64,000 bases of DNA from Lactobacillus paragasseri. Its GTDB lineage: Bacteria > Bacillota > Bacilli > Lactobacillales > Lactobacillaceae. The notes beneath the pieces are model-generated. The model ran no database searches and was not told where the DNA came from. It saw nothing but the letters and a program-made list of their open reading frames with translations. The stretch is from positions 310,001-374,000 of the forward strand of contig NZ_AP018549.1 of assembly GCF_003584685.1 (NCBI RefSeq), in the 5' to 3' direction. Position numbers and translations under genes: made by a program. This document shows positions 1 through 64,000 of this stretch, one piece after another; within the stretch, counting starts at the first letter, position 1; the number at the start of each line of letters is the position of its first letter.

Positions 1-222
1 GATAAATTACAGGTTATTTTCAATAATCGTGCTAGTGAAGAATTAGAAGGGCCAAATATTTTTAAGGCATTAGAACATGTGTCGTTAAGAGCTAGGATTA
101 ATATGGATCCACAAAAGAGAATGAATGTCATGCTTGAACTTAAAAAAAAGATGAGCACTAGACAATTATTTAATGAATTACATGTATTTTTGGCAGCGGC
201 GAGCGATATTGTTCAAAGATAG
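1..222 (+). CDS. mfd: Mfd C-terminal end (partial)
   Basis: Open reading frame entering from the left edge; the last 73 codons end in TAG at 220-222. The peptide runs from a segment reading LQVIFNNRASEELEGPN to SDIVQR. It resembles the extreme C-terminal domain of the transcription-repair coupling factor Mfd, which displaces stalled RNA polymerase and recruits UvrA. The catalytic helicase part lies outside the window. Position immediately before the S4-domain gene and divIC fits the mfd-yabO-divIC order of lactobacilli. The assignment rests on context and end-of-protein similarity, not on a catalytic motif. Confidence 0.72.
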   Translation, partial: DKLQVIFNNRASEELEGPNIFKALEHVSLRARINMDPQKRMNVMLELKKKMSTRQLFNELHVFLAAASDIVQR

Positions 223-235
223 AGAGGAAAATAAA

Positions 236-478
236 ATGAGAATCGATAAGTTTTTAAAAGTATCTAGATTAGTTAAGAGACGTACAGTTGCTAAAGAAAT
301 GGCAGATCAAGGGAGAGTAAAAGTTAATGATCGAGTAGTTAAATCCAGTTATGACGTAAAAGTCGGTGATGTTATTGAAATCGGATTCGGTACGAAACAA
401 TTGAAAGCTCGTGTACTTGACTTGAGAGAAACGACTAAGAAGGCTGAAGCAAGCGATTTGTATGAGCTAATTGATTAA
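236..478 (+). CDS. S4-domain RNA-binding protein, YabO/RqcP-like
   Basis: 80-residue basic protein consisting of one S4 fold: MRIDKFLKVSRLVKRRT, then the conserved turn DQGRVKVNDRVVK and the strand DVIEIGFG. In Firmicutes YabO (RqcP) binds the 50S subunit with RqcH in ribosome-associated quality control; that function is inferred from family and location. ATG 236 is chosen over an in-frame ATG at 173, which lies inside mfd. It has an AGAGAGGAAA ribosome-binding site and gives the usual family length. It begins 13 bases after mfd and precedes divIC. Confidence 0.85.
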   Translation: MRIDKFLKVSRLVKRRTVAKEMADQGRVKVNDRVVKSSYDVKVGDVIEIGFGTKQLKARVLDLRETTKKAEASDLYELID

Positions 479-498
479 TGACAAGGGAAGAGTAAGGT

Positions 499-527
499 GT
501 TATATTAATAACAAGTGGTGATATAAT
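499..527 (+). promoter_or_regulatory. possible divIC promoter with short inverted repeat
   Basis: TATAAT at 522-527 is preceded by TGA, giving an extended -10. No good -35 is seen. The region about 17 bases upstream carries GTTAT-ATTA-ATAAC, a short inverted repeat. This would give divIC its own start site 40 bases upstream of its ATG. Confidence 0.4.
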
Positions 528-566
528 TAAGATTTAGAATGTAAACGAAAAGGCAGGGACACGCGT

Positions 567-944
567 ATGCAGAGAGGGCCACGACTTTATAATGCCTTAA
601 GCGATGAAGAACGCTTGGCGCGCTTACGGCGCAAAGCAGCTAGGAAAGAAAAAGAAGTTCATCGCGTTCGGCGAAACCGAATTGTTGCTTGTTTTGCAAT
701 TGCAATTTTAATTTTTGGACTACAGTTAATTATGGTCCATGTACAAACGGGTAGAATTAATAGTCAAATTCAAACGAATAAGACAGAGTTAAACCAAGTT
801 AATAAAACTAATAAAAAATTAAAGGCGCAAGTGGCAGATCTGAAAGATCCTGATTATGTGGCTAAAGTAATACGTTATAAGTTCTACTATTCTAAATCTG
901 GCGAATCAATATATACTCTTCCTGATAAAGAGGAGGATTATTAG
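567..944 (+). CDS. divIC: Cell division protein DivIC (FtsB-like)
   Basis: 125-residue bitopic protein. A basic cytoplasmic N-terminus (about residues 1-45, rich in Arg and Lys) is followed by one hydrophobic segment (about 47-66). A short extracytoplasmic coiled coil (INSQIQTNKTELNQVNK...) leads to the typical end with DPDYVAKVIRYKFYY. DivIC/FtsB joins FtsL and DivIB in the septal complex that activates wall synthesis at the division site. The stop overlaps the GTG of the next gene by one base, so the two are translationally coupled. Assignment by architecture and by position between yabO and the S1-domain gene. Confidence 0.88.
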   Translation: MQRGPRLYNALSDEERLARLRRKAARKEKEVHRVRRNRIVACFAIAILIFGLQLIMVHVQTGRINSQIQTNKTELNQVNKTNKKLKAQVADLKDPDYVAKVIRYKFYYSKSGESIYTLPDKEEDY

Positions 945-1300
945 TGAAATTTCCAATTGGATTAAGACTTAATGCTAAAGTTAACAATATTACTAAACTT
1001 GGGATTTTTGTGACTTTACCGCACCATCATCATGGCTTGATTTTTCATAAAGATTTTGGTGATAAGTGGGAAAGTGCTAGGAACAAGTACAGTATTGGAG
1101 ATGAGATCAGGGTAGTTATTATCAATAATCGTGAGGGAAAGCTTTCGCTCTCTCTGAGTCAAGTAAATAATCCTGATCTGATTGATCCGACTAATGAATT
1201 TAAAGATAGTAAAGACTTTACTCCTTTAGCAAAGCTAGTAGAAAGTTCTACAAAGAAAATAGCAGATTTAAAGAATTCAATTGAGTTAAGTGACCAGTAA
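944..1300 (+). CDS. S1-domain RNA-binding protein (YabR-like)
   Basis: 118-residue protein. The first 75 residues form one S1 OB-fold (GLRLNAKVNNITKLGIFV ... GDEIRVVIINNREGKLSLSL). The remainder is a polar tail. Such YabR-type proteins follow divIC in many Firmicutes and are presumed RNA binders; no enzyme activity is expected. It starts at GTG 944, overlapping the divIC stop. A terminator-like hairpin overlaps its stop codon, so tilS transcription may be reduced by attenuation. Confidence 0.82.
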   Translation: MKFPIGLRLNAKVNNITKLGIFVTLPHHHHGLIFHKDFGDKWESARNKYSIGDEIRVVIINNREGKLSLSLSQVNNPDLIDPTNEFKDSKDFTPLAKLVESSTKKIADLKNSIELSDQ

Positions 1301-1313
1301 AGGTCACTTTTTT
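1289..1313 (+). terminator. hairpin and T-tract over yabR stop
   Basis: AGTGACC (1289-1295), loop AGTAAA, GGTCACT (1302-1308), then a run of six T. The left arm lies in the last codons of the S1-domain gene. Only 8 bases separate the T-run from the tilS ATG, so it is probably a partial terminator or attenuator. Confidence 0.6.
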
Positions 1314-1321
1314 ATTTAACA

Positions 1322-2617
1322 ATGACAGAATTTACAAATTTTTTTACTAAAAATAATATTGAAATTAAAAATAAAAAGTTCTTGTTAGCTGCAAGTGGTG
1401 GACCTGATTCAGTGGCATTATTCCATATGTTAGTTAACTTCTTACCTGATCCTTCAGAACAGTTAATTGTGGCACATTTGGATCATTGTCTAAGAAAAGA
1501 TAGTTATTTAGAAAGTGAGTTACTACAAAGATTAACCACTGCTTTTAAAGTAAAACTAATAGAAAAAAGCTGGCCCCTTGCGCTTCATCCTCAAACTGGT
1601 ATTGAAGCAAGGGCGCGTGAGTTTCGCTATGCATTTTTAGCCAATACCGGGAAAAAATATCAGGTTGATTACTTGTTAACAGCACATCATGGCGATGATT
1701 TAATTGAAAATATTTTACTCAAATTTATTCGTTCAGGGGATGTAGCTGAAATGAATAGTCTTCAGGTCGTAGGAAATTTTAACTCTATGAAGCTATTACG
1801 GCCGTTAATTAAGTATTCAAAAGATCAGTTGTTAGAATATGATAAGCAGAATGACTTAGACTATATTGAAGACGAGACTAATTTTGAAGATGATACTTTA
1901 AGAAATCGTTTAAGGCATCATGTTGTTCCTTTATTGAAAAAAGAAACGAATCATTTAGTTGAAAATGCCTATCGTTTTAGCGAAAGTGCAGCGCTACTTT
2001 CAGACTGTCAAAGTAGCTTTTTTGAAAGTTTGATTTTAACTGTTAGCTTTGGTAAAGCTTTACAAGGTAGGAAATCAGATCTAATAGACTTAAATAAAAA
2101 TCAGTTAGCAGCTTTTTTTGATTATCTAATTTATAAAAAGTGGCATCAACGAGTTCACTTTGATGAAATTAGGTGGAGCAAAAATGCAACTTTTAACAAA
2201 GAAAATTTTCAATTAATTTTTTATCAAGATTATTATTACTTGATAAATAGAAACCAGTTAACGCCAATTGACGTTAATAAAAAGAAAATTAAGCTCGATG
2301 AAAAGTTTTCTTTAAACGGAAAAGAATACATGATTTCAAATGATAAAAAACTGGGCAACTTAGTTGGATATTTCTATGGAGCAAAAAGTGATTTCTTAGA
2401 GGTGGGAAGTTTACCTCAGGGAAGCAAATTAAGACTAGCTGATGGCAGGCAAACAAAAGCTAAGAAAAAATTTGCGGAGAATGGAATTCCTTTGATATTA
2501 AGGCCGTATTGTCTAACTATTTGGCAAGGAAAAAATCCAGTTTATGTTGAAAATGTCTATCAAAATCAAGAATATAATCCAGATTTTATTCGATATAATG
2601 TATATATTTATCTTTAA
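1322..2617 (+). CDS. tilS: tRNA(Ile)-lysidine synthase TilS
   Basis: 431 residues. The N-terminal PP-loop SGGPDSVALFH (about 25-35) binds ATP. Motifs HLDHCLR and TAHHGDD, and a C-terminal domain, complete the TilS layout. The enzyme converts C34 of the AUA-reading tRNA-Ile to lysidine and is normally essential. ATG 1322 is the only start between the in-frame upstream stop and the PP-loop. It has no convincing Shine-Dalgarno; the nearest AAAGG (1299-1303) lies within the upstream hairpin. ftsH follows directly, without the hpt gene that separates tilS and ftsH in B. subtilis. Confidence 0.93.
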   Translation: MTEFTNFFTKNNIEIKNKKFLLAASGGPDSVALFHMLVNFLPDPSEQLIVAHLDHCLRKDSYLESELLQRLTTAFKVKLIEKSWPLALHPQTGIEARAREFRYAFLANTGKKYQVDYLLTAHHGDDLIENILLKFIRSGDVAEMNSLQVVGNFNSMKLLRPLIKYSKDQLLEYDKQNDLDYIEDETNFEDDTLRNRLRHHVVPLLKKETNHLVENAYRFSESAALLSDCQSSFFESLILTVSFGKALQGRKSDLIDLNKNQLAAFFDYLIYKKWHQRVHFDEIRWSKNATFNKENFQLIFYQDYYYLINRNQLTPIDVNKKKIKLDEKFSLNGKEYMISNDKKLGNLVGYFYGAKSDFLEVGSLPQGSKLRLADGRQTKAKKKFAENGIPLILRPYCLTIWQGKNPVYVENVYQNQEYNPDFIRYNVYIYL

Positions 2618-2652
2618 GTTTGTGCAAAGTTCTATGGTAAAAGCGTAATTTG

Positions 2653-2661
2653 TGGTAAAAT
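2653..2661 (+). promoter_or_regulatory. extended -10 of ftsH
   Basis: TGGTAAAAT, a TG-extended -10 element with no good -35, 40 bases before the ftsH ATG. The same nonamer recurs at 48652 and 49889 ahead of other genes. Confidence 0.45.
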
Positions 2662-2700
2662 CGTTGGAGTAATTCCAAGAAGTGTCGCGGAGGTTTATAG

Positions 2701-4827
2701 ATGAAAAATAGAAGAAATAGACTGCTTTCTAACGGTCTTTTCTATATCATAGTATTCGTGATCCTCTTGGCTGGAATCAATTGGGCTGTGGGTGGCTCAG
2801 GTAGTAATGGTTCCACAGAAAATATCCGTTATTCTCAATTAGTAAAAGATTTAAAAGCGGGTAAAGTCAAGAGTATCAATGTACAACCATCGAATGGTGT
2901 ATATACGGTTACTGGATCTTATAAGAAAGCTCAAAAGTCAAAGAATCAAAATAATACTGGATTTGGACTTATTCCAAGTTCACAAAGTAGTAGTGAAGTA
3001 ACTCGTTTCAGTACTACGATGCTTCAAAATGACTCAATGGTTAAGACAGTTTCAGATCTTGCTCAAAAGAGCGGAGCATCAATTTCTGGACAAGGTGAAT
3101 CTCAATCTGGAACCTGGATTTCTACTATTGTCATGCTTGTTCCAACTTTGATTTTTATTGTCATGCTTTGGATGATGATGAACCAAGGTGGACAGGGTCG
3201 TGGTGGCGGCATGATGAACTTTGGAAAATCTCATGTTAAGCCACAAGATCCAAGTAAAAATAAGGTTAGATTCTCAGATGTAGCTGGTGAAGAAGAAGAA
3301 AAGCAAGAGTTAGTTGAAATTGTTGAATTCTTAAAGAATCCAGCAAAATATACTAAATTAGGTGCTAGAATTCCGGCTGGTGTTCTTCTCGAGGGTCCTC
3401 CTGGTACTGGTAAAACTTTACTTGCCCGTGCGGTTGCTGGTGAAGCTGGCGTACCATTTTATTCAATTTCTGGTTCAGACTTTGTTGAAATGTTTGTCGG
3501 TGTTGGTGCATCTCGTGTACGTGACTTATTTGAAACAGCTAAGAAGAATGCCCCAAGTATCATTTTCATTGATGAAATTGATGCCGTTGGACGTAAACGT
3601 GGCAATGGTGTTAGCGGTGGTCATGATGAAAGAGAACAGACTTTGAACCAACTATTGGTTGAGATGGATGGTTTCGAAGGTGATGAAGGTGTCATTGTTA
3701 TGGCAGCTACTAACCGTTCAGATGTTCTTGATCCGGCACTTCTTCGTCCTGGCCGTTTTGACCGTAAGGTTTTAGTTGGTCGTCCAGATGTTAAAGGACG
3801 TGAAGCTATCTTAAAAGTTCATGCTAAGAATAAACCTTTAGCACCAGATGTCGACTTAAAAGAAGTAGCACGCCAAACTCCTGGTTTTGTGGGTGCTGAT
3901 CTTGAAAATGTTTTAAACGAAGCTGCTTTAGTTGCTGCTCGTCGTAATAAGACTGAAATTACAGCATCTGATATTGATGAAGCAGAAGACCGCGTTATTG
4001 CAGGACCAGCTAAGAAAGACACTGTTATTTCTCCTGAAGAAAGAAAGCGTGTTGCATACCATGAAGCAGGACACGCAATCGTTGGTTTAGTCCTTAGCGA
4101 TTCTAGAACCGTTCGTAAAGTTACGATTGTACCTAGAGGTCGTGCTGGTGGATATAACATTATGCTTCCAAAAGAGGATGAAAATATCATCACTAAGAAG
4201 CAATTAATGGAACAAGTTGCTGGTTTAATGGGTGGTCGTGCTGGTGAAGAAGTAGTTGTTGGTGATAAATCTACGGGTGCTTCAAACGACTTTGAACAAG
4301 CCACTAACATTGCTCGTGGTATGGTTACTCAATATGGTATGACTGATGTTGGTATGACTGAGCTTGAATCTCCAAGTATGCAATCACCTTATGGAACTAA
4401 GCCATACAGTGAAGCTACAGCTGCTAAGATCGATGAAGCAGTTAAAGAAATTCTTGATGAAGGTCACAAACAAGCCGTTGATATCATTAAGAGCCACCGT
4501 GAAACTCACAAGATTATTGCAGAAGCATTGCTCAAGTATGAAACTTTAAACGAAAAGCAAATTCTTTCATTATTCAAGACTGGTAAAATGCCAGAAAATG
4601 ATGAGAATGAATTTCCAAGTGAATCTAAGGCTTCAACTTATGAAGAAGCAAAAGCTGCAATGGAAAAGAAGGATCAACAAAGAGAAGAAACTGAAAATAA
4701 GGATGACAAAGAAGACGTTCATCCACTTCCTGATGATCATAAGAATATTGACGATATTCCACTTAATCCACCATCTGAAAAGAAAGATTCTGACGAACAC
4801 AATTCAGATGAAAACGAGGATAGGTAA
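2701..4827 (+). CDS. ftsH: ATP-dependent zinc metalloprotease FtsH
   Basis: 708-residue membrane AAA+ protease that degrades misassembled membrane proteins and short-lived regulators. Membrane segments lie near residues 12-30 and 138-160, with an extracytoplasmic domain between. Walker A GPPGTGKT is near 231, Walker B IIFIDEID and the SRH region follow, and the zinc site HEAGH is near 453. About 70 C-terminal residues form an acidic, Lys/Glu/Asp-rich tail, probably disordered. The start has a strong GCGGAGG site. A terminator follows the gene. Confidence 0.97.
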
Positions 4828-4853
4828 GAGTTTATTGTAAGAGTAATGTTTAT

Positions 4854-4899
4854 ACTCCTTTCTAATACTGAAATTACAGATTTTAGAAAGGAGTTTTTT
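4854..4899 (+). terminator. ftsH terminator containing the next gene's Shine-Dalgarno
   Basis: Stem of 12 perfect pairs: ACTCCTTTCTAA (4854-4865) with TTAGAAAGGAGT (4883-4894), followed by T's to 4899. The 3' arm contains GAAAGGAG, the only ribosome-binding site available to the membrane protein gene that starts at 4898 or 4910. The same hairpin therefore both ends ftsH transcripts and would hide that site in read-through RNA. Confidence 0.85.
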
Positions 4900-7609
4900 G
4901 GTATTAAGAATGAAATATTTAAGTAAAAAAGACAAAAAGATTTTAAAATTAAGCTTAATAAGTTGTTTGACAACTATAGTGCTCTTTTTCCTTTTATCTA
5001 CTTTCACTGATTGTAATCCAATCTTTGGAGGAGTATTGTACGGAGGAGATTTACCTAATCAGTACTTATCTTTCTTTCAATACTATCGTCATTTAGTTTT
5101 AGGAAATTGGGCTAGTGCTGGGTATACTTTTTCTAATGGACTAGGTGGAGATATGGCTGGTAACATTGCTTACTATGTCTTAAGTCCGTTAAATTTTATA
5201 GTTTTTCTTTTTCCTGCAAATAAAATCAATATTGCCGTTTATGTAATAATCCTGCTTAAGCTAGGTTTGATGAGTGGTACATTTACTTGGCTTATTTTAA
5301 AATGGTTTAACTTTAAATATCAGGCCTATGCAATTTTTTTAGGAATTGCGTATAGTTTAAGTGGCTATTCAGTTGCTTATGCTGGAAATGTCATGTGGTT
5401 TGATGGATTAATTTTGTTGCCTTTAATCACTTATGCTTTGGTTAGAGGAATCAAGACTAATAAATGGCTCGCGTATAGTATCTTACTGGCTTGTGCCATT
5501 ATATTTAATTACTATATTGGTTACATGATTTGTATTTTTATGGTAATTATTTTCCTAGCATATACAATCAATAATTTTAAAGACATAAGACTATTTTTCC
5601 ACCAATTCTTGAATTTTGCGATCAGTTCAATTATTAGTGGTTTAATTAGTGCAATAGTCCTATTACCAACTCTATTTAATCTCTCAAGTAATAAATTAGC
5701 ACAGTCGGATTTTAATTCAGATTTTAATATTAAGCTACTTATTACTGGGGGAAAAACAGTATCAAGACTGTTTATTGGGGATACTTACAATGATTGGCCG
5801 CCAATTTTTGTAGGTACATTAGCTGCTATAATTTTTATTATCTACTTTATTGATTCTCGTAATTCAGTTAAAGCTAGAATTACTAATCTGATAATTGGAA
5901 TTATGTTTGTCTTAAGCATTATCGTGCGTCCGTTATACTTATTCTGGCATGGTGGACAACAAACTATTGCTTATCCTTATCGGTTTAGTTTTTTAATCGT
6001 ATTTTGGATTTTGCTTTTAGCAGCAAAAGAGCTGTCATATCAAGACTTTAAGAGAAAAGATAGAATTATAGCTACCACTATTTATTTATTGCTGAGTTTG
6101 ATGACTGTATATATTCGTCGTCGAATTGGACCAAATAATTTTTATGAATGGATAGCCGTAGCTTTAGTACTTCTCTTTGGACTATTAATCTACTTTTCAA
6201 ATAAAAACTTCGTTCGAATTATTCTAATATTAGTTGGACTAGTCGAATTATCGGGAAACGCATATACTGGCCTTAGCCATCTTGGAATGAAGAGTGATTA
6301 CTATCCTAGATACGTTGCAGAAAATAATGAAATAATTTCGAAGATCCCAGCAGCTGATAAGACAGGTAGAATCGCTAAAAATTATGAACTAAATAATGAT
6401 CGCGGTGAAGGATATACTTTTAATTATCGTGGGGTAGAAGAATTTTCATCCAATAATGATTCACGAATTAGTAGTTTGATGACTGATTTAGGATTTTCAA
6501 CATTTAGATACTTCTATTATTATCAAACTGGTACTGTAGTTACTGATGCTATTTTTAATGTTAAGAGCTTTATTAACAGTTCTTTGACTAATCAAAGCAT
6601 TTCACCAGAATATGTTAACTATGGTTTAAGAGATGATTTAAAAACTAGACCAGTTATTTTAAAACAGGGCGATAAAACTGTGTATCGAAATGAAACACTT
6701 CCATTTGCCTTTGCTGGTAATTTATCCAATAAATTAAAGTTTAAAGATGAAAATCCTGTCTATAATCAAAACTTAGTTTTAAATTCTTTGACCCAATCTA
6801 AATCAAATGTGTTGGATTATAGTACTAAAAAGGCTCGAATTACAACAAATAACTTGTCAGTGAAATATGGTACAGTAAAGTATCATGTCATAAAGAAACA
6901 TAAGAAGATTACTAAACGTACTGAACAAAAATATTTCACAATTAAAAGATATGATAAAGAGCGTCCTGGTACGATGAGTTTCACCTATGATAATCTGAAA
7001 CCTAACCAAGTGGGATATATTCGATTTAGCAAAAATTTGATGCAATTAGTACTTCCTTTAAATAATTATCAATGGAATAAAAATCCTGATTATCGTCCTC
7101 CATTTAGTTTGACTATAAACGGTAAACAAGTTCAACTTCAAGAATATACAGATCAACTAATTGGCGTTCAAGCCGATAAGAATGGAAAAGTTGATATTAA
7201 AATGACCATAGATGGAAAAGGCGGCAAGTTCATTCTCAAATACCCTAAATTTGTGAATATCGACTTTTCAGCTTTGCATGATAAAGTCAAAAAAGCTCGT
7301 AACAGAGAAATGAAATTTACAAGCTTTAAAGATGGATATGTAGCTGGTAAAGTTACAATTGATAAAAGTCAAAACTTAGTGACTACTATCCCTTATAGTA
7401 AGGGCTGGCAAGCTAAAGTAGACGGAAAACCAGTTAAAATTAATCGTACATTGGGTGTATTTATTGGATTAAAGATGAAACCAGGAACTCATCAAATTAC
7501 ATTGAAATATAGAACCCCAGGTGTATTAGTAGGTGCTATCTTGAGCATTATTGGTATTATTTCCTTAATTGTATTTACTTTATTTTTAAAGAAAAATAAG
7601 AAAGATTAA
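4898..7609 (+). CDS. YfhO-family multi-pass membrane protein
   Basis: About 900 residues. The N-terminal half contains a dozen or more hydrophobic helices, with the family-typical segments SNGLGGDMAGNIAYY and GYSVAYAGNVMWFDG. Next comes a long polar beta-rich extracellular region (about 450-860). One C-terminal helix and a lysine tail (FLKKNKKD) close the protein. YfhO proteins resemble GT-C-type glycosyltransferases; B. subtilis YfhO is linked to sugar decoration of lipoteichoic acid. The substrate here is unknown. TTG 4898 lies 4 bases after GGAG. ATG 4910 is the alternative start but is 16 bases from any site. Confidence 0.85.
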   Translation: MVLRMKYLSKKDKKILKLSLISCLTTIVLFFLLSTFTDCNPIFGGVLYGGDLPNQYLSFFQYYRHLVLGNWASAGYTFSNGLGGDMAGNIAYYVLSPLNFIVFLFPANKINIAVYVIILLKLGLMSGTFTWLILKWFNFKYQAYAIFLGIAYSLSGYSVAYAGNVMWFDGLILLPLITYALVRGIKTNKWLAYSILLACAIIFNYYIGYMICIFMVIIFLAYTINNFKDIRLFFHQFLNFAISSIISGLISAIVLLPTLFNLSSNKLAQSDFNSDFNIKLLITGGKTVSRLFIGDTYNDWPPIFVGTLAAIIFIIYFIDSRNSVKARITNLIIGIMFVLSIIVRPLYLFWHGGQQTIAYPYRFSFLIVFWILLLAAKELSYQDFKRKDRIIATTIYLLLSLMTVYIRRRIGPNNFYEWIAVALVLLFGLLIYFSNKNFVRIILILVGLVELSGNAYTGLSHLGMKSDYYPRYVAENNEIISKIPAADKTGRIAKNYELNNDRGEGYTFNYRGVEEFSSNNDSRISSLMTDLGFSTFRYFYYYQTGTVVTDAIFNVKSFINSSLTNQSISPEYVNYGLRDDLKTRPVILKQGDKTVYRNETLPFAFAGNLSNKLKFKDENPVYNQNLVLNSLTQSKSNVLDYSTKKARITTNNLSVKYGTVKYHVIKKHKKITKRTEQKYFTIKRYDKERPGTMSFTYDNLKPNQVGYIRFSKNLMQLVLPLNNYQWNKNPDYRPPFSLTINGKQVQLQEYTDQLIGVQADKNGKVDIKMTIDGKGGKFILKYPKFVNIDFSALHDKVKKARNREMKFTSFKDGYVAGKVTIDKSQNLVTTIPYSKGWQAKVDGKPVKINRTLGVFIGLKMKPGTHQITLKYRTPGVLVGAILSIIGIISLIVFTLFLKKNKKD

Positions 7610-7617
7610 TTGATTAG

Positions 7618-7657
7618 ATACACTTCTCGATGCTTGTTTTGGAGAAGTGTATTTTTT
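7618..7657 (+). terminator. terminator of the YfhO-family gene
   Basis: ATACACTTCTC (7618-7628) pairs with GAGAAGTGTAT (7642-7652), with a T-tract to about 7657. Perfect 11-base stem. Confidence 0.88.
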
Positions 7658-7667
7658 AAGTAGGTAA

Positions 7668-7787
7668 AAATTCAGTAATATCGACAGTATTAAATTGCTT
7701 ATTGGCGCTGTAACAAGTATCATAGGTATAATCCTACTAGTGGTATTTAATTTTTTTGAAAAAGAAAAAGTATTAGTCAAAAAGTAA
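7668..7787 (+). pseudogene. C-terminal remnant of a second YfhO-family gene
   Basis: A 39-codon open stretch between stops (TAA 7665-7667 and TAA 7785-7787) with no start codon or ribosome-binding site. It encodes KLLIGAVTSIIGIILLVVF followed by NFFEKEK. The intact gene upstream ends VLVGAILSIIGIISLIVF then TLFLKKNK. By eye 14 of 27 positions are identical and the helix plus charged tail correspond. It is most simply the last helix of a deleted tandem paralogue. A weak terminator follows, as expected for the end of a former gene. Confidence 0.7.
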
Positions 7788-7815
7788 AGTCTATGTTTTA
7801 TAGGCTTTATTTTTT
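7786..7815 (+). terminator. terminator behind the YfhO remnant
   Basis: AAAGTCTAT (7786-7794) pairs with ATAGGCTTT (7800-7808) with one G-T pair, followed by ATTTTTT. It probably belonged to the lost paralogue and lies just upstream of hslO. Confidence 0.6.
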
Positions 7816-7829
7816 AGGGGAAAGAAAAA

Positions 7830-8705
7830 ATGAAAGATTATTTAGTAAAAGCAATTGATAAAACTAAAAACTTACGATTGATTACAGTTAATGCCAAAGG
7901 TCTTGTTGGTGAAGCGCAAAAAAGACATGATACATGGAGCGCATCGTCAGCTGTACTTGGTAGAACTTTAATTGGCGGTCTGCTTTTATCAGCAGCCTTA
8001 TTGAAAGATAAAGATGAATTGACAGTTAGATTACTAGGCAACGGTCCAGTAGGAGCAACTGTTGTAACAGCAAAAGCTGACTTGACTATTAAGGGGTATA
8101 TACAAAATCCGCATATTGCTCTTCCTCCTAAGAAAGATGGACATATTGATGTAGCAAGAGCTGTTGGTGAAGGTTGGCTTGAAGTAACCAAAGATCAAGG
8201 CCTAAAAGAACCTTATACCGGTCAGGTTCCAATTGTTAGTGGAGAAATTGCGGAAGATTTTACATATTATTTAGCAAAATCTGAACAAATTCCTTCAGCT
8301 GTTGGCTTGTCTGTTTTTGTTGAACCAAACAATAGTATCGGAGCTGCGGGCGGTTTTGTATTACAAGCATTGCCAGGAGCAACTGACGAACAATTAGCTC
8401 AAGTAGAAAAGAGAATTAAAGCTCTTCCGAATCTTTCAACTTTATTCCTAGATGGAATGACACCTGAAAATCTAGCCGAAAGGATCCTAGGAACTGATTG
8501 CAAGATTTTGGCTAAAGAAGATGTTGCGTTTTCCTGTGATTGCTCAAAAGAAAAATACAGCAAAATTTTAGCTACACTTAAGCCAGGACAACTAAAAGAA
8601 ATGATTGAAAAGGATCACGGTGCAGAATTAGTTTGTCGTTTCTGCAAAGAAAAATATCACTTTACTGAAGATGAATTAAAAGATGTCCTTAAGAAGGTAA
8701 ATTAA
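7830..8705 (+). CDS. hslO: Redox-regulated chaperone Hsp33
   Basis: 291 residues, the usual Hsp33 length. The N-terminal domain has the substrate-binding core (VGEAQKRHDTWSASSAVLGR). The C-terminal zinc switch has CxC near 236-238 (SCDCSKE) and CxxC near 268-271 (CRFC). Under oxidation the cysteines release zinc, the protein unfolds and dimerises and then holds unfolding proteins. The start has AGGGGAAAG upstream. hslO-dus-lysS is a conserved Firmicute cluster. Confidence 0.96.
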   Translation: MKDYLVKAIDKTKNLRLITVNAKGLVGEAQKRHDTWSASSAVLGRTLIGGLLLSAALLKDKDELTVRLLGNGPVGATVVTAKADLTIKGYIQNPHIALPPKKDGHIDVARAVGEGWLEVTKDQGLKEPYTGQVPIVSGEIAEDFTYYLAKSEQIPSAVGLSVFVEPNNSIGAAGGFVLQALPGATDEQLAQVEKRIKALPNLSTLFLDGMTPENLAERILGTDCKILAKEDVAFSCDCSKEKYSKILATLKPGQLKEMIEKDHGAELVCRFCKEKYHFTEDELKDVLKKVN

Positions 8706-8764
8706 AGTGGTGTGTAGTAGATAGTTTTGCTATGATATTAGGGTATTTGAAAGGATGAGCAAGT

Positions 8765-11328
<2,564 letters not shown>

Positions 11329-11334
11329 TTTAAA

Positions 11335-11358
11335 AAATAGGCTGTCTTTGAAGATGGT
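11335..11358 (+). terminator. lysS terminator
   Basis: AAATAGGCTGTCTT and AAGATGGTCTATTT pair with several G-T wobbles around a TG loop, followed by a T-run to 11358. Confidence 0.75.
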
Positions 11359-11388
11359 CTATTTTTTTGATTTTTTCAGAAAAAGTAC

Positions 11389-11416
11389 TTGCAATCGAAT
11401 GATGTTTTGCTATACT
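11389..11416 (+). promoter_or_regulatory. tRNA promoter
   Basis: TTGCAA (11389-11394), 16-base spacer, TATACT (11411-11416) with TGC just before it. A strong extended -10 promoter 13 bases upstream of tRNA-Gly. Confidence 0.82.
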
Positions 11417-11428
11417 AGTAAATGTACT

Positions 11429-11503
11429 GCGGAAGTAGTTCAGTGGTAGAACATCACCTTGCCATGGTGGGGGTCGCGGGTTCGAATCCCGTCTTCCGCT
11501 CCA
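11429..11503 (+). tRNA. tRNA-Gly (anticodon GCC)
   Basis: Complete cloverleaf: acceptor GCGGAAG pairs with CTTCCGC, D-arm GTTCAGTGGTAGAAC, anticodon stem TCACC/GGTGG with loop TTGCCAT (GCC at 11461-11463), T-arm GCGGGTTCGAATCCCGT, discriminator T and encoded CCA. Confidence 0.96.
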
Positions 11504-11507
11504 GTAT

Positions 11508-11537
11508 AAAAGACTCACCGAAGCGTGAGTCTTTTTT
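11508..11537 (+). terminator. terminator between the two tRNA genes
   Basis: AAAAGACTCAC (11508-11518), loop CGAAGC, GTGAGTCTTTT, then T's. It lies only 4 bases after the CCA of tRNA-Gly and 6 before tRNA-Pro. Confidence 0.88.
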
Positions 11538-11543
11538 GATATT

Positions 11544-11617
<74 letters not shown>

Positions 11618-11640
11618 TTGAATATTATTTTTATTAAAAG

Positions 11641-11672
11641 GTTCGTCTTAAGCTAGAAAGACGAACTTTTTT
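11641..11672 (+). terminator. tRNA-Pro terminator
   Basis: GTTCGTCTT (11641-11649) pairs with AAGACGAAC (11658-11666), followed by six T. Confidence 0.88.
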
Positions 11673-11701
11673 GTATATAATGTTCATGAAATATCAAATA
11701 G

Positions 11702-11730
11702 TTTACATTTACTAATTGTAAGTGTAAGAT
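11702..11730 (+). promoter_or_regulatory. clpC promoter overlapped by an inverted repeat
   Basis: TTTACA (11702-11707), 17-base spacer, TAAGAT (11725-11730). An inverted repeat, TTACATTTAC (11703-11712) and GTAAGTGTAA (11718-11727), matches at 9 of 10 positions and covers -35 to -10, so it could be an operator. I see no CtsR heptad repeat (GGTCAAA type) or CIRCE element. Confidence 0.6.
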
Positions 11731-11780
11731 ATTTGTCTAAAGATTGTAGTATGATCTTAAAAGAAATAAGGCGGTGCAGA

Positions 11781-14249
11781 ATGGAAAAATCATATAGTGA
11801 TAGTGCAAAGAATGTTCTTGAAATTGCTAAAGAGCAAGCACAAAACTTTCACCATCGAATTATTGGAACGGAGCATGTTTTGCTTGCTTTAGTAATTGAA
11901 GCTAACGGAGATGCCGGTAAGCTTTTGCGTGAAAGAAACGTAACACCAACCTTAGTGCGAGAAGAAATTGAAAGATATACTGGCTATGGTTCAAGTCCCA
12001 AAGCTACATATATGGAAATGTCACCACGCTTAAGCTTAGTTTTGAATTTTGCTAAGCAAAAATCTGACGAATTAGGCACTCCTCAAATTGAAACAAAGCA
12101 TATTTTGCTAGGGTTATTAGCTAGTGACCAAATTTTGGCAAGTTTAATTTTGAAAAATATTGGTGTAGAACCACGTGACTTAAGTCAAGATATTAATGAT
12201 AGTTTCATGGATGATTCTGGAGAAGCAAACAATATTTTTGATGTTTCTTCTGCAACTAGAACTAAAAAAGGCAAGTCACTGACACCTAATTTAGATAAAG
12301 TAAGTGTAAATTTAAATAAACGTGCACGCGAGGGTGCAATTGATCCAGTAATTGGTAGAGATAAAGAAATAAAGCGAGTAATTCAAATTTTATCTCGAAG
12401 AACTAAGAATAATCCTGTTTTAGTTGGAGAACCCGGAGTTGGTAAGACAGCAGTTGCACAAGGAATAGCTTCTGCAATTGTAAATCGTGAGGTTCCGGAT
12501 AACTTAGCTAAAAAACGTGTCATGGCACTCGACATGGGAAGCTTAATTGCTGGAACTAAGTATCGCGGGGAATTTGAAGATAGAATGAAAAAAATTCTAA
12601 AAGAAATTCAACGTGATGGTTCTGTAATTCTATTTGTTGATGAAATGCATACCTTGATTGGTGCAGGTGGAGCAGAAGGTGCAATTGACGCTTCCAATAT
12701 CCTGAAGCCATCTTTAGCGCGTGGTGATATTCAGATGATTGGTGCCACTACTTTTGATGAATACCAAAAATACATTGAAAAAGATCAAGCCTTGGCAAGA
12801 CGTTTTCAACAAGTGAAAATCGGTGAGCCTTCAAAGGAAGAAACAGTGGACATCTTAAAGGGGTTACGTCCTAAGTATGAAAAATTCCATAATGTAAAAA
12901 TTGAAGATGAAGCAATAAATGATGCAGTAGAATTTTCAACAAGGTATATTGCTAACCGCTTTTTACCTGATAAGGCAATTGACTTAATCGATGAAGCAAG
13001 TGCAGCGGTCAAGATTCAAGCAGTTGGTAAGGCTGATCCACGTTTGACTAAATTAGATACACAAATTAATGATGTTATTCACCGAAAAGAAGAGGCTGCT
13101 GAAAATCAAAACTTTGTTCAAGCGGCTAAATTACGTGATGAAGAAAGCAAGCTTACACAAGATCGAGATAAATTAATTGCAAAAGTAGAAAATAAGAATT
13201 CTAAGAAGTCTATTGTTGATTCAAATAAAATTGCCCAAATTGTATCAGAATGGACTGGCGTACCAGTTACTCGAATGAAGAAGAGTGAAACGAAACGTTT
13301 AGCTCACCTCGAAAGCATTTTGCATGAACGCGTAATTGGACAAGATAAGGCAATTAGTGCAGTAAGTCGTGCGATTAGACGAAGCAGAAGTGGAATTAAG
13401 GATGAAAATCGTCCAATCGGTTCCTTCTTGTTCTTAGGTCCTACTGGTGTTGGTAAGACTGAATTAGCAAAAGCATTGGCAGCAGCAGTCTTTGGCTCTG
13501 AAAGGAATATTATTCGAGTTGATATGTCTGAATATATGGATCAAGTAGCTACAAGCAAGTTGATCGGTTCTGCTCCTGGTTATGTAGGCTATGAAGAAGG
13601 TGGACAACTTTCAGAACGGGTAAGACGTAATCCATATTCAGTAATTCTGCTAGATGAAGTAGAAAAAGCTCATCCGGATGTTTTCAATTTATTGTTGCAA
13701 GTTTTAGATGAAGGTTTCTTAACTGACTCTAAGGGAAGAAAAGTTGATTTCAGAAACACAATCATTATTATGACTTCTAACCTTGGTTCTCGTAGCTTGC
13801 AAGAAGATAAAACTGTTGGTTTTGCAGCTGATAATGAAGATAAAAATAAACTTCAACAAGAAAAGGTTACAGCAGCAGTTAAGCAATTCTTTAGACCAGA
13901 ATTTTTAAATAGAATTGACGAAACAGTTGTCTTTGATAGTTTAACTAAGAAACAATTGCGTGAAATTGTTAGTTTAATGACTAGTCATTTGATCACTCGA
14001 TTAGCTCGGAAAGAAGTTACTCTAAAAATTTCTCCAGCAGCGTTAGATGTGTTAGCTAAAGACGGTTTTGATCCAGAAATGGGTGCTCGTCCTTTACGTC
14101 GTGCAATTCAACATGAACTTGAGGACGTGATTGCAGAAGATTTAATTAGTGAAAAGGTTAAAGCCGGGCAAACAGTTAAGGTTGGCGCTCATCAGGGAAA
14201 ATTAAAGTTCACAATTGTTGATGAGAGTAAGCCTTTAGTTAAAAATTAG
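11781..14249 (+). CDS. clpC: AAA+ chaperone/protease subunit ClpC
   Basis: 822 residues. A double Clp-N repeat (about 5-145) is followed by D1 with GEPGVGKT (about 215) and a UVR-type coiled segment ([22 protein letters not shown], near 433). D2 carries GPTGVGKT (about 552), and a ClpP-loop region and C-terminal domain follow. ClpC unfolds substrates for ClpP. ATG 11781 is chosen because AAGGCGGTG lies just upstream and it gives the family start; an in-frame start at 11733 would lie inside the promoter region. No ctsR-mcsA-mcsB genes precede it; it stands alone upstream of rpoB. Confidence 0.95.
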
Positions 14250-14255
14250 TTCCTT

Positions 14256-14284
14256 TTGACAAATTAGTAATATAAGTGTAAAAT
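14256..14284 (+). promoter_or_regulatory. rpoBC promoter
   Basis: TTGACA (14256-14261), 17-base spacer, TAAAAT (14279-14284). A near-consensus vegetative promoter just after clpC; transcripts would begin near 14291 and carry the leader below. Confidence 0.85.
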
Positions 14285-14289
14285 ACAAA

Positions 14290-14381
14290 ACGTTTAAAAG
14301 GCTGAAATTCAGGATTTCGCTGATCTATTGTCCAGCGAGATGATAAAACAAAAACGACTATTACGTTGTTTTTGTTTTTTT
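14290..14381 (+). ncRNA. rpoB leader RNA, Lacto-rpoB-like, ending in a terminator-like hairpin
   Basis: The segment between the promoter and rpoB can form CTGAA/TTCAG (near 14303), TCGCTG/CAGCGA (14317-14339) and an A-rich/T-rich hairpin at 14345-14381 ending in seven T. A structured leader upstream of rpoB in Lactobacillales is known as the Lacto-rpoB motif; matching this one to it is inference. The final hairpin would act as an attenuator or release a short RNA of about 90 nt. Confidence 0.55.
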
Positions 14382-14458
14382 GTACCCAAATTTTGACTTT
14401 TTGCAATTTGTAACACAAATGTAATATTTAGATTCTTATATAAGAAAGGATGTTTTCT

Positions 14459-17400
14459 TTGTTAGGACACGCTGTGAACTACGGTAGTCACCGGACAAGA
14501 CGTAGCTTCTCTCGAATTAAAGAAGTATTGAAGTTACCTAACTTGACTGATGTGCAAACGCAATCTTACAAGTGGTTTCTTAATGAAGGTATTCGTGAAA
14601 TGTTTGACGACATTATGCCGATTTCAGACTTTTCAGGAAAACTTTCTTTAGAGTTTGTTGACTACAAACTTCTGAAGCCAAAATATACTCTTGAAGAAGC
14701 ACGTGATCACGATGCTAATTATTCTGCTCCTCTTCATGTAACTTTAAAGTTAACCAACCATGAAACTGGAGAAATTAAGACTCAAGATGTCTTCTTCGGA
14801 GAATTCCCATTAATGACCGATTCAGGTACTTTCGTTATTAATGGTGCTGAGAGAGTTATTGTTTCTCAGCTTGTTAGATCTCCTGGTGTTTACTACCATT
14901 CAGATTTTGATAAAAATGGTCGCCAAATTTTCGGTGCTACAGTTATTCCTAACCGTGGTGCATGGCTTGAATATGAAACTGATGCTAAGGATTTAGCTTA
15001 TGTTCGTATTGACCGTACTCGTAAGCTTCCTTTAACAGTTCTAATTCGTGCTTTAGGATTTGGCTCTGACAGTGAAGTTGCTGATATGTTTGGTGAAAGT
15101 GATTCACTTCGTTTCACTTTAGAAAAAGATATCCATAAAAATCCCGCTGACTCTCGTGTTGCCGAAGCTTTAAAGGATATCTATGAAAGATTACGTCCAG
15201 GTGAACCTAAAACTACGGATTCATCTCGTTCACTTTTATATGCTAGATTCTTTGATCCAAGAAGATACGATTTAGCTCCTGTTGGTCGCTACAAGATCAA
15301 TAAGAAACTTTCTTTAAAGAATCGTTTATTAAGACAAACTTTGGCTGAAACTTTAGCTGATCCTGATACTGGTGAAATTATCGCTAAGAAGGGTGACGTT
15401 GTTACTCATGAAATTCTTGATAAATTGTCACCTTACTTAGATCGTGATGACTTTAAGATGGTAACTTATGAACCTTCAAAGGAAGGTGTATTACCTGATC
15501 CAGTAACAGTTCAAGAAATTAAAGTATATTCCAAAGTTGATCCTGAACGTGTAATTAAGTTAATGTCTAACGGTCATATTGCTGATGACGTTAAACACTT
15601 AACTCCAGCTGATGTTTTGGCATCAATTAATTACTTCTTTAACCTTCAAGATAACATCGGAACTACTGATGATATCGACCACTTAGGTAACCGTCGTATT
15701 CGTCGTGTAGGGGAATTACTTCAAAACCAATTTAGAATTGGTTTAGCAAGAATGGAACGTGTTGTGCGCGAAAGAATGTCAATTCAAGATATTTCTACAG
15801 TTACACCACAACAATTAATTAACATTCGTCCTGTTGTTGCTTCAGTTAAGGAATTCTTTGGTTCATCACAATTGTCACAGTTCATGGACCAAAACAACCC
15901 ACTTGGTGAGTTAACTCACAAGCGTCGTATGTCTGCCTTAGGGCCTGGTGGTTTATCTCGTGATCGTGCTGGGTACGAAGTTCGTGACGTGCACTATACT
16001 CACTATGGTCGTTTATGTCCTATTGAAACTCCTGAAGGACCTAACATTGGTTTAATTAACTCTTTGGCAACTTACGCTATTGTTAATAAGTATGGTTTTA
16101 TTGAAACACCATACCGTCGTGTTTCTTGGGATACTCACAAGGTTACTGACAAGATTGATTACTTAACTGCTGATGTTGAAGATAATTACATTATCGCTGG
16201 TGCCAACGCTCCATTAAACGAAGACGGTTCTTTCAAGGATAAGATTGTTTTAGCTCGTCATAAGGAAGATAACCTTGAAGTTACTCCTGATAAGATTGAC
16301 TACATGGATGTTATTCCTAAGCAAGTAGTTTCCGTAACTTCTGCATGTATTCCTTTCCTTGAAAACGATGACTCTAACCGTGCCTTGATGGGTGCTAACC
16401 ACCAACGTCAGGCTGTTCCATTGATTAATCCACACGCTCCAATTGTTGGTACTGGTATGGAATATCGTGCAGCTCATGACTCTGGGGATGCATTAGTTGC
16501 TAAAGCACCTGGTGTAGTTGAATACGTTGATGCAAACGAAATTAGAATTAGAAGAGACGATGATACTTTAGATAAGTATGTTCTTGAAAAATTCCGTCGT
16601 TCAAATGCAACTAAGAACTACAACCAAACACCAGCTGTTAAGCAAGGTGAAAGAGTAGTAGCTGACGAAGTTATTGCCGATGGTCCAGCAATGGAAAACG
16701 GCGAATTAGCTCTAGGTCAAAACCCAATTATTGCTTTCTTGACTTGGAACATGTACAACTATGAAGATGCCGTTATGATTTCTGAACGTATGGTTAAAGA
16801 TGATGTCTACACATCTATCCATATTGAAGATTATGAATCAGAAGCTCGCGATACTAAGCTTGGACCTGAAGAAATCACCCGTGAAATTCCAAACGTTGGT
16901 GAAGATGCACTTAAAGACCTCGATGAAGAAGGTATTGTACGTATTGGTGCCGAAGTTCAAGACGGTGATATCTTAGTTGGTAAAGTTACTCCAAAGGGTG
17001 TTACTGAATTATCAGCTGAAGAACGTTTGCTTCACGCTATCTTTGGTGAAAAAGCTCGTGAAGTTCGCGATACTTCCTTACGTGTACCACATGGTGGCGG
17101 CGGTATTGTTCAAAACGTACAAGTCTTCACTCGTGAAGCAGGAGACGAATTACCACCTGGTGTAAACAAGATGGTTCGTGTCTACATCGTTCAAAAGCGT
17201 AAAATTCAGGTTGGTGACAAGATGTCTGGTCGTCACGGAAACAAGGGTACTATTGCCTTAGTTTGTCCTGAAGAAGATATGCCATACTTACCAGATGGTC
17301 GTCCAGTAGACATTTGTTTGAACCCAATGGGTGTGCCTTCACGTATGAACATTGGACAGGTTCTTGAATTACATTTAGGTATTGCAGCTAAGCAATTGGG

Positions 17401-18088
17401 TATTCATGTTGCTACTCCAGTATTTGATGGTGCTTCTGAAGATGATATGTGGAACATGGTTCGTGAAGCTGGTATTGGTAAAGACGGTAAGACTGTTCTT
17501 TATGATGGCCGTACCGGTGAACCATTCCACAACCGTGTTTCAGTAGGTATTATGTACTACTTGAAGTTGACTCACATGGTTGATGATAAGATCCACGCAC
17601 GTTCAATTGGGCCTTACTCACTTGTTACTCAACAACCACTTGGTGGTAAAGCACAATTTGGTGGTCAGCGTTTTGGTGAAATGGAAGTTTGGGCTCTTGA
17701 AGCTTACGGTGCTGCATACACATTGCAAGAAATCTTGACTTACAAGTCAGATGATGTTGTTGGTCGTGTGAAGGCATATGAAGCTATTGTCAAGGGTGAA
17801 AGAATTCCAAAACCAGGTGTTCCAGAATCATTTAGAGTTCTTGTTAAGGAACTTCAATCCTTAGGTTTGGATATTAAAGTCTTAGATATGGACCACAAGG
17901 AAATTGAATTACGTGACATGGATGATGATTCTAATGATCACTTCAACATTGACACTTTATCTAAGCTTGCTGAACAACAAGAAAAGAAGAAGTTAGCCGA
18001 AGAAGCTGCAAAGAAAGATGATAAGTCAGCCGAACCTGTAGATCAGAGTGATTCTTCAACTTCATCTGATGATAAGGTTTCTAAGTAA
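14459..18088 (+). CDS. rpoB: RNA polymerase subunit beta
   Basis: 1209 residues from TTG 14459. The ATG at 14450 overlaps the AAAGGA site, so TTG at 8 bases' spacing is the likely start ([10 protein letters not shown]). All core regions are present: the rifampicin pocket with [23 protein letters not shown] in wild-type form (inferred sensitive), [26 protein letters not shown] and [20 protein letters not shown]. An acidic and serine-rich tail of about 45 residues extends beyond the conserved end. rpoC follows after 15 bases. Confidence 0.97.
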
Positions 18089-18103
18089 TAGGAGGTTAAA
18101 CTT

Positions 18104-21100
18104 TTGATCGACGTAAATAAGTTTGAAAGTATGCAAATTGGTTTGGCTTCTCCAAACAAGATCAGAAGTTGGTCTTATGGCGAAGTTAAAAAGCCAGAAA
18201 CTATCAACTATCGTACTTTGAAACCAGAAAAAGATGGTTTGTTCGATGAAAGAATTTTCGGACCAACTAAGGACTGGTCTTGTGCTTGTGGTAAGTACAA
18301 GGGTATTCGTTATCGCGGTATTGTTTGTGACCGATGTGGTGTAGAAGTTACTTCTGCTAAAGTTAGAAGAGAACGTATGGGTCACATTGAATTAGCTGCA
18401 CCAGTTTCACATATCTGGTATTTCAAGGGTATTCCATCTCGTATGGGATTAGTGTTAGATATTTCACCTCGTGCACTTGAAGAAGTAATATATTTTGCTG
18501 CTTACATTGTAATTGACGCAGGTGATACTGATCTTGAAGATAAGCAACTTCTTACAGAAGCTGAATATCGTGAAAAGAAAGCAAAATTCGGTAACCGTTT
18601 TGAAGCTAAGATGGGTGCTGAAGCTGTAAAGGAACTTCTTGAGCAAGTAGATATTGATAAAGAAGTTCATGACTTAAAAGAAGAATTAAAGACTGCTACT
18701 GGTCAAAAGAGAACTCGTGCTATCAGAAGATTAGATATCTTAGATGCATTTAAGAATTCAGGCAACAAGCCTTCATGGATGGTTATGGATTGTATTCCAG
18801 TTATTCCACCTGATTTAAGACCAATGGTTCAACTTGATGGTGGTCGTTTTGCAACTTCTGACTTGAATGATTTATATAGACGTGTAATTAACCGTAACAA
18901 TCGTTTGAAGAGATTATTAGACTTAAATGCACCTAGAATTATTGTTCAAAATGAAAAACGTATGCTTCAAGAAGCTGTTGATGCATTAATTGATAATGGT
19001 AGACGTGGTCGTCCGGTTGTAGGACCAGGTAACCGTCCACTTAAGTCTCTTTCTCACATGTTAAAGGGTAAGCAAGGACGTTTCCGTCAAAACTTGCTTG
19101 GTAAGCGTGTTGACTACTCAGGTCGTTCAGTTATCGATGTTTCACCAAAGTTGAAGTTTTATCAATGTGGTGTTCCACGACCAATGGCTTTAGAGTTATT
19201 TAAGCCATTTGTGATGCATGAATTAGTAAAACGTGGTTTAGCATCTAACATTAAGAACGCTAAGCGTAAGATTGATCGTGAAGATGACGATATCTGGGAT
19301 ATCTTAGAAGATGTAATTAAGGAAAGACCAGTTCTTTTGAACCGTGCACCTACTCTTCACCGTCTAGGTATTCAAGCATTTGAACCAGTTTTGGTGCCAG
19401 GTAAGTCAATTCGTCTTCACCCACTTGCTTGTGAAGCTTACAATGCCGACTTTGATGGTGACCAGATGGCCATTCACGTTCCATTATCTGATGAAGCTGT
19501 AGCAGAATCACGTTTGCTTATGCTTGCTGCTCACCATATCTTGGCTCCTAAGGATGGTAAGCCAATCGTTACTCCTTCTCAGGATATTGTTTTAGGTAAC
19601 TACTGGCTAACTCAAGCAGAACGTGGTCGTGAAGGCGAAGGTATGATTTTTGATTCACCAGCTGAAGCAGCTATTGCATATGCAAATGGTGATATTCACT
19701 ACCACACTCGTATTGGTTTAGCGGCTGATTCAATGCCTGAAAAGCCATGGCCGAAGGGATATGAACACGGAATTTTTGTAACTACTTATGGTAAGTTAGT
19801 CTTCAACCAAATTTTTCCTAAGGATTTCTTCTACATTAATGATCCTACTCAAGAAAATCTTACTCATCCTGTGGATGAAAGATACTTCTTACAACCAGGT
19901 GAAGATATCCATGAAAAGCTTGACAATATGAAGCTTGGAAAGGCATTTAAGAAAGGATTCTTATCAGATTCCATTGCTCAAATTTACAAGGATTATAAAG
20001 TTCAAAGAACTTCTGATTTCTTGGATGACTTGAAGGAATTAGGTTACACCGTATGTACTACTTCTGGTTTGACTATTGGTGTCGAAGATATTCCTACAAT
20101 TACTGATAAGGATGATATCGTAGCAGAAGCTCGTAAGAAAGTTGATGTAGTTTCTAAGCAGTATTGTCGTGGTTTGATTACTGATGAAGAAAGACATGAT
20201 CGAGTAATTAGTATTTGGAATAATTGTAAAGATATTGTTCAAAACGAAATTGCTCAAATTCATGCCCCAAGAAACCCAATTACAATCATGGCGGATTCTG
20301 GTGCTCGTGGTAACATTTCTAACTTTACTCAACTTGCTGGTATGCGTGGATTGATGGCCGCTCCTAACGGAGGAATGATGGAAATTCCTGTTACCTCAAA
20401 CTTCCGTGAAGGATTATCTGTTTTGGAAATGTTCATGTCTACTCACGGTGCTCGTAAAGGTATGACGGATACTGCTTTGAAGACTGCCAACTCAGGTTAC
20501 TTAACCCGTCGTTTGGTAGACGTAGCTCAAGACGTTATCATTCGTGAAGAAGATTGTGGCACTGATCGTGGCTTGACTGTTCATGCAATTACTGAAGGCG
20601 ATGAAATGATTGAACCATTATTTGATCGTCTAGTAGGTCGCTACACTTCTAAGAGCGTTTATGATCCAGAAACTCATGAAGTTATCTGTCCAGCAGATGT
20701 CTTAATGGATGAAGATATGGCTCATAAGATTGTTGATGCTGGCGTTACTGAAGTAACTATTCGTTCCGTATTTACTTGCAACACTCAACATGGTGTATGT
20801 AAGAAATGTTATGGTATGAACCTTGCTACTGGTGACGATGTTGAAGTTGGTGAAGCAGTAGGTACTGTTGCTGCTCAATCTATCGGTGAACCTGGTACTC
20901 AGTTGACTATGCGTAACTTCCACAACGGTGGTGTTGCCGGTGCTGCAGATATTACTCAAGGTTTACCTCGTGTTCAAGAATTGTTTGAAGCTCGTAATCC
21001 TAAAGGACGTGCTACAATTTCTGAAGTAACTGGTGAAATAACTTCCATTGAAGAAGATCCAGCAGAACACACTCGTCAAATTACAGTAAAGGGTCAAACA

Positions 21101-21775
21101 GATACTCGTACTTATGATGTACCATATACTGCATCTGTAGCAGTTGCTGAAGGTGACCATGTTGTACGTGGAGATAAATTGACTCTTGGTTCTATTGATC
21201 CTAAGGAATTGATTCGTGTACGTGATGCATTGACTACTGAAAAATACATTCTAAGCGAAATTCAAAAAGCTTATAGAATGCAGGGTGTAGAAATTGCCGA
21301 TAAGCACGTTGAAGTTATGGCACGTCAAATGCTTCAAAAGGTTCGTATTCTTGATCCAGGTGAAACTGATATCTTACCAGGTGAATTGATGGATATTGGT
21401 GAATTTAAGGCAAGAAACCGTGAGGTAATTATTTCTGGTGGTATTCCTGCAACTGCACAAAGTGTAATTCTTGGTATTACCAAGGCCGCTCTTGAAACTA
21501 ACAGTTTCTTGTCTGCAGCTTCATTCCAGGAAACTACTCGTGTTCTTACTGATGCTTCTATTCGTGGAAAGAACGATCCATTACTTGGTCTTAAGGAAAA
21601 TGTTATCATTGGTAAGATTATTCCTGCTGGTACTGGTATGCCTGTTTACCGCGAAATGGAACCTAAGGTTGACATTCCTGAAGATGAAAAGAAAAAGTCA
21701 GTTTATTCTATAGCTGATATTGAAAAAAAATTAGCTGCAGCTGATGCAGAAAAGAACGATGGCTCAGCTGACTAA
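18104..21775 (+). CDS. rpoC: RNA polymerase subunit beta'
   Basis: 1223 residues, starting at TTG 18104 after TAGGAGG. An N-terminal zinc site (CACG ... CDRCG, about 60-79) is followed by the clamp and the active-site loop [12 protein letters not shown] (about 446-457), whose aspartates bind the catalytic magnesium. The bridge helix and trigger loop follow. A second cysteine cluster reads CGTDRGL ... [13 protein letters not shown]. The gene is co-transcribed with rpoB and ends at a strong terminator shared with the convergent comC. Confidence 0.97.
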
Positions 21776-21805
21776 CTATCCTTTTAAAACTTAAACATTT
21801 GTGTT

Positions 21806-21845
21806 AAAAAAGTCTATTCGCTTTTGTGCGAATAGACTTTTTTTA
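21806..21845. terminator. bidirectional terminator rpoC / comC
   Basis: AAAAAAGTCTATTCGC (21806-21821), loop TTTTGT, GCGAATAGACTTTTTTT. The A-run on the left arm supplies a T-run for the minus strand, so the hairpin serves both converging genes. Confidence 0.9.
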
Positions 21846-22520
21846 TATGAAATTATAAAAAATAATACTCAGAAATATAAAAGGTATGAAAGGATATTGT
21901 TTTTTGTTCCGAGCAATTAAATGAGTAATTATCAGAAAAATGGATGACAATAGGAAAAGATACTCAGCAATGTAGAAGTTATAGTAAAAAATAAGAATAA
22001 TAAAAATTATTGTATCGCCATAACCAAATTTCTTTTTCAAATTCATTATTAAAAAACTTAATATAACGAAAGAAATTAACATCCATTCAATTGGAGTGTA
22101 ATCAGAAATAAAGTAGGAAATTTTAAATCCTACTACTGCTATAAGTGGGATAAGGATTTGAACTGGAAAAGATTGATCAAAATAATCAAAAATACTAATT
22201 AAAAAAATAAAAATAATGAAAAAGTATGAAATTTGATTAGTAAGCGGATTTAACGGCATAAAAGCTAATCCACCTAAAATTTCGCAATAAAATGTTTCAA
22301 TAGGAATATAAGCGTGACAGAAGAAACATTTTCCTTGATATCTTAGAAAAGAAAAAATAGGTATTTGGTTAAGAAGCGTAAGTGGGATTTGGCAGTTATC
22401 ACAATGAGATTTATCGGTTATAAAGTCTTCTGTCTCAAAGCGCTGAACAATTACTAGTAAATGAGAACCAATAATACTACCGATTATAAAATTAAGTATA
22501 TAAATAAATGAATTTGACAT
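21843..22520 (-). CDS. comC: Prepilin peptidase ComC (type IV leader peptidase)
   Basis: 225-residue polytopic membrane enzyme. It cleaves and N-methylates ComG pseudopilins of the DNA-uptake pilus. The N-terminal loop has two cysteine pairs, C40/C43 (SHCDNC) and C65/C68 (CFFC). The catalytic aspartates are expected in SIFDYFD (near 112-115) and FGYGD (D169). Several hydrophobic helices follow. The start has GGAGG 7 bases upstream. Its promoter region has no SigA -35 but carries a SigH/ComX-type box at 22534-22549, so expression is probably limited to competence. It is convergent with rpoC. Confidence 0.9.
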   Translation of the reverse strand: MSNSFIYILNFIIGSIIGSHLLVIVQRFETEDFITDKSHCDNCQIPLTLLNQIPIFSFLRYQGKCFFCHAYIPIETFYCEILGGLAFMPLNPLTNQISYFFIIFIFLISIFDYFDQSFPVQILIPLIAVVGFKISYFISDYTPIEWMLISFVILSFLIMNLKKKFGYGDTIIFIILIFYYNFYIAEYLFLLSSIFLIITHLIARNKKQYPFIPFIFLSIIFYNFI

Positions 22521-22533
22521 CTTTTAACCTCCA

Positions 22534-22549
22534 ATATTTATATACGCAA
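22534..22549 (-). promoter_or_regulatory. SigH/ComX-type box upstream of comC
   Basis: Minus-strand TTGCGTATATAAATAT, 14 bases upstream of the comC start codon. TGCGTATA differs from the streptococcal cin-box TACGAATA at two of eight positions. No -35 hexamer is visible. An exact 16-base copy occurs at 46429-46444. Confidence 0.65.
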
Positions 22550-22572
22550 AATCAAAAAATTTTTTTAAAATG

Positions 22573-22601
22573 TTTACGGAATTAAAAAATCATGTTACAC
22601 T
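22573..22601 (+). promoter_or_regulatory. rpsL-rpsG-fusA promoter
   Basis: TTTACG (22573-22578), 17-base spacer, TACACT (22596-22601). It lies divergently from the comC box. Confidence 0.75.
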
Positions 22602-22624
22602 AGCCATTGTGCTATTAAAAACAT

Positions 22625-22660
22625 GATATCCGTGAGGTCAAAAAAGAAACTCCCGGATGT
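22625..22660 (+). promoter_or_regulatory. rpsL leader hairpin
   Basis: ATCCG-TGAG and CTC-CCGGAT can pair across an A-rich loop within the rpsL untranslated leader, about 15 bases before the AGGAGG site. A possible autoregulatory element; I cannot assign it to a named motif. Confidence 0.4.
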
Positions 22661-22686
22661 GTGAACAATTTTAGGAGGAAATTTTA

Positions 22687-23094
22687 ATGCCAACAATTAA
22701 CCAATTGGTTAGAAAAGGCCGTCACTCAAAGACGACTAAATCTGATTCACCAGCTTTAAACTATGCTTACAACAGCATGAAGAAAAAGATGAACTATAAT
22801 CCAGCACCTCAAATGCGTGGTGTTGCAACTCGTGTAGGTACTATGACACCTAAGAAGCCTAACTCAGCTTTACGTAAGTATGCTCGTGTTCGTCTTTCAA
22901 ACTTAATCGAAGTTACTGCTTACATTCCTGGTATTGGTCATAACTTGCAAGAACACTCCGTTGTTTTAATTCGTGGTGGTCGTGTAAAGGACCTTCCTGG
23001 TGTTCGTTACCACATCATTCGTGGTGCTTTGGATACTGCAGGTGTTGATGGTAGAAAACAAGGCCGTTCTAAGTACGGTGCTAAGAAAGGTTAA
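22687..23094 (+). CDS. rpsL: Ribosomal protein S12
   Basis: 135 residues. It starts [12 protein letters not shown] and contains the decoding-centre loops KKPNSALRK and [13 protein letters not shown]. The lysines in both loops, at which streptomycin resistance arises, are wild type. S12 helps monitor codon-anticodon pairing. AGGAGG lies upstream. First gene of the str operon. Confidence 0.98.
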
Positions 23095-23119
23095 AACAGT
23101 TAAATAGGAGGGACTACTA

Positions 23120-23590
23120 ATGCCTAGAAAAGGTAATGTTGCTAAGAGAGATGTTTTAGCAGATCCAGTTTACAACTCTAAATTGGTTACTAAATTAATT
23201 AACCACTTAATGATTGATGGTAAGAAAGCAAAGGCATCTTCAATTCTTTATGATGCTTTTGGTATTATTCAAGATAAGACTGGTAAAGAACCAGTTGAAG
23301 TTTTTGAAGAAGCAATGAACAATGTTATGCCAGTTTTGGAAGTTAAAGCTCGCCGTATCGGTGGTTCTAACTACCAAATCCCAGTTGAAGTTCGCCCAGA
23401 AAGAAGAACTACTCTCGGCTTAAGATGGCTTGTTTCTTACGCTCGTTTACGTAATGAACATACTATGGATGAACGTCTTGCAAACGAAATTATGGATGCT
23501 GCTAACAATACTGGTTCAGCAGTTAAGAAACGTGAAGACGTCCACAGAATGGCAGAAGCAAACCGTGCATTTGCTCACTACCGCTTCTAA
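23120..23590 (+). CDS. rpsG: Ribosomal protein S7
   Basis: 156 residues with the S7 start [13 protein letters not shown], the loop [14 protein letters not shown] and the C-terminal [15 protein letters not shown]. It nucleates assembly of the 30S head on the 16S 3' domain and contacts E-site tRNA. It lies 25 bases after rpsL with a GGAGGG site. Confidence 0.98.
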
Positions 23591-23619
23591 TCGTTAGTTT
23601 GTAAAAGGAGATTAATCTT

Positions 23620-25716
23620 ATGGCTAACAAACGTGAATTCCCTTTGGATAAGACACGTAACATTGGTATTATGGCTCACATCGATGCCGGTAAAACTACC
23701 ACTACTGAACGTATTTTGTACTACACTGGTAAGATCCACAAAATTGGTGAAACTCACGAAGGTGACTCACAAATGGACTGGATGGATGAAGAAAAGGAAC
23801 GTGGTATCACTATTACTTCCGCAGCTACTACTGCTCAATGGAAGGATTACCGAATTAACATCATTGATACCCCAGGACACGTTGACTTTACTATCGAAGT
23901 AGAACGTTCCCTTCGTGTTCTTGATGGTGCGGTAACTGTTCTTGATGCTCAAGCTGGTGTTGAACCACAAACTGAAAATGTTTGGCGTCAAGCTGAAACT
24001 TACGGCGTTCCTCGTATTGTTTTCGTTAACAAGATGGATAAGATTGGTGCTGACTTTGATAAATCTGTTAAGTCATTGCACGAACGCTTAAACGCAAACG
24101 CACATGCTGTTCAAATGCCTATTGGTTCAGCAGATACCTTTGAAGGTGTTATTGACTTAATCAATATGGTAGCTGATGTTTACGATGAAGATAAGCTTGG
24201 TTCAAAATGGGATACTATTCCTGTTCCTGATGAATACAAGGAAGAGGCTTTAAAGCGTCGTAACGAATTAATTGAAGCTGTTGCTGATGTTGATGACGGC
24301 ATTATGGACAAGTACCTTGGCGGTGAAGAAATTTCTAATGATGAATTAAAAGCAGCTATCCGTAAAGCTACTTTGAACTTGGAATTCTTCCCAGTTTATG
24401 CTGGTTCAGCATTTAAGAACAAGGGTGTTCAAATGATGCTTGATGGTGTTATTGATTACCTACCATCACCACTTGACGTAAAACCTTACGTTGCTCATGA
24501 TCCTAAGACTGGTGACGAAGTTGAACTTATGGCTGACGATAAGAAACCATTTGCAGCTTTAGCATTTAAGATTGCAACAGATCCATTTGTTGGTCGTTTA
24601 ACTTTCATCCGTGTTTACACTGGTTCACTTCAATCTGGTTCTTACGTATTGAATGCATCAAAGAATGCTCGTGAACGTGTTGGACGTTTACTTCAAATGC
24701 ACGCTAACTCAAGAACTGAAATTCCTGAAGTATTCTCAGGTGATATTGCTGGTGCTATTGGTTTGAAGAACACTACTACTGGTGATTCTTTAACTGATCC
24801 AGATCACCCACTTATTTTGGAAAGTTTACAAGTTCCAGATCCAGTTATTCAAGTATCTGTTGAACCTAAGTCAAAAGCTGACCGTGATAAGATGGATGTT
24901 GCTTTACAAAAGCTTACTGAAGAAGACCCAACTTTCCGTGCTGAAACCAACCCAGAAACTGGTCAAACTTTGATTTCAGGTATGGGTGAATTACACTTAG
25001 ACATCATGGTTGAACGTATGAAGCGTGAATTTAACGTTGAAGCAACTATTGGTGAACCTCAAGTTGCTTACCGTGAAACCTTTACTAAGGAAGCTAAAGC
25101 ACAAGGTAAGTTCGTTCGTCAATCTGGTGGTAAAGGTCAATATGGTGATGTTTGGATCGACTTTACTCCAAACGAAGAAGGAAAGGGTTACGAATTCGAA
25201 GACGCTATCGTCGGTGGTGTTGTTCCTCGTGAATTTATTCCTTCAGTTGACCAAGGTTTACAAGAAGCTATGAAGAATGGTGTTCTTGCAGGTTACCCAT
25301 TAATTGATGTTAAGGCTAAGTTGTACGATGGTAGTTACCACGAAGTCGACTCATCAGAAGCTGCTTTCAAGGTTGCTGCTTCTCTTGCTTTGAGAAATGC
25401 TGCTGCTAAGGCTGGCGCCGTTATTCTTGAACCTATCATGAAAGTTCAAGTAACCACTCCAGAAGAATACTTAGGTGATGTAATGGGATCAATTACAGCA
25501 CGTCGTGGTTCTATGGAAGGTATGGAAGACAGAGCAGGTGCTAAAGTAATCAACTCATTTGTTCCACTTTCAGAAATGTTTGGTTACGCAACTACTTTGC
25601 GTTCATCAACTCAAGGTCGTGGTACGTTTACAATGGTATTTGACCACTACTCACCAACTCCTAAATCTATTCAAGCTGAAATCATCAAAAAACGTGGTGG
25701 AGAAGACGCTGAATAA
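23620..25716 (+). CDS. fusA: Elongation factor G
   Basis: 698-residue translocation GTPase. G1 is [20 protein letters not shown]3 DTPGHVDF and G4 NKMD. The effector region carries [11 protein letters not shown], followed by domains II to V ending in the beta-barrel segment [14 protein letters not shown]. It drives tRNA-mRNA movement after peptide transfer. It is the last gene of the str operon. tuf does not follow; a terminator does. Confidence 0.98.
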
Positions 25717-25735
25717 TTTATAAATAGAGAGTTTG

Positions 25736-25767
25736 AAAAAGAGATATCATTTGATATCTCTTTTTTT
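25736..25767 (+). terminator. str operon terminator
   Basis: AAAAGAGATATCA and TGATATCTCTTTT around a two-base centre, followed by a T-run. Perfect inverted repeat; it separates fusA from the S10 operon. Confidence 0.9.
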
Positions 25768-25799
25768 GTATAAAAAAATAAAATAAATGCTGAGAAAGC

Positions 25800-25828
25800 T
25801 TGATATTTAAGGAAAGACAAAGTACAAT
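25800..25828 (+). promoter_or_regulatory. S10-spc-alpha superoperon promoter
   Basis: TTGATA (25800-25805), 17-base spacer, TACAAT (25823-25828). The only strong promoter seen before a 13.7-kb run of co-directional ribosomal genes. Confidence 0.82.
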
Positions 25829-25834
25829 AGTAAA

Positions 25835-25976
25835 CGTGCGAAAATATTGGAGGGGTATACCCCGCGCACAAAAAGCAATGCTTTGACGCAAAAGGTTGCG
25901 GCACACCAGGCTGCATTGCCACAGAGGTGAGTCGGTAATTTTTGCCGAGCTAGTCATCTTTTAAAGAAGACGAAGG
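25835..25976 (+). promoter_or_regulatory. structured S10 operon leader
   Basis: About 150 nt of GC-richer untranslated RNA. Visible stems are GTGCG/CGCAC enclosing the palindrome GGGGTATACCCC, then GCAATGC/GCATTGC enclosing CGCAA-AAGG-TTGCG. A third element around 25933-25956 contains CGG/CCG arms. Such leaders often bind a ribosomal protein (L4 in E. coli); which protein binds here cannot be told from sequence. Confidence 0.6.
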
Positions 25977-25986
25977 AGGTTATTAG

Positions 25987-26295
25987 ATGGCAAGTCAACA
26001 AATTCGTATTAGATTAAAGTCATACGAACATGGTATTCTCGATGAATCAGCTGCTAAAATTGTAGCTACCGCTGAAAGAACTGGAGCACAAATTTCTGGT
26101 CCTGTTCCACTACCTACGGAAAGAACTTTATTCACTGTTTTACGTTCACCACACAAGAACAAAGATTCACGTGAACAATTTGAAATCCGTACACATAAGC
26201 GTTTAATTGATATTTTGAATCCAACACCTAAGACTGTTGATTCATTAATGAAGCTTGATTTACCAAGCGGCGTTGATATCGAGATTAAATTATAA
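25987..26295 (+). CDS. rpsJ: Ribosomal protein S10
   Basis: 102 residues with [20 protein letters not shown] and the tRNA-contact loop [29 protein letters not shown]. It is a 30S head protein that also acts as NusE in antitermination. GAAGGAGG lies upstream. First gene of the superoperon. Confidence 0.98.
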
Positions 26296-26321
26296 TTTAA
26301 AACATATATGGAGGTGTAATC

Positions 26322-26951
26322 ATGACCAAAGGAATCTTAGGAAGAAAGGTCGGTATGACTCAAATCTTCACTAAAAACGGTATTTTGGTTCCTGTAACTG
26401 TTATTGAAGCAACCCCTAACGTTGTTTTACAAGTTAAAACTAACGAATCAGACGGTTACGAAGCAGTTCAAGTAGGTTACCAAGACATGCGTGAAGTATT
26501 GAGCAACAAACCTGCCAAAGGTCATGCTGCAAAAGCAAAGACTTCACCTAAGCGCTTCATTCGGGAAATCCGCGATGTCGAGCTTAAGGATTACGAAGTC
26601 GGCTCAGAAATCACGGTGGACTCATTTAGTGAAGGTGACGTAGTTGACGTTACTGGAACTACAAGAGGTCATGGTACTCAAGGTAACATCAAGCGTTGGG
26701 GCCAATCAAGAGGTCCAGAAACCCACGGTTCTAGATACCACAGAATCCCAGGTTCAATGGGTTCAATCATTAACCGTGTACCTAAGGGTAAGAAGTTACC
26801 TGGTCACATGGGTGGCAAGAAAGTTACCGTACAAAACTTAGTAATTGAAAAAGTTGTGCCTGAAAAGAACGTACTTTTAATCAAGGGTAATGTTCCAGGT
26901 GCAAAGAACTCATTAATTTTTGTAAAATCTGCTGCTAAAGCTGCTAAATAG
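26322..26951 (+). CDS. rplC: Ribosomal protein L3
   Basis: 209 residues. It starts [13 protein letters not shown] and contains the central extension [31 protein letters not shown] that reaches the peptidyl-transferase region. It is one of the earliest 50S assembly proteins. It lies 26 bases after rpsJ. Confidence 0.98.
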
Positions 26952-26965
26952 GAAGGAGGACTATA

Positions 26966-27583
26966 ATGGCTAATTTAGAAATTATCGATCAAAAAGGTAA
27001 GTCTGCAGGTAATGTAGATTTAAATGAAGAAATCTTCGGTATTGAACCTAATGAAAGTGTTGTTTTCGATGCAATCATTAGACAAAGAGCTGGTAAGCGT
27101 CAAGGCACTTCTGCTGTAAAGAACAGATCAGCTGTTCGTGGCGGTGGTAAGAAACCTTGGAGACAAAAAGGTACTGGTCGTGCTCGTCAAGGTTCTATTA
27201 GAGCTCCACAATGGCGTGGTGGTGGTACTGTATTTGGTCCAACTCCTCGTTCATACAAGATGGACATGCCTCGTAAAGCACGTCGTTTAGCTATGAAGTC
27301 AGTTCTTTCCCAAAAAGTTGCTGACAAAGATTTAATCATTCTTGATCAATTAACTTTAGAAGCACCTAAGACTAAAGAATTAAAGGCTATCTTAGATAAT
27401 GCTAATGTTTCTGGTAAGGTTTTAGTTGTGTCTGATGATAAGAATGTTCAATTATCAGGTAAAAACCTTCCAAAAGTGAAAGTTGTACCTGTTAATGGCT
27501 TAAATGTTGTTGATGCGGTTGACTACCAAAAACTTGTATTAACTCAAGACGCTATTAAGAGAATTGAGGAGGTTTTGGCATAA
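26966..27583 (+). CDS. rplD: Ribosomal protein L4
   Basis: 205 residues. The exit-tunnel loop is intact ([25 protein letters not shown]), a site of macrolide resistance changes. In some bacteria L4 also represses its own operon through the S10 leader. The last base overlaps the rplW ATG. Confidence 0.98.
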
Positions 27584-27879
27584 TGGATGCACGTGATATC
27601 ATCTTACGGCCTGTAGTTACCGAAAAATCCATGAATTTAATGGATGATAAGAAGTATACTTTTGATGTGCTTGTATCAGCTACCAAGACTCAAGTTCGTA
27701 ATGCTGTTGAAGAAATTTTTGATGTAAAAGTTAAGAATGTTAACATTATGAACGTTCGCGGTAAAGAAAAGAGAGTTGGTCGTTACACTGGTAAGACTGC
27801 TCGTCGTAGAAAAGCAATCGTTACTTTAACTGAAGATTCTAATGATATTAAGATCTTCAATGATAATAAAGAAAATTAG
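27583..27879 (+). CDS. rplW: Ribosomal protein L23
   Basis: 98 residues with [17 protein letters not shown] and the tunnel-exit loop [18 protein letters not shown]. It is the docking site for trigger factor and signal recognition particle on the 50S surface. It overlaps rplD by one base. Confidence 0.97.
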
Positions 27880-27898
27880 TAAATAGGAGGTCAGTCAA

Positions 27899-28735
27899 TT
27901 GGCAATTATCAAATATAAGCCAACTACAAACGGCAGACGTAATATGACTTCTTCCGACTTTGCTGAAATTACCAAGAAAAAGCCTGAAAAGACTTTACTT
28001 GAATCTCAAAGTCATACTGCTGGTCGTAACTCATACGGTCATATTACTGTTAGACACCGTGGTGGTGGTCACAAACAAAAATACCGTATCATTGACTTCA
28101 AGCGTAATAAGGATGATGTAAAAGCAGTTGTTAAGGCTATTGAATATGATCCAAACAGAACTGCTAACATCGCTCTTCTTCACTACACTGACGGTATTAA
28201 AGCTTACATCTTAGCACCTAAAGGTCTAAAAGTTGGTACTGTTGTTGAATCTGGTCCAAATGCTGATATTAAGCCTGGTAATGCATTGCCATTATCTGCT
28301 ATTCCAGCTGGTACTGAAATTCACAATATTGAATTGAAGCCTGGTAAAGGTGGTCAATTAGTAAGAAGTGCAGGTACTGTTGCACAAGTTCTTGGTAATG
28401 ATGGTAAGTACACTTTAGTTAGACTTCAAAGTGGCGAAGTTCGTAAAATCTTATCAACTTGCCGTGCTACTATCGGTTCAGTTGGTAATGAACAACACTC
28501 ATTAATTCAATTAGGTAAAGCTGGTCGTAAGCGTTGGTTGGGCAAGCGTCCACAATCTCGTGGTTCCGTAATGAACCCTAACGATCACCCACATGGTGGT
28601 GGTGAAGGTAAGGCTCCAGTTGGTCGCCCACAACCTATGACTCCATGGGGTAAGAAGTCTCGTGGTATTAAGACTAGAAACTCTAAGGCTAGAAGTGAAA
28701 AACTTATTATTCGTCACCGTAAAGGTAACAAGTAA
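27899..28735 (+). CDS. rplB: Ribosomal protein L2
   Basis: 278 residues from TTG 27899 ([15 protein letters not shown]) after TAGGAGG. It contains [22 protein letters not shown] and the conserved histidine region [20 protein letters not shown] near the peptidyl-transferase centre. Needed for subunit joining and peptidyl transfer. Confidence 0.98.
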
Positions 28736-28756
28736 TTAAACGAAGGAGGTTAATTA

Positions 28757-29044
28757 ATGAGCCGTAGTATTAAAAAAGGTCCTTTTGCTGATGCAAGCCT
28801 TTTAAAGAAGATCGAAGCCCAAGAAGGTTCCGAAAAGAAGCAAGTAATTAAAACATGGTCTCGTCGTTCAACTATTTTCCCTTCCTTTGTTGGTTTCACA
28901 ATAGCTGTTTACGATGGAAGAAAACATGTGCCAGTATACATTACTGAAGATATGGTTGGTCATAAGTTAGGTGAATTCGTACCTACTAGAACTTTCCGCG
29001 GTCACAAGGTCGCTGATAAGGCCACTACTACAGTAGGTAAATAA
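28757..29044 (+). CDS. rpsS: Ribosomal protein S19
   Basis: 95 residues. [18 protein letters not shown] leads into [29 protein letters not shown]. 30S head protein that contacts S13 and the A-site tRNA. GAAGGAGG site upstream. Confidence 0.98.
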
Positions 29045-29064
29045 TAGGAAGGAGAGACATCTAA

Positions 29065-29418
29065 ATGGCAGAACAAATTAGTTCAGCTAAAGCTGAAGCA
29101 AGAACAGTTCGCATCGCTCCTAGAAAAGCCCGTTTGGTAGTAGACCTTATTCGTGGAAAGAGTGTTGCTGAAGCTCTCGCAATTTTACAATTTACGCCAA
29201 GAGCTGCTTCCCCAATCGTTGAAAAAGTGTTGAAGTCAGCTATTGCAAATGCTGAACACAACTACGATCTTGAAAGTGCAAATCTTTACGTATCAGAAGC
29301 ATACGTTAACGAAGGTGCAACTTTAAAGAGATTTCGTCCACGTGCTAAGGGTATGGCTTCTCCAATTAACAAGAGAACAAGCCACGTAGTAGTTGTAGTA
29401 TCTGAGAAGAACGATTAA
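29065..29418 (+). CDS. rplV: Ribosomal protein L22
   Basis: 117 residues. [18 protein letters not shown] comes first. The extended tunnel hairpin ending [19 protein letters not shown] is intact and without macrolide-type insertions. It lines the exit tunnel with L4. Confidence 0.98.
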
Positions 29419-29432
29419 GGGAGGTAAATTTA

Positions 29433-30101
29433 ATGGGTCAAAAGATTAACCCAAATGGTTTCCGTCTCGGTGTTAACCGTGATTGGGAAGCAAAGTGGTA
29501 TGCAGACAAAAACTACGCTGACACTTTAAATGAAGATTTACGTATTAGAAAGTTCATCTCTGAAAAGTTAGCTGATGCATCTGTTTCCACTGTGGAAATT
29601 GAACGTGCTGCAAACAGAATTAACATTTCTATCCACACTGCAAAACCTGGTATGGTTATCGGTAAAGGTGGTAAAGAAGTTGAAGCTTTAAGAAAACAAC
29701 TTAGTGCTTTAACAAAAAAGAACGTTCACATTAATATTGTTGAAATTAAGAAGCCTGATTTAGATGCTAAATTAGTAGGCGAAGGTATTGCTCGTCAACT
29801 TGAAGCAAGAATTGCATTTAGACGTGCAACTCGTCAAGCAACTCAAAGATCTATGCGTTCTGGTGCTAAGGGTATCAAAGTTCAAACTGCTGGTCGTTTG
29901 AATGGTGCTGATATGGCAAGAAGAGAATGGCATACTGAAGGTAGTGTTCCACTTCATACTTTAAGAGCAGATATTGATTATGCTTGGGTAGAAGCTGCAA
30001 CTACTTATGGTCAAATTGGTGTTAAGGTTTGGATCAATCGTGGTGAAATTTTACCACAACGTAAAAACAAACCTTCTAAGAAAGCGAAGGGAGGAAACTA
30101 A
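29433..30101 (+). CDS. rpsC: Ribosomal protein S3
   Basis: 222 residues. The KH domain has [12 protein letters not shown] (about 73-84), and the C-terminal domain carries [30 protein letters not shown]. It forms the mRNA entry gate and helicase region with S4 and S5. It lies 2 bases before rplP. Confidence 0.98.
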
Positions 30102-30103
30102 TA

Positions 30104-30541
30104 GTGTTAGTACCTAAGCGTGTAAAGCACCGTCGTGAATTCCGCGGTAAAATGCGTGGTGAAGCTAAAGGCGGAAAGACCATTGCATTTGGTGAATATG
30201 GTTTAGAAGCTGTTGAATCTCACTGGATTACTAATAGACAAATCGAAGCCGCTCGTATTGCTATGACTCGTTTCATGAAGCGTGGCGGACGTGTTTGGAT
30301 TAGAATCTTCCCACAAAAATCCTACACTGCAAAAGGTGTTGGTGTTCGTATGGGTTCCGGTAAAGGTGCACCAGCTGGTTGGGTAGCTGTTGTTAAAAGA
30401 GGCAAGATTATGTTTGAAATCGGTGGCGTTTCAGAAGACGTTGCTCGTGAAGCTTTAAGACTTGCTTCAAACAAGCTTCCAATTAAGACTAAGTTTGTTA
30501 AGAAGAGTTCGGAAGTAGGTGGCGAATCTAATGAAGGCTAA
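30104..30541 (+). CDS. rplP: Ribosomal protein L16
   Basis: 145 residues from GTG 30104 ([19 protein letters not shown]), with AGGGAGG upstream in the end of rpsC. It contains [24 protein letters not shown], the segment reaching the A-site tRNA elbow. It overlaps rpmC by 11 bases. Confidence 0.98.
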
Positions 30542-30728
30542 AGATATCAGAGCATTAACCACTGATCAAATGTTAGAAAAGGAAAAGCAATATAAAGAAG
30601 AACTTTTTAATTTGCGTTTCCAACAAGCAACGGGTCAATTAGAGAACACCGCTCGCTTGAGACAAGTCCGCAAGAACATTGCTAGAATTAAGACAATTCT
30701 TAGCGAAAAAGAATTGAGCAAGAATTAG
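30531..30728 (+). CDS. rpmC: Ribosomal protein L29
   Basis: 65 residues. ATG 30531 ([14 protein letters not shown]) is preferred over an in-frame GTG at 30519 because it matches the family start and has GTAGGTGG upstream. Two-helix protein near the tunnel exit beside L23. It overlaps the end of rplP, which suggests translational coupling. Confidence 0.96.
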
Positions 30729-30750
30729 TTAACGGAAGGGAGTTATTAAC

Positions 30751-31017
30751 TTGAGCGAAACTAACGAAAGAAATAATCGTCACGTATACCAAGGTCGAGT
30801 TGTTTCTGACAAGATGGATAAGACTATTACAGTTGTTGTAGATACCTACAAGAACCACCCTGTTTATAAGAAGCGTATTAAATACTCAAAGAAGTATTAC
30901 GCTCACGATGAAAACAACGAAGCTAAGATTGGCGATACTGTTCGTATCATGGAAACCCGTCCATTATCACATGCGAAGCGTTACCGTCTAACTAAGATTG
31001 TTAAGAAGTCAATTTAA
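30751..31017 (+). CDS. rpsQ: Ribosomal protein S17
   Basis: 88 residues from TTG 30751. An OB-fold with [18 protein letters not shown] and [29 protein letters not shown]. Binds 16S helices 7 and 11 early in 30S assembly. GAAGGGAG site upstream. Confidence 0.97.
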
Positions 31018-31050
31018 TTACGCGGATTTTATTGAGGGGAGGATAAACTA

Positions 31051-31419
31051 GTGATCCAACACGAAAGCCGTTTAAAGGTTGCTGACAACTCCGGTGCAAG
31101 AGAACTCCTAGTTATCAAGGTTTTAGGTGGTTCTAAGCGTAAGACCGGTAATATTGGTGATATCGTAGTTGCTGCTGTTAAACAAGCAACACCAGGTGGC
31201 GTTGTCAAAAAAGGTGATGTTGTTAAAGCAGTTATTGTTAGAACAAAATCAGGTGCACGCCGTGAAGATGGTTCATACATCAAGTTCGACGAAAATGCAG
31301 CAGTTGTAATTAATGCTGATAAGAGTCCTCGTGGAACTCGTATTTTTGGGCCTGTAGCCCGTGAACTGCGTGAGCACGATTTCATGAAGATCGTATCTCT
31401 TGCTCCTGAAGTCTTATAA
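31051..31419 (+). CDS. rplN: Ribosomal protein L14
   Basis: 122 residues from GTG 31051. [22 protein letters not shown] and the C-terminal [23 protein letters not shown] are typical. L14 forms an intersubunit bridge and is the docking site of the silencing factor RsfS. GGGGAGG site upstream. Confidence 0.97.
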
Positions 31420-31439
31420 TTTTTTAGGGAGGTGCACTG

Positions 31440-31679
31440 ATGTTTGTTAAAACAGGTGACAAAGTAAAAGTTATTGCCGGTAAAGATAAAGGCAAAGAAG
31501 GCACTGTACTTTCAGTCAACGCCAAGACTAACCGTATTGTTGTCAAAGGTGTTAATAAGATCAAAAAGCATGAGAAACCTTCACAAGCCAACGCTAATGG
31601 TGGTGTGGTAGAAAAAGAAGGTTCTATCCATGCATCAAATGTAAAAGTTATTGCTAAAAAAGAAGATAACAACAAATAG
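31440..31679 (+). CDS. rplX: Ribosomal protein L24
   Basis: 79 residues with the KOW motif [16 protein letters not shown] and [19 protein letters not shown]. Assembly initiator of the 50S; somewhat shorter than the E. coli protein of about 104 residues. GGGAGGTG site upstream. Confidence 0.96.
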
Positions 31680-31693
31680 GAGGGAGGACGCAC

Positions 31694-32236
31694 ATGGCAA
31701 ACAGTTTAGTAGAAAAATATTCAAATGAAATCGCACCAGCTATGAACAAAAAGTTTAATTACGATTCAGTTATGGAAATTCCTAAAATTGATAAAATCGT
31801 TTTAAACATGGGTGTCGGTGATGCAGTTTCTAATGCAAAGAATCTTGATGAAGCTGTAGAAGAATTGACTTTAATCTCAGGTCAAAAGCCTTTGATTACT
31901 AAAGCTAAGAAATCAATAGCAAACTTCCGTTTACGTGAAGGTATGTCTATTGGTGCTAAGGTTACCCTTAGAGGCGATAGAATGTACGATTTCTTGTACA
32001 AATTAATCAACGTTTCTCTTCCTCGAGTTCGTGACTTCCGCGGAATCAGTTCTAGATCATTTGATGGTCGTGGTAACTACACTTTAGGTATCAAAGAACA
32101 ATTGATTTTCCCAGAAATCGACTACGACAAGGTAAACCGTGTTAGAGGTTTGGACGTTGTTATTGTAACTACTGCCAATACAGATGAAGAAGCTCGTGAA
32201 CTTCTTACTGAGTTTGGTATGCCTTTTGCTAAATAA
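31694..32236 (+). CDS. rplE: Ribosomal protein L5
   Basis: 180 residues with [17 protein letters not shown], the P-site loop [18 protein letters not shown] and the conserved end [18 protein letters not shown]. Binds 5S rRNA and bridges to S13. GGAGGGAGG upstream. Confidence 0.98.
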
Positions 32237-32250
32237 TTTGGAGGACATTA

Positions 32251-32436
32251 ATGGCTAAAACATCACAAATCGTCAGAAATCATCGTCCTGCTAAGTTTTC
32301 ATCTCGTGAATACACTCGTTGCGAGAGATGTGGCCGTCCACACTCTGTTTACCGCAAGTTCAAATTATGCCGTATTTGCTTAAAAGACTTAGCACACAAG
32401 GGTCAAATTCCTGGTGTTAAAAAGGCAAGTTGGTAA
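32251..32436 (+). CDS. rpsZ: Ribosomal protein S14, zinc-binding type
   Basis: 61 residues with two cysteine pairs, CERCG and CRIC, forming a zinc ribbon. This is the short zinc-containing S14; many Firmicutes also carry a longer zinc-free paralogue elsewhere. Located between rplE and rpsH as in B. subtilis. Confidence 0.97.
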
Positions 32437-32460
32437 TTAACGGTAAAGGAGGCAAATTAA

Positions 32461-32859
32461 ATGGTCATGACAGATCCAATTGCAGATTACTTGACTAGAA
32501 TTAGAAATGCTAACATGGCAAAACACAGTTCTGTTGAGATTCCTGCATCATCAATGAAGAAATCACTTAGTGAAATCTTAAAGAACGAAGGCTTTATTCG
32601 CGATTACCAAGTTGAAGATGACAACAAACAAGGTATGATCAAGATCTTCTTGAAATACGGTCCTAATAATGAACGTGTTATTTCAGGTTTAAAGCGTATT
32701 TCTAAGCCTGGTTTAAGAAACTACGTAAGTGCAGAAAACTTACCAAAAGTTCTTAATGGTCTTGGTATTGCTATCATTTCTACTTCTGCAGGTGTGATTA
32801 CTGATAAAGAAGCTAGAGAAAAGAACGTCGGCGGCGAAGTTATTGCTTACGTTTGGTAA
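32461..32859 (+). CDS. rpsH: Ribosomal protein S8
   Basis: 132 residues with [15 protein letters not shown] and the C-terminal [26 protein letters not shown]. Binds 16S helix 21. In E. coli S8 represses the spc operon; no equivalent site is identified here. AAAGGAGGC upstream. Confidence 0.98.
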
Positions 32860-32883
32860 TTTTGACAGAAAGGAGAACTATTA

Positions 32884-33414
32884 ATGAGCCGAATTGGTTT
32901 AAAGGTCATCGAGGTTCCTGAAAAGGTCACAGTTACCAAAAATGGTGACGACATCACTGTTAAGGGACCAAAAGGTGAACTTACTAGATACTTTGATCCA
33001 CGCATTACCTTTGAACAAAAAGATGGAGAAATTCATTTTAGTCGTTCAAATGAAGCTGATAAAGCTCTTCATGGTACTGAAAGAGCAAATCTTGCTTCCA
33101 TGATTGAAGGTGTAACTGATGGATATGTTAAGAAGTTAACTTTAGTTGGTGTTGGATACCGTGCAGTTGCACAAGGTAAGAAATTAACTTTAAATGTTGG
33201 TTACTCTCACCCAGTTGTATTTGAAGCACCAGAAGGTGTTACAGTTAAAACTCCATCAGCAACTTCAATTGAAATTGAAGGTATTTCAAAACAAGTTGTA
33301 GGTCAATTTGCGGCAGAAATTCGTGATGTTCGTCCACCAGAACCTTACAAGGGTAAAGGTATTCGTTACGAAGACGAATATGTACGTCGCAAGGAAGGTA
33401 AGACTGGTAAATAA
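32884..33414 (+). CDS. rplF: Ribosomal protein L6
   Basis: 176 residues. Two repeated domains, with [25 protein letters not shown] in the first half and the factor-binding end [25 protein letters not shown]. Lies near the sarcin-ricin loop. Confidence 0.98.
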
Positions 33415-33441
33415 TAAATAGAAAATTTTTGAGGTGAAATT

Positions 33442-33801
33442 GTGATTTCTAAACCAGATAAAAACAAATTACGCTTAAAGCGTCATAAACGTATTCGTGG
33501 AAAGATTTCTGGTACTGCTGAGCGCCCACGCTTAAGTGTTTTCCGTTCAAACAAAAACATCTACGCTCAATTAATTGATGATGTAGAGGGTGTAACGCTT
33601 GCAAGTGCCTCAACAAATGATAAAAATATTTCAGCTGAAGGTTCTAAGATGGAACAAGCTGCTGAAGTAGGTAAAGCTTTAGCTGAAACTGCTGCTAAGA
33701 AGAACATTAAGAGTGTTGTATTTGATAGAAGTGGTTACTTATACCACGGCCGTGTACAAGCTCTTGCTGATGCAGCACGTGAAAACGGATTAGAATTCTA
33801 G
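33442..33801 (+). CDS. rplR: Ribosomal protein L18
   Basis: 119 residues from GTG 33442, with GAGGTG upstream. Basic N-terminus [27 protein letters not shown] and the end [19 protein letters not shown]. Binds 5S rRNA together with L5. Confidence 0.97.
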
Positions 33802-33818
33802 GAAAGGAGAATTAACTA

Positions 33819-34343
33819 ATGGCAAACCGCAACGATTCTCGTAGAGATTCTCGTAAAGATCGTAAAAAAGACGATATTGAAGATCAATTAGTAGCAATTA
33901 ACCGGATCACCAAGGTTGTTAAGGGTGGTCGTCGCATGAGATTTGCTGCTGTTGTAATCGTCGGCGATAGAAAAGGTCATGTAGGTTTTGGTACTGGTAA
34001 GGCTCAAGAAGTCCCAGAAGCTATCCGCAAGGCTGTTGAAGCTGGTAAAAAGAGAATGATTAAGGTACCTACTGTTGGTACTACTATTCCACATGAAGTT
34101 ATGGGCCATTACGGTTCTGGTAACATTATGTTGAAACCTGCTGAAGCTGGTTCTGGTGTTGCTGCTGGTGGTGCTGTTCGCATTATCATGGATTTAGCTG
34201 GTATTTCAGATGTTACTTCTAAATCACTTGGTTCAAATACACCAATCAATGTTATCCGTGCTACTATGGACGGTTTGAGTAAGTTAAAGACTCGTGAAGA
34301 CGTTTTGAAACTTCGTGAGTCAGCAAAAAGCTTAGAAGATTAA
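33819..34343 (+). CDS. rpsE: Ribosomal protein S5
   Basis: 174 residues. The dsRBD-like N-domain has [30 protein letters not shown]; the loop at GGRRMRF is the usual spectinomycin-resistance site and appears wild type. Part of the mRNA entry channel. AAAGGAG upstream. Confidence 0.98.
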
Positions 34344-34355
34344 GGAGATTAAATA

Positions 34356-34538
34356 ATGGATTTAAAAGTTACCTTAATTAAAAGCGTCGCACACCGTCTT
34401 CCAAAACAAAGAAAGATTGTTAAAGCTCTTGGTCTTGGTAAGGTAAATAGCACTGTTGTTCTTCCAGACAACGCTGCAACTCGTGGCGCTTTATTGAAGA
34501 TTGCTCACCTGATCTCAGTTGAAGAGGTTAATAAGTAA
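34356..34538 (+). CDS. rpmD: Ribosomal protein L30
   Basis: 60 residues, [26 protein letters not shown]. Small 50S protein bound to domain II of 23S rRNA, in its standard place between rpsE and rplO. AAGGAG site upstream. Confidence 0.96.
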
Positions 34539-34563
34539 TTAGAATCCAAGGAGGTGCCAATTA

Positions 34564-35004
34564 ATGAAGCTTAATGAATTAAAACCAAATGAAGGTTCAC
34601 GTCGCAACAGAAAGCGTGTTGGTCGTGGTACTTCTAGTGGTTACGGTAAAACTGCTGGTCGTGGTCAAAAGGGTCAATTAGCTCGTACTGGCGGTAAAAC
34701 ACGTTTAGGTTTCGAAGGTGGTCAAATGCCATTATTCAGAAGAATGCCTAAGCGTGGTTTCAAGAACGTTAACCGCAAAGAATACGCTATTATTAATTTA
34801 AATGATTTAAATAGATTTGATGATGGTAGCGAAGTAACTATCGATACATTAAAATCATCAGGTTTAGTTAAAAAAGAACTTGCAGGAGTTAAGTTGTTAG
34901 CTAACGGTGAATTAAAGGTTAAGTTGACTGTAAAAGTTAATAAAGCCTCAGAAGCTGCTAAAAAAGCTGTTGAAGCTGCTGGCGGAACTGTTGAGGTGAT
35001 CTAA
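34564..35004 (+). CDS. rplO: Ribosomal protein L15
   Basis: 146 residues. Gly/Arg-rich N-terminal extension ([19 protein letters not shown]) that penetrates the 50S core, then a globular domain. The final base of its stop codon is the A of the secY ATG, so the two genes are coupled. Confidence 0.98.
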
Positions 35005-36299
35005 TGTTCTCGACCTTGAAGAACGCCTTTAAGGATAAAGATATTAGATCTAAAATCTTTTTTACACTCTTTATCCTGTTGCTTTATCGAATCGGAGCTA
35101 ATATAACAGTTCCGGGAGTTAATGCAAAAGCTATTACACGGGTTGCACAAACTGGTTTAGTCCCAATGTTGGATACAGTCAGTGGTGGTGGATTAGATAC
35201 ATATTCAATCTTTTCTCTAGGTGTTTCACCTTATATTACTGCTCAAATTGTTATTCAATTACTCCAAATGGATATTGTTCCTAAGTTAGTTGAGTGGGGA
35301 AAGCAAGGAGAAGTTGGAAGACGAAAGACAAACCAAGTAACACGCTATCTTACTTTAGTAGTTGCTTTTGTTCAAAGTCTTGGAATTACTCTTGGCTTTA
35401 ACGTTTTAACCGAAATGGGTTTAGTTAAAACGCAAACTCCTCAAACCTATATTGAGATTGCCATTATTATGACGGCTGGGACTATGCTTTTGACCTGGCT
35501 GGGTGATGAAATTACTGATAAAGGTTTAGGAAATGGTGTATCTGTAATTATTTTTGCAGGTATTATTGCCCGTCTTCCTAATGGAATTTATCAACTATTT
35601 AAAGATTTCATTATTAATAATAGTGCTAGCGATCGTTGGCAGGGGATTTTGTTCTTCATCGCGATCATTATTGCCATTTTACTAGTAACTCAATTTGTTA
35701 CATGGTTTCAACAGGCTGATTTGCGAGTACCTATCCAGTATACTCGTAGGGCAGCAACAAGTGGCTCCGAAAGTTTCCTACCTTTAAAGGTTAACGTCTC
35801 TGGAGTTATTCCAGTTATTTTTGCCAGTTCCTTTATTATTACACCAGCTACAATTTTGATGGCTTTTCAAAGATCTCATGGAAATGAACAATGGTTTAAG
35901 ATTTGTAATCAAATATTTAGTTTACAAACTACACCAGGTGCATTAATTTATACACTTTTGATTATTTTGTTCACTTTCTTCTATGCCTTTGTTCAAGTAA
36001 ATCCAGAAAAGTTGGCTGAGAACTTGCAAAAGCAAGGAGCCTACATTCCTAGCGTTTGGCCAGGAAAAGATACACAAAAGTATGTATCTAAAATTTTAAT
36101 TAGATTATCAACAGTAGGTGCGGTATTTTTAGGACTTGTTGCCTTGCTGCCGCAGCTTGCTACAAATATTTTTGGTTTACCAAGTTCAATTGGACTTGGC
36201 GGAACAAGTCTTTTAATCGTTATTGGTGTTGTTTTAGAGTTAGCCCGTCAAGTTGATGGACTACTAATGAAGCGCGAATACGTTGGATTTATTAGATAG
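35004..36299 (+). CDS. secY: Protein translocase channel subunit SecY
   Basis: 431 residues with ten membrane helices. Plug-region sequence near [22 protein letters not shown], the cytosolic loop [27 protein letters not shown] (SecA-binding side) and the C-terminal [12 protein letters not shown] are present. It forms the Sec channel with SecE and SecG. It overlaps rplO by one base and is followed by adk. Confidence 0.98.
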
Positions 36300-36310
36300 T
36301 AAGGATAAAA

Positions 36311-36964
36311 ATGATTAATTTAATTCTTTTAGGATTGCCTGGTGCAGGCAAAGGAACAGCTTCTGAAAGCATTGTAGATAAATATCACTTAGCACATATT
36401 TCTACAGGTGATATGTTCAGAGAAGCTATGGCTAATAAAACTCCAGTTGGTTTAGAAGCTAAAAGTTATATTGATAAAGGCGATTTAGTGCCAGACGAAG
36501 TTACTGCTAAGTTAGTTGAAGAACGTCTTAAGCAACCTGACACTAAGAATGGATTCATCTTAGATGGATTTCCAAGAACCACTGTTCAAGCTGAACTTCT
36601 TGAAGGTATAACTAAACGGTTAGAAAAGCCGTTAACTAATGTAATTGCAATTGATGTTGATGAAGATGTTTTAATCAAGCGCTTATCAGCACGCTACATT
36701 TGTAAAAATTGTGGTGCAACTTACAACAAGATTTCAAATCCAACTAAAGTAGAAGGTACTTGTGATCGTTGCGGAGGACATGAATTTTTCCAACGCGAGG
36801 ATGACAAGCCAGAAGTTGTTAAAAATCGCTTAGAAGTTAACAAGAAGATGAATACTCCTCTTCGTGATTTCTATGAAGAAAAAGGAATTCTTTCAACTGT
36901 TAACGGTGAACAAACTCCGGAAAAAGTATTTGAAGACATTGACAAAATCTTAAGTAAAGATTAG
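36311..36964 (+). CDS. adk: Adenylate kinase, zinc-lid type
   Basis: 217 residues. P-loop GLPGAGKGT (7-15), DGFPRT and RLSAR nucleotide-binding motifs, and a long LID carrying CKNC ... CDRC (four cysteines), which binds structural zinc as in Gram-positive enzymes. Converts AMP and ATP to two ADP. In B. subtilis map lies between adk and infA; it is absent here. Confidence 0.97.
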
Positions 36965-37037
36965 TCTCTTATTGTTTTTTTTACATTCCGTGTTATAATG
37001 CCTAAGTGTGACTATTTGTTCATGTGGAGGAACAATT

Positions 37038-37259
37038 TTGGCAAAAGAAGATGTCATCGAAGTTGAAGGTAAGGTAGTTGATACCTTACCTAATGCTATG
37101 TTTAAAGTTGAATTAGAAAATGGTGCAACAATTTTAGCTCACGTTTCTGGTAAAATTAGAATGCACTACATTAGAATTTTACCTGGTGATAGAGTAACAG
37201 TTGAATTATCACCATATGATTTAACCAAGGGTAGGATTACGTATCGTTTTATTAAGTAA
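37038..37259 (+). CDS. infA: Translation initiation factor IF-1
   Basis: 73 residues, one OB-fold ([18 protein letters not shown] ... [20 protein letters not shown]). TTG 37038 is the start, with GTGGAGG upstream; a longer in-frame ORF from 37008 would lie over the ribosome-binding site. IF-1 blocks the A site during initiation. Confidence 0.97.
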
Positions 37260-37273
37260 TTACGGAGGCAAAC

Positions 37274-37390
37274 ATGAAAGTTAGACCATCTGTTAAACCA
37301 ATGTGTGAACATTGCAAGATTATCAAAAGACATGGTCGTGTTATGGTGATTTGCTCTGCAAACCCTAAGCACAAACAACGTCAAGGTTAA
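37274..37390 (+). CDS. rpmJ: Ribosomal protein L36
   Basis: 38 residues, too short for most ORF calls. [20 protein letters not shown] followed by [18 protein letters not shown]. Three cysteines and one histidine (CEHC, C, H) form the zinc site. ACGGAGG upstream; in the standard place between infA and rpsM. Confidence 0.98.
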
Positions 37391-37423
37391 TAGTTATATA
37401 TTTTTATTAGGAGGTGCAATTTA

Positions 37424-37771
37424 ATGGCACGTATTGCTGGTGTTGACTTACCCAGAAATAAAAGAGTTGTAGTCGCATTAACTTATATCTATGGTATTGG
37501 TGAATCAACTGCAAAGAAGATTTGTAAAGATGCTGGTATTTCTGAAGATATTCGTACTAATGACTTGACCCCAGAAGATCAAGAAAAATTACGTAGCGAA
37601 GTAGATAAGTACCGTGTTGAAGGTGACCTTCGTCGTGAAGTTAGTCTTAACATTAAGCGTTTAGTTGAAATTGGTTCATACCGTGGTATTCGTCACCGTC
37701 GTGGATTGCCAGTTCGTGGACAAAATACCAAGAATAATGCTCGTACTCGTAAGGGTTCAAAGAGAAAATAA
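37424..37771 (+). CDS. rpsM: Ribosomal protein S13
   Basis: 115 residues with [25 protein letters not shown] and the C-terminal tail [19 protein letters not shown] that contacts P-site tRNA. Head protein bridging to L5. TAGGAGGTG upstream. Confidence 0.98.
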
Positions 37772-37795
37772 TTTATTAAATAGGAGGTTAAGTTA

Positions 37796-38185
37796 ATGGC
37801 TGCAAAGAAAACAGCACGTAAACGCCGTGTAAAGAAGCATGTTGAAAGCGGCGTTGCTCATATTCATTCTACGTTTAACAATACCTTGGTCATGATTACT
37901 GATGTACAAGGTAACGCAGTCGCATGGTCTTCCGCTGGTGCTTTAGGTTTCAAGGGTAGTCGTAAGTCTACACCATTTGCTGCTCAAATGGCCGCAGAAG
38001 CAGCTGCAAAGTCTGCAATGGATCAAGGCATGAAGCATGTTGAAGTTTCAGTTAAAGGACCAGGTGCAGGTCGTGAAGCTGCTATTAGAGCACTTCAAGC
38101 TGCAGGTCTTGAAATCACTGCTATTCGCGACGTTACTCCAGTGCCGCACAACGGTTCCAGACCACCAAAACGTCGTCGTGTCTAG
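37796..38185 (+). CDS. rpsK: Ribosomal protein S11
   Basis: 129 residues with [18 protein letters not shown] and the end [17 protein letters not shown]. Platform protein near the E site. TAGGAGG upstream; 45 bases before rpoA. Confidence 0.98.
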
Positions 38186-38230
38186 TTTATTCCTGCGTGC
38201 AGGACATTACGTTTTGAAAGGGGCCCAGTA

Positions 38231-39169
38231 ATGATTGAATTTGAAAAACCAAATATTACCGTAGTAGACCAAGAGGAGGCATACGGTAAGTTTGTTGTCG
38301 AACCACTGGAACGCGGTTTCGGGACTACTTTAGGTAACTCACTCCGTCGAGTTTTACTTACTTCTATTCCAGGTACGGCACTTTCTTATATTCAGATTGA
38401 TGGTGTGTTACATGAATTTTCAACAATTCCTGGCGTTAGAGAAGACGTCACAAAAATTATTCTTAATTTGAAGAAACTAGAGTTAAAGTCACTCTCAGAT
38501 GAAGAAAAAATTGCCGAAATCGATGTAACTGGTCCAGCAATCGTAACTGCTGCTGACTTAAAGGTCGACTCTGATATTGAGGTCTTAAATCCAGATCAAT
38601 ATATTTGTAGTATTGCTGATGGTGGCCATTTGCATATGAACGTTGCGATCAAGAATGGTCGTGGTTATGTTCCCGCAAGTGAAAACAAGACTGATGACAT
38701 GCCTATTGGCGTCATCCCCGTTGATTCACTCTTTTCACCAATCAAAAAAGTTAACTACCAAGTTGAAAGTGCTCGTGTTGGTAAAAGAGACGATTATGAC
38801 AAATTAACTTTAGAAATTTGGACTGATGGTTCAATCACACCTAATGATGCCCTTAGTTTCGCTGCGAAGATTCTTGTAGAACACTTCAAAGTATTTATGT
38901 CTACTGATATGGATGCGCAGTTTGATGATGTAATGGTAGAAAAAGAGGACGATAAGAATGAGAAAAAGCTTGAGATGACGATCGAAGAGCTTGACTTATC
39001 TGTTCGTTCATATAACTGCTTGAAACGTGCAGGAATTAATACTGTTCAAGAATTAACTGATAAATCTGAAGCAGATATGATGCGCGTACGTAACTTAGGA
39101 CGTAAGTCATTAGAAGAAGTAAAGAATAAACTTGCCGAACTTGGTCTATCACTTCGTCAAGATGACTAA
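38231..39169 (+). CDS. rpoA: RNA polymerase subunit alpha
   Basis: 312 residues. N-terminal dimerisation and assembly domain ([21 protein letters not shown]), a linker near 225-245, and the C-terminal domain with [21 protein letters not shown] and [15 protein letters not shown], which contacts UP elements and activators. Located in the alpha operon between rpsK and rplQ. Confidence 0.98.
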
Positions 39170-39195
39170 GTTGGAAAAATAAGGAGGGAAAACTC

Positions 39196-39579
39196 ATGGC
39201 ATACCGTAAATTAGGTCGCGATAGTGCACATAGAAAAGCAATGCTTAGAGAAATGACTACCCAATTGATCATGAACGAACGCATTGTTACTACTGAAACC
39301 CGTGCTAAAGAAATCCGTAAAACTACCGAAAAGATGATTACTTTGGGTAAACGCGGTGATTTAAGTGCTAGAAGAAAGGCTGCTGCTTTTGTTCGTAATG
39401 AAATTGCTGATATTCATGAAGAAAAAGATGCAGTTGTTGTAAAATCAGCACTTCAAAAACTTTTCAGTGACATTGCACCTCGTTACAAAGACCGTAATGG
39501 TGGTTACACTAGAATGTACAAGTTAGCTAACCCACGTAAGGGTGATGCTGCTCCAATGGTAATCATTGAATTAGTTTAA
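39196..39579 (+). CDS. rplQ: Ribosomal protein L17
   Basis: 127 residues with [18 protein letters not shown] and the end [15 protein letters not shown]. Located at the tunnel exit. Last gene of the S10-spc-alpha run; a terminator follows at 39672. Confidence 0.98.
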
Positions 39580-39619
39580 TTGCGCAAAATATAATATTAT
39601 TTTATAAATCTTTCACAAA

Positions 39620-39703
39620 AGCGAGAATAAGCGTGATGATGGTGGCTTTTGCCTAGTCTAGCTTAGATGTTAAATCATCCCTCTTTGTGGATGATTTTTT
39701 TTT
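39620..39703 (+). terminator. superoperon terminator with an upstream hairpin
   Basis: AAATCATCC (39672-39680), loop CTCTTTGT, GGATGATTT (39689-39697) and a T-run to 39703. Just upstream, CAAAAGC and GCTTTTG (near 39617 and 39646) can pair, so the whole 39615-39703 segment may be a folded leader of the ecf genes as well as the rplQ terminator. Confidence 0.8.
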
Positions 39704-39758
39704 GCTCTTTTTTTATAATTGATACAATGACATATTTGAAAAAGAGAAAGTGATATTT

Positions 39759-40607
39759 ATGAAAGACAATATAGTAACCGTCGAGCATCTTTCTTTTACT
39801 TATAAAGACAGTGAGGAACCTGCAGTAAAAGATGTTAGTTTTTCAATTCCTAAAGGTACTTGGACCACTTTGGTTGGTCATAACGGAAGTGGAAAATCAA
39901 CTATTGCTCGTTTATTGAATGGTATTCTTTTACCAGATGATAATCCTAATACTTTGATCAATATCGATGGTATAACTCTAACTGAAAAAACTATGTGGGA
40001 TATTAGAGATCGTGTGGGAATTGTATTTCAAAATCCTGATAATCAGTTTGTGGGAGCTACGGTTGAAGATGATGTAGCTTTTGGTTTAGAGAACCGTCAA
40101 GTCCCTCGTACCAAAATGAAAAGCATTGTTCAGGATGTACTTAATCAAGTAGAAATGATAGCTTTTCAAGAAAGTGAACCCCAATATCTTTCTGGTGGTC
40201 AAAAGCAAAGAGTTGCTATTGCAGGAATTTTAGCAATTGGTCCGAAATTGATAATTCTAGATGAATCAACGAGTATGCTTGACCCAGCAGGAAAGTCAAA
40301 AATTCTTAGGCTTATAAAAAAATTACAAAAAGAAAATGAGCTAACAATATTTTCAATTACGCATGATATTAATGAAGCGGTGCACGCAGACCAGATTTTA
40401 GTTTTAAATAAAGGCAGCTTGCTGGCTAGCGGTTCGCCTGGAGATATATTTAAAGATGATTCTCTTATTAGAAGCGCGGGGTTAGATCTTCCTTTATTTT
40501 ATAAAATAAAAAATAAGCTAATAAATGAAGGAATAGGTATCCCGCAAGAAGTCAATACTGAGGAAAAGTTGGTGAACTATTTGTGTCAATTGAATTCAAA
40601 AATGTAG
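39759..40607 (+). CDS. ecfA1: ECF transporter ATPase EcfA1
   Basis: 282 residues. Walker A GHNGSGKST, signature LSGGQKQRVAIAG, Walker B LIILDEST, and the H-loop THD. One of two ATPases of the shared energising module of group II ECF vitamin transporters. ATG 39759 has AGAGAAAG at good spacing; GTG 39750 is an alternative. It overlaps ecfA2 by 25 bases. Confidence 0.95.
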   Translation: MKDNIVTVEHLSFTYKDSEEPAVKDVSFSIPKGTWTTLVGHNGSGKSTIARLLNGILLPDDNPNTLINIDGITLTEKTMWDIRDRVGIVFQNPDNQFVGATVEDDVAFGLENRQVPRTKMKSIVQDVLNQVEMIAFQESEPQYLSGGQKQRVAIAGILAIGPKLIILDESTSMLDPAGKSKILRLIKKLQKENELTIFSITHDINEAVHADQILVLNKGSLLASGSPGDIFKDDSLIRSAGLDLPLFYKIKNKLINEGIGIPQEVNTEEKLVNYLCQLNSKM

Positions 40608-41449
40608 ATTATATTTATGCGCCAGAAACTCCATTTCAGACTCAAGGATTAGCTGATATATCTTTTAAAATAAAAAGTGGCTCATTTGTTGCAATTGCTG
40701 GTCATACGGGAAGTGGTAAATCTACCTTAATGCAGCATTTTGATGGCTTATTATTGCCAAGTAGTGGAGCAGTTAATATTGATGATAAGACTATAACTTC
40801 TAACACTTCTAGCAAGTCTTTAAAAGAAATTAGAAAAAAAGTTGGTTTAGTATTCCAGTTTCCTGAAAGCCAATTGTTTGAAGAAACAGTTCTTAAAGAT
40901 GTCATGTTTGGACCGCTTAATTTTGGCTTTTCGGAGCAAAAGGCTAAAGAACAAGCTATTGAGTGGATAGAAAAAGTGGGTTTATCTGAGCAAGTTATGA
41001 ATAAATCTCCCTTCGAACTTTCTGGTGGACAGATGCGCCGAGTAGCAATTGCTGGCGTAATGGCTTATGAACCAGACATTTTATGTTTGGATGAACCAGC
41101 TGCTGGCTTAGATCCTGAAGGACAGAAGCAAATGTTTGATATATTTAAAAATTATCAACAGGAAGGACATACTGTCATTTTGATCTCGCATAATATGGAT
41201 GATATCAGTCAATATGCAGATGATATGCTGGTTCTTGAACATGGTCGTTTAATAAAGCATGCAAGTCCAAAGGAAGTTTTTTCTGATCCTAACTGGGTAA
41301 AGGAGCATTTTTTAGATGAGCCTGCTACTAGTAAATTTGCTAGAGAATTAGAAAAGGGTGGCTTTCAATTTTCAGAAATGCCTTTAACTATTGATTCTTT
41401 AGTAAATAAAATTGCGAATGAATTAAAGGCGAAAGGAGGAAATGAATGA
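40583..41449 (+). CDS. ecfA2: ECF transporter ATPase EcfA2
   Basis: 288 residues from GTG 40583. Walker A GHTGSGKST, signature ELSGGQMRRVAIAG, Walker B ILCLDEPAAGLDPEG and H-loop ISHN. Pairs with EcfA1. The C-terminal extension is typical of EcfA proteins. It overlaps ecfT by four bases. Confidence 0.95.
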   Translation: MSIEFKNVDYIYAPETPFQTQGLADISFKIKSGSFVAIAGHTGSGKSTLMQHFDGLLLPSSGAVNIDDKTITSNTSSKSLKEIRKKVGLVFQFPESQLFEETVLKDVMFGPLNFGFSEQKAKEQAIEWIEKVGLSEQVMNKSPFELSGGQMRRVAIAGVMAYEPDILCLDEPAAGLDPEGQKQMFDIFKNYQQEGHTVILISHNMDDISQYADDMLVLEHGRLIKHASPKEVFSDPNWVKEHFLDEPATSKFARELEKGGFQFSEMPLTIDSLVNKIANELKAKGGNE

Positions 41450-42243
41450 GTAAAATTATTATCGGTCGATATATTCCTGGGAATTCTGTCGTCTATAAGA
41501 TGGATCCAAGAGGGAAAATAATCGCTACTTTTTTGTTTATTGTCATTATCTTCCTAGCTAATAACTGGTTATCCTATCTCTTTCTATCTTTTTTTACTTT
41601 ACTTGCTGTTGGAGCAACTAAATTAAAACCAAAAGTATTTTGGGATGGAGTGAAGCCTTTAATTTGGCTGATCCTTTTTACATCAGTTTTACAGCTATTT
41701 TTTACTACTGGTGGAAAAATCTATTGGCATTGGGGAATTTTTAATGTTAGTGAATACGGCATTCAAAACTCTATTTTTATTTTTATTCGTTTTGTAATGA
41801 TTATTTTAATTTCTACCGTTCTCACTCTGACAACAACTTCATTAGAAATTGCAGATGGAATGGAATGGATTCTAAGACCTCTTGGCTACTTAAAAGTTCC
41901 TGTAGCCCAGATTGCACTTGTAATGTCGATAGCACTCCGTTTTGTACCGACTTTGTTAGATCAGGCTGTTAGAATTATGAACGCTCAGAGGGCACGTGGA
42001 GCAGATTTTAATAGTGGTGGATTAATTAAAAGAATTCATGCAATTATTCCAATTTTAATTCCTTTATTCATTAGTTCCTTAACAATTGCAATTGATTTAG
42101 CTACTGCAATGGAAGCTAGAGGCTATCGAGAAGGGACAAAAAGGACGCGCTATCGTGTTTTAAAATGGTCAAAGTATGATTGGATTAATCTGGGATATTT
42201 TGCCCTCTTGACGCTGATTTTATTACTTACAAGGACATATTAA
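41446..42243 (+). CDS. ecfT: ECF transporter transmembrane subunit EcfT
   Basis: 265 residues with about five to eight hydrophobic segments. The two coupling motifs AQRARGADF and MEARGYREG carry the Ala-Arg-Gly signature that contacts the ATPases. EcfT couples ATP hydrolysis to interchangeable substrate-binding S proteins encoded elsewhere; no S-component gene is adjacent. AAAGGAGG upstream. Confidence 0.95.
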   Translation: MSKIIIGRYIPGNSVVYKMDPRGKIIATFLFIVIIFLANNWLSYLFLSFFTLLAVGATKLKPKVFWDGVKPLIWLILFTSVLQLFFTTGGKIYWHWGIFNVSEYGIQNSIFIFIRFVMIILISTVLTLTTTSLEIADGMEWILRPLGYLKVPVAQIALVMSIALRFVPTLLDQAVRIMNAQRARGADFNSGGLIKRIHAIIPILIPLFISSLTIAIDLATAMEARGYREGTKRTRYRVLKWSKYDWINLGYFALLTLILLLTRTY

Positions 42244-42246
42244 ATA

Positions 42247-43038
42247 ATGACTACGAGATATAAGTTGACAATGGCATATGATGGACACCTTTTTCATGGC
42301 TTTCAAATTCAGCCTAAGGAGCGGACTGTGCAAGGCGTAATTGAAGAAGCACTAAAAAAGATGACCAAAGGAAAACGGGTAGTGGTGCATGGATCTGGAA
42401 GAACTGATGCTGGTGTTCATGCTAAAGGTCAAGTTATCCACTTTGACTATCCAGGAAAAGAAATTCCAGCTAAAAATATGATGCTTGCTCTAAATGCATT
42501 AATGCCAATTGATACAGTTTTTTTTGATAGTGAAATTGTTAATTCAGATTTTCATGTGCAATATTCTACTAAAGGAAAATGGTATCGCTATATTGTAGAT
42601 CAACATCGTTTTACTGATCCTTTTAACCGTTTTTATACGGGACATTATCCATATCCGTTAGATATTGATTTGATGCAGAAGGCTGCTAAAGACTTGATCG
42701 GAAAACATGATTTTACTAGTTTTGCAGCAAGTGGTGGACAAATTGTTGATAAGGTACGAACAATTTATTACGTAAATATCACTTCTGATCCAGATAATAA
42801 AAAAATTATTTTTGATTTTATTGGAAATGGATTTTTATATAACATGGTTAGAATTTTAGTTGGTACTTTACTGGAGATTGGTAATAAAAAACGTCCAGTT
42901 GATGATATACCGAGAGTTTTAGCAGCAAAAGATCGACAAGAAGTTCGCACAACAGCACCAGCAAGTGGATTATATTTGCAGCATGTTTTTTATGAAGAAG
43001 TTCCTAAAAAATATCGATTAGACCTTAAAAAAGATTGA
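42247..43038 (+). CDS. truA: tRNA pseudouridine(38-40) synthase TruA
   Basis: 263 residues. The catalytic aspartate lies in [28 protein letters not shown] and [19 protein letters not shown] are the other family motifs. Modifies the anticodon arm of several tRNAs. It lies 3 bases after ecfT, as in many Firmicutes. Confidence 0.96.
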
Positions 43039-43042
43039 CTTT

Positions 43043-43071
43043 TTGAGCAAAACGACGTAAATTAGTATACG
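43043..43071 (+). promoter_or_regulatory. rplM-rpsI promoter
   Basis: TTGAGC (43043-43048), 17-base spacer, TATACG (43066-43071), just after truA. Confidence 0.6.
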
Positions 43072-43077
43072 TATGTT

Positions 43078-43140
43078 TGTCCACGATAGGCCCCGGAAAC
43101 TTATTGTTTGTCAAACAGAAGAAAAACGGAGGAATTTAAA
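43078..43140 (+). promoter_or_regulatory. rplM leader (L13-leader-like)
   Basis: The untranslated RNA contains GTTTG (43074-43078) able to pair with CAAAC (43112-43116), enclosing the GC-rich segment GGCCCCGG. A conserved L13-binding leader precedes rplM in low-GC Gram-positives; equating this segment with it is inference from position. It ends at CGGAGG before the GTG start. Confidence 0.5.
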
Positions 43141-43584
43141 GTGCGTACTACCCCATTAGCTAAAACTAGTGATATTAAACGTAAGTGGTATGTTATCGAT
43201 GCGACTGATGTTTCACTTGGTCGTTTATCAACTGCTGTAGCATCAATTTTAAGAGGTAAGAATAAGCCTCAATATACACCAAATGTAGATACTGGTGATT
43301 ATGTTATTGTTGTTAACGCAGGTAAATTAAAGTTGACTGGTAAAAAGGCAACTGATAAGATCTACTACCACCACTCAGATTACCGTGGTGGTTTAAGAGC
43401 TACTCCTGCCGGTGAATTATTAGCTAAGAACCCAGTAAGATTAGTTGAATTATCTGTAAAGGGCATGTTGCCAAAGAATACTCTTGGTCACCAAGAATTC
43501 ATGAAGATGCATGTTTACGCTGGTGAAGACCACGAACACGCAGCACAAAAGCCTGAAAAATTAGACATCAACGAATTAATCTAG
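43141..43584 (+). CDS. rplM: Ribosomal protein L13
   Basis: 147 residues. GTG 43141 ([20 protein letters not shown]) is chosen because CGGAGG lies just upstream and it matches the family start; an in-frame start at 43108 would lie in the leader. [28 protein letters not shown] is conserved. Early 50S assembly protein. Forms an operon with rpsI. Confidence 0.97.
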
Positions 43585-43597
43585 GAGGTTTTAAATA

Positions 43598-43993
43598 ATG
43601 GCACAACAAGCAGCTTACGCTGGAACTGGTCGTCGTAAAGATTCTGTTGCCCGCGTACGTTTAGTACCAGGTAACGGTCAAATTACCATTAACAAAGAAG
43701 ACGTAACTAAGTACATTCCATACCCTAACTTGGTTCAAGATATGAAGCAACCATTAGCATTAACTGAAACTGAAGGTCAATACAACGTTGAAGTTAATGT
43801 TAACGGTGGTGGTTTCTCAGGACAAGCTGGTGCAATTCGTTTAGGTATTGCACGTGCACTTCTTGAAGTTGACCCAGATTTCCGTGGTCCACTTAAGAAG
43901 GCTGGCATGTTAACTCGTGACCCAAGAATGAAGGAAAGAAAGAAGCCAGGTTTGAAGAAAGCCCGCAAAGCTTCACAATTCTCAAAGCGTTAA
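43598..43993 (+). CDS. rpsI: Ribosomal protein S9
   Basis: 131 residues, [21 protein letters not shown] and the tRNA-contacting C-terminal tail [11 protein letters not shown]. The final Lys-Arg reaches P-site tRNA. TAGGAGG upstream. Confidence 0.98.
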
Positions 43994-44015
43994 TATTTAT
44001 ATTACGTTTTTATCG

Positions 44016-44046
44016 AAAAGACATCTCGAAAGAGGTGTCTTTTTTT
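44016..44046 (+). terminator. rpsI terminator
   Basis: AAAAGACATCTC, GAAA tetraloop, GAGGTGTCTTTT with one G-T pair, followed by T's. Confidence 0.88.
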
Positions 44047-44116
44047 GTCAGGTGTAATTATTCAATATAAAAATATTATGTTTTTAGAGAGTTAAAACTA
44101 ATAATAGGGAATAATA

Positions 44117-44218
44117 ATGATTATATACACTAAATATAAATTTAATGGTGAAGTATTCTTTTCAAGATTTTTCAATTTTGAAGAGATAATGGATCGTAAA
44201 TATAGTTGCTTGGGATAA
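44117..44218 (+). CDS. Small ORF, possibly the 5' part of an interrupted gene
   Basis: 33 codons starting MIIYTKYKFNGEVFFSRF. It has no clear Shine-Dalgarno. The TAA at 44216-44218 is immediately followed, in the same frame, by the ATG of the next ORF, so a single codon change would fuse the two into a protein of about 136 residues. Function unknown. Confidence 0.45.
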   Translation: MIIYTKYKFNGEVFFSRFFNFEEIMDRKYSCLG

Positions 44219-44527
44219 ATGACTCGAGTGACTATAAAAGGTGGAAAGACTTATGAAGGTTTTGCTGATGAACCTTATTTGTCAGATAAAGGTAAATGTT
44301 TAACTTTAATATGGTATGATATCGATTATGGCACTTTAGGGTTAAGAAGTGGTAAAGTAACCACAATATTTATACCGTTAGACATAATTATTGGAATTGA
44401 GTCAATTTTACACAGTAATCCACGTTGGGGACATCCACCAATTAATGAATTTATTTTTAGTAGTGAGTTAAGATCAAAATTAATGGAATTGCATGAAAAA
44501 TATATGCAAAGTGAGAGAAAAAAGTAG
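44219..44527 (+). CDS. Conserved-looking hypothetical protein, 102 residues
   Basis: Starts MTRVTIKGGKTYEGFADEPY. The pattern of short beta strands with a GKxYEGFADE turn suggests a small beta-barrel (LSm/SH3-like), and a helical end (SSELRSKLMELHEKYMQSE) follows. I do not recognise the family. The only ribosome-binding candidate is a weak TTGGGA inside the previous ORF. It may be translated by coupling to that ORF, or both may be pieces of one gene split by an in-frame TAA. Confidence 0.6.
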   Translation: MTRVTIKGGKTYEGFADEPYLSDKGKCLTLIWYDIDYGTLGLRSGKVTTIFIPLDIIIGIESILHSNPRWGHPPINEFIFSSELRSKLMELHEKYMQSERKK

Positions 44528-44580
44528 TCTAATGAACTATACTTTTAAACTTCGCTTAAGAAATTGTGAAGGTTTTGAAC

Positions 44581-44586
44581 TATAAT
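44581..44586 (+). promoter_or_regulatory. -10 element before the NmrA-like gene
   Basis: TATAAT 43 bases upstream of the ATG. No -35 at standard spacing is convincing. Confidence 0.4.
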
Positions 44587-44628
44587 AATATAGACAAGTT
44601 ATCCTAAGAAAGGTTCTATATTGTTTAC

Positions 44629-45495
44629 ATGAAATATTTAATTACCGGAGCAACAGGTAACTTAGGTGAAAAGGTTACTCGTTGGCTTAGAACTATGACT
44701 CCCGAAAATAATATTCGAGTTGGAATTCACAATTTAAAAAAAGCGAATAAGTTTGACGACTTAGATGTTGAAAAGATTAAACTAGATTACTTTGATTTAG
44801 ATACACTTGAAAAAGCAGTTTCTGGCGTTGATTTGGTTATTTATATTCCTAGTATTACTTATGATTTGCAGAGAAGAATCACAGAATTTGAAAATGTACT
44901 GCAAGCTGTGAAAAAGGCAAAAGCAAAGTTGATTTTTGTCAGCTTTTTTGCGGACCAAGAAAATAATCCCTTTGTGATGTCACCATTTTATGCTTATGTT
45001 CCAAGGCGACTAGCTAGTTCCAAGGTCGAATATAGTATTGTTAAAAATAGTCTTTATGCTGATCCTTTAGTTCCATATCTTGAAGAATTAATTAAGTGTA
45101 AGAACATTATTTATCCTGTTGGTGCACAACCACTTTCTTTTATTACTCGAAATGATAGTGCACATGCGATTGCATGCCTAGCTATGCAGTCTATAATGCG
45201 TGACCAAGGTCAGTCTTATTTACTAAGTATGGATAAAAACTATAATATGGTTGAATTGTCCTACATCATGTCGCGAATTACTGATCATAAAATTGGTTAT
45301 GCACCAGTCACAATTACTGAATTTGCTAAAATTTATGCCCAAGAAGGCGATGGAAAAGAATTAGCATCAATGTATGCTGGTGGTGCAAAGGGCCTATTAA
45401 GCGAAACATCAGACGATTTTCATCGCTTAACTGGACGTGAACCAGAAGAGATGGAGCATTTTCTGCGAAACGGCTACCAGATAGCTCGTTTATAA
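44629..45495 (+). CDS. NmrA-like NAD(P)-binding oxidoreductase
   Basis: 288 residues. An N-terminal Rossmann motif GATGNLGEKVTRWL (about 7-20) is followed by a basic residue pattern expected for NADP. The layout is that of the atypical short-chain dehydrogenases of the NmrA/QOR2 group (VDLVIYIPSITYDLQRR, SPFYAYVPRRLASSKVEYSIV). Members reduce quinones or sense redox cofactors; the substrate is not predictable. AAGAAAGG lies 16 bases before the ATG, unusually far. Single gene with its own -10. Confidence 0.82.
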   Translation: MKYLITGATGNLGEKVTRWLRTMTPENNIRVGIHNLKKANKFDDLDVEKIKLDYFDLDTLEKAVSGVDLVIYIPSITYDLQRRITEFENVLQAVKKAKAKLIFVSFFADQENNPFVMSPFYAYVPRRLASSKVEYSIVKNSLYADPLVPYLEELIKCKNIIYPVGAQPLSFITRNDSAHAIACLAMQSIMRDQGQSYLLSMDKNYNMVELSYIMSRITDHKIGYAPVTITEFAKIYAQEGDGKELASMYAGGAKGLLSETSDDFHRLTGREPEEMEHFLRNGYQIARL

Positions 45496-45520
45496 AAGAA
45501 TTCTATATTAATACATAATA

Positions 45521-45549
45521 TTTCAAGTTAAAATAAAAGATGTTATACT
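45521..45549 (+). promoter_or_regulatory. promoter of the orphan RNA candidate
   Basis: TTTCAA (45521-45526), 17-base spacer, TATACT (45544-45549). Good -10, weak -35. It lies 26 bases after the NmrA-like gene. Confidence 0.6.
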
Positions 45550-45555
45550 ATAGAT

Positions 45556-45732
45556 AGTAAGTGCTGAGAGAAAATTAATTGTAATTAAAGTGTAGATGCA
45601 GAGCTGAGTAAGACCGTAGGCATGCTAGTAATACACAGACTTTTAGCTTAGGGATGAGGGTAAAAGTCAACTTCTTATTTTAACTGTTATATACGAAAGA
45701 AGAGATCAGACATTAAAATCTGATCTCTTTTT
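45556..45732 (+). ncRNA. orphan structured RNA candidate
   Basis: About 175 nt between a SigA-like promoter and a strong terminator, with no credible ORF. Visible pairings are GTGTA (45590-45594) with TACAC (45632-45636), enclosing TGC/GCA; GACTTTTA with TAAAAGTC (45638-45668), eight perfect pairs; and the terminator AGAGATCAGA/TCTGATCTCT. The segment GCTGAG occurs twice. Nothing transcribed in the same direction follows before 46608, since the next gene is on the other strand, so it does not look like a riboswitch. I cannot match it to 6S, SRP, tmRNA, RNase P or a known riboswitch. Confidence 0.55.
45700..45732. terminator. terminator of the RNA candidate, usable from both sides
   Basis: AAGAGATCAGA (45700-45710), loop CATTAAAA, TCTGATCTCTT (45719-45729), T's to 45732. 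In reverse it lies just behind the DJ-1 gene and ends in a T-rich stretch, so it can serve that gene too. Confidence 0.88.
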
Positions 45733-45747
45733 CGTGAAGTTTATTAA

Positions 45748-46332
45748 TTAAAGACTAGCATTAATATTCTTAGCCAAGTAGTCGTAAAGCATACCTTTCT
45801 CTAAGTCACTGGTATCATGTCCGAGTGTCCGAGCGATAGTGTAAGCATATGCCCAAGCAGTAGCTGGACCACGACTAGTGATAATTTTATGTTCTTGGTC
45901 AACAACAGTGATGTCAGTGCTAAAGTGACCATTTGGACATTCTTCTTCGATTTGTTTTTCAAAGCCTGGATAACAAGTATAGTTAGCACCTTCAAGTAAA
46001 CCGTAGTGCCCTAAAGCGATTGGAGCTGCACACATTGCGGCATCCCACTTACCTGCTTTATTTCTTTGAATCATCAAGTCTGCAAGCTTTTTATTATTTC
46101 TTAAATTCAAAGCGCCAGTTCTGCCACCAGGGAAGGCAACAAGATCATAATCAAGAAGTGAGTCATCCACAACCTTATCACAGGTAAGTAAGATATGATG
46201 ATCACCATCAATTTCTTTTTTATCTAGACCGACCATGTCGCAGTCAATATTTAAACGACGTAAGACATCAACGACACTTAAGCCTTCAACTTCTTCACAA
46301 CCGTCTGCAAAGACAACAGCTACTTTTGTCAT
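45748..46332 (-). CDS. DJ-1/PfpI family protein
   Basis: 194 residues. The nucleophile elbow AAMCAAPIAL places the reactive cysteine at C101; the acidic partner lies in GCEEVEGLS (about 11-19), and FPGGRTGALNLRNN and SRGPATAWAYAYTIA complete the DJ-1 pattern. Family members act as glyoxalases/deglycases or redox-sensing chaperones; the exact reaction here is uncertain. The start has AAGGAGG at good spacing. It converges on the RNA candidate's terminator. Confidence 0.88.
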   Translation of the reverse strand: MTKVAVVFADGCEEVEGLSVVDVLRRLNIDCDMVGLDKKEIDGDHHILLTCDKVVDDSLLDYDLVAFPGGRTGALNLRNNKKLADLMIQRNKAGKWDAAMCAAPIALGHYGLLEGANYTCYPGFEKQIEEECPNGHFSTDITVVDQEHKIITSRGPATAWAYAYTIARTLGHDTSDLEKGMLYDYLAKNINASL

Positions 46333-46607
46333 AAAAAAGTCCTCCTTTTTAGTAATTACTATACATTCTTATTTTAACGCAATGACTTTATCTTTTTTTA
46401 TTTGAAGATTGAAAAAAATAACTAAAAATTGCGTATATAAATATAGAGAGGAAAATGAAAGAATGGGTGAGGATCTTGTAGTAGAAAATATGTGAAACAC
46501 TAAATATAGTATTGATTTTTAAAATACTTGAAATAACGCAGTATTCTGTTAACATTGAGATAATTGTAATAAAATTTGTGAAACAATTTAAGGAAAGAGG
46601 GTAAAAA
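46333..46607 (+). other. 275-bp intergenic region with an orphan SigH-type box
   Basis: Contains the box at 46429-46444, a ribosome-binding-like AGAGAGG (46445-46451), and only tiny ORFs (8 codons from 46455, 10 codons from 46463). TGTGAAACA occurs twice (near 46491 and 46577). AAGGAAAGAGG before 46608 is the site of the next gene. No longer coding potential is seen. Confidence 0.6.
46429..46444 (+). promoter_or_regulatory. orphan SigH/ComX-type box
   Basis: TTGCGTATATAAATAT, identical over 16 bases to the comC upstream box. As at comC, a purine-rich ribosome-binding-like sequence follows within a few bases, but no recognisable gene does. Confidence 0.55.
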
Positions 46608-47297
46608 ATGGCTACTGAAGTTTATTTAGTAAGACATGGAGAAACGATGTTTAATCAGTTGAATAAAGTTCAAGGGTGGGCTGATTCTCCATTGACTGTA
46701 AAAGGAATTAATGATTTAAAAGTAACTGCTGCTAATTTATCTCAGGTTCACTTTGATAAAATGTATAGTTCTGACTTGAAGCGAGCCATTGATACGGTTC
46801 ACTTAATTGCAGATACAAATGAAGTTTCAGAAATTGGCAAAATAAAAAAGCTTCCAGCCTTTCGCGAGGTATTTTTTGGAACTTTTGAAGGCGACGATAT
46901 TGATGAAACTTGGAGAAAAGTTGCGAAAGCTGGTGGCATGAAACCAACGAGTGATGTGGTAAAAATTATTCAGACACTTGGTATTCATGATTTTCGCGAA
47001 GCTACTAAAAAAGCTGATCCCCGTCACTTAGCTGAAGACGCCGAGGCACTAGATGATCGCATGGATCAAGCAATTAGTCAATTAGCACAAGAAACTAAAG
47101 GATTAGGAAGAGTATTAGTAGTATCTCATGGTGACTTTATCAAGACTCTAGGTATTAAATATTGGGATCAAGCAAGTGGTGACCATGATATTCCATTTCC
47201 TGATAACGGAAGCGTTACTCGAGGAATTATTGACGATAATGGAAAATTTAGAATTATTAATTATGGTGTAAAAAATACTGATATTCCAAATTTATAA
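46608..47297 (+). CDS. Histidine phosphatase family protein (GpmB-like)
   Basis: 229 residues. The catalytic motif LVRHGETMFN carries the phospho-accepting His10. KMYSSDLKRAIDT, a helical insert, and the second histidine in VVSHGDFIK complete the fold. Such proteins hydrolyse diverse phosphomonoesters and are often misnamed phosphoglycerate mutase; the substrate is unknown. AAGGAAAGAGG upstream. A terminator overlaps the stop codon. Confidence 0.85.
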   Translation: MATEVYLVRHGETMFNQLNKVQGWADSPLTVKGINDLKVTAANLSQVHFDKMYSSDLKRAIDTVHLIADTNEVSEIGKIKKLPAFREVFFGTFEGDDIDETWRKVAKAGGMKPTSDVVKIIQTLGIHDFREATKKADPRHLAEDAEALDDRMDQAISQLAQETKGLGRVLVVSHGDFIKTLGIKYWDQASGDHDIPFPDNGSVTRGIIDDNGKFRIINYGVKNTDIPNL

Positions 47298-47325
47298 GAT
47301 GTAACTAGTTTGTTGCATCTTTTTT
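47296..47325 (+). terminator. terminator after the GpmB-like phosphatase
   Basis: AAGATGTAAC pairs with GTTGCATCTT (one T-G pair) around TAGTTT, then a T-run. The left arm overlaps the TAA stop. Confidence 0.78.
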
Positions 47326-47647
47326 AGTATAGGTTAGAGGGATGTTCTTTAGCGGTATGTTCAACATGCTCAATCATTGCGTCGATCATTGATAAGACAT
47401 CAGGATCATTTAAAAAGTAAAAAACGTGTGTCCCATGCTTATGATGTTTAACTAGATTGTACTTTTCTAAAATTCCTAATTGTTTTGACACGACGGGTTG
47501 AGCCAATTCAAGTGTAGTTGCAATTGTTGAAACATCGACTTCTTTAGAAGAATTGCGTAAGAAAAATAAAATTGAAATTCGTCTGCTATTACTCAAAACC
47601 TTGTATATCTTAGCTGCTTCGTTAACTAGGGATGTGTTTAAACTCAT
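47324..47647 (-). CDS. ArsR/SmtB-family metal-sensing repressor
   Basis: 107 residues. Winged helix with the recognition segment TTLELAQPVVSKQLGILEKYNLV. The last helix holds DPD and, thirteen residues after its first Asp, HVEH. This resembles the alpha5 zinc/cobalt ligand layout of CzrA (D-x-H ... H-x2-H), with Asp in place of the first His. Metal binding would release DNA and induce the divergent exporter. ATG 47647 is chosen; GTG and TTG codons lie 9 and 12 bases upstream. Confidence 0.9.
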   Translation of the reverse strand: MSLNTSLVNEAAKIYKVLSNSRRISILFFLRNSSKEVDVSTIATTLELAQPVVSKQLGILEKYNLVKHHKHGTHVFYFLNDPDVLSMIDAMIEHVEHTAKEHPSNLY

Positions 47648-47665
47648 TATGATCACCAAACCTCA

Positions 47666-47694
47666 TTGACAATATATCGAAAATGGAATATTAT
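47666..47694 (+). promoter_or_regulatory. promoter of the metal exporter
   Basis: TTGACA (47666-47671), 17-base spacer, TATTAT (47689-47694). The complementary strand reads TATAAT at nearly the same place, a plausible -10 for the divergent repressor gene. Confidence 0.7.
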
Positions 47695-47729
47695 ACTTTC
47701 TGCATATAAGTATACCAGATTCGATATAT
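47672..47729. promoter_or_regulatory. probable metal-repressor operator, inverted repeat
   Basis: ATATATCGAA (47672-47681) and TTCGATATAT (47720-47729) are perfect inverted copies 38 bases apart. The first lies in the exporter promoter spacer, the second upstream of the repressor's -10. Their placement fits coordinate control of both divergent genes by the ArsR protein. Confidence 0.55.
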
Positions 47730-47744
47730 TTATGGAGAAAAAAC

Positions 47745-48629
47745 ATGAAAGATAAATCATCATTACGCTATTTTTGGGTAACACTATTAAATATTATTAT
47801 TACAATTGCTGAATTTATTGGTGGGGCAATTTCTGGCTCGTTAGCTTTGCTATCTGATGCTGTGCATAACTTAAGTGATGTCGGTTCGATAGTTTTAGCT
47901 TTTGTAGCTAATTCAATTTCTAAAAGAAAAAGAAATACTAGCAAAACCTTTGGTTATGATCGGGCCGAAATTTTAGCAGCTTTTACTAATGGAATTATTT
48001 TAATTGTAATTAGTATCTATTTATTTATTGAAGGGATTCAACGCTTCAGCCATCCAGAACCGATTAGAGGGACAATTATGTTGATTGTTTCTTTAATCGG
48101 TCTAGCCGCAAATGTCATTTCGATGTTTGTAGTTATGAAAGAGGCTAAGACTAGTCTTAATGCTAAAGCTACCTTTTTAAATATGCTTTCTGATGCAATT
48201 ACGAGTGTAGCGGTAGTTTTAGGCGCAATTGTTATTTCGATCTGGAAAATTTATTGGATTGATCCAGTATTAACAATCGCTGCGTCGGTATTTTTACTCA
48301 AAGAAGCATATGAAGTAACAATTAAGGCAGCTAATATTTTGATGGAGACAAACCCAAGTATCGATTTGAACAAGGTAAATGAGTTAGTCTTGTCTTGTCC
48401 ACATGTGAATAATATTCACCATGTCCATGTCTGGCAATATTCAGATAATGTGACAATGCTAGATGCTCACATTAATGTGGATAAGAACTTAGATGCTGTT
48501 CAGCTAGAAAAAATCTATACAGAAATTGCAAAAAAGTTAAAATCTCTTGGAATTAATCATGTAACATTGCAAGCAGAATGCACGCGCGGAATTGATGATA
48601 AGATGATTTTTGCAGATAAAGAAGATTAG
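47745..48629 (+). CDS. Cation diffusion facilitator metal exporter (CzcD/ZitB-like)
   Basis: 294 residues, six membrane helices and a cytosolic C-terminal domain (HVNNIHHVHVWQYSDNVTMLDAHI). The TM2 site is H41NLSD45. The TM5 site reads N146MLSD150, where zinc exporters normally have HxxxD. CDF proteins exchange divalent metal for protons. The divergent ArsR sensor points to zinc or cobalt, but the Asn suggests altered selectivity. Weak ATGGAG ribosome-binding site. Confidence 0.92.
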   Translation: MKDKSSLRYFWVTLLNIIITIAEFIGGAISGSLALLSDAVHNLSDVGSIVLAFVANSISKRKRNTSKTFGYDRAEILAAFTNGIILIVISIYLFIEGIQRFSHPEPIRGTIMLIVSLIGLAANVISMFVVMKEAKTSLNAKATFLNMLSDAITSVAVVLGAIVISIWKIYWIDPVLTIAASVFLLKEAYEVTIKAANILMETNPSIDLNKVNELVLSCPHVNNIHHVHVWQYSDNVTMLDAHINVDKNLDAVQLEKIYTEIAKKLKSLGINHVTLQAECTRGIDDKMIFADKED

Positions 48630-48654
48630 TTATTCTGGTTTTGCTGCTATTTGG

Positions 48655-48660
48655 TAAAAT
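48655..48660 (+). promoter_or_regulatory. extended -10 before the small-protein genes
   Basis: TTGGTAAAAT at 48651-48660, TG-extended -10, 35 bases upstream of the ATG. No strong -35. Confidence 0.45.
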
Positions 48661-48694
48661 AGGGGCAAAGCCTTTTATTTTTAGGGAGAAAAAA

Positions 48695-48952
48695 ATGAAG
48701 TTCGATACAGATGACTTAAAAGCAAGCCTAAAAAATTATCAACAAAAAGCTAGTGATCAATTTAAAGATTTCGCTGAAAACGATTGGCCTGACATTAAAG
48801 ATCATGTGACAGAAAAAGGACAACAAGCGGGCGACTATTTGAAGAAAAATGGTGGAAAAGTTTATCAAAATTCTGTTAAAGCTTTTAAAAAAGGCGTTAG
48901 AGATCTTGATCAGTGGGTAAACGGAACTAGCGTACATAAGGACGATAAATAA
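48695..48952 (+). CDS. Small charged hypothetical protein
   Basis: 85 residues, MKFDTDDLKASLKNYQQKAS..., predicted helical, rich in Lys, Asp and Gln, without signal or membrane segment. The central QQAGDYLKKNGGKVYQNSVKAFKKGVRD looks amphipathic, as in small YtxH-like or stress proteins, but I do not recognise it. ATG 48695 follows TTAGGGAG; an in-frame ORF from 48641 would cover the promoter. Coupled to the next gene with one base between stop and ATG. Confidence 0.72.
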   Translation: MKFDTDDLKASLKNYQQKASDQFKDFAENDWPDIKDHVTEKGQQAGDYLKKNGGKVYQNSVKAFKKGVRDLDQWVNGTSVHKDDK

Positions 48953-48953
48953 T

Positions 48954-49139
48954 ATGAAAGTAAATATTTGGGTAGCATTAATTGTCTTGGTAGTTGGTTT
49001 ATGGGACTTATATTATGCTTATAATCGTTATCAAGAAAAGAAGATAACTAAAAGAGGTAGTAAAGCAGACGCTATTTCTTTTGCAATTTTAGGGACAATT
49101 TTTACAATTGGCGGAATTATTATGCTGTTTATGCATTAG
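48954..49139 (+). CDS. Small two-helix membrane protein
   Basis: 61 residues with two hydrophobic helices (about 4-22, VALIVLVVGLWDLYYAY, and about 42-59, FAILGTIFTIGGIIMLF) joined by a short basic loop. No known motif. It starts one base after the stop of the charged protein, with a weak AAGGAC site, so co-expressed. Function unknown. Confidence 0.72.
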   Translation: MKVNIWVALIVLVVGLWDLYYAYNRYQEKKITKRGSKADAISFAILGTIFTIGGIIMLFMH

Positions 49140-49157
49140 GATTAGGTGGTAAGAATT

Positions 49158-49835
49158 TTGGTTAAGTTGGTTTTAGTTCGACACGGCGAGAGTATAGCAA
49201 ATCGGGACAATGTTTATACTGGCTGGAATGATGTGCCATTGAGTAAAAAAGGAATTGAACAAGCAAAAGATGCGGGACTCAAAGTAGCAAAAATTCCTGA
49301 CTTTGTGCCAACTCATATTCATACTTCCGTTTTGTCGCGTGCAATTATGACTGCAAATATAATTGCGGATGTTTGTAGTTTTCTCTATTTACCAATTACT
49401 AAAACTTGGCGCTTAAATGAAAGACACTATGGAGCTTTGAGAGGTATTAATAAAGATGTTTCAAAGAAGATCTTTGGTAAAGAACAAGTATTAAAGTGGA
49501 GACGTGGGTTTGATAGTGTACCACCGCTTTTAACTCAGCCCGTTCAAGACCGCAGATATCAAAAGTATGATATGCGCTTAATGCCGCAGGGAGAAAGTTT
49601 GCATCAAACTCAAGAACGATTGATGCCATATTTTTGGGATCATATTGCACCTGAATTAATGTCCGGCCATGATCAATTGATTGTAGCTCATGGCTCAAGC
49701 TTGCGCGCTCTTATTAAAAAAATTGAGGGTATCAGCAATGAGGATATTGTGAAGGTTGAAGTTCCAAATGCAGAACCAATTGTTTATACTTTTGATTCTG
49801 ACTTGCATATTATTAAAAAAGAAATTTTACACTAA
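49158..49835 (+). CDS. 2,3-bisphosphoglycerate-dependent phosphoglycerate mutase homologue
   Basis: 225 residues from TTG 49158 (MVKLVLVRHGESIANR), with TTAGGTGG 8 bases upstream; GTG 49146 is less likely. RHG (His9), GWNDVPLSKKG, LNERHYGALRG, RLMPQGESL and VAHGSSLRALIK are the dPGM motifs, so it could interconvert 3- and 2-phosphoglycerate. It carries oddities such as Leu/Phe-rich FLYLPITKTWRLNERHYG and a short C-terminus. It may be a paralogue of the main glycolytic GpmA. Followed by a terminator. Confidence 0.85.
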   Translation: MVKLVLVRHGESIANRDNVYTGWNDVPLSKKGIEQAKDAGLKVAKIPDFVPTHIHTSVLSRAIMTANIIADVCSFLYLPITKTWRLNERHYGALRGINKDVSKKIFGKEQVLKWRRGFDSVPPLLTQPVQDRRYQKYDMRLMPQGESLHQTQERLMPYFWDHIAPELMSGHDQLIVAHGSSLRALIKKIEGISNEDIVKVEVPNAEPIVYTFDSDLHIIKKEILH

Positions 49836-49837
49836 GC

Positions 49838-49865
49838 GAGCAGACTTTCGGTCTGCTCCTTTTTT
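49838..49865 (+). terminator. terminator after the phosphoglycerate mutase homologue
   Basis: GAGCAGAC, loop TTTCG, GTCTGCTC, then C and T's. Confidence 0.88.
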
Positions 49866-49891
49866 AATAGTTTGTATAGGTGGTTTTATGG

Positions 49892-49897
49892 TAAAAT
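49892..49897 (+). promoter_or_regulatory. extended -10 of the P-loop kinase gene
   Basis: TATGGTAAAAT ending at 49897, a TG-extended -10, 48 bases upstream of the ATG. Confidence 0.45.
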
Positions 49898-49944
49898 TTT
49901 TTACGAGTATATTTGAACAAATTCTTGTAGAGTAGGAGAAAATA

Positions 49945-50880
49945 ATGCGTAAAATATTTTTATTAAGAGGAGCACCAGGATCAGGTAAATCTTCCTTCAT
50001 TGCTCGTCACCACTTGCAGCCTTACGCTATTTCTCGTGATGAAATTAGGCTGCTCTTGGCGGATTTGACGGTCTATTATGAAGAAAGTACTGATCATTTG
50101 CACCAAGTTATTCCTCGTCATGTAACTGTGCGTACAGAGCAAATGGTTGATAATTTGGTCCAGCATAAAATGGCCTACGGCGAAACTGTCATTGTCGATG
50201 GCACACATATCACACCTGATAAAATTGAACATTTTCGTCCTTGGGTTGAAAAATATCGCTACGAACTATTTGTAGTTGATTTAATGCAAAATAATAGCTT
50301 AGAAAGCTTACTACGCAGAAATCAAACTAGAATGCACTATGACTGGGTTAAACCTGATGTAATTAAGATGATGTATGAACAATATGAAGCAAATCCAGAA
50401 GTACCATCTTGGGCCTATTCGATTTTACCCAATGGGATGGAAAGAGCTTTGAGCCAAAGGGAAAAGAACCTAGATCATTATTCACATGTGGTTTGTATAC
50501 CAGATAAGGTTAAGCCAGAAGATTTTCCACATGTTCATATTTCTAATTTTTATTTTTCTTTTAATGATGAATTTACTAGAAAATATGGAACTTATCGAAA
50601 TGTTATAACCTTAGCTAAGACTCAGGATGAGGTAATTGAACAATTTAGACTTCCATATTTTGTATTTAAGTTCCACCACAAGCATTTCTTAATTTCTGCT
50701 TATCCAATTCGAAATGAAATGTTAGATCCTATTCGAAAAGTAAAAGGAGTTTGGTCTTACTCGACTGGGCTATATAATGTAGCTGATTTTGTAAAAGAAT
50801 TTCCAGAAAATGAACATCAACATGTTCATCAGTTCAATTTAAGTAAGATTGACCCTACTCGCTTGCTACATATTTGGTAA
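49945..50880 (+). CDS. P-loop kinase-like protein (polynucleotide-kinase-like)
   Basis: 311 residues. The N-terminal 150 form an NTPase with Walker A RGAPGSGKSS (8-17), the substrate-side SRDEIRLLL, and VIVDGTHITPDKIEHF, where the Asp acts as Walker B in zeta-toxin/T4-PNK-like kinases. A lid arginine lies in LRRNQTRMH. The C-terminal 160 residues (from about PNGMERALSQREKN) are unfamiliar. Substrate unknown; RNA or DNA 5'-ends or a small molecule are possible. AGTAGGAG upstream. Its terminator is shared with pepC. Confidence 0.75.
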   Translation: MRKIFLLRGAPGSGKSSFIARHHLQPYAISRDEIRLLLADLTVYYEESTDHLHQVIPRHVTVRTEQMVDNLVQHKMAYGETVIVDGTHITPDKIEHFRPWVEKYRYELFVVDLMQNNSLESLLRRNQTRMHYDWVKPDVIKMMYEQYEANPEVPSWAYSILPNGMERALSQREKNLDHYSHVVCIPDKVKPEDFPHVHISNFYFSFNDEFTRKYGTYRNVITLAKTQDEVIEQFRLPYFVFKFHHKHFLISAYPIRNEMLDPIRKVKGVWSYSTGLYNVADFVKEFPENEHQHVHQFNLSKIDPTRLLHIW

Positions 50881-50882
50881 AA

Positions 50883-50926
50883 AAAAAACACTTCAAACTG
50901 TATTCTTAACAGTTGAAGTGTTTTTT
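50883..50926. terminator. bidirectional terminator
   Basis: AAAACACTTCAAACTG pairs with CAGTTGAAGTGTTTT with one bulged base, flanked by A's and T's on each side. Serves the kinase-like gene and the convergent pepC. Confidence 0.88.
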
Positions 50927-50946
50927 GCTTGTTTTAAGAGTTAAAA

Positions 50947-52296
50947 TTAATAGTTTTTAGCTAAAGCGCCCATTGGATCCCAAGGAAGTAATTGAATTGG
51001 GGCTTTGCTTCCTTCATCAAATGCCTTCTTTAAGTCGTCGCTAAGGTATTTCTTGTTGATAACTGCTTGGTAAACAAATTTATCAAACCATTTATCACTC
51101 ATGACAAAGTAACCTTTAAATCCTGGTTTTTCGCCCCAAGAATTTTCAATCTTCCACTTAGTAGGTTTGCCATCTACTAAGTCAACACCAGTAATAACCA
51201 TGGCGTGATCCATCATGCTTTCCCCTGAATCAAGCATATCAGCTTTTGACATATCAAAGTTAACATCAAATAAATCATCACGCTTGTATAATTCGGTGTC
51301 TAGTAAACCGGCTTGGCGTTCAGAGTCCTTAACAACATTTGAACCAAACCAAACAACTTCACCATTTTTAAGTTGTTTGATAATTAAGTCCTTCATTTCA
51401 TCAACTGGTAAATTCAAGTGACGAACTTGACGACCGCCTTCAACATTTCCTAAGTATTCAACAGAAAATACCTTATGGAAAGGCTTATCTTTAGTTGGTG
51501 CATTAATTGTGGAAATGTATTCGCTCAAGTCCCAGTTAACATATTTCTTGAAGAAGTCTTGTGGACTCAAGTCAGCATCTCTGTGGTAATTACCATCATC
51601 ATCTTTATATTCAAAATCAAATTGCTTAGGTGGAACACCAAGAGAAATTGCTAAAATACGGTAAACTTCGCGAAGCATTTCATTCTTGCGTTCTTGAACT
51701 TCCGCTTCACTCTTACCAGCTTGAACCATCTTACGTAATTCAAGACCATCTTTTCTAAGTAAAGTATTCAAGGTATCGTTTAATGCACTAGAGTTAGTTG
51801 CATTAGCTGTTTCTGGGTAAACTTTCTTAGGAACAATACCGTATTTTTCAATAATTCCGCAAAGCATATCCCATTGACCACCATCTTGTTGCGGAGTAGC
51901 AAATAGGAAAGCAACTTTACGATCGCCTAAGTCCTTGTCAGCAGTAGCGATTACATTTTCAAAGAACCAGTTTGATTTTTCAAATTTATCCCAGAAGTTA
52001 GTGTAGTTTTGAGATAATTCAAAATCTTTAATTTTGAAGTTCTTTTGAATTGAATGACGCATAGTGTTTAAAGCACTGAACATCCAGCAACGGCCAGATT
52101 GTTTTTGGTTAGCAACTTTACCAGTATCAATTTCGATTGAAAAAGTTGGATCTAAATCAATCTTAGTTTGTAAATTTTGACTAGCCTTGAAAATACCGTT
52201 TTCTTGAGCAGCACGAGCTGCAATTTTGTTAGCTTTACTTGAGTTAAAGTCATTTTCAAAGTCATTAATAAGATCGTTTGTGATTTCCTTACTCAT
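50947..52296 (-). CDS. pepC: Aminopeptidase C (PepC, peptidase family C1)
   Basis: 449 residues, the usual PepC length. The papain-type triad is complete: Cys70 in QKQSGRCWMFS, His in MMDHAMVITGVD and Asn in WKIENSWGEK. It is cytosolic and hexameric in its family, and removes N-terminal residues from casein-derived peptides. The start has AAGGAGG. A TATACT -10 and the inverted repeat TTAAGT/ACTTAA (52323-52342) lie upstream on the minus strand. Confidence 0.97.
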   Translation of the reverse strand: MSKEITNDLINDFENDFNSSKANKIAARAAQENGIFKASQNLQTKIDLDPTFSIEIDTGKVANQKQSGRCWMFSALNTMRHSIQKNFKIKDFELSQNYTNFWDKFEKSNWFFENVIATADKDLGDRKVAFLFATPQQDGGQWDMLCGIIEKYGIVPKKVYPETANATNSSALNDTLNTLLRKDGLELRKMVQAGKSEAEVQERKNEMLREVYRILAISLGVPPKQFDFEYKDDDGNYHRDADLSPQDFFKKYVNWDLSEYISTINAPTKDKPFHKVFSVEYLGNVEGGRQVRHLNLPVDEMKDLIIKQLKNGEVVWFGSNVVKDSERQAGLLDTELYKRDDLFDVNFDMSKADMLDSGESMMDHAMVITGVDLVDGKPTKWKIENSWGEKPGFKGYFVMSDKWFDKFVYQAVINKKYLSDDLKKAFDEGSKAPIQLLPWDPMGALAKNY

Positions 52297-52322
52297 AGTC
52301 TTCCTCCTTAATTAAAAAAAGC

Positions 52323-52342
52323 TTAAGTATATTTTAACTTAA
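52323..52342 (-). promoter_or_regulatory. pepC promoter region with inverted repeat
   Basis: On the minus strand TTAAGT-TAAAATAT-ACTTAA overlaps the presumed -10 TATACT. Possible operator; regulator unknown. Confidence 0.4.
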
Positions 52343-52416
52343 ATTAAAGATAAATGTCTAGTGATTGAGAAAAAGAATATTGGTTCATAAAATTTATTAA
52401 AAAAATAAATGATTTT

Positions 52417-52432
52417 TTTCGTATATATAATC
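52417..52432 (+). promoter_or_regulatory. SigH/ComX-type box upstream of dut-radA
   Basis: TTTCGTATATATAATC shares CGTATATA with the comC and orphan boxes (11 of 16 positions identical). There is no TTGACA-like -35 upstream. It lies about 60 bases before the dut ATG. It also contains TATAAT, so a SigA role cannot be excluded. Confidence 0.5.
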
Positions 52433-52490
52433 AGGGACATCTTACGAGAATTAACGTAAAATATAGGTCTAGGAAAAAGAGGGGAAAATA

Positions 52491-53042
52491 ATGAAAAAAC
52501 GTGGTTTTGAAATAGTATCTAAATATCATAATGCAGGCTTGCACTTGCCGCAAAGACAAACAATTGCCAGTGCAGGTTATGATTTTGAATGTGCGCAAGA
52601 TATAGTTTTACCATCAATTTGGTGTATGAATTTTGTTAGAATTTTCAGATTAATTAGAAATAGCCATGAGCTGAATGAACGAGACCTTGAATTAGCAGAA
52701 AAAGTTTTAAAGCCTTTTTTAGTACCAACGGGAATTAAAGCCTATATGCCAGAAGATGAAGTTTTGATTCTTGCCAATCGCTCGTCGAACACTTATAAGC
52801 GTAATGTTACCTTGCCGAATGGGATTGGAGTAATTGATAGTGACTATTATAATAATGAAAAAAATGAAGGTGAGATTTACTTTCAGATGATTAATTACGG
52901 AGTTCGTCCACTAAAAATTAAGAAAGGCGAACGAATCGGTCAAGGAATTTTTATGCCTTATCTAAAAGCTGATAATGATGAACCAGTTCAAAGACAACGT
53001 CTTGGCGGATTTGGCTCTTCTGGAACAAGGAATGAGGAATAA
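52491..53042 (+). CDS. dut: dUTPase-family protein with an internal insertion
   Basis: 183 residues. Motif 1 is SAGYDFE, motif 2 ANRSSNTYKRN, motif 3 GVIDSDYYNN, motif 4 GERIGQGIF and motif 5 GGFGSSG, so the catalytic set looks complete. Compared with the usual length of about 148 there are about 36 extra, partly helical residues (SIWCMNFVRIFRLIRNSHEL...) between motifs 1 and 2. It removes dUTP and supplies dUMP. The stop overlaps the radA start by one base; dut-radA is also a competence-regulated pair in streptococci. Confidence 0.88.
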   Translation: MKKRGFEIVSKYHNAGLHLPQRQTIASAGYDFECAQDIVLPSIWCMNFVRIFRLIRNSHELNERDLELAEKVLKPFLVPTGIKAYMPEDEVLILANRSSNTYKRNVTLPNGIGVIDSDYYNNEKNEGEIYFQMINYGVRPLKIKKGERIGQGIFMPYLKADNDEPVQRQRLGGFGSSGTRNEE

Positions 53043-54421
53043 TGGCAAAAGTTAAAACACGTTATAAGTGCCGCAATTGTGGTTATATTTCAGCTTCTTA
53101 TTTAGGTAGATGCCCTAATTGCGGTGCCTGGAATCAATTTGAAGAAGAGACGCAAGAAGTAAAAAAAGTATCAACTAAGGCAACTGCTAGTCGCTTAATG
53201 ACTAAAATTGGAAATAATGATCCAGTAAAATTAAATGAAGTAAAAGCTGAAAAAGAAAAAAGAATTGTAACTCCTTTTGAAGAACTAAATCGAGTTCTAG
53301 GAGGCGGAATAGTTCCGGGTTCTTTAGTTTTAATTGGTGGAGATCCTGGAATTGGTAAGTCAACTTTGATGCTTCAAATTACCGGTGCTTTAGCTAAAGA
53401 GCATAGTGTTTTATATGTTTCAGGAGAAGAGTCGGCTAGTCAGATAAAGATGCGAGCTGATCGTTTAGGTGTAAGCAACAGCGGAATTTTGCTTTATCCT
53501 GAAACCAATATGCAGAATATTCGCGAACAGATTGATGAAATTAAGCCGGATTTTTTGGTAATCGACTCTATCCAAACAATGAATGAGCCATCTCTTGATT
53601 CGATGGTTGGATCAGCTTCTCAAGTTCGAGAAGTTACGAGTGAGTTAATGAAGATTGCCAAGAATGATCAGATTACTACTTTTGTTATTGGACATGTGAC
53701 TAAAGAAGGTGCAATTGCTGGCCCTAAGATTATGGAACATATGGTTGATACTGTACTTTACTTTGAAGGGGATGGCCACCATTCATATCGAATTTTAAGG
53801 TCTGTCAAAAATCGTTTTGGTGCAGCTAATGAGATTGGTATGTTTGAAATGAAAAATGAAGGACTAACAGAAGTAAATAATCCTTCAGCGATTTTCTTAG
53901 ACGAACGTTTACCAAATTCTACAGGTTCAGCAGTTGTCGTTTCGCTTGAAGGAACAAGGCCACTTCTAGCCGATATTCAAGCTTTGGTAACTCCAACTGC
54001 CTTTGGCTATGCTAAAAGAACTACTTCGGGGTTAGATTTCAATCGTGTAGCCTTATTATTAGCGGTTTTAGAAAAACGTGGTAACTTAATGTTACAAAAT
54101 CAAGATGCATTTTTAACGGCAACAGGTGGAATTAAATTAAATGAGCCAGCGATTGACTTGGCAATTTGTATGGCTGTAGCTTCTAGTTATAAAAATAAAG
54201 AAATTTCTTCTACTGATTGTTTTGTAGGCGAAGTTGGCTTAACCGGTGAAATTAGAAGAGTTAATCAAATTGAAGCTAGAGTTAAAGAAGCTGCTAAAGT
54301 AGGCTTTAAGCGAATTTTTATTCCAAAACATAATTTAACTACTGAGCTTAAGAATAATTCTGAGATTGAAGTAATTGGTGTAGCAAGTTTGCCGCAAGCT
54401 TTAAAACTGGTTTTTAATTAG
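53042..54421 (+). CDS. radA: DNA repair protein RadA
   Basis: 459 residues. Zinc finger CRNCG ... CPNCG (about 9-27), Walker A GGDPGIGKST (about 99-108), the RadA-specific KNRFG motif in RSVKNRFGAANEIG, and a C-terminal Lon-protease-like domain. RadA is a helicase that extends recombination intermediates in repair and transformation. Translationally coupled to dut. Confidence 0.97.
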   Translation: MAKVKTRYKCRNCGYISASYLGRCPNCGAWNQFEEETQEVKKVSTKATASRLMTKIGNNDPVKLNEVKAEKEKRIVTPFEELNRVLGGGIVPGSLVLIGGDPGIGKSTLMLQITGALAKEHSVLYVSGEESASQIKMRADRLGVSNSGILLYPETNMQNIREQIDEIKPDFLVIDSIQTMNEPSLDSMVGSASQVREVTSELMKIAKNDQITTFVIGHVTKEGAIAGPKIMEHMVDTVLYFEGDGHHSYRILRSVKNRFGAANEIGMFEMKNEGLTEVNNPSAIFLDERLPNSTGSAVVVSLEGTRPLLADIQALVTPTAFGYAKRTTSGLDFNRVALLLAVLEKRGNLMLQNQDAFLTATGGIKLNEPAIDLAICMAVASSYKNKEISSTDCFVGEVGLTGEIRRVNQIEARVKEAAKVGFKRIFIPKHNLTTELKNNSEIEVIGVASLPQALKLVFN

Positions 54422-54429
54422 AAGATAGA

Positions 54430-54458
54430 TTGAACTTTTGCTCGTTAAAAGTTACACT
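54430..54458 (+). promoter_or_regulatory. gltX promoter
   Basis: TTGAAC (54430-54435), 17-base spacer, TACACT (54453-54458), just after radA. No T-box leader. Confidence 0.75.
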
Positions 54459-54502
54459 TAAATGGATGAATTTTAATAAATTTTGAAAGAGGCGCTTTAA
54501 TT

Positions 54503-56002
54503 TTGGCAAAACAAAAAATCCGTGTTCGTTACGCACCAAGTCCAACAGGTCACTTGCATATTGGTAACGCACGTACTGCATTATTTAACTATTTATTTGC
54601 ACGTCATAATAAAGGGACTATGGTCTTAAGAATTGAAGATACTGACCAAAAACGTAATGTTGAAGGCGGTTCTAAGTCCCAAATGGAGAACTTGCACTGG
54701 TTAGGTATTGACTGGGATGAAGGTCCTGATAAGGGCGGCGACTTTGGCCCTTACCGCCAATCAGAGCGTAAAGATATTTACAATAAATACATTAAGCAAT
54801 TAATTGATGAAGGTAAGGCTTACTATTCATACAAGACTGAGGAAGAACTAGAAGCACAACGTGAAGAACAACGTGCAATGGGAATTGCTCCTCACTACAC
54901 TTATGAATACGAAGGTATGACCGCTGATGAAATTAAGCAAGCTCAAGCAGATGCAGAAGCAAAAGGCTTAAAGCCAGTTGTTCGTATTCACATTCCCGAA
55001 AATAGAACTTATGCTTGGGATGATATGGTTAAGGGTAAAGTATCATTTGAATCTGATACTATTGGTGGCGACTTTGTTATCCAAAAACGTGATGGTATGC
55101 CAACTTATAACTTCGCAGTTGTAATTGATGACCACTTAATGGAAATTACTCACGTTCTTAGAGGAGACGACCACGTAGCTAATACTCCTAAGCAATTAGT
55201 AGTTTATGAAGCACTTGGCTGGGAACCACCTAAGTTTGGTCATATGACTTTGATCATTAACTCTGAAACTGGTAAGAAGCTTTCTAAGCGTGACGAATCA
55301 GTTCTTCAATTTATTGAACAATATCGTGACCTTGGTTACTTGCCAGAAGCAATGTTTAACTTTATTACTTTGCTTGGTTGGTCACCTGTAGGTGAAAGCG
55401 AAATTTTCTCACAAAGAGAACTAATTAAGTCATTTGATCCTAAGCGTTTATCTAAGTCACCAGCTGCTTTTGATCAAAAGAAGCTTGAATGGATTAATAA
55501 CCAATACGTTAAGAAAGCCGATCGTGATGTTTTATTAGATCTTGCTTTGAACAACTTACAAGAAGCAGGATTGGTTGGCAAAGAAATTTCACCTGAAAAG
55601 ATGGAATGGGTTCGTCAATTGGTAAATATTTACGCTGTTCAAATGTCTTACACTAAGCAGATTGTTGATATTACTAAGATCTTCTTTGAAGAAGCTCCAG
55701 AATTATCTGATGCAGAAATCGAAGAGATTAAGAAAGACGACGCTCGTCCTGTAATTGAAGAATTCAAGAAACAATTAAATGCAATTCCTCGCTTTACTGC
55801 TGTTCAAGTAATGAACGCAATTCAAGCTACTCGTCATGAAACTGGCGTTAAGGGTAGAAAATTATTTATGCCAATTCGAATTGCTGCTACTCGTTCAATG
55901 GTTGGACCTGGTATCGGTGAAGCTATTGAATTAATGGGTAAAGAAAAAGTTAACAAGCACATTGATTTAACTTTGAAGCAATTAAGCGATTTAGGTCTTT
56001 AA
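54503..56002 (+). CDS. gltX: Glutamyl-tRNA synthetase
   Basis: 499 residues from TTG 54503. Class I HIGH motif in [20 protein letters not shown] motif KLSKRDES. The discriminating type charges only tRNA-Glu, the non-discriminating type also tRNA-Gln; in lactobacilli with a GatCAB system the latter is usual, which cannot be decided here. AAAGAGGCG upstream. Ends in a terminator. Confidence 0.97.
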
Positions 56003-56019
56003 TTATTTCTGATAAAGTT

Positions 56020-56047
56020 AAAGCTACGTGAAAGCGTAGCTTTTTTT
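56020..56047 (+). terminator. gltX terminator
   Basis: AAAGCTACG, loop TGAAAG, CGTAGCTTT and a T-run. Confidence 0.88.
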
Positions 56048-56095
56048 GTTAGAATATACTAGGAAATAAATGTCTTAAGTGAAAGAAGGATGATC

Positions 56096-57508
56096 ATGAA
56101 GGTCTTTAATACTTTAACTCGGCAAAAAGAAGAGTTTAAGCCATTAGTAGCTGGTAAAGTAAGCATGTATGTCTGTGGACCAACTGTTTATAACTATATT
56201 CATATTGGAAATGCCCGTAGCGTGATTGCATTCGATACAATTCGTAGATATTTTGAATATCGCGGCTATGATGTGAAATATGTTTCTAACTTTACAGATG
56301 TTGACGATAAGATGATTAATGAAGCCCGCAAAGAACATACAACTGTGGGTGAACTGGCTAACCGCTATATTAAGGCTTTTATGGAGGATACAGAGGCATT
56401 AAATATTGAGCCAGCTACTCTTCATCCTAGAGCCACTCATGAAATTAAAGAAATTATTGATTTTGTTCAAGATCTAATTGATAAGGGCTTTGCTTATGAA
56501 GTTGACGGGGATGTTTATTATCGTGCTAAAAAGTTCCCTCACTACGGTCAATTAAGCGATCAAAATATTGCTGAACTTGAAGAAGGTGCTTCTGAACATA
56601 TTAATGAAGAAGAACAAAATAAGAAGGAGGATCCAATTGATTTTGCCTTATGGAAGGCTCAAAAAGAAGACGATGAAATTGCTTGGGATTCTCCATGGGG
56701 AAAGGGGCGTCCAGGTTGGCATATTGAGTGTTCAGTAATGTCAACTAAGTATCTCGGTGAGACGATTGATATTCACGGCGGTGGTCAAGACTTAGAATTT
56801 CCACATCATGAAAATGAAATCGCTCAAAGTGAAGCTAAAACTGGTAAGAAATTTGTTAATTATTGGATGCACAACGGTTTTGTAACTGTGGGTAAAAAAC
56901 AAGAAAAAATGTCAAAGTCGCTACATAATTTTGTAACTGTGCATGATATTTTAAAGGAAATTGATCCACAAGTTTTACGTTTCTATATGTCTAGTGTTCA
57001 ATATCGTCGTCCAATTAATTATTCTGAAGACGGTTTAAAACAAGCAGAGACTGTTCTTAAACGTTATCAAAATACCTTGCGTAATCTTGATGCTCGCTTA
57101 GCAGATGAGCAAGAACCTCTTGAAGATAATACTTTAAGGGATAATTTAACGCAGGCAAAGGCTGAGTTTATTGAAGCAATGGATGACGATTTTAATGTTC
57201 AAAATGCTTTGAGCATTATGTATGACCTAGCTTCAAACCTAAATACGCATCTTCAAAAAGATCAAGTGGATAAACCTGCTTTAAAAAAGGCCAAGAAATT
57301 GTTGCTTGATTGGCTTGAAATTTTTGGTGTTAGCTTTAATGAAAAGCAGGCTGATGACGAAGACGAGATCGAAGCTATGGTTGCTAAACGTGATGAAGCT
57401 CGTAAAAATAAAAACTGGGCTGAAAGTGATCGTTTAAGAGATGAACTACAAGCAAAAGGCATTGTAATTGAAGATACCCCACAAGGAACGAGGTGGCACC
57501 GTGCTTAA
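56096..57508 (+). CDS. cysS: Cysteinyl-tRNA synthetase
   Basis: 470 residues. Zinc and HIGH region [17 protein letters not shown], the zinc ligands in HIECSVMS and [14 protein letters not shown], and KMSKS in [15 protein letters not shown] 56096 has AAGAAGGA at correct spacing; ATG 56090 overlaps that site. First gene of cysS-mrnC-rlmB, overlapping mrnC by 8 bases. Confidence 0.96.
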
Positions 57509-57944
57509 GCCAAAGGTTTTGACAGAAAAAAAGACTAATCCAGATGCCTTAGGACCGCTTACCCTAGCTTATTTAGGTGATGGAGTGTATGAAGTTTATA
57601 TTAGACGCCACCTTGTGAAAGGCGGTATTGTGAAACCACAAATGCTTCAAAGATATGCAACGCACTATGTTTCAGCTAAAGCTCAAGCTGCTTTGATTAC
57701 AAAGATGCAAGACTTAAATATGCTTGATGAAAATGAATTAGCAGCCTTTAAGCGTGGAAGAAATGCTAAAAGTCATACCCACGCTAAAAATACTTCGATC
57801 AATACTTATAAGTTATCAACTGGTTTTGAAGCAATGTTTGGCTATTTAGATTTATTAGGCAAAAAAGAGCGTGTTGATGAGCTAGCAAATTGGTGCATTG
57901 ACCAAGTAGAACAGGGAGGATTAGACAACTATGAGTTCGAATAA
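57501..57944 (+). CDS. mrnC: Mini-ribonuclease III
   Basis: 147 residues from GTG 57501 with CGAGGTGG upstream. One RNase III catalytic domain without dsRNA-binding domain. [19 protein letters not shown] has the catalytic Asp, and [14 protein letters not shown] and [14 protein letters not shown] are family motifs. It matures 23S rRNA ends. Overlaps both neighbours. Confidence 0.94.
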
Positions 57945-58686
57945 TGATGAGTTTGTGTATGGACGTCATGCAGGAATCGACTTCTTAAAGACGCAAGATG
58001 CTAACTTAATTAATAAAGTTTTTTTACAAAATGGCGTTCAAGAAGAATTTGCTAATCAAGTTTATCAATTAGCACGTAAAAAGAATTTAGTTGTGCAGAA
58101 TGCTCCGAAAAATAAATTGGATCAAATGGTTAATCATGAAAACCATCAAGGATTAGTTTTAACAGTCGCTCCATTTGAATATGCGGATTTAGATAAGCTT
58201 CTTGATAAATTTGACCAAGATGGGAAAGATCCCTTTATTTTAATGCTTGATTCAATTGAAGATCCTCATAATTTGGGTTCAATCTTAAGAACTTGTGATG
58301 CAACAGGCGTTGATGCAGTAATTATTCCAAAAAGAAGAGCAACTGGCTTAACTTCTGTTGTTGCTAAGACTTCAACTGGTGCTATTGACTATGTTCCAGT
58401 TGCTCGAGTTAATAATTTAGTACAAACTACTAAAATGCTTAAAAAGCGCGGCTACTGGATTTTTGGTACTGCCATGAAAGGTGAAGATTACCGTAAGTGG
58501 AATGCTAATGGTAAGACTGTACTTGTAATCGGCAATGAAGGTAAAGGAATTTCACCTCTTCTTTTAAAGCAAATGGATCAAACTTTAACGATCCCGATGG
58601 TTGGACATGTTCAATCGCTAAATGCTAGTGTAGCAACTGGTGTTTTACTTTATGGGATGTTTAATAGCCGTCATCCAGAAAAATAA
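57931..58686 (+). CDS. rlmB: 23S rRNA 2'-O-ribose methyltransferase (RlmB/TrmH family)
   Basis: 251 residues. An N-terminal substrate domain (FVYGRHAGIDFLK) and a SPOUT knot with DSIEDPHNLGSILRTCDATG, LVIGNEGKGIS and MVGHVQSLNASVATGVLLYG. Methylates a 23S guanosine (G2251 in E. coli). Overlaps mrnC by 14 bases. In many lactobacilli sigH follows directly; here the lac operon lies between. Confidence 0.93.
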   Translation: MSSNNDEFVYGRHAGIDFLKTQDANLINKVFLQNGVQEEFANQVYQLARKKNLVVQNAPKNKLDQMVNHENHQGLVLTVAPFEYADLDKLLDKFDQDGKDPFILMLDSIEDPHNLGSILRTCDATGVDAVIIPKRRATGLTSVVAKTSTGAIDYVPVARVNNLVQTTKMLKKRGYWIFGTAMKGEDYRKWNANGKTVLVIGNEGKGISPLLLKQMDQTLTIPMVGHVQSLNASVATGVLLYGMFNSRHPEK

Positions 58687-58693
58687 AAATGTA

Positions 58694-58731
58694 GGAAAAC
58701 GCTTGCATATATTAATTGAACCTGATATGAT
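58694..58731 (+). promoter_or_regulatory. lac operon promoter with CcpA cre site
   Basis: TTGCAT (58703-58708), 17-base spacer, TATGAT (58726-58731) with TG before it. GGAAAACGCTTGCA (58694-58707) matches the cre consensus TGWAANCGNTNWCA at 12 of 14 positions and overlaps the -35, as expected for glucose repression by CcpA. Confidence 0.75.
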
Positions 58732-58757
58732 AACAATCAGTAAGAGATTGAAAAAGT

Positions 58758-58842
58758 AGATTGTTACTATTGGATTAGGCGAGACTACTGAATAACTCTA
58801 ACTAGCAATACGTTAGTGGAGTTTATTCAGTAGTCTTTTTTT
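58758..58842 (+). promoter_or_regulatory. RAT antiterminator and overlapping terminator
   Basis: AGATTGTTACTATTGG followed by ATTAGGCGAGACT (58758-58786) matches the ribonucleic antiterminator of BglG/LicT systems (GGATTGTTACTGC ... GCAGGCAAAACC type). Its 3' end overlaps the terminator AGACTACTGAATAA (58782-58795) / TTATTCAGTAGTCT (58823-58836) with a T-run. LacT binding would favour the first fold and let transcription proceed. Confidence 0.88.
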
Positions 58843-58868
58843 ATCCTTTTTTAAGGAGGTGGGGAGAA

Positions 58869-59732
58869 TTGTTGTTGATCAAGCGCGTGTTTAATAATAA
58901 TTCAGCTTTGGTTGAGCTAGGCAATAATCGTGAAGCAGTTGTAGTCGGAAACGGAATTGCTTTTAAAAAAACTGAAGGAAAGGAGATAGATACGAGTAAA
59001 GTTGAAAATATTTTTTATCTTGAAAATAGTGCAACAAAACGGACTATTTTCTCATTATTAAAGAATACACCAGTAGATATTGCTGTAACTACTATGCATG
59101 TCGTTGATCACGCACATAGAAAGTATCACTATGAATTATTTGATTATTTTTACTTGTCGTTGAGCGAGCATATTTTAGGAGTATATCGTCGAATCTTGGA
59201 TAATACTTATCAAGCAAGTCAAATTCCTGATATTAAAGATGAATATCCTCTGGAAAATAAAATTGCACAAGAAAGCGTAAAAATAATTGAACGGGATCTA
59301 AAAATTAATTTGCCGGTATCAGAAAGAAAAAATATTATGTTGCATTTAATTAATGCAAAGATTCCTGAAAAAAAGCAGTTTAATCAACCAAAAAATATGA
59401 TCAACATTGAAGAAATGCTGCATATAGTTCAGGTGATCCTTGATCAACATAATATTTATCGATTAGCTAGTAATAATGATGAATATGAGCGTTTTATGAT
59501 TCATTTGCAATATCTTTTCAGGAGATTAGAGCAGGGAGAAAAATTTCGCTCATCGGATATTACTAAAAAAGTAAAGGATGAATTAATATCCGAATATCCG
59601 GAATCATTTGCAGTAGTAAAAGAAATAGATGAACAGTTGAAACAAGATTTTCAATGGAAAATATCGGATGAGGAAAAGTTGTATTTGATTGTTCATATTC
59701 AAAGAATTTATGAGAAAAGTTCAAAATACTAG
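58869..59732 (+). CDS. lacT: BglG-family transcriptional antiterminator (LacT)
   Basis: 287 residues. An RNA-binding CAT domain (1-55, LIKRVFNNNSALVE) is followed by PRD1 (about 65-170, with TTMHVVDHAHRKYHYE) and PRD2 (about 172-280). Phosphorylation of PRD histidines by PTS proteins sets its activity. Three consecutive TTG codons (58869, 58872, 58875) could start it; AAGGAGGTGG lies just upstream. Its target is the RAT immediately before it. Confidence 0.92.
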   Translation: MLLIKRVFNNNSALVELGNNREAVVVGNGIAFKKTEGKEIDTSKVENIFYLENSATKRTIFSLLKNTPVDIAVTTMHVVDHAHRKYHYELFDYFYLSLSEHILGVYRRILDNTYQASQIPDIKDEYPLENKIAQESVKIIERDLKINLPVSERKNIMLHLINAKIPEKKQFNQPKNMINIEEMLHIVQVILDQHNIYRLASNNDEYERFMIHLQYLFRRLEQGEKFRSSDITKKVKDELISEYPESFAVVKEIDEQLKQDFQWKISDEEKLYLIVHIQRIYEKSSKY

Positions 59733-59741
59733 GAGAAAAAG

Positions 59742-60101
59742 ATGGTTAGTAAAGAAGAAATTTCAATGGTTGGATTTACAATTGTTGCTTATGCTGGAGA
59801 CGCAAAAACAGACTTGTTAAATGCTCTTAAATTAGCTCGTGAAGGAAAATTTGAAAAAGCTGAAAAGTTGATTGAAGAAGCAAATAATTCATTAGTAGAT
59901 GCGCATAATGCACAGACTAAGTTAATGAGTCAAGAAGCTAATGGAGAAGAATTAGAGACAACTTTTATTATGTCTCATGGACAAGATACACTAATGACAA
60001 CAATGCTTTTACGTGATGAAGTTAAATATTTCATTGACTTGTATAAGCAAAATTTAGCTTTGCGAGCTGAAATTGAGCAGCTTAAAGAAGAAATGAACTA
60101 A
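59742..60101 (+). CDS. lacF: PTS lactose-family enzyme IIA
   Basis: 119 residues, helical bundle. The phosphorylated histidine is His79 in IMSHGQDTLM. VGFTIVAYAGDAKTDLLNALKLAREG is the family start. Passes phosphate from HPr to IIB. ATG 59742 is used with TAGGAG upstream; a second Met lies at residue 9. Sits between lacT and lacE. Confidence 0.92.
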   Translation: MVSKEEISMVGFTIVAYAGDAKTDLLNALKLAREGKFEKAEKLIEEANNSLVDAHNAQTKLMSQEANGEELETTFIMSHGQDTLMTTMLLRDEVKYFIDLYKQNLALRAEIEQLKEEMN

Positions 60102-60119
60102 ATAAATGGAGGAGTAAAA

Positions 60120-61823
60120 ATGGATGGGTTGGTAAAAAGAATTGAAAAAGCGCAGCCATTTTTTAGAAAAGTTGCGACTAATCAATATTTAAGAGCAATT
60201 CGTGATGGCTTTATCGCGTTAATGCCAATTATTATCTTTTCAAGTTTTTTCTTGTTAATTGCTAATGTGCCTCAAATTTGGGGATTTGTTTGGCCTAAAA
60301 AAGTAGCTACAGCTTTAAATTTATTTTATAACTTATCAATGGGCTTTTTGTCCTTAATGGCCGCTTCTACTGTAGCTAAGGCCTTAACTGGAAGTTTAAA
60401 TCTAAAGTTGCCAAAAACTAATCAAATTCCAGTTGCTGGAGTTCAATATACAGCTCAAATTTCCTTTGCATTTGTGGCAATAGATACTTTGTTAAATAAA
60501 GGAAATTTATATTTAGCTACTGATATGATTGGAACTAAAGGATTAATTTGTGCCTTCTTGGTAGCATTTATTGTACCTAATATTTATTATTTTTGTTTTA
60601 AACATAATGTCACGATCACGCTACCTGATGTAGTACCTCAAAATATTGCTCAAGCTTTTAAGAATATTATTCCGTTTGCTTTAGCAACTACTTTCTTTTG
60701 GGCATTTACGCTAATTTTTAGAGCTTTAACTAATATGAATTTGGCAGCTTGGATAATTAAAAGCCTAACTCCACTTTTTACCGCAGCGGATGGGTATGTT
60801 GGGTTAGCAATTATTTATGGTGCAATGGCGTTTTTCTGGTTTATCGGAATTCAAGGGCCCTCAATCGTTGAACCAGCAGTTACGGCAATATACCTAACCA
60901 ATGTTGAAGCTAATTTAAGAGCATTTAATTCTGGAAATATTCAAGGCGCTAATCATATTTTGTCACAAGGAATTCAAATGTTTGTTGCTACTTTAGGAGG
61001 AACTGGAGCAACTTTAGTAGTAACGTTTATGTTTGCTTTTTTATCTAAGTCTAAACAATTAAAAGCAGTTGGACGTGCATCAACAATTCCAGTTATTTTC
61101 GGTGTTAATGAGCCTATATTGTTTGGTGCTCCATTAATCTTAAATCCGATTTTCTTTATACCTTTTATTTTTGCACCAATTCTTAATGTTTGGATCTTTA
61201 AAATTTTTGTCGATGTGCTTCATATGCCGTCATTTATTTATAACTTACCATGGACCACGCCGCCAACATTAGGATTGTGGATGGGAACTGGTTTTAATAT
61301 TTTGGCTTTATTACTAGGAATTTTATTACTAGTAGTTGATTCATTATTATATTATCCATTTTTTAAGGCTTATGACGCTTCAATGCTAGCCCAAGAAGAA
61401 AAAAAGGAAGAACTTGAAGAAAAAGATGATAAAAAATCGGTTGTAACGTCTGCTGAACCTAAATTTAATGAATCTGAAATTCCACTTGGCAAAACTAAAG
61501 ATCAACAAGCACTCAATGTTTTAGTTTTATGTGCCGGCGGTGGGACATCTGGAATTTTAGCTAAGTCACTTAATAAGTTAGCTAAAGAAGATAAATTACC
61601 TTTAAATGCAGCAGCTGCTGCATTTGGATCACATCATGATTTAATATCTGGAATGGATGTAGTAATTTTAGCGCCACAAATGGATACCATGAAAGATGAA
61701 CTTGCAAAGGAATGTAAACAAAATAATGCTCGTATGATTACCACTACTGGGAAGCAATATATTTATATGACGCAACATGCTAATGAATGTTTGAAACTAT
61801 TAATCAATGATATTAATAAATGA
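60120..61823 (+). CDS. lacE: PTS lactose-family enzyme IICB
   Basis: 567 residues. The IIC membrane domain (1-430) has the lac-family signature PVIFGVNEPILFGAPLILNP. A Lys/Glu-rich linker (about 425-460) joins it to IIB, whose active cysteine is C471 in VLCAGGGTSGILAKSL. IIC-IIB fusion is typical of lactose carriers, while cellobiose carriers usually have a separate IIB. Imports and phosphorylates the sugar. GGAGG upstream. Confidence 0.92.
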   Translation: MDGLVKRIEKAQPFFRKVATNQYLRAIRDGFIALMPIIIFSSFFLLIANVPQIWGFVWPKKVATALNLFYNLSMGFLSLMAASTVAKALTGSLNLKLPKTNQIPVAGVQYTAQISFAFVAIDTLLNKGNLYLATDMIGTKGLICAFLVAFIVPNIYYFCFKHNVTITLPDVVPQNIAQAFKNIIPFALATTFFWAFTLIFRALTNMNLAAWIIKSLTPLFTAADGYVGLAIIYGAMAFFWFIGIQGPSIVEPAVTAIYLTNVEANLRAFNSGNIQGANHILSQGIQMFVATLGGTGATLVVTFMFAFLSKSKQLKAVGRASTIPVIFGVNEPILFGAPLILNPIFFIPFIFAPILNVWIFKIFVDVLHMPSFIYNLPWTTPPTLGLWMGTGFNILALLLGILLLVVDSLLYYPFFKAYDASMLAQEEKKEELEEKDDKKSVVTSAEPKFNESEIPLGKTKDQQALNVLVLCAGGGTSGILAKSLNKLAKEDKLPLNAAAAAFGSHHDLISGMDVVILAPQMDTMKDELAKECKQNNARMITTTGKQYIYMTQHANECLKLLINDINK

Positions 61824-61833
61824 CGGAGGCAGT

Positions 61834-63261
61834 ATGTCAACTTTATTGAAAAGGGTAAAAAAGTTACCCAAGAATTTTGTATGGGGTGCAGCCACTGCGG
61901 CTTACCAGGTTGAAGGAAATACAAATTTAGATGGTAAAGGAAAGATTATGTGGGATGACTATTTGAAAAGTCAAGGAAATTTCTCACCCAATCCTGCTTG
62001 TGATTTTTATCATCGTTATCCAGAAGACTTAAAATTGGCCCATAATCTGGGGCTAAATGCAGTTCGTATATCAATTGCTTGGACTCGTATTTTCCCTAAT
62101 GGTTATGTAACGAACAAGCCAAATGAAGCAGGGGTTAAATACTATCATCGACTTTTTCATGAATGCTTAAAAAATAATTTAGTACCATATGTAACACTAC
62201 ATCATTTTGACAGCCCTAAGACTTTGTTTGATCAAGGTGATTGGCTTAATAGAGAAATGATCAATGAATTTGTAAAATATGCAGACTTTTGTTTTCAAGA
62301 ATTCGCCGAGGTTGATAATTGGTTTACGATTAACGAATTGATTTCATTAGCTATGTGTCAGTATATTCAAGGCACTTTTCCCCCTAATAAGTTATTTGAT
62401 GTTTCTGATGCAATTCAGGCTCAGCATAATGAATTAGTAGCACATGCAAAAGTAGTTAATCTCTTTAAAGCTAAAGGATATAAGGGACGAATTGGGTTAA
62501 TTCATGTGATTCAACCTGTTTATCCAGCAACAAATTCAGAAGCAGATCGACATGCAGCTGATTTAAGAGATGCATTTATGAATCGCTTTTTATTAGATGG
62601 AACCTTATTAGGTTTTTATTCTGATCGAACGCAGCATTTAATTAAGGAAATTTTAGTTGCAAATAATGCTGAATTAAAGATTCTTCCTGAAGATCTTGAG
62701 ATTCTCAAACAGGCAAGTAAGCAGAATGATATGCTGGGGATTAATTATTATCAAAATCAAACCGTTGCTAGTTATGAAGGACCAAGTGAAACTTATCATA
62801 ACGGTAATGGAAAAAAAGGCAGTAGTATTTTTGCCTTTCATGGAGTTGGTAAAGATGTGCGAAATCCCGCTATTCCGACAACAGATTGGGACTGGAATAT
62901 ATATCCTGAAGGGCTATATGACGTACTAAAGAGAATAGAACACGATTATCCTGACTATCCTGTGATCTATATAACTGAAAATGGAATGGGTGCAAAAGAA
63001 GCGTGGGATAGTTCGAAACAGTATCTTGATGATGATTACCGAATTGATTTTATTGACCAACATTTGGCAGCTATCTTAAAGGCTCGAAATGAAGGAGTTA
63101 ATGTGCAAGGATATTTCCTTTGGTCTTTACAAGATCAATTTTCATGGTCAAATGGCTATAATAAACGTTACGGCTTAATTTATGTGGATTTCGCTAGTCA
63201 AGATAGGCATTTAAAAAGAAGCGCCTTGTGGTTTAAGGCCCTAAGTAAGACTATGCAATAA
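61834..63261 (+). CDS. lacG: 6-phospho-beta-galactosidase (GH1)
   Basis: 475 residues. Acid/base Glu168 in FTINELIS and nucleophile Glu382 in YITENGMG are in family position. The C-terminal FSWSNGYNKRYG supplies the phosphate-binding Ser, Lys and Tyr; the Trp before Ser is typical of 6-phospho-beta-galactosidases rather than glucosidases. Splits lactose-6-phosphate. ATG 61834 has ACGGAGGC; an in-frame start at 61807 lies inside lacE. No tagatose-pathway genes follow. Confidence 0.93.
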   Translation: MSTLLKRVKKLPKNFVWGAATAAYQVEGNTNLDGKGKIMWDDYLKSQGNFSPNPACDFYHRYPEDLKLAHNLGLNAVRISIAWTRIFPNGYVTNKPNEAGVKYYHRLFHECLKNNLVPYVTLHHFDSPKTLFDQGDWLNREMINEFVKYADFCFQEFAEVDNWFTINELISLAMCQYIQGTFPPNKLFDVSDAIQAQHNELVAHAKVVNLFKAKGYKGRIGLIHVIQPVYPATNSEADRHAADLRDAFMNRFLLDGTLLGFYSDRTQHLIKEILVANNAELKILPEDLEILKQASKQNDMLGINYYQNQTVASYEGPSETYHNGNGKKGSSIFAFHGVGKDVRNPAIPTTDWDWNIYPEGLYDVLKRIEHDYPDYPVIYITENGMGAKEAWDSSKQYLDDDYRIDFIDQHLAAILKARNEGVNVQGYFLWSLQDQFSWSNGYNKRYGLIYVDFASQDRHLKRSALWFKALSKTMQ

Positions 63262-63313
63262 TAATTTTTTAACAGATAAGAAATTATCGTTCCGAAACTA
63301 AGCACAACTTTGC

Positions 63314-63319
63314 TATACT
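63314..63319 (+). promoter_or_regulatory. -10 element of the sigma factor gene
   Basis: TTTGCTATACTTG near 63310-63322, an extended -10 like that of the tRNA promoter; no clear -35. About 85 bases of leader precede the ATG. Confidence 0.45.
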
Positions 63320-63406
63320 TGTATCCCATAAACATTCGTTCCCTTAGAAAGGATTCATTCTTTTTTTATTCTGATTATCAAATAGAAAAAGGAGGAATTT
63401 CCTGAG

Positions 63407-63964
63407 ATGGAAAAAGTGAATGAAGTTTACTTGATTAGAAGGGTGAAAGAAAAGCAAGATATGAAGGCTTTACATGAGCTTTTGGATCGCTACCGGCCTT
63501 TAATCAATGGCGCTAAAATGAATTTTTTCATTCGTAATTTTGATAACGATGACTGGGAACAAGAAGCGTTAATTATGTGTTATCAGAGTTGCTGCACATA
63601 TGATGAAGATCGAGCAGATAATTTTGGTGCCTACTATCGAACGAAATTCTATAATCATTTAAGATCGCTTTTAAGGTATGAACTAGCCCAAAAAAGGACC
63701 GCTTTTACTAAATCAATTTCTTACGACAATGTAGTGCAGAAAAATTTAATTAAAGAAGAAGTCGAAGAAATGCATATCACGCCTCGAAAAGAAATGTATC
63801 AAAAGTTTATTAAAAAGCTTTCTGATAAAGAAGTAATTGCTCTAAAAGTTTTTTTAGGAGAATTAACGATCGAAGAGGCAAGTCAGAAAACAAAATATAG
63901 CCGTTATCAATTATTGCAAGCAAAGGCTCGCTGCAAAGCAAAAATGCGAAAAGAATTGTTTTAA
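63407..63964 (+). CDS. sigH: SigH/ComX-like alternative sigma factor
   Basis: 185 residues. Region 2-like block with the DDWEQEALIMCYQS core and AYYRTKFYNHLRSLLRYELAQKR (about 42-105), then a region-4 HTH, LSDKEVIALKVFLGELTIEEASQKTKYSRYQLLQAKARCKAKMR (about 140-185). This two-domain layout without regions 1 and 3 matches the SigH/ComX group, which in L. sakei activates competence genes. It lies downstream of rlmB, where sigH is found in lactobacilli. AAAGGAGG upstream. Candidate targets in the window are comC and dut-radA. Confidence 0.85.
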   Translation: MEKVNEVYLIRRVKEKQDMKALHELLDRYRPLINGAKMNFFIRNFDNDDWEQEALIMCYQSCCTYDEDRADNFGAYYRTKFYNHLRSLLRYELAQKRTAFTKSISYDNVVQKNLIKEEVEEMHITPRKEMYQKFIKKLSDKEVIALKVFLGELTIEEASQKTKYSRYQLLQAKARCKAKMRKELF

Positions 63965-63991
63965 ATTCGCATAGAGGTGATAAAAAGACTA

Positions 63992-63997
63992 TAATAA
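63992..63997 (+). promoter_or_regulatory. possible promoter of the next gene
   Basis: TATAAT at the right edge, 18 bases after TTCGCA. It probably belongs to the next operon (rpmG-secE-nusG is expected from other lactobacilli); nothing coding is visible. Confidence 0.35.
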
Positions 63998-64000
63998 TAT

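Follow-up and report, generated by a model that had tools for sequence, protein, structure and literature searches.

What is made from the short piece of DNA that separates two converging genes of Lactobacillus paragasseri? The first gene (44629-45495, + strand) encodes an NmrA-like NAD(P)-binding protein (PF05368, 5.6e-13), the second (45748-46332, − strand) a protein of the DJ-1/PfpI family (PF01965, 1.8e-31), for which NCBIfam gives DJ-1 family glyoxalase III as product, above cut-off. All positions refer to the window, i.e., the whole stretch of 64,000 nucleotides that was analysed. Between the two genes, a promoter, a non-coding stretch of about 175 nt and a terminator are lined up at 45521-45732 on the + strand. 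A preliminary description had seen here an orphan structured RNA, possibly a trans-acting small RNA (sRNA) or a divergent 6S RNA. As shown below, the former idea is supported by a conserved promoter and terminator, purifying selection, covariation and the lack of a conserved open reading frame (ORF); the latter had to be given up. The junction almost certainly holds a small gene making a non-coding RNA of about 175 bases. The kind of element is ordinary: it is an intergenic sRNA gene.

The promoter (45521-45549) has the layout originally assigned to it. A weak -35 element, TTTCAA (45521-45526), is followed by a spacer of 17 nt and by TATACT (45544-45549), which is preceded by TG and thus is an extended -10 element, TGTTATACT. 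From the promoter, the 5' end of the RNA is placed at 45556, and from the terminator (45700-45732) its 3' end at 45732. This terminator consists of the predicted 11-pair stem (45700-45710 with 45719-45729) and a T-run (T5). At the level of sequence, the RNA thus has its own promoter and an intrinsic terminator, as is expected of an intergenic sRNA. The statistics of the single sequence are less telling. A simple promoter scan of the window did not list the site, and neither promoter-like nor terminator-like sites exceed in the window what is found in shuffles. The fold of the single sequence is modestly better than chance (z -2.16; 6 of 200 shuffles equally good). It is the comparative evidence, not such single-sequence statistics, that carries the case for an sRNA gene.

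Among 75 Lactobacillus species genomes, BLAST revealed the full unit, promoter included, in nine, with 82-100% identity; in two more genomes its matches were short and partial. A covariance model, built from these nine homologues with the terminator left out, found exactly one copy in each of the nine genomes and none in the other 66 of the genus; across 251 family genomes it detected no homologue outside Lactobacillus, nor were second copies found within the source genome. The carriers include L. taiwanensis DSM 21401, L. johnsonii ATCC 33200 and two metagenome-assembled genomes (G006 and G033). Weaker signals were discarded: the BLAST matches in G002, G008, G023 and G057 are short and partial, and the loci in G002 and G023 lack the RNA; a model match in L. 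hominis (21.3 bits, E 0.47), which overlaps the end of the DJ-1 gene, was taken as chance. A mobile or phage origin was also considered and dropped, since phage and plasmid records yielded no match; in viral contigs the exact pattern of the 5' segment of the sRNA was not matched either.

The location is as constant as the copy number. In all nine carriers the RNA sits at the junction of the converging NmrA-like and DJ-1/PfpI genes. These leave 240-246 bp between them in the four carriers that have named records. The same gene pair also converges in L. hominis, L. colini, L. rodentium and a related metagenome-assembled genome (locus L042), but at a distance of 64-76 bp, with a bare terminator and without the RNA. 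The other loci that were examined showed no NmrA-like gene close to DJ-1. The simplest reading is that the gasseri/johnsonii lineage acquired here a unit of about 170 bp, which used or replaced the shared terminator.

The extended -10 element, TGTTATA(C/A)T, is retained in eight of the nine homologues. The exception is L. johnsonii ATCC 33200 (locus L035), which has TATTACATT at this position and a new TATAAT slightly downstream of the degraded element; there, because of these changes, the start of the sRNA may have shifted or the transcript may have been lost. The terminator is found in all nine homologues, with 11 of 14 pairs invariant and 99% of the cells of the alignment paired. Being near-palindromic, it probably also ends the DJ-1 gene on the minus strand. 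Read on that strand, the T-run is interrupted in the window (45693-45735, CTTCTTTCG); relatives have TTTTTTCG.

The sequence between promoter and terminator is strongly constrained. Between the gasseri-side genomes (G000, G011, which we take to be L. gasseri ATCC 33323, and G016) and those of the johnsonii and taiwanensis side, the RNA is 82-87% identical, whereas in the same comparison identity at four-fold degenerate sites is only 39-48% for the NmrA-like gene and, for the DJ-1 gene, 45-66%. Because the RNA exceeds these sites by far, we consider it to be under strong purifying selection. Identity is high in the 5' segment (45556-45589): whichever two homologues are compared, it amounts to 94-100% over the first 37 columns of the alignment. 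The unit, in which the preliminary description saw no ORF, has no conserved one: none of 6 codons or more is common to all nine copies, and a small protein was, therefore, rejected as the product. That the RNA might have a dual function or be the mRNA of a very short peptide is very unlikely: a GTG frame of 28-29 codons does exist in the taiwanensis and johnsonii copies, yet it has no ribosome-binding site and is broken in the gasseri-side copies.

The RNAalifold consensus of the homologues comprises six helices, and 97.6% of its cells are paired. The alignment thereby supplied the compensatory changes that had been called for as a check: four pairs have changes on both sides, compared to 2.3 ± 0.8 in shuffles (15 of 500), and nine cells show a double change, compared to 3.1 in shuffles (0 of 500). 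Versions of the consensus that were slid along the alignment had zero or one compensatory pair each against the four of the unslid one, a comparison that favours the latter, as the consensus was derived from the very sequences on which it was tested. The main stem (45638-45668), first noticed as eight perfect pairs between GACTTTTA (45638-45645) and TAAAAGTC (45661-45668), accounts for three of the doubly changed pairs; 96.8% of its cells are paired, and in relatives it reaches 10 or more pairs. In L021 (genome G089), a deletion of 8 bases removes what directly follows the main stem on the 3' side, together with the outermost 3' partners of the stem. The neighbouring hairpin (45590-45636) is closed by the previously described arm of GTGTA (45590-45594) and TACAC (45632-45636), which never varies; one compensatory pair (U-A to C-G) lengthens it. 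Most other consensus pairs are invariant as well. A long-range helix between the 5' and 3' parts is nearly invariant and, in consequence, covariation can neither test nor support it. Like promoter and terminator, these compensatory changes and the lack of a conserved ORF agree with an intergenic sRNA. In the predictions, the most accessible of the invariant stretches are part of the 5' segment, a candidate seed or protein-binding site, and the conserved loop AAGACCGTA of the hairpin (45610-45618). A further sequence element did not hold up as well: GCTGAG is indeed repeated in the window (45563 and 45603), but in relatives the first copy reads GCGTAG, GCTAAG or GCTTAG.

Is this a known RNA? 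In Rfam release 15, no family matches the region at its gathering score. The best weak match, sau-5971 (RF02397), with 21.4 bits against a gathering score of 90 and an E value of 0.16, is not significant; its likeness to the RNA of the window lies mostly in the terminator hairpin. Among the titles and abstracts that literature searches returned, none reports this sRNA. One name proposed earlier was 6S, and an Rfam match was to decide on it. Neither RF00013 nor RF01710 (Lacto-usp) matches the sRNA region. RF00013 has no match anywhere in the source genome, and RF01710 has a single one, with 95.8 bits, at position 1273831 of its contig C1. By reading the ORFs, its neighbours were recognised as rarA-like and uspA-like. 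On account of this position, we take Lacto-usp to be the 6S RNA of this genome. In lactic acid bacteria, 6S RNA is located at the rarA-uspA site (PMC8414754; the name Lacto-usp is absent from its main text). Like the RNA of the window, Lacto-usp stands alone, is structured and has a comparable length, and length and single copy would indeed fit a 6S RNA. The window RNA, however, has NmrA-like and DJ-1 genes as neighbours, matches no 6S covariance model and is absent from other lactobacilli, while 6S is distributed far more widely. As the Lacto-usp of this genome already occupies the rarA-uspA site elsewhere, 6S can be excluded; the chance that the window RNA is a divergent form of it is close to nil. 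On the evidence of sequence, the RNA is real, conserved, lineage-restricted and unlisted in Rfam release 15.

How, then, might it act? It is not an ordinary leader, as had been recognised from the outset, since no gene follows directly downstream on the same strand. (The window does contain a leader, L13_leader, RF00555, with 50.3 bits at 43070-43121, 5' of the L13/S9 ribosomal protein genes.) The stretch could still work mainly in cis, either as 3' UTR of the NmrA-like gene or as a buffer or terminator between convergent genes that shapes the ends of their mRNAs; the promoter would then be incidental. Between the stop codon of the NmrA-like gene and 45700 the analysis found no further terminator, the existing one could serve both directions by virtue of its near-palindromic build, and in the outgroups both genes appear to share one terminator. 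Yet in these outgroups 64-76 bp suffice, and a terminator needs neither the conserved extended -10 nor the conserved 5' segment. A role mainly in cis is, thus, improbable. Binding of a protein, by sequestration or as a scaffold, instead of antisense pairing is conceivable but rather unlikely. It would agree with a long, structured and highly conserved RNA, whose very conserved loop and 5' segment have no detectable target complement; yet a repeated protein-binding motif was not seen, and the GCTGAG repeat is unconserved.

On balance, we favour an independently transcribed intergenic sRNA gene, specific for the L. gasseri/johnsonii/taiwanensis group, which most likely yields a trans-acting regulatory sRNA. 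RNA polymerase would start near 45556 and stop at 45732; hairpins and terminator would stabilise the product; the conserved single-stranded stretches, i.e., the 5' terminal ~34 nt and/or the AAGACCGTA loop, would be presented for pairing with target mRNAs. Any such pairing would be independent of Hfq, since Hfq has no match in the source genome, although the controls were detected. There are points against a trans-acting sRNA: the -35 is weak, a simple scan misses the site, the -10 is degraded or shifted in L. johnsonii ATCC 33200, and the long-range helix of the predicted structure lacks covariation. Also, the complement of the loop, searched as one pattern in six genomes, is no more common than a reversed-pattern control, and for this reason we do not propose a target.

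A precedent for the arrangement exists in the same order, Lactobacillales. The ArgX gene of Lactococcus lactis lies directly behind a protein gene, has its own promoter, and its sRNA lowers the arc mRNA (PMC6586332). The likeness is one of arrangement, and the neighbours differ: that of ArgX is argR, whereas the NmrA-like neighbour of the present sRNA has no known regulatory role. A bolder reading would be a new class of RNA that is restricted to the L. gasseri/johnsonii group, was acquired at its fixed junction once L. hominis-like relatives had split off and acts in an as yet undescribed way, e.g., as a protein-binding regulator; we consider this doubtful.

To our knowledge, few regulatory sRNAs have been characterised in Lactobacillus. 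The one described here shows strong conservation, has no entry in Rfam 15 and occurs as a single copy that could, in principle, be deleted; its outgroups offer clear empty sites. For studies of Hfq-independent regulation in L. gasseri and L. johnsonii, it therefore makes a practical starting point.
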